Positions 1-37,550 of a stretch of 37,550 bases of DNA are shown here, in pieces; position 1 is the stretch's first letter; each line of letters starts with the position of its first letter. Below the pieces are notes generated by a model that was given only the letters and a program-made list of their open reading frames with translations, made no database searches and was not told the origin of the DNA. The stretch is from Methylocapsa sp. S129. GTDB lineage: Bacteria; Pseudomonadota; Alphaproteobacteria; Rhizobiales; Beijerinckiaceae. The DNA is taken from positions 1 to 37,550 of the forward strand of contig NZ_LMUI01000009.1 of assembly GCF_009765995.1 (NCBI RefSeq), given 5' to 3'. A program made the position numbers and the translations under genes.

Positions 1-16
1 GCCATGACCCATCGCG

Positions 17-84
17 CCCCGCAACAAAAGGCGCTTGAATCACACATCGACCCTAATGGGAATCACTCGTGTGAATGCCGTAGC
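17..84 (-). repeat. 68-bp dispersed repeat, 5' copy, downstream of uvrA
   Basis: These 68 bases are the exact reverse complement of 37483-37550, by base-by-base comparison. The copy starts 22 nt after the uvrA stop codon, in the same orientation relative to uvrA as the other copy has to hppA. It holds two GANTC sites (37-41 and 60-64) and an imperfect stem (ATTCACAC with GTGTGATT on the minus strand, inner CCC/GGG). Weaker similarity (CTCCCGA-like) continues between the repeat and the stop codon. It is probably a genome-wide 3'-intergenic element; that the window ends at such repeats suggests an assembly break. Confidence 0.85.
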
Positions 85-106
85 TTCGGGAGAGGGGAGC
101 CGCGCT

Positions 107-3070
107 TTACTCGGCCGCCTCTTCGCGTCGCTTGCGTTCCGGCCTTCGCGCCAGCACGGCGCGCAGATATTCGCCGGTATGGCTGCGTTTGTTGCGCGCG
201 ATGTCTTCGGGCGTGCCCATGGCGACGACTTCGCCGCCGCCGTCGCCCCCTTCCGGACCCATGTCGATGATCCAGTCGGCGGTCTTCACCACTTCGAGAT
301 TGTGCTCGATCACCACCATCGAATTGCCCTGGTCGACGAGCTCGTGCAGCACTTCGAGCAATTTGGCGACGTCGTGGAAATGCAGACCGGTGGTCGGCTC
401 GTCAAGGATATAGAGCGTGCGCCCGGTCGAGCGGCGCGACAATTCCTTGGCGAGTTTGACGCGCTGAGCCTCGCCACCCGACAATGTGGTCGCCTGCTGG
501 CCGACCTTGACATAGCCGAGGCCGACCCGCACCAGCGTCTCCATCTTGTCGCGAATGGAGGGCACCGCCTTGAACAGCACGGCCGCCTCTTCAACCGTCA
601 TGTCGAGCACGTCGGCGATCGAGCGGTCGCGGTATTTCACCTCCAGCGTTTCGCGATCGTAACGCTTGCCCTTGCAGACATCGCAGGTGACATAGACGTC
701 GGGCAAAAAGTGCATTTCGATCTTGATGACGCCGTCGCCCTGGCACGCCTCGCAGCGCCCGCCTTTCACGTTGAACGAAAAGCGCCCGGCCTGATAGCCG
801 CGCGCCTTGGCTTCGGGCATGCCGGCGAACCATTCGCGCATCGGCGTGAAGGCGCCGGTATAGGTGGCGGGATTGGAGCGCGGCGTGCGGCCGATCGGCG
901 ACTGGTCGATGTCGATGACCTTGTCGAGTTGCTGCAATCCTTCGATGCGATCGTAAGGCGCGGGATGTTCGCTCGCGCCATTGAGATTGCGCGCCACCGC
1001 CTTATAGAGCGTGTCGATCGCCAGGGTCGATTTGCCGCCGCCGGAGACGCCGGTCACGCAAGTGAACAGGCCGAGCGGAATGGTTGCCGAAACGTCCTTC
1101 AGATTATTGCCGCGCGCGCCGACGATTTTGATCTCACGGCCCGGCTTGGCGGCGCGGCGGCGTGCGGGGGCGGGGATCGCGCGCGCGCCGGACAGATACT
1201 GGCCGGTCAGCGAATTGGGATTGGCGATGATCTCCGCCGGCGTGCCTTTGGCGACGATTTCGCCGCCGTGGATGCCGGCGCCGGGGCCGACATCGACGAC
1301 ATAATCGGCGGCGAGAATCGCATCTTCGTCGTGCTCGACGACGATCACGCTATTGCCGAGGCCGCGCAATCGCCGCAGCGTATCGAGCAGCCGCGCATTG
1401 TCGCGCTGATGCAGGCCGATCGACGGTTCGTCGAGCACATAGAGCACGCCGGTCAGGCCCGAGCCGATCTGCGAAGCGAGCCGGATGCGCTGGCTTTCGC
1501 CGCCCGACAGCGTGGCGGAGGCGCGCGCGAGCGTGAGATAGTCGAGGCCGACGTCGCGCAGGAAGGTCAGACGGTCGCCGATTTCCTTGAGGATGCGCTG
1601 GGCGATTTCGTTGCGCTTGGAATCGAGTTTCTCTGGCAGCCCGCGCGCCCAATCGACGGCGGCCTTCACCGACAGCAGGCTGACTTCGCCGATATGCTGG
1701 CCGTCGATTTTCACCGCCAGCGCTTCGGGCTTCAGGCGATAGCCTTTGCAGGCGGCGCAGGGCGTCGCGCTCATATAGCGCAAAATTTCCTCGCGCGACC
1801 ATTCGCTTTCCGTCTCGCGATAGCGGCGCTCGAGGTTTGTGACGACGCCTTCGAACGGCTTCTTCACTTCGTAAGAGCGCAAGCCGTCCTCATAGGCCAT
1901 ACGCACGTCTTCGTCGCCCGAGCCGTTGAGAATCACGTCGCGCGCTTTGGCCGGCAGTTCGGCCCAGGGGGCGTCGAGGCGGAATTTGTAATGGCGGCCG
2001 AGCGCCTCCAGCGTTTGGGCATAATAGGGCGAGGTCGATTTCGCCCAGGGCGCGATGGCGCCCTTGCGCAGGGTCAGGCGGCTGTCGGGAACGACAAGAT
2101 CGGGATCGACCTTCATCTGCGACCCGAGGCCGCCGCAGGTCGGGCAGGCGCCGAACGGATTGTTGAACGAGAACAGCCGCGGCTCGATCTCGGGAATCGT
2201 GAAGCCCGACACCGGACAAGCGAATTTCGAGGAGAACATGATGCGGCGCGGCTCGCCGCCTTCGGCGGGCGCATCGGCGAATTCGACGATCGCAATGCCG
2301 TCGGCGAGCTCCAGCGCGGTCTCGAAACTCTCGGCGAGCCGGCTCGCCATATCGGCGCGCACGATCAGGCGGTCGACCACCACGTCGATGTCGTGTTTGA
2401 ACTTCTTGTCGAGCGTCGGCGCGTCGGCGATCTCGTAGAACTCGCCGTCGATTTTCAGGCGCTGGAAGCCGCGCTTCATGAAATCGGCGATTTCCTTGCG
2501 ATACTCGCCCTTGCGGCCGCGAATGACCGGCGCGATTAGGAACAGCCGCGTGCGCTCAGGCAGCGCCAGCACGCGATCGACCATCTGCGAAATCGTCTGG
2601 CTCTCGATCGGCAGGCCGGTCGCCGGCGAATAGGGGATGCCGACGCGCGCCCAGAGCAGGCGCATGTAATCGTGGATTTCGGTGACGGTGCCGACCGTCG
2701 AGCGTGGATTCTTCGACGTCGTCTTCTGCTCGATGGCGATCGCCGGCGAAAGCCCGTCGATCTGGTCGACATCGGGCTTTTGCATCATTTCGAGGAACTG
2801 CCTGGCGTAGGCCGACAGCGACTCGACATAGCGGCGCTGGCCCTCGGCATAGATCGTATCGAAAGCGAGCGACGACTTGCCCGATCCCGACAGGCCGGTG
2901 AACACGACGAGCTTGTCGCGCGGGATCGTCAGATCGACGTTCTTCAGATTATGCTCGCGCGCGCCGCGCACTGTGATGGCGCGGCCGTCGAACAATCTTT
3001 CGACGGCGGTGACGACGGGCGCGGCGGACTTGACGCGCGCGGGCTTCTTAATGGGTTTGGGGCTCGCCAT
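107..3070 (-). CDS. uvrA: Excinuclease ABC subunit A (UvrA)
   Basis: UvrA is the damage-sensing ATPase of nucleotide excision repair; as a dimer it loads UvrB at distorted DNA in the cytoplasm. The product is 987 aa with the duplicated ABC layout: first Walker A (GLSGSGKS, about residues 59-66), CxxC zinc-binding clusters, first signature (SGGESQR) with LDEPSIGL, second Walker A (GVSGGGKS), the zinc finger starting CEAC and ending CDVC, and the second signature (SGGEAQR) with LDEPTTGL. I chose ATG 3070 because AAGG lies 5 nt upstream; a GTG at 3082 would add four residues. It is divergent from ssb, with an alphaproteobacterial LexA box between the two, so SOS control is likely. The family assignment is secure. 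Confidence 0.98.
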
Positions 3071-3135
3071 GGGAACCTTCACGGGGACAAACGAATCGCT
3101 GCGGGCGGGCTTGCGCCGCGCCGGGAGCGATGCTA

Positions 3136-3150
3136 GAACAAAAAGAGAAC
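3136..3150. promoter_or_regulatory. LexA (SOS) box between uvrA and ssb
   Basis: The sequence reads GAAC, then AAAAAGA, then GAAC: a perfect GAAC-N7-GAAC, the direct-repeat operator of alphaproteobacterial LexA. It lies 66 nt upstream of the uvrA start and 179 nt upstream of ssb, so it mainly serves uvrA, whose SOS control is known in this class. The match is seen directly; the binding is inferred. Confidence 0.8.
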
Positions 3151-3328
3151 GGTGGGAAGTCGTTCCCCTAATGTAGTGCGAAAGCGCGCTGCGCCAAATG
3201 ACGGCGGGATGCGCTGACTGTGGACAAGTGCGATCGGGGGCGGCATTGGCGGCCGCAAAGCGTTAGTTTGGGCGAAGGCTGAGCAAAGATTATGAGCGCG
3301 CGTCGTTGGACGGCGGTAGGAGAGCGAT

Positions 3329-3820
3329 ATGTCGGGCAGCGTCAATAAAGTCATTCTGGTGGGCAATCTGGGCCGCGACCCCGAGGTGCGCCGGCTCAAT
3401 TCCGGCGATCAGGTGGTCAACATCCGCATCGCGACGTCGGAGAACTGGCGCGACAAGACCACCGGCGAGCGCAAGGAAAAGACCGAATGGCATAATGTCG
3501 TGATCTTCAACGACGGCATCGGCAAGATCGTCGAGCAATATTGCAAGAAGGGCAGCAAGGTCTATGTCGAAGGCCAGTTGCAGACGCGCAAATGGACCGA
3601 CGCCTCGGGCGCCGAGAAATATACGACCGAAGTCGTGCTGCAGCGCTTTCGCGGCGAACTGACGCTGCTCGACGCAAAGGGCGGCGGCGGGGGCGAGAGC
3701 TTTGGCGGCGGCGAAGAGCGCTCGTCCGGCGGCTCCAGCTTCGGCCGCTCCTCGCCCGTCGACCGCAAGCCCGCGCTGGCGAGCGGCGGAGGGGATATCG
3801 ACGACGATATTCCGTTCTGA
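3329..3820 (+). CDS. ssb: Single-stranded DNA-binding protein (SSB)
   Basis: SSB coats single-stranded DNA during replication, recombination and repair and recruits partner proteins through its tail. The 163-residue protein has the N-terminal OB fold ([18 protein letters not shown], then the TEWHNVVIF segment, then [13 protein letters not shown]), a Gly/Ser-rich flexible linker (about residues 118-150), and the acidic partner-binding tip DDDIPF at the C-terminus. The start is supported by AGGAGAG just upstream of ATG 3329. It is divergent from uvrA. A REP-like palindrome follows 15 nt after the stop. Confidence 0.98.
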
Positions 3821-3835
3821 GAAGGCCGGCGCGCG

Positions 3836-3898
3836 TTTCCCTTCTCTCGCGAAGCGGGAGAAGGCGCCCGGCGGAGCCGGGCCGATGAGGGGCGGCGC
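3836..3898 (+). repeat. REP-like palindromic element, single unit
   Basis: It contains two hairpins: CTTCTCTCGC pairing (one G-U) with GCGGGAGAAG, then GCCCGGC/GCCGGGC. It ends in GATGAGGGGCGGCGC (3884-3898), which is identical to the reverse complement of 9667-9681. It therefore belongs to the same family as the composite element after gyrA. It may act as a 3' end for ssb mRNA. Confidence 0.7.
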
Positions 3899-3967
3899 TA
3901 TCCTTTGACGCTCTGGCGGCCACGGCTGCTATAGGGTACCCGTTTTGCGCTTCTAGTGGTTCGCGCC

Positions 3968-4366
3968 CTACTTCCCCGGCACAGGGCACCCCGTATCCCC
4001 CACCTCGCATTTCAGATAGGCGCCGAGCGCCTTGGTCCGCTCTGTCGTCACCGCCTCCAGGCAGATCGTGACGACCATCGGATAGATGGTGCCGCCGGCG
4101 CTGGCGGAGCTGGAGAAGGCGCATTCAGCGTCGCGATAGGCGATCCACGCTTTTTGCGCCGTGACCAGCAGCTTGGTCGTCGCCGCATCGTCCTTCAGCC
4201 GCCGGATGATTTCCTTATAGACGCTGTTGAGCGCCGCGTCGGCTTTGGCATAGGCCACGCCCGCGCATTTATCGAGGCCCTGTTGCGTCTGGTCGGCGCA
4301 ATCATCGGCGTAAGCCACCGGAACGGTTGACAATATCATCAGGATCGCAGAGGCGAACAGCCGCAT
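3968..4366 (-). CDS. Lysozyme inhibitor LprI-like periplasmic protein (DUF1311)
   Basis: This is a small exported protein of 132 aa with a signal peptide ending near AYA (residue 20). The mature part has the LprI/DUF1311 pattern: paired cysteines near the N-terminus, the AWIAYRDAEC core, a GGTIYP segment followed by an IC cysteine and an R-T-K-x-L helix. Six cysteines in the mature part suggest three disulfides, fitting the periplasm. Family members include lysozyme inhibitors of Mycobacterium and many proteins of unknown role, so inhibition of lysozyme is only a possibility. GGAG lies 7 nt before ATG 4366. It stands alone, divergent from the SDR gene. Confidence 0.85.
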   Translation of the reverse strand: MRLFASAILMILSTVPVAYADDCADQTQQGLDKCAGVAYAKADAALNSVYKEIIRRLKDDAATTKLLVTAQKAWIAYRDAECAFSSSASAGGTIYPMVVTICLEAVTTERTKALGAYLKCEVGDTGCPVPGK

Positions 4367-4472
4367 GAATGGCTCCTCATTTCGCTTGGCGGATGGAGGC
4401 GAAAACTATAGATGAAATCATGCGTTTTGCCGCTCCCGCGGTCTTTTATTCGCTGAATTCCCCTGAGGCTTC

Positions 4473-5219
4473 ATGTCCAAGACCATTCTCATCACCGGCG
4501 CCTCGCGCGGCATCGGCCGCGCCGCCGCTTTGCTGGCGGGCCGGCGCGGCTGGTCGGTCGGCGTCAATTATGTGCGCGACGAGGCGGGCGCGCTGGCGGT
4601 GGTCAAGGAGATCGAGCGCGCGGGCGGCAAGGCGGTCGCGCTGCATGGCGATGTCGCCTTCGAGGCGGATGTGCTCGAAATGTTCGAAGGCGCGGTGCGG
4701 GCGCTTGGCCCGCTCGACGGCGTTGTCGTCAATGCCGGCGTGGTCGCGCCGCGCGCGCATCTTGCCGATATGAGCGTCGAGCGCATGCGGCGCGTTTTCG
4801 ACATCAATGTGCTCGGCGCCTATGTCTGCGCGCGCGAGGCGGCGCGCCGCCTCAGCAAAAGCCTGGGCGGCGCCGGCGGCTCGATCGTCCTCGTTTCTTC
4901 CGCCGCGGCGAGGATTGGCGGCCCCGGCGAATATGTCGACTATGCCGGCTCGAAAGGTGCGATCGATACGCTGACCCTCGGGCTTTCGAAGGAACTCGGC
5001 CCCGAAGGCGTGCGCGTCAACGCCGTCCGCCCCGGCCTGATTGAGACCGACATTCATGCGAGCGGCGGCGAGCCCGATCGCGCCCAGCGCCTTGGCGTCA
5101 CCGCGCCGCTCGGGCGCCCGGGATTGCCCGACGAGGTCGGCGAGGCGATCATCTGGCTGCTGAGCGACGCCGCCTCCTATACGACCGGGGCGATCCTCGA
5201 CGTGACGGGCGGCCGCTAA
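4473..5219 (+). CDS. SDR-family oxidoreductase
   Basis: This is a classical short-chain dehydrogenase/reductase of 248 aa, a cytoplasmic NAD(P)-dependent enzyme whose substrate I cannot name. Visible motifs are the cofactor loop TGASRGIG (residues 8-15), NAG (87-89), the structural Asn111, Ser142/143, and the catalytic pair Tyr157/Lys161 in YAGSK. The C-terminus ends with the usual substrate-loop and GAILDVTGG segment. Length and motif order resemble FabG-like and glucose-1-dehydrogenase-like members, but no fatty-acid genes lie nearby. It converges on the GNAT gene, and the two stop codons sit at the edges of a shared hairpin. Confidence 0.92.
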   Translation: MSKTILITGASRGIGRAAALLAGRRGWSVGVNYVRDEAGALAVVKEIERAGGKAVALHGDVAFEADVLEMFEGAVRALGPLDGVVVNAGVVAPRAHLADMSVERMRRVFDINVLGAYVCAREAARRLSKSLGGAGGSIVLVSSAAARIGGPGEYVDYAGSKGAIDTLTLGLSKELGPEGVRVNAVRPGLIETDIHASGGEPDRAQRLGVTAPLGRPGLPDEVGEAIIWLLSDAASYTTGAILDVTGGR

Positions 5220-5232
5220 GCGCAAGGCGCTT
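5218..5232. terminator. Compact hairpin between convergent stop codons
   Basis: AAGCGC-AAG-GCGCTT is a perfect 6-bp stem with a 3-nt loop. It covers the last two bases of the SDR stop (TAA 5217-5219) and the first base of the opposing GNAT stop (5232-5234). Its position suggests a shared transcript end. It has no clear T-run on either strand, so intrinsic termination is uncertain. Confidence 0.5.
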
Positions 5233-5990
5233 CAAGCCGCGTTGGGCGCGCGCCGATAGTGGTAGCGATAAAGCTCGCTCGTCAGGCCAAGGCTGCGATA
5301 GAGCGCGCGCCCCGGCCCATTGTCGGCGGCGACCTGCAGGCAGACGTCGCGCGCGCCTTGTTCGGCGGCCCAGGCGAGCAGCGCTTTCATGATGCGCCGC
5401 CCATGGCCCCGCCCGCGCCGGCGCGGATGCGCGACCACCGATTCGCAACAGAGCAAGCGGTCGCTTACCGCGCCATAGGCGAGCGCCGCCCATTCGCCGT
5501 CCTCGCGCAGGCTGGCGAAACCCGCCGGGATCGCGATAGATCGGACGACGTCGCCGTAGATCGCAGCGTGTTCGGGTGTCTGACCCTGCAATTCAGCCAT
5601 CGCCGCGAGCCAGGCGGCGTCCGGCCGCGCCGATATCGAAACTTCCGCATCGCGCGCGCCCGGCGCAAGCGCGGCGCGCAGCGTCACGGTCTCGCCCTCT
5701 GCGACATAATTCAGGCGGGCCAGCCGTTCGTCGGCGGCCGGCGCCGCTATGCCGGGCAGGCGAAACATCGCGGGCAGCCCGCGCGCGCGATAGGCCGCCT
5801 CGCAGGCCGCGATATCCGCATCGATATTCCGCAAATCGGCGCGCGTCGGATTGGCGGAATTGGAGCGCCGCGAAACCCCCGGCGCGAAGCGCGCCAGCCA
5901 ATCGCCGCATCTCTGCTCATCGAGGGCGGGCCACGCCATTTGCAGCGCGCGCTCGACGCGCCATGCGAGAGAATTGTCACGCTCCGTCAC
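5232..5990 (-). CDS. GNAT-family N-acetyltransferase
   Basis: This 252-aa protein carries a C-terminal GNAT fold: the acetyl-CoA pyrophosphate loop reads HPRRRGRGHGRR (about residues 188-199), followed by an ALLAWAAEQGA helix and the late NGPGRALYRSLGL segment typical of GNATs. The N-terminal half is a poorly conserved extension with no motif I recognise. The acceptor substrate is unknown. The gene starts with GTG at 5990, whose GTGA overlaps the TGA of marC, so it is translationally coupled to marC and transcribed with it. Confidence 0.85.
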   Translation of the reverse strand: MTERDNSLAWRVERALQMAWPALDEQRCGDWLARFAPGVSRRSNSANPTRADLRNIDADIAACEAAYRARGLPAMFRLPGIAAPAADERLARLNYVAEGETVTLRAALAPGARDAEVSISARPDAAWLAAMAELQGQTPEHAAIYGDVVRSIAIPAGFASLREDGEWAALAYGAVSDRLLCCESVVAHPRRRGRGHGRRIMKALLAWAAEQGARDVCLQVAADNGPGRALYRSLGLTSELYRYHYRRAPNAA

Positions 5991-6613
5991 TTGCCCACCG
6001 TCAGCACGCCATTGATCACAAATTGCACGGCGAGCGCGGCGAGGACAACCCCGAGCATGCGCGTCAACACCACATTGCCGGTCGTCCCAAGCAGACGCGA
6101 GACGCGTTCCGCCATCAGGAAGGTAAGCATGCAGAGGATCATCACCAGAGCGATGATCGCCATCAGCCCGGTCAGCGCCAACCAGTCGCCGCCGGCCCGT
6201 CCGGCCAGCAGCATTGTCGCGGTGATCGATCCGGGGCCGCTCATCAATGGGATCGCCAGGGGAAACGCCGCGACATTGCGAATATGATCGATCGTCATCG
6301 CATCGCTGGCCAGCTCCTGCTTACGTTGGGCCCGCAGCTCGAAAATCATGTCGAAGGCGATATAGAACAGCAGCAGGCCGCCGGCGATCCGGAAGGCCGG
6401 AATCGAAATGCCGAGCAGGTCCATCACTGCGCCGCCGCCGAACGCGAAGGCCGCGAGAATGGCGAAGGCGATGATCGTCGCGCGCACCGCCACCTCGCGC
6501 TGCGCCGCTCTGGTCATCCCCAGCGTGAGCCCGATGAACACCGGCGCCAGCCCTGGCGGATCGAGCGTGACGAGCATGGTCACGAAAGCCGTCTTGAGAT
6601 AGTCCAGCAGCAT
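5987..6613 (-). CDS. MarC-family integral membrane protein
   Basis: This is a 208-aa protein of the MarC/UPF0056 family, inner-membrane proteins with about six helices and no agreed function (the link of E. coli marC to antibiotic resistance was not upheld). It opens with the family pattern LLDYLKTAFVTMLVTLDPPG and has the conserved mid-protein stretch FPLAIPLMSGPGSI. An open frame continues far upstream into sequence antisense to gyrA; I cut it at ATG 6613, where homology begins and the length matches the family. It is divergent from gyrA. Its stop overlaps the GTG start of the GNAT gene. Confidence 0.92.
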   Translation of the reverse strand: MLLDYLKTAFVTMLVTLDPPGLAPVFIGLTLGMTRAAQREVAVRATIIAFAILAAFAFGGGAVMDLLGISIPAFRIAGGLLLFYIAFDMIFELRAQRKQELASDAMTIDHIRNVAAFPLAIPLMSGPGSITATMLLAGRAGGDWLALTGLMAIIALVMILCMLTFLMAERVSRLLGTTGNVVLTRMLGVVLAALAVQFVINGVLTVGK

Positions 6614-6919
6614 CGCGCGGCGTTCCGTTCCCAGCGTTCTTATTGAGAAAATTGACGTGGCCGCACAACCTTTATGCGTCCGGACGGAGTTTGTCCCGGC
6701 GCCTCGCGCCCGCGCCCGTCCCGGTCGCTTCTTCTCGCTTCTCTGGCTCGATCTCCAGCGTCTTAAGGGCGGGCGGTGCGCCCGCGTTCCTGCAAATAAT
6801 TTAGCTCGTTGAAATATAACGAGAAAATCGTCATTATTTATCGCGTTCGGGAGGTGGCGGCGCGCGACGGAATCGTCTACTAAGACGCTTGAAATTTCTT
6901 GCCCTAGGATTCGCAACAC
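6614..6919. promoter_or_regulatory. marC-gyrA divergent promoter region with a 19-bp dyad
   Basis: This 306-bp gap holds no gene. It includes an AT-rich patch (about 6790-6840) in an otherwise GC-rich setting, where a promoter is expected. Inside the patch CTCGTT (6805-6810) and AACGAG (6818-6823) form a perfect dyad around a 7-nt spacer, which resembles an operator. A GATTC (GANTC) site lies at 6908-6912, directly before gyrA. No known regulator was assigned. Confidence 0.5.
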
Positions 6920-9655
6920 TTGGCCGACAATAAAGACGAGAGGCCGGCCGGCGGCGGCCCCTCCGATATCAAGCCCGTTTCGATCACCGACGAAATGAAG
7001 CGCAGCTATCTCGATTACGCGATGAGCGTGATCGTCAGCCGCGCCTTGCCCGACGTTCGCGACGGGTTGAAGCCCGTGCATCGGCGCATCCTGTTTTCGA
7101 TGCGCGAAAACAATTTCACGCCGGATCGCCCCTATAACAAATCGTCGCGCGTCACCGGCGACGTCATGGGTAAATATCATCCGCATGGCGATCTCGCGAT
7201 CTATGACGCCTTGGTGCGCATGGCGCAGGATTTTTCCATGCGCGTGCCGCTGCTCGACGGGCAGGGCAATTTCGGTTCGGTCGACGGCGACCCGCCCGCG
7301 GCGCAACGTTATACCGAGGTGCGGCTTGAAAAGGTCGCGATGCAATTGCTCGAGGATCTCGACAAGGAAACCGTCGATTTCCGTCCCAATTATGACGAGA
7401 AGGAGCTGGAGCCCGTCGTTCTGCCGGCGCGCTTCCCCAATATTCTGGTCAACGGCGCTGGCGGCATCGCCGTCGGCATGGCGACGAATATTCCGCCTCA
7501 CAATCTTGGCGAGACGATCGATGGCGCGCTGGCCCTGATGGACCGGCCCGATATGAGCTTCGAGGAACTGCTCGAAATCATCCCCGGTCCCGATTTCCCC
7601 ACTGGCGGCTCGATTCTCGGGCGCGGCGGCATCCGCTCAGCCTATGCGACCGGGCGCGGCTCGATCGTCATGCGTTCGAAAGTGGCGGTCGAAGAAATTC
7701 GTAAAGATCGCGAAGCGTTGATCGTCACCGAAATTCCCTATCAGGTGAACAAATCGACCTTGATCGAGAAGATCGCCGATCTGGTGCGCGAAAAACGCGT
7801 CGAGGGCATCTCGGACCTGCGCGACGAATCCGATCGCGATGGCATGCGCATCGTCATCGAAATCAAGCGCGACGCCGTGCCCGAAGTCGTGCTGAACCAA
7901 CTCTGGCGCTTCACCGCGATGCAATCGAGCTTCGGCGCCAATATGATCGCGCTGACGGGCGGACGCCCGCAGATGATGACGCTGAAAGACATGCTGACGG
8001 CGTTCCTCGAATTCCGCGAGGAAGTCGTCACGCGGCGCACCAAGCATCTCCTCACCAAGGCGCGCGACGGCGCGCATTTGCAGGTGGGTCTGGCGATCGC
8101 AGTCGCCAATATCGACGAAGTCATCCGCCTCATCCGCACCTCGCCCGACGCCGCCGCGGCGCGCTTCGCCTTGATGGATCGCGCCTGGCCGGCGCGCGAC
8201 ATGGCGCCGCTGGTCGCGCTGATCGCCGATCCCCGCCACGTGCTGGCGGAAGACGGCACGGTGCGCCTCTCCGAAGCGCAGGCGCGCGCGATTCTCGAAT
8301 TGCGCCTGGCGCGCCTGACCGCGCTCGGGCGCGATGAAATCGCCGACGCCTTGAACAAGCTCGCCGCCGAGATCGCCGAATATCTCGATATCTTGGGTTC
8401 GCGCGCACGCGTGATGGGCATCATTCGCGACGAACTCGTCGCGGTGAAGACGGCTTTTGCGACGCCGCGCCGCACGATCATTCTCGACAGCGACGCCGAT
8501 ATGGAGGACGAAGACCTCATCCAGCGCGAGGATATGGTCGTTCTCGTCAGCCACGGCGGCTATATCAAGCGCGTGCCGCTCTCGACCTATCGCGCGCAAA
8601 GGCGCGGCGGCAAGGGCCGGTCGGGCATGCAGACGCGCGAGGAAGATTTCGTCGCGCGGCTGTTCGTCGCCACCACGCACCAGCCGGTGCTTTATTTCTC
8701 CTCGATGGGTCAGGTCTATAAGGAAAAGGTCTGGCGATTGCCGCTGACCGCCCCGCAATCGCGCGGCAAAGCGCTCGTCAACATGCTGCCGTTGGAGACG
8801 GGCGAGCGCATCACCACCATCATGCCGCTGCCTGAGGACGAGGCGAGCTGGGAAAGCCTCGATGTGATGTTCGCCACCACACGCGGCACGGTTCGGCGCA
8901 ACAAATTGTCGGACTTCGCGCAGGTGAACCGCGCCGGCAAGATCGCCATGCGGCTCGACGAAGGCGAGTCCATCGTCGACGTGCAGATCTGTTCGGAGAA
9001 GGACGATGTGCTGCTGACCACCATGCTCGGCCAGTGCATCCGCTTTTCCGTCGATGAAGTGCGCGTGTTCAAGGGGCGCGATTCCATGGGCGTGCGCGGC
9101 GTGTCGCTCGCCGAAGGCGACAGCGTCATTTCGCTGGCGATCCTGCGCGAGTTCGACGCGACGGGCGAAGAGCGCGCGGCCTATCTCAAAATGCGCCGCG
9201 CGATGGCCGGCGAAACTGGTGAGGAAGCGGTTGTCGAGCCGGACGCGGAGGCCGCTCCCGCAGCCGATGCGCCGCTTGCGACGGACCGTTACGCGGCCAT
9301 GTCCGCCGCCGAGCAGATCATCCTCACCGTTTCAGAAAACGGCTATGGCAAGCGCTCGTCGTCGTTCGAATATCGCCTGACCGGGCGCGGCGGCAAGGGC
9401 ATCGTCGCAATGGCGGTCAATGCGCGCAACGGCAAGCTGGTCGCCTCCTTCCCGGTGGAGCATGGCGACGAAATCATGCTGGTGACCGACGGCGGCCAGC
9501 TTATCCGCTGCCCGGTCGAAGGCATCCGCGTCGCCGGCCGCGCCACCCAGGGCGTCATCGTTTTCGACACCGCTGAAAAAGAGCGGGTGGTTGCGGTCGA
9601 GCGGATATCCGAGCCGGAAGGCGAAGAGGGGACGGAGGACGAGGGGGAGGCGTAA
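6920..9655 (+). CDS. gyrA: DNA gyrase subunit A
   Basis: GyrA is the breakage-reunion subunit of DNA gyrase, forming A2B2 with GyrB to introduce negative supercoils. The 911-aa protein has the winged-helix/tower region with the catalytic Tyr131 (in AQRYTEVR), GKYHPHGD (84-91) at the quinolone-binding helix, and the GyrA box [10 protein letters not shown] opening the C-terminal beta-pinwheel. An Ala/Glu/Asp-rich insert (about residues 768-792) interrupts the pinwheel, and the tail is acidic. The residue matching E. coli Ser83 is Leu92; that matching Asp87 is Asp96. The start is TTG 6920, with AGGA about 10 nt upstream. A composite palindrome follows the gene. Confidence 0.98.
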
Positions 9656-9666
9656 ACGCTGAGGTT

Positions 9667-9825
9667 GCGCCGCCCCTCATCTCAAGGCGAATGCGAAGCA
9701 TTCGTCCGCGCCCCGACTTCGTCGGGCCACCTTCTCCCCGCTACGCGGGGCGAAGGGACGCACGTTTCCCTTCGCCCCGCGTAGCGGGGAGAAGGTGGCG
9801 CGCAGCGCCGGATGAGGGGCTGCGC
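9667..9825. repeat. Composite REP-like palindrome downstream of gyrA
   Basis: Two inverted units meet at a perfect 31-bp stem: 9727-9757 pairs with 9768-9798 around a 10-nt loop. Each unit ends outward in GATGAGGGGC (the left one reverse-complemented), with small hairpins between, for example CGAATG/CATTCG and CCCGAC/GTCGGG. The left unit's last 15 bases match the ssb-downstream element exactly. The long stem could end or protect the gyrA transcript. It fills most of the 226-bp gap before the ABC genes. Confidence 0.8.
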
Positions 9826-9881
9826 AATCCTCTGGCGTTATCCTTCGCAATCGCAGCCCAGACGCACTACATAGCCCCATC

Positions 9882-10808
9882 ATGCAACCCATCATCTCCG
9901 TCAGCCATCTCTCGAAGACCTACGCGTCCGGCTTCGCCGCGCTGCGCGACATCACGCTCGACATTCGTCGCGGCGAGATCTTCGCTTTGCTGGGGCCGAA
10001 CGGAGCGGGCAAGACCACTCTCATCAGCATCATTTGCGGCATTGTCACGCCGAGCGCGGGGAGCGTGCAGGCCGACGGACATGACATCGTCCGCGACTAT
10101 CGCGGCGCGCGCGCCCGGATCGGTCTCGTGCCGCAGGAGCTCGCCACCGACACTTTCGACACGGTCTGGCGGACGGTCAGTTTCAGCCGCGGCCTTTTCG
10201 GCAAGCGCCGCAACCCCGCCTATATCGAGAAACTGCTCAAGGATCTGTCCTTGTGGGATAAGAAAGACAGCAAGATCATGACGCTTTCGGGCGGCATGAA
10301 GCGTCGCGTCATGATCGCCAAAGCTTTGTCCCACGAACCGCAGATCTTGTTCCTCGACGAACCGACGGCGGGCGTCGACGTGGAATTGCGCCGCGACATG
10401 TGGCGCCTCGTGCGCTCGCTGCGCGATGCGGGCGTCACGATCATTCTGACGACCCATTATCTCCAGGAGGCCGAAGAAATGGCCGACCGCGTCGGCGTGA
10501 TCAGCAAGGGCGAGCTGATCCTGGTCGAGGACAAAAAGGAATTGATGCAAAAGCTGGGCAAGAAGCATTTGACGCTGATGCTCACCACGCCGCTGGCGCA
10601 GATTCCGGACGCGCTCGCCGCTTATCCGCTTGCGCTTTCGGCGGACGGCAAGGAACTCGTCTACACCTACGATACGGCGGGGGAGCGCGACGGCGTCGCG
10701 ACGCTGCTTCACGATCTCGTCGCCGCGAACGTCGCCTTCAAGGACCTGCATACGGAGCAAAGCTCCCTGGAGGACATCTTCGTCAGCCTGGTCAGGGGCG
10801 CGCCATGA
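9882..10808 (+). CDS. ABC transporter ATP-binding protein (YadG type)
   Basis: This is the cytoplasmic ATPase of an ABC-2 type exporter; the substrate is unknown. The 308-aa protein has Walker A GPNGAGKT (38-45), a Q-loop (VPQE), the signature LSGGMKRR (136-143), Walker B ILFLDE (156-161) followed by PTAGVD, and an H-loop in [10 protein letters not shown]. Length and the ELRRDMW segment closely resemble E. coli YadG. The last ~80 residues form a divergent accessory region ending [13 protein letters not shown] 9882 has a poor Shine-Dalgarno. Its TGA overlaps the permease ATG (ATGA). Confidence 0.93.
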
Positions 10809-11566
10809 ACGTCTACGCTCTACGCGCCATCTATGTTTACGAGATGATGCGCACGCGGCGCACGCTGCTCCAGAGCATCGTGTCGCCGGTGCTCTCCACC
10901 TCGCTCTATTTCGTGGTGTTCGGCGCCGCGATCGGTTCGCGCATGTCGCAGGTCGGCGGCGTCAGCTATGGCGCGTTCATCGTGCCGGGCCTGATCATGC
11001 TGGGCCTGCTGACCCAGAGCATTTCCAACGCCTCGTTCGGCATTTATTTCCCGCGCTTTGTCGGCACGATTTACGAATTGCTGTCGGCGCCGGTTTCGCC
11101 CCTTGAGATCGTGATCGCCTATGTCGGCGCCGCGGCGACCAAATCGATCATGATCGGTCTGATCACGCTGGCGACGGCGGCCCTCTTCGTCGACCTGCGG
11201 ATCGACCATCCCTTCTGGATGCTGGGCTTTCTGCTGCTGACGTCCGTCACGTTCAGCCTGTTTGGTTTTGTCATCGGCATATGGGCGGATGGTTTCGAGA
11301 AGCTGCAGATGGTTCCGCTTCTCATCGTCACGCCATTGACCTTCCTCGGCGGCAGTTTCTATTCGATCGATATGCTGCCGCCCTTCTGGCGCGCCGTGAC
11401 GCTCGTCAATCCCGTGGTCTATCTCGTGAGCGGATTCCGCTGGAGTTTCTATGGCGTGTCCGACGTGAATGTCGTCGTCAGCTTCGGCATGACGCTGGTG
11501 TTTTTGGCGGTCTGCCTGGGGATCGTGACCTGGATTTTCAGGACAGGCTATCGGCTGAAGACGTGA
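10805..11566 (+). CDS. ABC-2 family transporter permease (YadH type)
   Basis: This is the membrane partner of the preceding ATPase, 253 aa with about six transmembrane helices and the ABC2 pattern: the early amphipathic segment [19 protein letters not shown], a [15 protein letters not shown] helix, [13 protein letters not shown], and the late [17 protein letters not shown] followed by [12 protein letters not shown]. Such permeases (YadH, NodJ-like) export polysaccharides, lipids or drugs; nothing in the neighbourhood says which. It starts inside the ATPase stop codon with a 4-nt overlap, so the two are co-translated. Confidence 0.93.
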
Positions 11567-11673
11567 ACGGCGCGCATCAGCCTGGTCGATGAGCCGCGCG
11601 TCGCCACTTGCTCATGCCCTCTTCGCCGGTTAACGCTAGCAGACCGCGTCAGCCAAATTGAACGGCGCCGCGT

Positions 11674-11806
11674 TCCCCTTCCCCCCTTGTGGGGGAAGGC
11701 CGGGATGGGGGGTCGCGCAGGCCTGACGGAAAAAACGGGGAATGCGCCTCAGCGAGATACGTCTGCGCGACCCCCTCCCTAACCCTCCCCCACAAGGGGG
11801 AGGGGA
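11674..11806. repeat. Imperfect inverted repeat upstream of coaD
   Basis: The left arm (about 11674-11722) and right arm (about 11763-11806) are imperfect reverse complements. They share CTGCGCGACCCC and CCCCCACAAGGGGG, separated by about 40 nt. This is a different sequence family from the gyrA and ssb elements. The right arm abuts coaD and supplies a GGAGGGG string just before an in-frame ATG at 11808. In frame the arm would translate to a Pro/Gly-rich string typical of read-through repeats, so I do not count it as coding. Confidence 0.7.
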
Positions 11807-11831
11807 TATGAGCGCCCAGGTCACGAGGTCC

Positions 11832-12332
11832 ATGTCGCGCACCGCTTTTTACTCCGGCTCGTTCGACCCGCCGACCAATGGCCATCTCGATGTGATCGAG
11901 CGGGCGACGCATCTTTGCGATCGTCTGGTCGTAGGGATCGGGGCCAACGCGACCAAAGCCGGGCTTTTCTCGACCGACGAGCGCATGGCGATGATTCATG
12001 AGGCGGCGGCGCCGATCGTCGCCAAAACAGGCGTCAAGCTGGAGGCCGTGGTTTTTTCGGGCCTCGCCGTCGAGGCGGCGCGGGCGGCGGGCGCCGGTCT
12101 GATTGTCCGTGGTCTGCGCGACGGCGCCGATTTCGACTATGAAATGCAAATGGCGGGGATGAACGGCCAGATGGCGCCGCAATTGCCGACCGTCTTTCTG
12201 CCGGCCTCGCCCCAGGTGCGCCACATCACCGCGACTTTGGTGCGCCAGATCGCGGCGATGGGCGGCGACGCCTCGCCCTTCGCGCCGCCCAATGTCGCGG
12301 CGGCGCTGGCGGCCAAATTCGCGGCGCAGTGA
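11832..12332 (+). CDS. coaD: Phosphopantetheine adenylyltransferase (CoaD)
   Basis: CoaD joins ATP and 4'-phosphopantetheine to form dephospho-CoA, the penultimate step of coenzyme A synthesis. The 166-aa product starts with the nucleotidyltransferase core [14 protein letters not shown] (TNGH is the HxGH motif variant), continues with the substrate-binding [18 protein letters not shown] segment, and has [15 protein letters not shown] in the place of the usual ISSTLVR motif. I placed the start at ATG 11832, by alignment with the family start (GAGG 3 nt upstream). ATG 11808 has a stronger Shine-Dalgarno supplied by the adjoining repeat and would add eight residues. It converges on the FMN reductase gene. 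Confidence 0.95.
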
Positions 12333-12354
12333 AGGCGGGCAGCCTGCCGGCGCT

Positions 12355-12921
12355 TCAGAGTTTGATCGTAACTTCAATCCAGGCCGCGAAAGCCTTCATA
12401 AAGCCGCGCAGGAATTCGCGCGTTCCCTCATTGGCGATGGTCCCGTCGTCGGAGACGAGGTTCGCGGCGTGGCCGATATAAGCCTCGGGCTGCTGCAGCG
12501 TCGGCATGTTCAGGAACACCAGCGACTGGCGCAGATGGTGATTGGCGCCAAAACCTCCCATGGCGCCGGGCGTCGAACTGACCACCGCCGCCGGCTTTGC
12601 GTTCCAGACGCTCTTGCCATAGGGGCGCGACCCGACATCAAGGGCGTTTTTCAGCACGCCCGGGACGGAGCGGTTATATTCGGGCGTGACGAACAGCACC
12701 GCGTCGAAGCCCTTGACCTTCTCACGGAACGTCGTCCAGCCGGCCGGCGCGTCGCCCTCGCTGTCCAGATCCTGATTGTAAAGGGGCAAGTGGCCGATTT
12801 CGATGCTCTCGTAGCGCAACCCCTCCGGGGAGAGTTTGATCAGCGCCTCGGCCAGCTTTTTGTTGAAGGAGCCCTTGCGGAGGCTCCCGATTAGAACGGC
12901 GACATGTCTCGTGGTCGTCAT
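12355..12921 (-). CDS. NADPH-dependent FMN reductase family protein
   Basis: This is a flavodoxin-fold oxidoreductase of 188 aa. The FMN phosphate loop GSLRKGSFNKKLA lies near residues 12-24, and the PEYNRSVPGVLKNALD segment that lines the flavin site is intact. Relatives include chromate, quinone and azo-compound reductases (ChrR, YieF), so the physiological acceptor is open. The start is ATG 12921, six nt after GGAG; an adjacent ATG at 12924 is possible. It is divergent from ribH, whose pathway makes the precursor of its flavin, but that neighbourhood may be coincidental. Confidence 0.9.
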   Translation of the reverse strand: MTTTRHVAVLIGSLRKGSFNKKLAEALIKLSPEGLRYESIEIGHLPLYNQDLDSEGDAPAGWTTFREKVKGFDAVLFVTPEYNRSVPGVLKNALDVGSRPYGKSVWNAKPAAVVSSTPGAMGGFGANHHLRQSLVFLNMPTLQQPEAYIGHAANLVSDDGTIANEGTREFLRGFMKAFAAWIEVTIKL

Positions 12922-13062
12922 CATGCTCTCCCGTCGTGCGCCGTCGTCCGCCGCCTTTTCGCCAGGGCGCCGCAGACGTTGCTTTTGCGGCCGATTTCCC
13001 TGGGCCGTCAAGGCGTCGCTCTCAGCCTGCATGGGTCTGGCGGGGCGCGAAAGCCAATTGTT

Positions 13063-13122
13063 GCGGACCGCTTGCCTTGCTTCGCGCCGCGGTCCGCTTT
13101 AAGGCAAGGGCCGGCGCCCGGC
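13063..13122. promoter_or_regulatory. Interleaved inverted repeats in the ribH leader
   Basis: Arm A is GCGGACCGC (13063-13071), arm B CTTGCCTT (13071-13078), A' GCGGTCCGC (13089-13097) and B' AAGGCAAG (13101-13108). A pairs perfectly with A' and B with B', in the order A-B-A'-B', so the stems either form an H-type pseudoknot or exclude one another. A third hairpin, GCCGG-CGC-CCGGC (13110-13122), follows. The group lies 34 nt before the ribH ATG. It does not match the conserved core of the FMN riboswitch. Confidence 0.45.
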
Positions 13123-13156
13123 GCTCCCCAAATCAAGAACAGGACAGCAGGAACAG

Positions 13157-13681
13157 ATGGCCGAACCGCGCCGCGATGTCTCCAAACCGCCCGCCATGTT
13201 GAGCGGCGGCAGAATTCTGATCGTCGAAGCGCGATTCTATGAGGCGATCGGCGCCCAATTGCTCGATGGCGCGCAGCGCGCGATCGCGGCGGCCGGCGCT
13301 TCCAGCGAAATCATCAATGTGCCCGGCGCCCTGGAAATTCCCATCGCCATAGCGATCGCGCTCGACGCGGCGGCTGAAGCGGGCGAGCCCTATGACGGCG
13401 CGGTCGCGCTGGGTTGCGTCATCCGGGGCGAGACCTATCATTTCGAGATCGTCGCAGGCGAATCCTCGCGCGCCTTGATCGAACTGGCGGTCGCGCGCCG
13501 CTTGGCCCTAGGCAATGGCATACTCACGGTCGAGAACGAGGCCCAGGCCGAGGCGCGCGCCGACCCCGCGCGCGGCGACAAAGGCGGCGACGCGGCGCGG
13601 GCCGCCATCGTTCTAGCCGCGCTCAAGCGCGATCTTGGCGCGAAATTTTCCGGCGCGAAAAAACCGGGCGCCGCCAAATGA
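13157..13681 (+). CDS. ribH: 6,7-dimethyl-8-ribityllumazine synthase
   Basis: RibH condenses 5-amino-6-ribitylaminouracil with 3,4-dihydroxybutanone phosphate to give lumazine, the penultimate step of riboflavin synthesis. The 174-aa protein has the substrate-binding aromatic at FYEA (27-30), VPGALEIP (55-62), [12 protein letters not shown] with catalytic His95, and [18 protein letters not shown] ribosome site precedes ATG 13157. The C-terminal tail ([10 protein letters not shown]) is longer and more basic than usual. The TGA overlaps the nusB ATG. The ribH-nusB pair is common in alphaproteobacteria; thiL, which often follows it, is about 15 kb away here. Confidence 0.97.
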
Positions 13682-14142
13682 GCAGCGCCGACCAACGCTC
13701 CTCGGCGCGGCTCGCCGCCGTGCAGGCGCTGTATCAGATGGAAGTGGCGGACAAGGGCCTCAACGACATTCTCGCCGAATTTGAGGCGCATTGGATCGGC
13801 CAGGAGGTCGAGGGGGACCAATACAAGCCCGCCGAACTCGCCTTCTTTCGCGACGTCGTATCGGGCGTCCTAGCCGACCAACTCGCCATCGATCGCAAGC
13901 TTGACGAAGCGCTCTCCGAGGGTTGGCCGCTGCGGCGCGTCGAAGCGCTGATGCGCGCGATATTGCGCGCCGGCCTCTATGAACTGAAGGCGCGCGCCGA
14001 TGTGCCCGCGCGCGTTGCGATTAAGGAATATGTCGATATCGCCGGCGCCTTCTTCGCGCGCGAGGAATCGGGCATGATCAACGCCGTTCTGGACAGCCTG
14101 GCGCGCGAGACGCGGCCCAGCGAATTCGCGGAGGCGCGCTGA
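13678..14142 (+). CDS. nusB: Transcription antitermination factor NusB
   Basis: NusB binds boxA RNA with NusE (ribosomal protein S10) and supports antitermination of rRNA operons. The 154-aa, all-helical protein begins [17 protein letters not shown] and ends with the family block [13 protein letters not shown]...[16 protein letters not shown] 13678 overlaps the ribH stop codon in ATGA, so the two are co-translated. The gene converges on the GGDEF gene with only 7 nt between stops. Confidence 0.96.
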
Positions 14143-14149
14143 GCGCGCG

Positions 14150-15199
14150 TCAATGGACGAGAGCGTCGGCCTCGAGCAAAGCATGCGTTGAAAGAACGGC
14201 GCCGCAGCCCAATTCTTCGTAGCAAATCACCTGATTGCGGCCTTGCCGCTTGGCGGCGTAGAGAGCGTCGTCGGCGCGGCGAAAAGCCGCCGTTCCGTCG
14301 TCCGCGGCGCCGACGCAGGTATAGCCGATGCTTATCGTGACGGATCCGACCCGCGGAAAATCATGGGCTTCCACCAAAGCGCGAAAGCGTTCCAGGACGC
14401 CCGAGACATATTGCGCCGCCATCGGCTCCAATAGGATGACGAATTCCTCGCCGCCGTAGCGGAATAGGCGGTCCCCCTCGCGGAAGGAGATGCGCATCAG
14501 CCGCGCCATCGAGACCAGAACGTCGTCGCCGCATTGATGGCCGAAGCGGTCGTTGATGCCTTTGAAAAAGTCGATGTCCAGCGCCGCGAGCCATCGAGGC
14601 TGGTCGGGGTCGATTGGGCGGCGACGTTCGATACGCTCAAACCGAACCGCGCCGACCCGGCTCGTCGCCTCCATCCGCGTCAGATGGGCGAATGCGGCCT
14701 CAAAAGTCCTGCGGTTCAGCAGACCCGTCAGCGCGTCGCTTTCGCTGTAATCGAGAATCTTGAGATGGTTTTGATAGATGCGCAGAAGGCCGGACACCAG
14801 CCGCTGGCGATGGTCGCTCAGAGGCGTGGCGCGACAAATCTCGAGAAAGCCGACGACTCCCCTCGCGCTCATGATCGGAAATATATGACCGCGCCGCCCC
14901 TTCTCGCTGGGACTGGCGGGCAAGGGCGTTTGGCGGTCATAGCAAAGGCGCAAATCGCGACGGGAATCGAGCGTCGGCAGATCGTTCGCGTTCGAAGGCG
15001 CGTCGGATATGGTGACGCGGCGATCGGCCAGCAAAGCGCGCTCATGCAGCCGAAGTTCATCCGAATAGCCTACGAGGCGCCACAACTTCACCGTCGTCGC
15101 CCCGAGCAGGTCGGCCGCCGCCAGCGCCATGATGATTTCAAGTTCTTCCCTATCGCGAAGGGCGGTCAGATCGGCGACCGAATTGACGAGCTTGATCAT
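14150..15199 (-). CDS. GGDEF-domain diguanylate cyclase with N-terminal GAF-like domain
   Basis: This predicted enzyme makes cyclic di-GMP from two GTP. The 349-aa protein has no membrane segment, so it is likely cytoplasmic. Residues about 5-150 look like a GAF-type sensor; the GGDEF domain runs from about 152 (SDALTGLLNRR) through DIDFFKGINDRFGH to the active-site loop RYGGEEF (GGEEF 249-253), with the feedback-inhibition RxxD (Arg240-Asp243) present. It should therefore be active and product-inhibited. No EAL domain follows. The signal and the controlled process are unknown. The start is ATG 15199, with a weak Shine-Dalgarno. Confidence 0.92.
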   Translation of the reverse strand: MIKLVNSVADLTALRDREELEIIMALAAADLLGATTVKLWRLVGYSDELRLHERALLADRRVTISDAPSNANDLPTLDSRRDLRLCYDRQTPLPASPSEKGRRGHIFPIMSARGVVGFLEICRATPLSDHRQRLVSGLLRIYQNHLKILDYSESDALTGLLNRRTFEAAFAHLTRMEATSRVGAVRFERIERRRPIDPDQPRWLAALDIDFFKGINDRFGHQCGDDVLVSMARLMRISFREGDRLFRYGGEEFVILLEPMAAQYVSGVLERFRALVEAHDFPRVGSVTISIGYTCVGAADDGTAAFRRADDALYAAKRQGRNQVICYEELGCGAVLSTHALLEADALVH

Positions 15200-15643
15200 G
15201 TCGCAATACCGGCAAGCACGGCGTTCACAGGACTTTCACGAGGCGTCGCGGGGCCGTCGGGAAGTAAAATCGCCGCCATCAACGATCGACGCATGCCGTT
15301 TCCCAAGCCCACAAGAATCTCCGACCACATCTGGCGTTGGCGGCGCGACGTTCTTCGTCGACGCACTCTCTGCCGGTTGGGGAAGACAATGGACAAACCT
15401 TAAGACAAAATAGATAAGAGGTCTAATCTGTTTCCATGATAATCACCGCAACACTATGTTAGAGAAAATCGAGAATTACTTCGATAAAATCAATTTTCAT
15501 AAATATGTAATTTCGGCTTTGAAGCTCTCCTGTCTGCTTCGACTTTCGCGCAAGCGTTGCCGCGCAAACCATTCCGGGAGGGAAAGGACAGGGCCGTCGA
15601 GGCACGCGGCCAATGCGGCGCGGCTTGCCTCGCCGCGACGGCC
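15200..15643. other. Long intergenic region with an AT-rich core
   Basis: These 444 bp separate the M23 peptidase stop from the GGDEF start, both on the minus strand. The stretch about 15400-15530 is strikingly AT-rich compared with its surroundings, and no convincing ORF runs through it (a short plus-strand frame at 15456 has no recognisable product and crosses into sequence antisense to the peptidase gene). It probably holds the GGDEF promoter. ATCGA and TCGAT flank an 8-nt spacer near 15470, a weak dyad. Confidence 0.45.
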
Positions 15644-17068
15644 TCACTCGGCGGCGAGGAGTCCGACGCCGGCGCGCAGGAAGCGCGTGGGATCGACGGG
15701 TTCGCCGTCAACCCGCACTTCATAATGCAGATGCGGGCCGGTCGAGCGGCCTGTGGAGCCGAGGCGACCGAGCGTCGCGCCCGCTTCGACTTCCTGGCCT
15801 TCCTCGACCAGGACCTCGGACATGTGGCCATAGCGGGTCGCCAGGCCATTGCCATGGTCGATCTCGACCATATTGCCGTAGCCGCCCATGGGACCGGCGT
15901 GAACGACACGGCCAGCGCCGGTCGCTTTGACGGTCGAGCCATAGGCCTGCACCAGATCGACGCCGGGATGCAGGGCGGGGCGGCCCAGGAACGGATCCGG
16001 GCGATAGCCGAATGGCGAGGAAACCTCTGCTTCGCCGATCAGCGGACGGCGCACCGGCATGAAGGGAACGGCGCGGCGAAGGCGATCCTCCAGGAGCAGG
16101 CTGCGCTCGACGCCCGACACCGCCTGGTCGAAGGCGGGCGCGTCCCTGTCGACCTTGACGGGGATATAAGGCCCGCCGACGCCGCCCGCCGCCCGGGGCG
16201 GCGGGAGCCTATCGACGGCGATGCCGGCGTCTTCCATGACGCCGCTCAGACGCGATATCGTCTCCGTCGCCGACGATCCGATTTGGGTGAGCGCGGCGAG
16301 CTGCCGCTTTTCCATGCGGTCGAGCGAGTGAGAAATGAGGTTGAGGCGCGTCGGCGCCGCGACGTCGGGATTATTGGCGGCGTCGTTCAGGTCGGCAAAC
16401 GCGGTTTGTTCGCGATCGTCCGCCGGGAGCGCGCTGGCGCGCTCGGGCCGCGGCTCTTCGAGTGGGCGAGGCTTGGCGGAGGCGGGCGGCGTCCGGTCGC
16501 CAGGCTCGACTGGCGCGAAGGCTTTCACCGAATCGAGGACGCTATCGGCGGCGGGCTGCGCGTGCGCGGCCCCAATCGCCATCAGCGCCGTCGTCGGCGC
16601 TTTTACATTGGCGGCGGCTTGCTTGAGGCGGGCGCGCTCGGCGAGCGAGGCGTTTGTCTCGGCTCCTAGGCCCGCTTGCCCCGCCATCGAGGCGACGATC
16701 GAGGTGCGCTGTTCGAGCTGGGCCTGCCGCGACAGCAGCTCGTGAACCTTGCCTTCGAATGAGTTCTGGTCGAGCAATTGCCGGCTGGTCACCCGATCGA
16801 GCTGGGCGCGCGCGTCGGCGAGGCGGTCTTCATAGGCATATTGCATTTCCGCCTCGCGCGCGACGATCGCGCCAAGCATGTCGTCATGAAAGGCGATAAA
16901 AAGAGATGCGCTCAGACTCCAGACCGCCAGGATCGGCGTGAGCGAAACAATGCACCAGAAAAGCGCGGGCCGCAGCGCGAAAGTGCGCATGCTTTCGCCG
17001 CGGGCCAGCGAGAAGAAATAGTGCGAGGTCGGTAGTTTTGGCCTTGGATACGCGTTTGGCGCCGCCAT
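15644..17068 (-). CDS. M23-family (LytM) metallopeptidase, membrane-anchored
   Basis: This is a predicted cell-wall endopeptidase or an activator of amidases in the periplasm. The 474-aa protein has a short cytoplasmic N-terminus, one transmembrane helix (about residues 34-57), a helical, partly Ala/Pro-rich middle with a YEDRLADARAQLDRVTSRQ coiled-coil-like stretch, and a C-terminal LytM domain: SSPFGYRPDPFLG, zinc ligands His367 and Asp371 (HPGVD), and the HLH motif (His446/His448). All ligands are present, so it should be catalytically competent. The start is ATG 17068 with GGAG 9 nt upstream; the frame is open further upstream but looks non-coding. Confidence 0.93.
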   Translation of the reverse strand: MAAPNAYPRPKLPTSHYFFSLARGESMRTFALRPALFWCIVSLTPILAVWSLSASLFIAFHDDMLGAIVAREAEMQYAYEDRLADARAQLDRVTSRQLLDQNSFEGKVHELLSRQAQLEQRTSIVASMAGQAGLGAETNASLAERARLKQAAANVKAPTTALMAIGAAHAQPAADSVLDSVKAFAPVEPGDRTPPASAKPRPLEEPRPERASALPADDREQTAFADLNDAANNPDVAAPTRLNLISHSLDRMEKRQLAALTQIGSSATETISRLSGVMEDAGIAVDRLPPPRAAGGVGGPYIPVKVDRDAPAFDQAVSGVERSLLLEDRLRRAVPFMPVRRPLIGEAEVSSPFGYRPDPFLGRPALHPGVDLVQAYGSTVKATGAGRVVHAGPMGGYGNMVEIDHGNGLATRYGHMSEVLVEEGQEVEAGATLGRLGSTGRSTGPHLHYEVRVDGEPVDPTRFLRAGVGLLAAE

Positions 17069-17185
17069 TGAACAGAACTCCGGCCCCTTCCGCAGGGGAA
17101 GTCGACGCCGGCGATTACACCTCATTAGGGTTAACCCTTCGCAAACGGACGGGGGACCACCCGCTCGGCGCGTGCGAGGGCTTGT

Positions 17186-17656
17186 TTACAGGGCGCGGGC
17201 CGCTTCCAGCACTTCCTCGGCGTGGCCGGCGACCCTGACCTTGCGCCAGACGCGCGCGATCTGGCCCTGCCGATCGATCAGCAGGGTGGTGCGTTCGACG
17301 CCCATATATTTTCGGCCGAACATGCTTTTCTCCCGCCAGACCCCATAGGCTTCAAGCATGGCTTTCGTCTCGTCCGAAGCAAGCGCCAGCTTGAGCCCAT
17401 ACTTGCGCTTGAACTTGTCATGGCTGGCGGTGGAATCGGGAGATATGCCGACGATCCGCGTCTCGGCGCGGTCAAATTGGGCGCGCAGGCCGTTGAAGGC
17501 GATCGCCTCGGCCGTGCAGCCCTCGGTGTCGTCCTTGGGGTAGAAATAAAGGACGACCTTGCTCCCCTTGAGGGCGCGCAGGCTGACGGGTTCGGCCGCG
17601 CCGATCGACAGACTGAAATCTGGGGCCCGATCGCCCGCTTGCGGCTGCGCCGTCAT
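17186..17656 (-). CDS. bcp: Thioredoxin-dependent peroxiredoxin (Bcp/PrxQ)
   Basis: Bcp reduces hydrogen peroxide and organic hydroperoxides with electrons from thioredoxin. The 156-aa protein shows FYPKDDTEGCT with the peroxidatic Cys47 and the supporting Pro/Thr. The resolving cysteine that E. coli Bcp has five residues later is Ile52 here and no other Cys exists, so it works as a one-Cys enzyme. Conserved later segments are GISPDSTASHDKFKRKYGL and the FGRKYMGVERTT loop. ATG 17656 has GAGG 6 nt upstream. It lies upstream of the M23 gene (117-nt gap) and is divergent from the AsmA-like gene. Confidence 0.95.
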   Translation of the reverse strand: MTAQPQAGDRAPDFSLSIGAAEPVSLRALKGSKVVLYFYPKDDTEGCTAEAIAFNGLRAQFDRAETRIVGISPDSTASHDKFKRKYGLKLALASDETKAMLEAYGVWREKSMFGRKYMGVERTTLLIDRQGQIARVWRKVRVAGHAEEVLEAARAL

Positions 17657-17879
17657 ATCGCCCTCGTTTCACCCCAATTGAATGGGCAAGCCGTCAATCT
17701 TTCGGAAGGTCATAATTGACTGAAAAAGCCTTCCCGTCCAAGACCTCTGATGCCGATTATGCGATTCTGGTTTTCGTGTGGACGATCCGCGGCGGTTCGT
17801 CTCACGCCAGGGAACGGAGGAACGGAACGCTGTCGACACGCATTGAGTTGAACCCACAGCGATAAGGGACGTCACCGGA

Positions 17880-20800
17880 TTGGTCCACCGCTTTGATGCC
17901 GCGACAAAGGCCAAAGCTCGGCTGGCGATGAAAGCCATGCTCGCCGAGTGCGATGGCCCTCGCCTGCGCTCCAGGTGGCGTGGCGTTTCCGCGCGCCGGT
18001 TAGGCTTCGCCCTGCTGAGTCTTTGCGGCGGCTTGCTCGTGCTCTCGCTCCTGGGTTTTGGCGTCCTTGCGCTACGCCTCGCCCACGGTCCGATCGGTCT
18101 CGATTCGCTGACGCCGCGAATCGCGAAAAGCCTCGAAGAGAAATTTGGCCATCGCTATTCCTTTGCGCTCGGCCCCACGGCGCTGGAGCGCGGCGAAAAT
18201 GGCGTCACGATCGGCTTCCAGGGAGTCGCGATCAAGGATCGCGCGGGACGGACGCTCCTTGCGGCGCCCAAAGGCGATATCTCGCTCGATTTGCCGGCGC
18301 TCGCCACGCTCGATGTCAAGGCCAAGCGATTAGAGCTCGTCGGGCTGGATCTGCGGCTGACCGTGCAGCCTGATGGCTCCTTGTCTGTCGAGGGCGCCAA
18401 GGAGCCTGATGCGATCTCCATCGATCTGCCGGCGCCCAAGCCGCTGAAAGGCGCCGCGGCCGAAGACCCGAACAAGACCGCGGCGCCCGCTTTTGCGGCG
18501 CAACTCGGGCCTCTCGTCTGGAACCTGATCGAGGCGGTGACAAGCCAGGATCAGGCTCTCGACAGGCTTGGCGTCGCGCATGGCCGCCTCGAAGTCGAGG
18601 ACGGCGCCACCCATCAAAAGGTGGTTTTCGAGGATCTCAATCTGGCTTTCGACAAATCGGCCGCGGTCGCCGGGCTTACAATGTCGGCGCTTGGTCCGGC
18701 CGGCCGCTGGTCGATTGCCGTAAAGGCGCAAGGCGTAGGCCTGCATGCGCTCAGCGTCGAAGTTCACGACATCAATCTCGCCGATCTGCTGTTGGCGACG
18801 GGGCGGAAGGTTCCGTTCGAAGCCACAATGCCGGTTTCGGCCAAACTCGACCTTGAACTGGCGGCCGACAAAAGCCTCGCGGCGATGCGCGGCCGTTTCG
18901 GCCTCGGCGCCGGTTATTTCAAGCTCGACGATCCCGATCATGAGCCGTTTCTGGTCGACGAGGTCACCGGCGGCTGGAGTTGGGACGCCTCCAGCCAGCG
19001 CTTTCTTATTGATAATGTGCAGCTCTTTGCCGATGAAACGCATGTGTTTTTTGATGGCTCGGTCTCGCCGCCGTCGGCGGACAATCCAGCATGGGCCGCC
19101 GATCTGAGTTCGAGCGATACCGTGCTGGCCGGCGAACGGCCGGGCGAGCAGGCGGTCCATCTGGATAAGGCCGTTTTTCAGGCGCGTTATCTTGTCAATG
19201 AAAAGCGTTTCACCGTCGATAATTTCGCGATCTCGGGACTCGGCGCCAACGGCACGCTGAAAAGCGAAGCCGTCATCACCCCCGCTGGGCCGACGCTGAA
19301 ACTGAAACTCGATATGGCGAACACGTCCGCTGTCAATATCGCACGCCTCTGGCCAAGCTTCATTGCCGCGGATGTGCGCAACTGGTGCATCCAGAATCTG
19401 CGTGGCGGCGAACTCGTGGCCGCGTCCCTTTCGCTCGATTGGGATGCGCCGACCTTCGCGCTGGCGCTCAAGAAGCAGCCCGTTCCCGCTGACAGCGTTC
19501 ACGGCGAGTTCTCCGCCAGGGATATCTCCGCGCAATTGCTTCCCGGCGTTCCCATCGTGTCGGGCCTCGAAGGCGGCGGCGTGTTGACGGGGCACGATTT
19601 CACGATGACCGGCAAGCGCGGCTTTATGGACGTATCGCCCGGGCGGCGCATCGTGGCGAGCGATATCGCATTCGCTGTTCCCGATACGTCGCCCAAGCCG
19701 CTCAATCCGGCGCGGGCCAGCGCCCATCTCCAGGGATCGGCCGATGCGCTCGCCGATCTCATTTCGCGCGACGCCCTGAAGCCCTTTGTCGGACTGCCGA
19801 TCGATCCAGGGTCGGTCAAAGGGCAGTTTGACGGCGACCTTGTCCTCGATCTCAAACTCGGAAAGACCGCTCGTCCGGAAGATGCGGTCGTTCACGCCAA
19901 TGCGACGCTGTCGAATTTCCAGGTCGACAAGTTTCTCGGCAACGAACATTTTGAACAGGGCGCGCTCAATGTCACCGAGGACGCCGGTGTGCTGAAAATT
20001 GTCGGCGACGGAAAATTATTCGGCGTCGCGGCGAATGTTGAGATCGACAAGGGGCCGACCGACGACGGCGCCGTGCAGTTGAGCTTCACGTTCGACGATG
20101 CGGCGCGCGCCAAGCGCGGGTTCAATCTTGGGCCGACCTTGACCGGCCCGATGGCGTTTCGGGTGAAAGCCCCATTGTCGCAGAAGGGCGCCGCCGACGT
20201 CGAAGTCGATCTTTCGCGCATGAATATCGACAATCCGGCGCCCGGCATCGTCAAATTGGCGGGCAAACCAGGCAAGGCGACATTCAGCGTCAAATCCGAT
20301 CCCGATGGAACGACTGTCAGCAATCTCGTCATCGACATGGGCGCAACCTCTATCAAAGGGGGCGTGCAATTGTCGGGCGATGGGGCCTTCACATCGGCTA
20401 AATTGAGCCAGCTCCGTATTTCGAGCGGCGATGAATTGAAGGCCGACGTCAGTTCCGCCGACGGCGTCCTGAAAATCGCCGTCCGCGGTTCGGTCGTCGA
20501 CAGCCGGCCGATCGTGAAGGCGATGCTGGAGCAGGGTCCGTCCGAAGCGGCGGCCAAGGACTTCGATGTCGATTTGAAGGTCAATAGCGCCACCGGCGCC
20601 AATAAGGTGTCGCTGAATCAACTGGAGATCGGCCTTTCGCGCCGGGGAGGCGAACTCAGTCAGGCGAGGGTCGATGCGCGGCTTGGTTCTGCGGGGTTGA
20701 CTCTGCGGCGCGACGAAAGCGGCGTCCTGCGGCTGGAGACCGCAGACGCCGGCTCGCTGGTCCGCTTCTTCAATCTCTATTCGCATCTTGAGGGCGGCGC

Positions 20801-21401
20801 GCTCGATCTCGTGATGCGCAATGTCGGGGGACGTCAGGAGGGCGAAGCGGTCGTCAAGGACTTTGTGCTTCGCAATGAGCCGGCGCTGCGCCAGCTTGTC
20901 GCGGCCGGGCAGCAGCCTGCGCCAGGCGCCAATGGCGTGATCTCCAGCGGCCCGACCGCCAATGGCGCGACGCGGATCGATGCGGAAGCGGTTCCATTTC
21001 AAAAAATGACGGCGAAATTCGCGCGAAGCAGCGGGCGCATCGATTTGCGGGAGGCGGTCATCTACGACATCCAGATGGGCCTGACGACCGAGGGCTACAT
21101 CGATTACGCGCGCGACCATATCGATCTGAACGGGACTTTCGTTCCAGCCTACCAGGTCAATAATCTCGTCACGCATATTCCTTTTGTCGGCCTGCTGCTC
21201 GGCGGAGGGACCAACGAGGGGTTGTTTGGCGTCAATTACCGCCTCGCGGGGCCCGGCAACGCGCCGGTCCTCACCATCAATCCTTTTTCGGCAATGACGC
21301 CAGGATTCCTGCGCAAGGTCTTTGGCGCGATCGATGGCACAACGCCGCCGCTGCCGCAGGGGGATATCCCGCAGGGGCAATCGCCGGCGGGCATCCGGTA
21401 A
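17880..21401 (+). CDS. AsmA-like / DUF3971 (YhdP-type) envelope protein
   Basis: This large protein of 1173 aa has a cationic N-terminus, one transmembrane helix (about residues 41-66) and a long periplasmic part rich in repeating beta-strand patterns such as LDLPALATLDVKAKRLELVG. Its C-terminal block (GYIDYARDHIDLNGTFVPAY, then VGLLLGGGTNEGLFGVNYRL) matches the AsmA/DUF3971 group. Relatives (YhdP, TamB, AsmA) are thought to be groove proteins carrying phospholipid to the outer membrane; that role here is inference. The start is TTG 17880 with AAGGGA 11 nt upstream; ATG 17928 is an alternative. It converges on tyrS. Confidence 0.88.
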   Translation: MVHRFDAATKAKARLAMKAMLAECDGPRLRSRWRGVSARRLGFALLSLCGGLLVLSLLGFGVLALRLAHGPIGLDSLTPRIAKSLEEKFGHRYSFALGPTALERGENGVTIGFQGVAIKDRAGRTLLAAPKGDISLDLPALATLDVKAKRLELVGLDLRLTVQPDGSLSVEGAKEPDAISIDLPAPKPLKGAAAEDPNKTAAPAFAAQLGPLVWNLIEAVTSQDQALDRLGVAHGRLEVEDGATHQKVVFEDLNLAFDKSAAVAGLTMSALGPAGRWSIAVKAQGVGLHALSVEVHDINLADLLLATGRKVPFEATMPVSAKLDLELAADKSLAAMRGRFGLGAGYFKLDDPDHEPFLVDEVTGGWSWDASSQRFLIDNVQLFADETHVFFDGSVSPPSADNPAWAADLSSSDTVLAGERPGEQAVHLDKAVFQARYLVNEKRFTVDNFAISGLGANGTLKSEAVITPAGPTLKLKLDMANTSAVNIARLWPSFIAADVRNWCIQNLRGGELVAASLSLDWDAPTFALALKKQPVPADSVHGEFSARDISAQLLPGVPIVSGLEGGGVLTGHDFTMTGKRGFMDVSPGRRIVASDIAFAVPDTSPKPLNPARASAHLQGSADALADLISRDALKPFVGLPIDPGSVKGQFDGDLVLDLKLGKTARPEDAVVHANATLSNFQVDKFLGNEHFEQGALNVTEDAGVLKIVGDGKLFGVAANVEIDKGPTDDGAVQLSFTFDDAARAKRGFNLGPTLTGPMAFRVKAPLSQKGAADVEVDLSRMNIDNPAPGIVKLAGKPGKATFSVKSDPDGTTVSNLVIDMGATSIKGGVQLSGDGAFTSAKLSQLRISSGDELKADVSSADGVLKIAVRGSVVDSRPIVKAMLEQGPSEAAAKDFDVDLKVNSATGANKVSLNQLEIGLSRRGGELSQARVDARLGSAGLTLRRDESGVLRLETADAGSLVRFFNLYSHLEGGALDLVMRNVGGRQEGEAVVKDFVLRNEPALRQLVAAGQQPAPGANGVISSGPTANGATRIDAEAVPFQKMTAKFARSSGRIDLREAVIYDIQMGLTTEGYIDYARDHIDLNGTFVPAYQVNNLVTHIPFVGLLLGGGTNEGLFGVNYRLAGPGNAPVLTINPFSAMTPGFLRKVFGAIDGTTPPLPQGDIPQGQSPAGIR

Positions 21402-21465
21402 AGGCGGCTATGGCGACGGCGTTCTTTTCTGACGTGAACCGGCGCCGGCGCTTTTGAACGGCTGC

Positions 21466-22728
21466 TCAGTTCGGCCGCAGAAGCACGTGTTTCTTGCGAC
21501 CGAACGAGAGCTTGACGACGCCCGCCGCGCCAAGCGCGTCGCGTCCGATGATCGCCCGCTCGTCGGCGACAACTTCGTCATTCACCCGGAGGCCGCCGCC
21601 GCGAATCTGTCGCCGCGCCTCGCCAGTCGAGGCGACAAGACCGGCGCGCACGAAGGCGGCGAGGACGCCGAGGCCGGCGTCAAATTCCGCGCCGGGCACG
21701 TCGACAGTCGGCAGGCTTTCGGCGAGCGCGCCCTCTTCAAAAGTGCGGCGGGCGGTTTCGGCGGCGCTCTGCGCGGCTTCCGCGCCGTGCAACAAGCCGG
21801 TCGCCTCGTTCGCCAGGATCTTCTTGGCTTCGTTGATCTCAGCCCCGCCAAGCGTTTCGAGCCGGCTGATTTCATCGAGCGGCAGCAGCGTGAACAGGCG
21901 CAGGAAGCGGCCGACGTCGCTATCTTCCGTGTTGCGCCAGAACTGCCAGTAATCGTAAGGCGACAGCAAAGCGGCGTCGAGCCAGATCGCGCCCGCCGCC
22001 GTCTTGCCCATTTTGGCGCCCGAGGCCGTGGTGATCAGCGGCGCGGTCAGGGCGAAGAGCTGCGCCGCGCCGAGCCGCCGCCCGAGTTCGACGCCCTGGA
22101 TGATGTTGCCCCACTGGTCCGAGCCGCCCATCTGCGCGGTGCAGCCATAGCGTCGATGCAGCTCGACGAAATCATAGGCCTGCAGGCACATGTAATTGAA
22201 TTCGAGGAAAGAGAGCTCCTGCTCCCGCGCCAGGCGCAACTTCACCGAATCCATCGCTAGCATGCGATTGACCGAGAGATGGCTGCCGATTTCGCGCAGG
22301 AATTCGATATAATTGAGCTTGGCGAGCCATTCGGCGTTATCCGGCATAATCGCGTCGGTCCCGCCTTCGCCAAAGGTCATGAAGCGCGAGAAAACTTTGC
22401 GAATCCCCGCCTTGTTGGCGTCGATCTGCGCGACCGTCAGCAGCTTGCGGGTCTGGTCCTTGCCGGAGGGGTCGCCGACCATGCTGGTGCCGCCGCCCAT
22501 CAACGCGATCGGCTTGCCGCCGCCCTTCTGCAGCCAATGCAGCATCATGATCGACACCAGATTGCCGATATGCAGCGATGGGGCGGTGCAATCATAGCCG
22601 ACATAAGCGATGAGAGAGCCCGACAGAGCCTTCTCATCCAAGGCCTCGAAATTCGAGCATTGGTGAATGAACCCGCGCTGCTGAAGCGTCGCGAGAAAAT
22701 CGGATCGCGGATGGAAAGCGTCGGTCAA
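21466..22728 (-). CDS. tyrS: Tyrosyl-tRNA synthetase
   Basis: TyrS charges tRNA-Tyr with tyrosine in the cytoplasm. This 420-aa class I enzyme has the HIGH-type motif HIGN (53-56, after YDCTAPSL), the tyrosine-pocket stretch [12 protein letters not shown] with GGSDQWGNI, the KMSKS-type loop AKMGKT, and a C-terminal S4 RNA-binding domain (about 355-410). It starts at TTG 22728, 8 nt after AAGGAA on the minus strand. The promoter, ribosome site and first codons have a diverged second copy about 1.3 kb away in front of the EamA gene. It converges on the AsmA-like gene. Confidence 0.97.
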
Positions 22729-22925
22729 AACTGCGGTTCCTTGCCAGAATTGGCCCGAGGTTTAGGGACACGGGCCCGGATATGCAATAAGCGTCGCGAA
22801 GCGACGGCGGGGCGGTATGAATGGCGGTTGGCGACGCGCGCCGGCTTTCAAACGGGACGGCCGGCCGCCGCCACAAAATCCGGCCGCGAAAATGTCGCCT
22901 TGATCGGCAACTTCACGAGGCCTGC
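22627..22925 (-). repeat. tyrS 5' region, copy 1 of a ~250-bp direct duplication
   Basis: The segment 22681-22790 matches 23995-24104 ungapped, with about 89 of 110 identical bases by hand count. Similarity fades on both sides: inward across tyrS codons to about 22627, outward in a block at about 22880-22925 that resembles 24124-24170 and overlaps the 3' end of the EamA gene. About 68 bp between the two blocks are present only in this copy, including a CGTCGC-GAA-GCGACG hairpin. Confidence 0.75.
22759..22787 (-). promoter_or_regulatory. Candidate tyrS promoter (copy 1)
   Basis: On the minus strand TTGCAT (22787-22782) and TAAACC (22764-22759) are separated by 17 nt. The match to sigma-70 consensus is modest (three of six each), but the same two hexamers and the same 17-nt spacing are retained in the diverged second copy at 24073-24101. 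That conservation supports function. The ribosome site AAGGAA lies between it and the TTG start. Confidence 0.45.
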
Positions 22926-23875
22926 GGCGCCGCGACCGATCTATGCTGGCCGTAGAAGATTTGAATTGCGGTCACGACGCCTGCGATCAACGTGATCATG
23001 CCGGTTATCTCGGCTGGCGTTGGCCATCGACTATGCGCCGCCAGTCCAACTATCGCGCCGAAGACGGCTTCCAGCACGATCAATTGCGCCGAGAGGGCCA
23101 CGGGCAGCCGCTGCGCGGCGATCGTCCAGGCCCACGCTCCGCCGACGGAAGCGAGGATCGCCAGCGAGGTTCCCCAGAGGTAGAGGGGAGCGGCGGTGGG
23201 CCACGCAAGGCCGAGGCGAGGAATCTCGAACACGTTCATTGCGAGGCCAATCGGTATGAAGACGAGCATTCCCAGACCGCCTCCGGCCATGATGAGCGCC
23301 GTCCAGACGCCAGCGTCCATATCCGGCCGTCTGGAGAGGGCGCTCTGGTTCAGCAGGCCGAACCACGTCCACAGCGCCACGGCCGCGATCGCGAGCGGAA
23401 TGCCCGATGCAAGCGAGCGCGTCGTCGCCATGCTCTCTGGATCGAAGGCGCTGCCGTTGATGAGCAGCAGCCCGACCGTCGCCAGCGCGAGCGGCAATGC
23501 GAGACGCCGCCAGGAAACCGTTCGCTGGCGCAGATTGCCGGCGATTGCGAGCGCCACCGGCGCCAATCCCAGGAACGCCGGGGCGATCACCGGACCGGCG
23601 AAGATAGCGGCTCCGACGACGGTGAGGAAATAAACGACATAGCCGATCAATCCCAGCCAGAACGCCATCAACCAGTCACGAGGCCTCAGGAAGCGGACGA
23701 TATCCATCTTGAATGCAAGAAAGCCGAGGCCCAGAAATCCCGAGATCAAGAACCGGAACAGGGCAAAATCGAAGATCGAATAGTCGCCGATCACGAAGGG
23801 CACGATGAAATTCAGGGACCATGCGAAAGCCGCGGACAGCGCCGCGACGATGCCGATCAGCATCGAATATTTCAT
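22913..23875 (-). CDS. EamA/DMT-superfamily transporter
   Basis: This is an integral membrane protein of 320 aa with about ten hydrophobic helices in two EamA repeats, for example the opening VAALSAAFAWSLNFIVPFVI and the late ALSAQLIVLEAVFGAIVGLA. EamA proteins export amino acids, metabolites or drugs (RhaT, YdcZ, RarD are relatives); the substrate here is unknown. ATG 23875 overlaps the TGA of a short leader ORF derived from tyrS, which probably provides its promoter and translational coupling; no good Shine-Dalgarno lies at the EamA start itself. The gene is bracketed by the two copies of the tyrS 5' duplication. Confidence 0.9.
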   Translation of the reverse strand: MKYSMLIGIVAALSAAFAWSLNFIVPFVIGDYSIFDFALFRFLISGFLGLGFLAFKMDIVRFLRPRDWLMAFWLGLIGYVVYFLTVVGAAIFAGPVIAPAFLGLAPVALAIAGNLRQRTVSWRRLALPLALATVGLLLINGSAFDPESMATTRSLASGIPLAIAAVALWTWFGLLNQSALSRRPDMDAGVWTALIMAGGGLGMLVFIPIGLAMNVFEIPRLGLAWPTAAPLYLWGTSLAILASVGGAWAWTIAAQRLPVALSAQLIVLEAVFGAIVGLAAHSRWPTPAEITGMITLIAGVVTAIQIFYGQHRSVAAPQAS

Positions 23876-24042
23876 GGAAAACCGATCGAGGCTCGCACGC
23901 GCCCTTTGGCCAACGGAATTACAACAGGGCTTTCCACTCGCGCGTTTTCGCCCAAGCTGGCAAGATTGGAGCCTCGATGAATGAAGTCGCGCCCCTGAAG
24001 CGTCGCCAGAAAATCGGATCGCCGGTGGAAGGGGGCGGTCAA
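23872..24042 (-). pseudogene. tyrS 5' fragment forming a 56-codon leader ORF for the EamA gene
   Basis: Reading from TTG 24042, the frame gives a 56-aa peptide beginning [16 protein letters not shown]. About 22 of the first 34 residues match the TyrS N-terminus, including FLATLQ, FIH and SN. The similarity ends before the HIGN motif, so this is no synthetase. The frame stays open, then stops at TGA 23874-23872, overlapping the EamA ATG (ATGA). An AAGGAA ribosome site is preserved upstream. It may be a decaying pseudogene or a leader that now controls EamA translation; I favour a co-opted promoter and leader. Confidence 0.75.
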
Positions 24043-24170
24043 AACGCGATTCCTTGGCCAGAATTGGCGCGAGGTTTAGGGGTAAGGGGCTGGATATGCA
24101 ACAAACAGCCTGCCCTCGCAAAGGTCGGCCGCGAACGGGCCGCTTTGGTTGGGAATTCAGCAAAGCCCAT
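23941..24170 (-). repeat. tyrS 5' region, copy 2 of the direct duplication
   Basis: This is the second copy, carrying the candidate promoter (TTGCAT-N17-TAAACC at 24101-24073), AAGGAA, TTG start and about 34 diverged codons. The outer block at 24124-24170 also resembles sequence upstream of tyrS at 22880-22925. Both copies point the same way. The copy takes up most of the gap between the EamA gene and the divergent GNAT gene. Confidence 0.75.
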
Positions 24171-24201
24171 GTGAATCGCCAATATCGTTAGGTTTGCAGC
24201 A

Positions 24202-24699
24202 ATGTCTTTGACTGTTCGCGCGATGCGCCAAGAGGATAGCCGAGCCTTTCTGGAAGTTCATCACGCGGCCGTGCGCGGCGTCGCCGCAAAGGACTATTCA
24301 TCAGCCGTGATAGAGGCCTGGGCGCCGCTGCCGCTTACTGACGCCGCCATAGAGGCGGTTCGATCAAACGCGGATGGCGAATATAGGCTGGTCGCGGAGA
24401 TGGATGGCCAGATCGTCGGCGTTGGCGCTCTTGCCGTCAGGACCGCGGAGCTGCGCGCCTGTTATGTCGCGCCAGAGGCGACCCGCCAAGGCGTCGGTTC
24501 GGCGCTGGTGCGGGAAATCGAGCGGGCGGCGCGCGAGCGAGATCTGACGTTTCTCGAACTGGACTCATCTGTAACGGCCGAACCGTTCTATAGGGCGCAC
24601 GGCTATGAAGTCCGCGGGCAGGGCGAGCATATCCTTGGCGCGGGACGATGCATGGCCTGCGTGAAGATGCGCAAGGATTTTGCGTTGCAGAAGAGCTGA
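24202..24699 (+). CDS. GNAT-family N-acetyltransferase
   Basis: This single-domain GNAT of 165 aa opens TVRAMRQEDSRAFLEVHHAAVRG, carries the central beta-strand segment ELRACYVAPEATRQGVGSAL with the acetyl-CoA loop RQGVGSA, and ends with FLELDSSVTAEPFYRAHGYE, the typical late GNAT strand. The substrate is unknown; YafP and similar small-molecule acetyltransferases are the nearest pattern. It starts a plus-strand run of accessory genes just after the divergent EamA/leader promoter. Confidence 0.88.
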   Translation: MSLTVRAMRQEDSRAFLEVHHAAVRGVAAKDYSSAVIEAWAPLPLTDAAIEAVRSNADGEYRLVAEMDGQIVGVGALAVRTAELRACYVAPEATRQGVGSALVREIERAARERDLTFLELDSSVTAEPFYRAHGYEVRGQGEHILGAGRCMACVKMRKDFALQKS

Positions 24700-24832
24700 T
24701 TTTCAGACATTTCACAAATCAATCGCAGAAAGCGTGTGAAAGTCGGTGGTTTGGCGATTTGCGTCTCCTTCCTGGCGATCGATCAGCGGGCCCCAGCCGC
24801 ACGCCAAACACACGCGTTTTGGAAGACAATCT

Positions 24833-25333
24833 ATGATGATAAGGCAAGAACGAGAGGAAGACTTTGCCGCTATCGGCCGTATCGTGGCTGAGGCCTTCGA
24901 GCATCTCTCCTATAGCAATCAACGGGAACAATTTCTGGTCGACGCTTTGCGAAGCGCCGGCGCTCTTACCGTGGCTCTCGTCGCCGACGACGACGGCGAA
25001 ATCGTCGGGCATATCGCTTTCTCGCCAGTCTGGATCGACGGCCGTTTTCAGGATTGGTATGGCTTGGGGCCCGTTGCCGTTCGTCCGGACCGGCAGGGAG
25101 CAGGGGTTGGGCAGGCGCTGGTTCGCGCGGGCCTTGCGCGCCTCGTCAATCTTCATGCGGGCGGCTGCATCGTGCTGGGCGCGCCCGCTTATTACAGCCG
25201 CTTCGGCTTCGCCGCGCATCCGCGACTGAGATTTGCAGGGGCGCCGCCCGAGCATTTCATGGCGCTGAAGTTTGGCAACGCTTTTCCCAGCGGAATCGTC
25301 ACGTATCACAGCGCGTTTTCCCAAGTGACTTAG
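24833..25333 (+). CDS. GNAT-family N-acetyltransferase (YhbS-like)
   Basis: This 166-aa acetyltransferase has the YhbS-type pattern: IRQEREEDFAAIGRIVAEAF, the VGHIAFSPV strand, LGPVAVRPDRQGAGVGQAL with the acetyl-CoA loop, and GAPAYYSRFGF near the end. The acceptor is unknown. GGAAG lies 7 nt before ATG 24833; an open frame upstream has no family similarity, so I trimmed it. The stop is only 20 nt before the AraC-type regulator, suggesting co-transcription. Confidence 0.88.
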   Translation: MMIRQEREEDFAAIGRIVAEAFEHLSYSNQREQFLVDALRSAGALTVALVADDDGEIVGHIAFSPVWIDGRFQDWYGLGPVAVRPDRQGAGVGQALVRAGLARLVNLHAGGCIVLGAPAYYSRFGFAAHPRLRFAGAPPEHFMALKFGNAFPSGIVTYHSAFSQVT

Positions 25334-25353
25334 TCCGTTCGGCAGAGTTTCCA

Positions 25354-26076
25354 ATGTCCATCGACAAGCAAAATGCATGGTCATATCGGCGGGGTCGGCC
25401 GGGTATCGCGCTTGAATATGCATTCTGGCGCGGCGCCGCCGCTCCTGATCTGGCGACGCATTTTCACGCCGACGCGCAATTGACGATCGTTCTGTCCGGA
25501 CGCCGCGCCTTTGATGTGGGATCAGCGCGCGTCACGGTTCTAGCCGGACAATGCCTCTATATTCCTGCGAAATCACCGCACCGGAGTTTGCCGCTCTTTT
25601 GCGAGGGAACGCGATGCCTCAATATTTATGCGGCAATCGGGGGCGTCGGCCGGTCTCCTATCGTGATCGATGTTCCCGAATTGGCGGGCGAAGATGACAA
25701 TGTCGATCGGGCGATGCTGCTGAGCATGATCGCGCCTCGATTGCAGGACGACGGGCGGCGAGGACAGCAGGAAAACGACGCGCCGCCTTGGCTTGGCATT
25801 CTTCCGGGCGGGTCTGAGGCGATCGGCGATATCGCTGCCCGCATCGGTTTGAGCCGGGAAGGGTTCAGCCGCAAGTTCGCTCGCGATGTCGGCATGGCGC
25901 CGCACGCCTGGTGCATCGTCAATCGGTTGAACGAGGCGCGCCGCCGCCTTCGGCAAGGCGATTCGATCGCGGGCCTCGCGGCGGAACTGGACTTTGCCGA
26001 TCAAAGCCATTTCGGCCGCCAGTTCCGGCGGGTGTTCGGCATAACGCCGCGCGCCTATCGCGAGGGCATGCGATAG
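25354..26076 (+). CDS. AraC-family transcriptional regulator
   Basis: This is a DNA-binding regulator of 240 aa. The N-terminal third is a cupin-like sensor (THFHADAQLTIVLSGRRAF, then GQCLYIPAKSPHRSL). The C-terminal ~90 residues hold two helix-turn-helix motifs, IGDIAARIGLSREGFSRKFA and IAGLAAELDFADQSHFGRQF, followed by the AraC signature FGITPRAYRE. The effector is unknown. I placed the start at ATG 25354, where the sensor domain begins; the open frame runs 300 nt further upstream inside the GNAT gene. It may control its GNAT neighbours or the following permease. Confidence 0.9.
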   Translation: MSIDKQNAWSYRRGRPGIALEYAFWRGAAAPDLATHFHADAQLTIVLSGRRAFDVGSARVTVLAGQCLYIPAKSPHRSLPLFCEGTRCLNIYAAIGGVGRSPIVIDVPELAGEDDNVDRAMLLSMIAPRLQDDGRRGQQENDAPPWLGILPGGSEAIGDIAARIGLSREGFSRKFARDVGMAPHAWCIVNRLNEARRRLRQGDSIAGLAAELDFADQSHFGRQFRRVFGITPRAYREGMR

Positions 26077-26141
26077 TCACAAACGTTCCAGATTCCAAGG
26101 CCTCCGAAGTTTAGCCTGTCCCTGTTCGGGGGCGGCTTCTT

Positions 26142-26903
26142 ATGGATGGCATGATGGCGTTTTTGTTGTTTCTGGCGGGCGTCGCGGGCGGAATCGTCAA
26201 TGCGGTCGCCGGCGGCGCAACCCTGATCACATTTCCGGCGATGCTGGCGGCCGGACTTCCGCCGATCGTCGCCAACGCCTCCAACGCCGTCGCGATCTCC
26301 CCCGGCCACCTGATCGCGGCGCTGGCGGACCGGGAAAAGCTGCCGCCCTTCGACCGCCTCCTCGCCCTGGCGCTCGCCACGGCGGTTGTCGGCGGAATCA
26401 TCGGCGCTCTACTGCTGCTGGCGCTGCCGGATCGTCTTTTCGTTCTGCCGGTTCCCGCGCTCATCGGCTTTGCGACATTGCTGTTCGCCTTCGCGCCGCA
26501 AATCCAGGCATGGGCGGAACGCCGGCGCAATGGCGCGGCGCCCTCCGCGGCCGGTGGTCTGGCCGCGCTGGCGGCGGCCTCCGTCTATGGCGGATTTTTC
26601 GGCGCGGGGCTCGGCGTAATCCTCACCGCCGTGCTTTCGATCGCCGCGCCGAATGATATTCGCAAGGTGAAGGCGTTGAAAAATCTACTCGCCACCGGGG
26701 TCAGCCTCGCCGCGATCGGGATCTTCGTCTTTCAGGGCGTCGTGCAATGGCGGGAGACTGCGTTCATGCTGGCGGGCGCGCTGCTCGGCGGCTATGCCGG
26801 CGGCCATCTCGTCCGAACGCTTCCCGCGAAAATTGTGCGCGGATTTGTGATTGTCGCGGGCGCCGCCATGACGATCGTCTATGCTCAACGCTATTGGCTA
26901 TGA
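26142..26903 (+). CDS. TauE/SafE-family sulfite/organosulfonate exporter-like permease
   Basis: This 253-aa integral membrane protein has about eight helices in two related halves, including the family signature GGATLITFPAMLAAGLPPIVANASNAV near the N-terminus and SVYGGFFGAGLGVILTAVLS opening the second half. Family members (TauE, SafE, YfcA) are proposed anion or organosulfur exporters; no sulfur genes lie nearby, so the substrate is open. ATG 26142 is the first start; ATG 26151 is possible. It ends 18 nt before the next gene. Confidence 0.88.
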   Translation: MDGMMAFLLFLAGVAGGIVNAVAGGATLITFPAMLAAGLPPIVANASNAVAISPGHLIAALADREKLPPFDRLLALALATAVVGGIIGALLLLALPDRLFVLPVPALIGFATLLFAFAPQIQAWAERRRNGAAPSAAGGLAALAAASVYGGFFGAGLGVILTAVLSIAAPNDIRKVKALKNLLATGVSLAAIGIFVFQGVVQWRETAFMLAGALLGGYAGGHLVRTLPAKIVRGFVIVAGAAMTIVYAQRYWL

Positions 26904-26921
26904 TTGCGAGGAACTACGGAC

Positions 26922-27269
26922 ATGGACGGCGAGCGGATCGTTTATTTGTTTTCTTACGGAACGCTGCAGCAGGAGAGCGTCCAGATCGCCTCGTTCGGCC
27001 GCCTGCTCAAGGGCGCCGATGACGCTCTCCTGGGCTACAAACAATCAATGATCGAAATTACCGACCCCGATGTCATCAGGAAAAGCGGCAAGAATTTCCA
27101 TCCGATCGTCGTGGCGACCGATAATCCCCGCGATGAAGTGCCCGGCAAGGTTTTCGAGATTACGGAGGCCGAGCTTGCCGCCGCCGACGCCTATGAAGTT
27201 TCCGACTACAAGCGCGTCTCGGCGCCTTTGAAGTCGGGCGTCGACGCCTGGGTATATGTCAGGGCATAG
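26922..27269 (+). CDS. Gamma-glutamylcyclotransferase-family protein (YtfP-like)
   Basis: This small cytoplasmic protein of 115 aa has the GGCT fold. The substrate loop YLFSYGTLQ lies at residues 8-16, and the catalytic-type glutamate is in DAYEVSDY near the C-terminus. Characterised relatives release 5-oxoproline from gamma-glutamyl compounds; the activity of bacterial YtfP-like members is poorly known. GAGGA precedes ATG 26922 by 9 nt. It lies 18 nt after the permease and 18 nt before the DUF2442 gene, so the three may form one transcript. Confidence 0.87.
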   Translation: MDGERIVYLFSYGTLQQESVQIASFGRLLKGADDALLGYKQSMIEITDPDVIRKSGKNFHPIVVATDNPRDEVPGKVFEITEAELAAADAYEVSDYKRVSAPLKSGVDAWVYVRA

Positions 27270-27287
27270 GCCCAGTGGAGGGTATCC

Positions 27288-27695
27288 ATGGTTGAACTAA
27301 CGGACGCCCGGATTGATAAAACGATGGAGCGCGGCAGGATCGCGCGGGAAACTGAACCTCGGGCCGCTTCCGCTCGCTACGATAGGCAGCTTGGCCGCGT
27401 TATCGTCGATTTGACCAATGGCTGCACCTTCGCTTTCCCGCCGCGTCTGGCGCAGGGATTGGAATCGGCAACGGACGATCAACTCGCCGAAATCGAAATT
27501 CTCGGGGCCGGCTATGGCCTGCATTGGGAAGCGCTGAATGCCGATCTTTCGATTCCCGGCCTGCTCGCGGGCATCTTCGGCACCCGAACATACATGGCCC
27601 GACGCGCTGGGCAGGCGACGTCGCCGGCGAAAGTGGCCGCGGCGCGGGCCAATGGCTCCAAAGGCGGCCGCCCGCGTAAATCTGCGAACGGTTGA
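27288..27695 (+). CDS. DUF2442 domain-containing protein
   Basis: This is a 135-aa protein of unknown function. The DUF2442 core is visible in VIVDLTNGCTFAFPPRLAQGL followed by the AGYGLHWEALNADLSIPGLLAGI block. The C-terminal tail, ANGSKGGRPRK, is basic and AT-hook-like, hinting at nucleic-acid contact. DUF2442 genes often pair with a DUF4160 gene in a toxin-antitoxin-like arrangement; no DUF4160 is visible here. It could be an orphan antitoxin-like protein, but that is inference. Confidence 0.8.
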   Translation: MVELTDARIDKTMERGRIARETEPRAASARYDRQLGRVIVDLTNGCTFAFPPRLAQGLESATDDQLAEIEILGAGYGLHWEALNADLSIPGLLAGIFGTRTYMARRAGQATSPAKVAAARANGSKGGRPRKSANG

Positions 27696-27760
27696 AACGA
27701 GCAATCCCGTCGCGGAACGGCGCCTGTTCAACTGGCTCGCAGCCGTCACTTTCGCTATAG

Positions 27761-28753
<993 letters not shown>

Positions 28754-28789
28754 GTCCGCCGTGAAAGCGGTTTATAGACAAGAGGCACA

Positions 28790-29770
28790 ATGGCGAACCG
28801 GCCGAGCGAAGACGATCTGATCGCCCGTTTCTTCGCGCCCATTGCAGGGCCCGAAGGCCTCGGCCTGCGCGACGATGCGGCTTTGCTGACGCCGCCCGCC
28901 GGATCGGATCTCGTCCTCACCAAGGATGCGCTTGTCGCCGGCGTGCATTTCTTCGCCGATGACCCGCCCGCCGCGATCGCCTGCAAGGCGTTGCGCGTCA
29001 ATCTTTCCGATCTTGCGGCCAAAGGCGCCGAGCCCGTCGGTTTCCTGCTCGCGCTCGCGTTGCCAGGCGATTGGACCGCTGATTGGCTTGGCGCCTTCGC
29101 GCGAGGGCTTGGCGAGGATGCGGCGACCTATCGCTGTCCTTTGTTCGGCGGCGATACGGTCAAGACGCCGGGGCCGCTGATGGTGTCGATCACGGCGCTT
29201 GGCCGGGTGATAAGCGGGCGCATGGTCGCGCGCGCCGGGGTCAAGCCCGGCGATGTCCTCTATGTCAGCGGCACGATCGGCGACGCGGCGCTTGGCCTCA
29301 AGCTGCGGCTCGGCGGCGGGCCGCCGCTGGGCGCCGTGCATCGCGATTTCCTGCTCGATCGCTATCTGCTTCCTCAGCCGCGCCAGAAACTGGCGCCGGT
29401 GCTGGGCGAATTCGCGCATGGTGGTATGGACGTTTCGGACGGATTTGTCGGCGATCTCACGAAAATGCTTGGAGTCAGTGGCGTCTCGGCCGAGGTCGAG
29501 CTTGTAAAATTGCCGCTGTCCGCCGCCGCTCATGCCGCAATCGCGCTTGATCCTGCTTTATTTGAGATTGCGGCGACTGGCGGCGACGATTATGAAATCC
29601 TCGCGTCGGTGGCGCCGCAAAAGGCCGCCGCCTTCGAAGCGGGGGCGGCCAAGGCCGGCGTCGCGGTCACGCGGATCGGGCGGGCGCTCGCAGGCGCCGG
29701 GCCGCCGCGGTTTTTGGGCCGCGACGGCGTCGCTGTCGCGTTCGAGCGTGGCGCCTTCAGCCATTTCTAG
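28790..29770 (+). CDS. thiL: Thiamine-monophosphate kinase
   Basis: ThiL phosphorylates thiamine monophosphate to the active cofactor thiamine diphosphate. The 326-aa protein has the Mg-ATP and substrate motifs: GLRDDAALL, TKDALVAGVHF, LRVNLSDLAAKGAEP, FGGDTV, MDVSDGFVGDL and TGGDDYEIL. AGAGGC precedes ATG 28790. In many alphaproteobacteria thiL directly follows nusB; here it lies near 28.8 kb with other genes between. The next gene begins 16 nt downstream. Confidence 0.97.
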   Translation: MANRPSEDDLIARFFAPIAGPEGLGLRDDAALLTPPAGSDLVLTKDALVAGVHFFADDPPAAIACKALRVNLSDLAAKGAEPVGFLLALALPGDWTADWLGAFARGLGEDAATYRCPLFGGDTVKTPGPLMVSITALGRVISGRMVARAGVKPGDVLYVSGTIGDAALGLKLRLGGGPPLGAVHRDFLLDRYLLPQPRQKLAPVLGEFAHGGMDVSDGFVGDLTKMLGVSGVSAEVELVKLPLSAAAHAAIALDPALFEIAATGGDDYEILASVAPQKAAAFEAGAAKAGVAVTRIGRALAGAGPPRFLGRDGVAVAFERGAFSHF

Positions 29771-29786
29771 CAGCCGCTCGCCGGCC

Positions 29787-30608
29787 ATGGAGAAAAGTTT
29801 GACCGACAACGCGTCCGCGCTGCAAAACCGTTTCCTCGTCGCCTGCGCGGTCGCCCGCGAAGCCGGCGCTCTGGCGCGGCGCCGCTTCCTCGACCGCGGC
29901 TCCTTCACGATCGGCTTCAAGGGACCGCAGGATTTCATCACCGAGGTCGATGGCGAAGTCGAGCGGCTGATTCAATCGCGCGTCACCGAAATATTTCCCG
30001 ACGATGGATTCATCGGCGAAGAGGGCGACGGCCTCGTGGGCAAGCCGGGCGCGCCGGTCTGGGTCGTCGACCCTATCGACGGCACATCGAATTTCGCGCG
30101 CGGCACGCCCCATTGGTGCGTATCGATCGCCTGCGTCCTCGGCCGCGCGGTGGAGGTCGGCGTGATCTACGATCCGATGCTCGACGAGCTTTTTTGCGCG
30201 CGACGCAATGCTGGGGCATGGCTCAATGGCGCGCCGATCCGCGCGGCGGCGACGACGGAGCTCGGCAAAGCGACGATCGAAGTGGGTTGGAACATGCGCT
30301 ACGGCCTGGAGAAGTTCCTCGCTTTGCTCGCGCGCACCGCATCGACCGGCTCTGGCGTGATTCGCGCCGGGTCGGGCGCGCTCGGCCTCGCCTATGTCGC
30401 CGCCGGGCGGCGCGACGGCTATGTCGAGAACCACATCAATTCCTGGGATTGCCTTGCCGGTAATCTTCTCGTCGCCGAGGCGGGCGGCTATGTCAGCGAT
30501 TTTCTGGCGGGCGAGGGATTGCGCAAAGGCAATCCGTTGGTCGCCTGCGCGGCGGGCGTCAAAACCGCGCTGATCAAAGCGGCAGCTATCGAGGGGCTCG
30601 CGCTTTGA
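29787..30608 (+). CDS. Inositol-monophosphatase-family phosphatase
   Basis: This Mg-dependent sugar/nucleotide phosphatase has 273 aa. Family motifs are intact: GEEG (metal-binding Glu pair), WVVDPIDGTSNFARG (DPIDGT catalytic motif) and WDCLAGNLLVAEAGG. Possible activities include inositol-1-phosphate, fructose-1,6-bisphosphate, 3'-phosphoadenosine or histidinol-phosphate hydrolysis; the sequence alone does not decide. ATG 29787 was chosen by family length, as the frame extends upstream inside thiL. Its TGA overlaps the TTG of the next gene. Confidence 0.92.
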   Translation: MEKSLTDNASALQNRFLVACAVAREAGALARRRFLDRGSFTIGFKGPQDFITEVDGEVERLIQSRVTEIFPDDGFIGEEGDGLVGKPGAPVWVVDPIDGTSNFARGTPHWCVSIACVLGRAVEVGVIYDPMLDELFCARRNAGAWLNGAPIRAAATTELGKATIEVGWNMRYGLEKFLALLARTASTGSGVIRAGSGALGLAYVAAGRRDGYVENHINSWDCLAGNLLVAEAGGYVSDFLAGEGLRKGNPLVACAAGVKTALIKAAAIEGLAL

Positions 30609-31480
30609 CAACAGCCAATGTCGTAACCCTCTCGCATGGCGAGGCCAGCGCCGAAATCGCTCTGGCCGGCGCCGAGGCGCGCGCCTGGCGCGTCAATGGG
30701 CGCGATCTTCTCTGGCCGGGCGATCCTGCGACCTGGAGCCAGATCAGCCCGATCCTGTTTCCGGTCGTCGGCTGGACGCGGGATGGCGCGCGGGTCGATG
30801 GGCGCCAATATGCTTTGGGGCTGCATGGCTTTGCCGCCGCGCAGACTTTCGCATTGGAGGCGCAGTCCGCGAATGCCGCGCGCCTGACGCTGAGCGACAA
30901 TGCGGAAACGCGCGCGGTCTATCCCTTCGCCTTTCGTCTGACGGTCGATTATCGGCTTGGCGAAAGCGCGCTGGAAATCGCCATCGAGGTCGAAAACAAA
31001 GACCAGGTGGCCATGCCCTACGCCTGCGGGCTTCATCCGGGCTTTCGCTGGCCTTTCGCCGACGGGCCGCATGAGGGTTGCGAAATCCAATTCGAGAAGC
31101 CGGAGCGGCCCGAAGTCCCTGTCCTTGTACCGGGCGGCTTGATTTCGGCGCGCACGAGGCCCATTCCCATCGATGGATCGGCGCTGAAGCTCAACGACGA
31201 ACTCTTCGCGCACGATGCACTATGTTTCATCAATCCCGCCAGCCGATGGCTGCGCTTTGTCGAGCCAGGCGGCGCGGCGATCGAACTGGCGCTCGGCGGT
31301 TTCCCGCATTTTGCGCTATGGATGCGCCCTGGCGGGCCCTTCCTCTGCCTGGAAGCCTGGACCGGCTACAGCGATCCCGAAGGCTTTGCCAGCGAACTTC
31401 AGGAAAAGCCGGGGATGCGTAGCCTCGCCAGCGGCGAGATCGCCAGGCATAGCGCGACCTATTCGTTCATCCCGGCTTGA
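30605..31480 (+). CDS. Aldose-1-epimerase family protein
   Basis: This 291-aa beta-sandwich protein of the galactose-mutarotase fold likely interconverts sugar anomers (aldose or hexose-6-phosphate type). Visible motifs are [10 protein letters not shown], the YALGLHGFA loop with a catalytic-type His, the [11 protein letters not shown] loop with the second His, and the late [12 protein letters not shown] segment with the catalytic-type Glu. It starts with TTG 30605 in a 4-nt TTGA overlap with the preceding stop, so it is translationally coupled. folD begins 10 nt after its stop. Confidence 0.9.
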
Positions 31481-31490
31481 AGGAACGCTC

Positions 31491-32447
31491 ATGAATCCTG
31501 TTTCGGCGCCCAGCCTGACCGCATTGCCCAAAGCGGCGCTCGTTATCGATGGCAAGGCGGCGTCGAAAGGCATCATCGTCCGCGTCGCCGAGGAAGCGCG
31601 CGCGCTGATCGCCAGCGGCGTCAAGCCGGGTCTGGCGGTGGTGCTGGTCGGCGAGGATCCGGCAAGTCAGGTCTATGTGGGCGCCAAGGGCAGGGCGGCC
31701 GTCGATTGCGGCTTTTATTCCGTGCAGCACGATCTCTCCCGCGACACATCCGAGGCCGAACTTCTCGCGCTTGTCCATCGCCTCAACGCCGATCCGGCTG
31801 TGCATGGCATTCTCGTGCAATTGCCGCTGCCCAAGGCGATCAATTCGGCGCGAATTCTTGAAGCGATCGCGCCGCATAAGGACGTCGACGGGTTTCATCC
31901 CATCAATGTCGGGCTGGCGTCGATCGGCGAGATGAAGCGGGCGCTTCTTCCCTGCACGCCGTCCGGTGCGATGATCCTGATCGAACAGGCCTGCGCGGCG
32001 CTTGGGCAAACGCTTTCGGGCAAGGAGGCGGTCATTATCGGACGCTCCAACATCGTGGGCAAGCCGATGGCGCAATTGCTGCTCGCGCAAAACTGCACGG
32101 TGACCATAGCCCATTCGCGCACGCGCGATCTGCCAAGCGTTGCGCGGCGCGCCGATATTCTGGTCGCGGCGGTTGGCCAGCCCGAACTGGTGCGCGGCGA
32201 CTGGATCGCTGAGGGCGCGATCGTCATCGACGTCGGCGTCAATCGCATCGCGGCGGAGGGACTGAACGCGGCGGGCAAGCCCAAAACCCGTCTTGTCGGC
32301 GATGTCGCCTATGCCGAAGCCTCCGCGCGCGCCGGCGCCATTACGCCTGTGCCGGGCGGCGTAGGGCCGATGACGATTGCGATGCTGATGGCCAATACGC
32401 TGATCGCGGCATGCCGCGCGAACGGACGGGCTGAACCAAAGTTTTGA
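31491..32447 (+). CDS. folD: Bifunctional methylenetetrahydrofolate dehydrogenase/cyclohydrolase
   Basis: FolD interconverts 5,10-methylene-, methenyl- and 10-formyl-tetrahydrofolate, feeding purine and one-carbon metabolism. The 318-aa protein has the catalytic Lys in [18 protein letters not shown], the P-loop-like [11 protein letters not shown], the NADP site [15 protein letters not shown] and the terminal [25 protein letters not shown] lies 7 nt before ATG 31491. It is roughly 15-20 residues longer than usual at the N-terminus. It is the last gene of the plus-strand run and converges on the histidine phosphatase. Confidence 0.97.
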
Positions 32448-32452
32448 TCTAT

Positions 32453-32494
32453 CCGGCAATCGCGAAAGCGCAAGAGATTCTTCGCGATCCCCGG
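32453..32494. terminator. Hairpin between folD and the histidine phosphatase
   Basis: ATCGCGAA (32459-32466) pairs perfectly with TTCGCGAT (32481-32488), with outer CCGG/CCGG (32453-32456 and 32491-32494). It fills the gap between convergent stops, so a shared transcript end is plausible. No T-run follows on either strand. Confidence 0.5.
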
Positions 32495-32500
32495 ACGATG

Positions 32501-33106
32501 TCAGGCCTCGATGTCATCAGCGTCGGGGCCTTGCTGCTCCTCCGTCCGGCCGATCGATGCGAGGTTCCAGCGACCATTGGCGCCGCTGAGCCTTGTGAGA
32601 GACAGAGGCGCGACGTCGATGCGCCAGAACGATCGCGGCGGCGCTTCGATCGCATGGACAATGGCGGCCCGGATCACTGAGGCATGCGTGATCGCGACGA
32701 TGCGCCCCGGCGCATTCTGCGCATCGAGCCAGGCCGCGACCCGCTCGATCAGGCTGAGCGTTGATTCTCCTCCATGCGGCGCCGACGCGGGATCGCGCAG
32801 CCATTCCGCGATAGCGTCGGGTTCTTGCGCCGCCACTTCGTCGAAAGCGCGGCCCGCCCATCGTCCGTAATCGCAATCGCGCAGCATCGGTTCGACGGAC
32901 GCCACTAGCCCCAGGCCTTGCGCGGTTTGGCGGGCGCGCAGCGCCGGGCTCGTCCAAGTGCGATCCGCGTGGCCCAGGCGAAAGGGCAGGGCGGCCAGCT
33001 TTCGTCGCCCTTGCGAGTCGATCGGCTCGTCGGCCGAAAACGCTGAGGTTCGCACGGCCGAGGTCGCGGCGTGGCAAAGCAGTCGCAAATGCGTCGGCGC
33101 TGGCAT
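32501..33106 (-). CDS. Atypical histidine phosphatase family protein
   Basis: This 201-aa protein is of the phosphoglycerate-mutase/histidine-phosphatase type and the last gene of the riboswitch operon. The fold is clear: TSPALRARQTAQG, DYGRWAGRAFDEV, GGESTLSLIERVAAW and the second catalytic His in AITHASVIRA. The N-terminal RHG motif is replaced by CHA (Cys11-His12-Ala13): the phospho-accepting His remains but its Arg neighbour is gone. Its place after cbtB-cbtA suggests a role in cobalamin or cobalt metabolism, perhaps like the alpha-ribazole phosphatase CobC; that is inference. ATG 33106 follows the upstream stop by 5 nt. Confidence 0.85.
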   Translation of the reverse strand: MPAPTHLRLLCHAATSAVRTSAFSADEPIDSQGRRKLAALPFRLGHADRTWTSPALRARQTAQGLGLVASVEPMLRDCDYGRWAGRAFDEVAAQEPDAIAEWLRDPASAPHGGESTLSLIERVAAWLDAQNAPGRIVAITHASVIRAAIVHAIEAPPRSFWRIDVAPLSLTRLSGANGRWNLASIGRTEEQQGPDADDIEA

Positions 33107-33111
33107 CCGGC

Positions 33112-33747
33112 TCAACCGGGCCAGAGTTTGCGTCGGACGCCCAACCACGCACAGCCGAGCATCGCCATCGCCAGACCCGCGAATGTCATCAGGCTCGGGG
33201 GATGGGAGGGAATGTCGCGCCAGTGCGGACTGATCACTTCGGCTATATTGAACGGCTCGTCGCTATAGCGGCACAGGACCAGCGATGCGCCATTGCTTAG
33301 CATTTCGAGCTCGATCTTGGCGACGAGGGCGCGGACGGCGGTGCGGTCGCCCGTCATGTCCTGCAGATGCACGAGCAGCGCCCGCGTCGCCGCGAGATAA
33401 GCATGGCTGCATTCGTTAAACGGACTGTTCTCGTCGTCGAGGCTGCCGGGCGCGAGTCCCCACATGCAGGCGAAATACTGGAGATTGACGAAGGACTCCA
33501 ACCGCCGCATGACCGGATCGGTCGGCGTCTGCTGCGCGGCAAGGTCGAGGATCGCCGCCCGATTGTCCGCGATGACGGCCATCTGGCCGTGCGAAAGGCT
33601 GGGAATGGAAATCCCGTCGGTCGGCGCAGCCTGCGCCGACCCCTCATGATGGGCCCAGGCCGGCGCCGTCGGCGAGACAAACAGCAGGGCGCGCGCGACC
33701 AACAGGAGAGCGCCGAGGCGATAACGCCATTCGTTCCCGCCGCGCAT
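33112..33747 (-). CDS. Exported protein of unknown function in the cobalt operon
   Basis: I do not recognise a family. The 211-aa product has a signal peptide (hydrophobic stretch LGALLLVARALLFVS, cleavage likely after PAWA, leaving HHEG at the mature N-terminus). The body is a soluble helical domain with cysteines in FACMWG, NECSHAY and LCRYSDE, and a C-terminal helix (SLMTFAGLAMAMLGCAWLG) followed by RRK. This layout fits a periplasmic domain anchored at the inner membrane. The His pair and Cys/His residues could bind metal, in keeping with its place between cbtA and the phosphatase; this is inference. Confidence 0.7.
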   Translation of the reverse strand: MRGGNEWRYRLGALLLVARALLFVSPTAPAWAHHEGSAQAAPTDGISIPSLSHGQMAVIADNRAAILDLAAQQTPTDPVMRRLESFVNLQYFACMWGLAPGSLDDENSPFNECSHAYLAATRALLVHLQDMTGDRTAVRALVAKIELEMLSNGASLVLCRYSDEPFNIAEVISPHWRDIPSHPPSLMTFAGLAMAMLGCAWLGVRRKLWPG

Positions 33748-33803
33748 CCCGATGCACCGCTCCTTGCTGTCTCGCCGCGTTTTTCAACGGGCGAGCGTCC
33801 GGC

Positions 33804-34592
33804 CTAAAACCCTGCCGCCTTCAGCCGCAAACCGCTCCGGCTTGTCTCGGCGCGTTCGGTCCATGCGCCGAACGCCAGCCCGATCGTCGCCCACATGATG
33901 ATCTGCGCGCCCATCGACGCCGTTCTGAACTGCCACAGCACGACGGCCGGGAACCCCTCGGGCACTTCATTGACGGTCGGCAGCGCGAGAGCCACGATCA
34001 CGACAACGACGAGATAGGCGGCGCCGGCGATCAGCGCCGCGTTCCAATCGCCATAGCGCGCAACAAGCCGGTTGCGCAGCATCCATGCGGCGATCATCGC
34101 GGCGAGCGAAATCGCGATCATCGCGAAATAGAGGCCGGTGCGCATGCTGATCGTATCGGGGTCGCCGACCGAAGGCGGATTGGCCGGATATTTCAGGTTG
34201 GGCGCGATATAGACCGCGACAATGCCCGAAATCGCCAGCAAGGCGGCCGTCGTCCTTGGACCGAAGTCGCCCATCCGGCGATAGGTCAAAGCGAACGCCA
34301 GGGCGAACAGGCCGCCGAACGCGGTATTGTAGACCGTGACGCCGGTGAACAGGCCGATACCCGCCTGCACCGGCCGGCTCACCAGTTCGGGCTCGGGATC
34401 TTCCTTCGGCATCGACATGCCTTTGGCCATCGCCTCATCCGCTTTGGCCTTGTCTTTTGCCTCGTCCATCTGGGTTTCAAAGGCTATGGCGCGGTCGACC
34501 GCCGGTTCGCCGACGGTTTTCAAAAACGCAAAGCTGAGAATTCCCGCGACGATGCCAATCAGCATCCCGCGGATGAGCAGGGTTCCAACCAT
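33804..34592 (-). CDS. cbtA: CbtA-family cobalt transporter subunit
   Basis: This is the predicted membrane component of the CbtAB cobalt uptake system, 262 aa with about six helices. The first is LIRGMLIGIVAGILSFAFLK; a charged loop rich in Lys/Glu (about residues 38-70) follows, then VTVYNTAFGGLFALAFALTYRR, APNLKYPANPPSVGDPDT and the final segment ending GAWTER. CbtA was assigned to cobalt transport from its linkage to B12 riboswitches and cobalamin genes, not from extensive biochemistry. AGGAA lies 9 nt before ATG 34592. It follows cbtB by 106 nt under the same riboswitch. Confidence 0.92.
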   Translation of the reverse strand: MVGTLLIRGMLIGIVAGILSFAFLKTVGEPAVDRAIAFETQMDEAKDKAKADEAMAKGMSMPKEDPEPELVSRPVQAGIGLFTGVTVYNTAFGGLFALAFALTYRRMGDFGPRTTAALLAISGIVAVYIAPNLKYPANPPSVGDPDTISMRTGLYFAMIAISLAAMIAAWMLRNRLVARYGDWNAALIAGAAYLVVVVIVALALPTVNEVPEGFPAVVLWQFRTASMGAQIIMWATIGLAFGAWTERAETSRSGLRLKAAGF

Positions 34593-34698
34593 GGGTGTAT
34601 TCCTTTAAAGGCGCGGAGTTCGGGCTAGTCGCCTGGCGAACTGAGCCGCGAACCGCACGTGTTTCCGTCGAGACCGGATCGGCGTCAGCCGATCGCCT

Positions 34699-34908
34699 TT
34701 AATGGCAGGGGAAGCCGAGAAGGTGGCGCCCGTCATGCACGAACTCATGCACATACATGCCTTTGATCAGCGAGGTCGCCCCTTCTTCGGCGCCGACGAA
34801 ATAGATGGCCAGCATAAGAATGAGACCAGCAAAAACGACCCAGGGAAGCGCTTCGCGAATCGGAATCGCGATCGGCTCGGCGGTCGGTGCGAATGTAGCG
34901 CTCGTCAT
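34699..34908 (-). CDS. cbtB: CbtB-family cobalt transporter subunit
   Basis: This small partner of CbtA has 69 aa. It has one transmembrane helix (ALPWVVFAGLILMLAIYFVG) and a C-terminal His-rich tail, VHEFVHDGRHLLGFPCH, with four His and one Cys, typical of CbtB and probably metal-binding. AGGAG lies 7 nt before ATG 34908; ATG 34911 is adjacent. It is the first gene after the cobalamin riboswitch. A GATCGGC-TGAC-GCCGATC hairpin follows its stop, before cbtA. Confidence 0.92.
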   Translation of the reverse strand: MTSATFAPTAEPIAIPIREALPWVVFAGLILMLAIYFVGAEEGATSLIKGMYVHEFVHDGRHLLGFPCH

Positions 34909-34944
34909 CATAAAACTCCTGGGATTTCGCGTCCCGTTTGAGAT

Positions 34945-35072
34945 GTGCCTGATCACGAGGGGGTCTGACTCTCAAACCCGACGCCGAAGCGCGTGGGCCG
35001 ATTACAGTGGCGCGACCGTGCCGGAATTTCACCGGCTTCCTTAACCTCGTAACGATGCAGAGCCGAACATAG
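34945..35072 (-). promoter_or_regulatory. Cobalamin (B12) riboswitch upstream of cbtB
   Basis: On the minus strand the core reads GAAGCCGGTGAAATTCCGGC, then GCGCCACTGTAATCGG (B12 box; GCCACTGT at 35011-35004), then AGTCAGACCC (34971-34962): the conserved order of the cobalamin riboswitch. The 5' and 3' limits are approximate. Downstream, GGGA/TCCC (34935-34932 and 34924-34921) forms a small hairpin directly before the AGGAG of cbtB, suggesting translational control. Cobalamin binding should turn off cobalt import. Confidence 0.92.
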
Positions 35073-35090
35073 CGATCGATGTCCGGCATT

Positions 35091-35325
35091 GTCAATCCGT
35101 TCGGCCGGTTCGAAATGGCGGCGTCCGCGCCGCTGAAATCCGTTTAAGCCGTCCTGTTTCGAGCAGGATTGGCGGCCATTCGTCGCAATTTATGACAATT
35201 TCGCCGCCGCGCGTTGCGGGAGCCCGATGTTTCTGGCAAGAGGGCGCCGGAATGTTGGCGGAAGACGCCTAATCGCTGATCCAGCGTTAAAGCGCGCCGA
35301 TCGGGCTCAAGGGGACGGAACTGAA
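35091..35325. promoter_or_regulatory. hppA / riboswitch-operon divergent promoter region
   Basis: This gene-free stretch lies between the 5' end of the riboswitch and hppA. It must hold both promoters; I see a moderately AT-rich patch around 35185-35205 (CGTCGCAATTTATGACAATT) but no clear consensus hexamers. An open frame from 35227 into hppA is not supported by family similarity, so I do not treat it as coding. Confidence 0.35.
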
Positions 35326-37452
35326 ATGATTATCGGGCTCATTTTGCTGAGTGGCGTGCTGTCGCTGGTCTATGGAGGCGTGACGGTCAGCCAATTGATG
35401 GCGTCGGACGCTGGCTCGCAAAAAATGCAGGAAATTTCGGGCGCGGTGGCTGAGGGCGCCCAAGCCTATCTCAAGCGCCAATATACGACGATCGCCGGGG
35501 TTGGCGTGGTCGTTTTCGTCGGCCTCGGCCTGCTTCTGTCTTGGGATGTGGCGATCGGCTTCCTGATCGGCGCGGTTCTCTCCGGCGCCGCCGGCTTCAT
35601 CGGCATGAACGTTTCGGTGCGCGCCAATGTGCGCACGGCGCAAGCGGCGACCAAGTCGCTGGCGGGCGGTCTCGATATAGCGTTCAAGGCGGGCGCTATC
35701 ACCGGTATGCTGGTCGCCGGTCTCGCGCTGCTCGGCGTCACCGGTTATTTCTGGGCGCTGACGGGTCCGATGGGCTATGCGCCATCGGATCGCGTCGTCA
35801 TCGATTCCCTTGTCGCGCTTGGCTTTGGCGCTTCGCTGATCTCCATCTTCGCGCGTCTTGGCGGCGGCATCTTCACCAAGGGCGCCGACGTCGGCGCCGA
35901 TCTGGTGGGCAAGGTCGAAGCCGGCATTCCCGAGGATGACCCGCGCAACCCCGCCACCATCGCCGACAATGTCGGCGACAATGTCGGCGACTGCGCCGGC
36001 ATGGCGGCCGACCTGTTCGAGACCTATGCCGTGACGGTCGTCGCGACGATGGTGCTCGCCTCGATCTTCTTTGCGGGAACGGCGGCGCTTCTGCCCTCGA
36101 TGATGTATCCGCTGGCGATCTGCGGCGCCTGCATCGTCACCTCGATCATCGGCGCCTATTTCGTCAAGCTCGGCGCCAACAATTCGATTATGGGCGCCCT
36201 TTACAAAGGCCTGACCGTCACAGGCCTGCTGTCCATCGCCGGTCTGGCGCTGGCGACGCAATATATCGGCTGGGGCGAGATCGGCGTTGTCGCCGGCAAG
36301 TCGATCACCGGCGTGAACCTCTTCATTTGCGGATTGGTCGGCTTGATCATCACCGGACTGATCGTCGTCATCACCGAATATTATACCGGCACGGGCAAGC
36401 GCCCCGTCGTTTCGATCGCACAGGCTTCGGTGACCGGCCATGGCACCAACGTCATCCAGGGCCTGGCGGTTTCGCTTGAATCGACAGCGCTGCCGGCGAT
36501 CGTGATCGTCGCCGGCATCATTGCGACCTACCAGCTTGGCGGCCTCTACGGCACCGCGATCGCGGTGACGACCATGCTTGGCCTCGCCGGCATGATCGTC
36601 GCGCTCGACGCTTTCGGCCCGGTCACCGATAACGCCGGCGGCATCGCGGAAATGGCGGGCCTGCCCAAGGAGGTGCGTCAGTCGACCGATGCGCTCGACG
36701 CGGTGGGCAATACGACCAAGGCGATCACCAAGGGTTATGCGATCGGTTCGGCGGGCCTCGGCGCGCTGGTGTTGTTCGCCGCCTATACCAACGACATCAA
36801 GCATTTCGTCGACACCGGCGTCCCGTATTTCAAGGATGTCGGCGTCATCGATTTCGCCCTCTCCAACCCCTATGTCGTCGCCGGCCTGATCTTCGGCGGC
36901 ATGATCCCGTATCTGTTCGGCGGCATCGCCATGACGGCGGTTGGCCGCGCCGCGGGTTCGGTTGTCGAGGAAGTGCGCCGTCAGTTCCGCGAGAAGCCCG
37001 GCATCATGCAGGGCACGGACCGGCCCGACTATGCGCGCGCCGTCGACTTGCTGACCAAGGCGGCGATCCGCGAAATGATCATCCCGTCGCTGCTGCCGGT
37101 GCTGGCGCCGTTCGTCGTTTATTTCGGCGTGCTGCTGATCTCCGGCTCAAAAGCTTCGGCTTTCGCCGCGCTCGGCGCCTCGCTGCTTGGCGTCATCGTC
37201 AACGGCTTGTTCGTCGCGATTTCGATGACGTCGGGCGGCGGCGCCTGGGACAACGCCAAGAAGAGCTTTGAGGACGGCTTCGTCGACAAGGACGGCGTCA
37301 AGCATCTCAAGGGTTCGGACGCCCACAAGGCTTCCGTGACCGGCGACACCGTCGGCGACCCCTACAAGGACACCGCCGGCCCCGCCGTGAATCCGGCGAT
37401 CAAGATCACCAATATCGTCGCACTGCTGCTGCTGGCGATTCTGGCGCATTGA
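35326..37452 (+). CDS. hppA: K+-independent membrane-bound proton-pumping pyrophosphatase
   Basis: HppA couples pyrophosphate hydrolysis to proton pumping across the membrane. The 708-aa protein has about 16 helices and the catalytic blocks [38 protein letters not shown] and [14 protein letters not shown]. Lys465 and Thr468 in [10 protein letters not shown] mark the K+-independent class (K+-dependent enzymes have Ala at the Lys position). I placed the start at ATG 35326 ([10 protein letters not shown]), which fits family length; CGGAA lies 6 nt upstream. It is divergent from the riboswitch-cbtB operon, and its 3' flank carries the terminal 68-bp repeat. Confidence 0.96.
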
Positions 37453-37482
37453 TTTTGGAAGACGCTCCTTCTCCCGATTCTC

Positions 37483-37550
37483 GCTACGGCATTCACACGA
37501 GTGATTCCCATTAGGGTCGATGTGTGATTCAAGCGCCTTTTGTTGCGGGG
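37483..37550 (+). repeat. 68-bp dispersed repeat, 3' copy, downstream of hppA
   Basis: This is the exact reverse complement of bases 17-84. It starts 30 nt after the hppA stop. ATTCACAC (37491-37498) can pair with GTGTGATT (37522-37529, one mismatch) around an inner CCC/GGG, giving a hairpin of about 39 nt followed by a short CCTTTTG stretch. GATTC sites lie at 37503-37507 and 37526-37530. The window stops at the end of the match, so the true 3' limit is unknown. Confidence 0.85.

Follow-up and report, generated by a model that had tools for sequence, protein, structure and literature searches.

A probable case of promoter capture by duplication: the tyrS start region repeated upstream of an apparently foreign transporter gene in Methylocapsa sp. 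S129

The most prominent feature of this locus is that the 5′ end of tyrS is present twice, with one copy on either side of eamA, a gene for a DMT-family transporter. The reading that we favor, which rests on sequence comparison, is promoter capture by duplication, in which a copy of the tyrS-type promoter probably now drives eamA. A little under half of the weight we place on this reading goes to a coupled version, in which a 56-codon leader would be translated and ribosomes would reinitiate at eamA. We regard capture of transcription as likely, and coupling as plausible and reasonable to infer.

Extent and origin of the repeat

All features described here lie on the minus strand of the window, by which we mean the whole 37,550-nucleotide stretch of DNA that was analyzed. 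Along this strand, a copy of the tyrS start (24155 to ∼23935) is followed by ∼60 nt of unrelated DNA, by eamA (23875–22913), and by a second copy that leads into the intact tyrS (22910 to 21466). The tyrS gene itself (21466–22728), an essential housekeeping gene, encodes a tyrosine–tRNA ligase (TIGR00234, 344 bits against a cut-off of 113.8) and has a TTG start preceded by AAGGA at 22742–22738. The two copies align over 163 nt, with a local alignment score of 92, whereas 200 dinucleotide shuffles never exceeded 19.5, and their identity is 83% over 140 nt and lower in the repeat flanks. No third convincing copy was found in the 6.87 Mb genome, where a search gave seven matches at E ≤ 1, the five besides the pair being at E = 0.146 or worse.

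Similarity extends over 62 nt 5′ of the TTG and resumes, beyond a stretch in which the copies differ in length by ∼70 nt, in a 44-nt spacer common to both copies (24155–24112 and 22910–22867; 30/44 identical, ungapped), which none of 1,000 shuffles equaled. The spacer of the downstream copy starts directly behind the eamA stop, and ∼76 nt separate its end from the promoter block, compared with ∼7 nt in the upstream copy. The repeat therefore spans the region from the eamA stop to approximately codon 36 of tyrS. It is only ∼220–290 bp in size and contains a conserved promoter-like pair, a ribosome site, the start codon, and ∼36 tyrS codons. The duplication beside eamA reported in the first-pass annotation is thus real, and larger than first described, since it includes the promoter region and the 44-nt spacer.

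The resident tyrS is the closest relative of the leader (83%, E = 8 × 10⁻³⁴). Codon 26 is AAT (Asn) in both copies and Asp in 30 of 30 relatives; this shared Asn places the duplication in this lineage or a close relative. A distant donor was rejected on both counts. When 248 family genomes, including this one, were searched with the leader and three candidates were scored per genome, eight others matched at E ≤ 1 × 10⁻⁴, the best at E = 5 × 10⁻⁸. Against the tyrS starts of seven congeners the leader scored 16–45.5, compared with 92 against its own tyrS. Nor was any partial tyrS start of comparable strength found in the 1.1–1.4 kb upstream of 30 other tyrS loci, where the best scores were 10.5–18; two of these (L056 and L075) lay slightly above the maximum of 20 shuffles and are taken as chance. 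As the copy in Methylocapsa sp. S129 lies 1.3 kb upstream of tyrS, the locus with 1.1 kb of flank (L026) is a weaker control.

The junction with DNA unlike tyrS falls near 23935, and leader codons 37–56 are not tyrS-like. Several sources for this tail were considered and set aside. Descent from tyrS was rejected by alignment; the region 24105–28790 gave a score of 13, not above shuffles (p = 0.29); and the rest of the genome held no convincing match (ten other matches at E ≤ 5, the best at E = 0.033). The native upstream DNA of eamA gave weak similarity only, between the last 24 nt and three Ensifer loci (p = 0.05–0.09), and in a comparison of 85 nt with 14 loci no score exceeded the highest among 200 shuffles. 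A search of 24105–24201 for the remains of an outer eamA was negative (score 10; shuffle mean 10.9).

Divergence is uneven along the repeat. Between −62 and codon 16, a core region, 16/110 sites differ between the copies, compared with 37/104 in the repeat flanks (Fisher p = 0.0004), for segments picked after the alignment had been viewed; for leader-lineage changes alone the contrast is 3/45 against 9/54 and is not significant (p = 0.22). The contrast perhaps reflects use of the promoter and start in both copies, and gene conversion would also produce it.

A rhizobial-type eamA at a variable site

The eamA gene reads intact across 320 codons, and its product scores 46.5 bits against PF00892, above the gathering cut-off of 28.2. 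Its start, as first placed, is shared with most homologs: it is a Met at one column in 4/4 aligned sequences, and among 66 homologous loci, 53 matched from residue 1, with ATG in 50, GTG in one, and GTC in two. Counts of Shine-Dalgarno and ATGA motifs given below refer to those 50 loci; the other 16 were excluded, 13 because their match began at a later residue and 3 because they have GTG or GTC.

Only 1 of 11 genomes of the genus carries eamA (E ≤ 1 × 10⁻²⁰), and the tyrS–thiL neighborhoods of the congeners are without it, so eamA is new to this promoter. Few other genomes have a relative: 13 of 247 within the family (E ≤ 1 × 10⁻³⁰; 34%–44% identity) and 4 of 396 within the order (E ≤ 1 × 10⁻⁴⁵; three of them at 56%–58% identity). 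A single-sequence scan of genome contigs returned no relative; an alignment-based profile search of named genomes gave the 66 loci, at 39%–73% identity, many of them in Rhizobium and Ensifer and the best (73%) in Ensifer. Among plasmids, 59 records matched, the best of them, at 70%, from a Rhizobium rhododendri plasmid. Judged by this distribution, eamA is foreign to the genus, an acquired gene of rhizobial type. DNA resembling tyrS or the leader was found in none of the flanks of up to 3 kb of the 66 loci (60 with ∼3 kb on both sides), and in none of three annotated plasmid records with eamA relatives.

Within the genus, the region between tyrS and thiL is a variable insertion site. In congeners L031, L033, and L034, tyrS stands back to back with a divergent thiL at a distance of 90–370 bp. 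In three further loci, inserts of 2.8–4.4 kb of other genes lie between the two (L032, 3726–6494; L035, 3636–8045; L037, 732–3953), and in Methylocapsa sp. S129 the distance is ∼6 kb (22728–28790 of the window). No thiL match was found within the 10 kb examined of L036, and tyrS was not found in 3 of the 11 genus genomes at E ≤ 1 × 10⁻⁶⁰ (G002, G005, and G007).

Beyond the repeat, the insert at 24202–28753 contains, in addition to an AraC-type regulator and a prolyl aminopeptidase, two frames similar to GNAT acetyltransferases (for the second, the matches are only weak), two small frames with no NCBIfam match, and a membrane protein that we take to be TauE/SafE-like. The AraC-type frame (25054–26076, listed from a TTG) overlaps the GNAT-like frame at 24746–25333; judged by eye, its true start is probably near 25360.

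The leader frame and its signals

The leader (23872–24042) is a frame of 56 codons that opens on the TTG at 24042. It was first described as a copy of the tyrS N terminus, and both its coordinates and the identity of 22/34 residues to TyrS are confirmed; codons 1 to ∼36 are tyrS derived (to ∼23935), and similarity fades beyond. Its stop, TGA at 23874–23872, and the eamA ATG at 23875–23873 together form an ATGA overlap of the two frames, also as first described.

The pattern of substitution does not support preservation of the encoded peptide. Over codons 2–34, the leader and tyrS differ at 25 nucleotides; by outgroup comparison, 12 of these fall to the leader lineage and 8 to tyrS, with 5 left unassigned. 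The leader-lineage differences are distributed 4, 6, and 2 over codon positions 1, 2, and 3, and 11/12 lie in codons with a changed residue; those of tyrS are distributed 1, 2, and 5 (p = 0.06 for the contrast). Eighteen residues are conserved in at least 80% of 30 relatives; 10 of them are retained by the leader and 16 by tyrS. The synonymous bias that the first-pass annotation proposed to look for is thus absent in this genome, the only one with the arrangement, with 10/12 leader-lineage differences at positions 1 or 2, and purifying selection on the leader peptide is not supported. The peptide looks unconstrained, so that only the act of translation could matter.

The suggestion that selection has kept the frame open likewise finds no backing. 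When neutral decay was simulated with 12 to 25 changes, the tyrS part stayed open in 45%–66% of runs, and shuffling left the tail open in 42% of cases; by their product the whole frame would be open by chance in approximately a fifth to a quarter of cases. Allowing one in three for the right phase gives ∼0.06–0.09 for the whole arrangement, which is suggestive at most as evidence against chance. An open frame in the right phase must end at ATGA, because eamA begins with ATGA, and ATGA is also the eamA start in 23/50 relatives, including the Ensifer loci L082, L083, and L098. We note that no stop interrupts the eamA frame upstream as far as 24163, such that, of the three minus-strand frames, two run through the leader to 23875 without a stop; openness therefore tells little. 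Upstream frames that end on the eamA ATGA occur in the same three Ensifer loci, with 71 codons in L083 (∼2789–3004, Ensifer sp. IC3342), 24 in L082, and only 3 in L098, and are not conserved.

The promoter-like pair TTGCAT-N17-TAAACC is identical in the leader copy (24101–24096 and 24078–24073) and in front of tyrS (22787–22782 and 22764–22759). By eye, the N17 spacing recurs in six of seven congener tyrS loci, L036 being the one without it; four of the six have TTGCAT and two TTGCGC, and the −10 part starts with TAA in all six. A strict sigma-70 scan of 22600–24300, which is insensitive, found no promoter and missed even this conserved pair, so identification of the promoter rests on conservation. 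A second copy of a putative resident promoter, with a 5′ gene fragment, is therefore present directly upstream of eamA. This bears out one part of the claim that a housekeeping promoter and leader had been captured, namely that the tyrS start region was duplicated before an apparently acquired transporter gene with its promoter-like pair unchanged; selection on the frame, the other part, is not borne out.

The contrast in ribosome sites drawn by the first-pass annotation also stands. The leader keeps AAGGA at 24055–24051, with AGGA 8 nt before its TTG (9 nt before that of tyrS), and upstream of eamA no core Shine-Dalgarno 4-mer lies in reach, only GATC-type pairing. Such a 4-mer is present in 43/50 ATG-start relatives, compared with a shuffle rate of 0.23 for the window stretch; since 7/50 are also without one, its absence at eamA is not remarkable alone. 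Two terminator-like sites were found on the minus strand, both inside eamA and none before it, and no Rfam family reached its gathering score in 22600–24400.

At the level of RNA, the fold of the whole leader is no better than that of shuffles (z = −0.33). One perfect 10-bp stem pairs leader codons 22–25 (23978–23969) with 23894–23885, 10–19 nt upstream of the eamA start, and two leader-lineage changes, in codons 23 and 24, complete it. By chance, such a stem occurs anywhere with P = 0.0445 and touching the start region with P = 0.014 (2,000 shuffles each), and 7% of the 374 real window stretches examined contain one as long. Having been spotted after the fact, the stem is no more than a lead. 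For the start region of eamA, predicted openness (0.44–0.47) is about background (0.40, SD 0.08). It is improbable, in our estimate, that the decaying tyrS fragment evolved a stem gate through which eamA would start only once a ribosome had read through the leader, in place of the lost Shine-Dalgarno sequence.

Alternative explanations and comparison with known systems

In the reading that we favor, a rhizobial-type eamA would have been acquired beside tyrS, and the segment that begins at the eamA stop and takes in the promoter, ribosome site, and opening ∼36 codons of tyrS would have been duplicated, so that a second copy came to sit directly upstream of eamA. Two routes fit and are the simplest. 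In one, the unit eamA–spacer–promoter–tyrS start would have been duplicated in tandem and the outer eamA then lost; in the other, a circle bearing eamA and the repeat segment would have integrated by a single crossover. The eamA gene would then be transcribed from the tyrS-type promoter. In the coupled version, the truncated tyrS start would additionally be translated as a throw-away leader, with ribosomes stopping on the eamA start and reinitiating there.

Overlapping with this reading, as its uncoupled part, is a version in which the tyrS promoter drives eamA, eamA starts independently, and translation of the leader is irrelevant. We hold this to be possible, if only tentatively. The unconstrained leader peptide, a start region of background openness, and the 7/50 relatives that also have no core Shine-Dalgarno 4-mer are in its favor, and it draws further support from the weakening of reinitiation on Shine-Dalgarno removal described in PMC6728339. 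The kept ribosome site and start of the leader speak for translation instead, as does a leader stop placed on the eamA start, the geometry described for reinitiation in the same source. The missing Shine-Dalgarno sequence at eamA cuts both ways with respect to coupling. We consider it rather unlikely that the upstream copy is an inert scar, a partial tyrS left by duplication or by homology-assisted integration, in which case eamA would be barely expressed or expressed from another site, and the leader frame and ATGA would be a coincidence. Leader codons free of amino-acid constraint (10/12 changes at positions 1 or 2; 10/18 against 16/18 residues kept), a chance openness of 0.45–0.66 and 0.42, an ATGA shared with 23/50 relatives, the three Ensifer loci among them, and an ordinary fold (z = −0.33) are all consistent with such a scar. 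It sits less well with a core better conserved than its flanks (p = 0.0004), promoter-like hexamers that are identical beside a kept ribosome site, an eamA intact over 320 codons, and the finding of no other eamA promoter by the insensitive scan.

A regulatory leader peptide, that is, an attenuator borrowed from tyrS that responds to tyrosine or to the level of TyrRS, would suit the tyrS origin of the frame and the 10-bp stem that connects it with the eamA start region. The 56 residues of the leader, however, include no tyrosine, no Rfam family was recognized at gathering score in 22600–24400, the fold is ordinary at z = −0.33, and both terminator-like sites lie inside eamA rather than before it. 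We regard this explanation as very improbable.

Promoter capture by duplication thus remains the reading to set against known systems. The EamA/DMT transporters of Rhizobium, Ensifer, and others belong to the same protein family and mostly share the start position, but DNA like tyrS or the leader is present in the fetched flanks of 0/66 of their loci. For the junction, PMC6728339 describes ATGA and TGATG pairs as common in prokaryotes, reports termination-reinitiation coupling for most of the pairs that it tested in two species, and finds that removal of the Shine-Dalgarno sequence substantially lowered reinitiation. The eamA locus has the same 4-nt stop/start overlap of co-directed frames; it differs from those pairs in that the upstream frame is truncated and unconstrained and no Shine-Dalgarno sequence precedes the eamA start. 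A Shine-Dalgarno sequence near the downstream start is common and helpful in reinitiation but not strictly required, and its absence at eamA, given the effect of its removal, speaks against efficient coupling. The locus offers a clean setting in which to ask whether a gene with no ribosome site of its own can receive ribosomes from a truncated frame that is under no constraint.

Capture of promoters by acquired genes through duplication has been described in experiments (PMC11111574, with reference to Anderson and Roth 1978 and Li and Bock 2019). There, as apparently here, an acquired or silent gene is joined to a resident promoter by a duplication without long homology; those cases come from selection experiments, whereas the present one is an old natural locus. 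A limited literature search found no natural or tyrS-derived example of promoter capture by duplication. The Cit+ phenotype of E. coli offers the nearest parallel. There, an rnk–citG duplication set the rnk promoter and a truncated fusion frame before a complete citT (PMC5918244), and in both systems a duplication places a resident promoter and a truncated frame in front of a complete transporter gene. The Cit+ duplication arose in an experiment and its expression was tested, whereas the eamA locus is read from its sequence. In addition, the copies at the eamA locus have diverged (83% over 140 nt), the repeat is only ∼220–290 bp, and there is no second transporter copy. Considered together, these comparisons suggest that the eamA locus looks like a natural example of the already known capture of promoters by duplication, described so far from selection experiments; an old natural case that keeps the repeat, the truncated donor, and the captured transporter would help to explain how acquired genes come to be expressed in nature.
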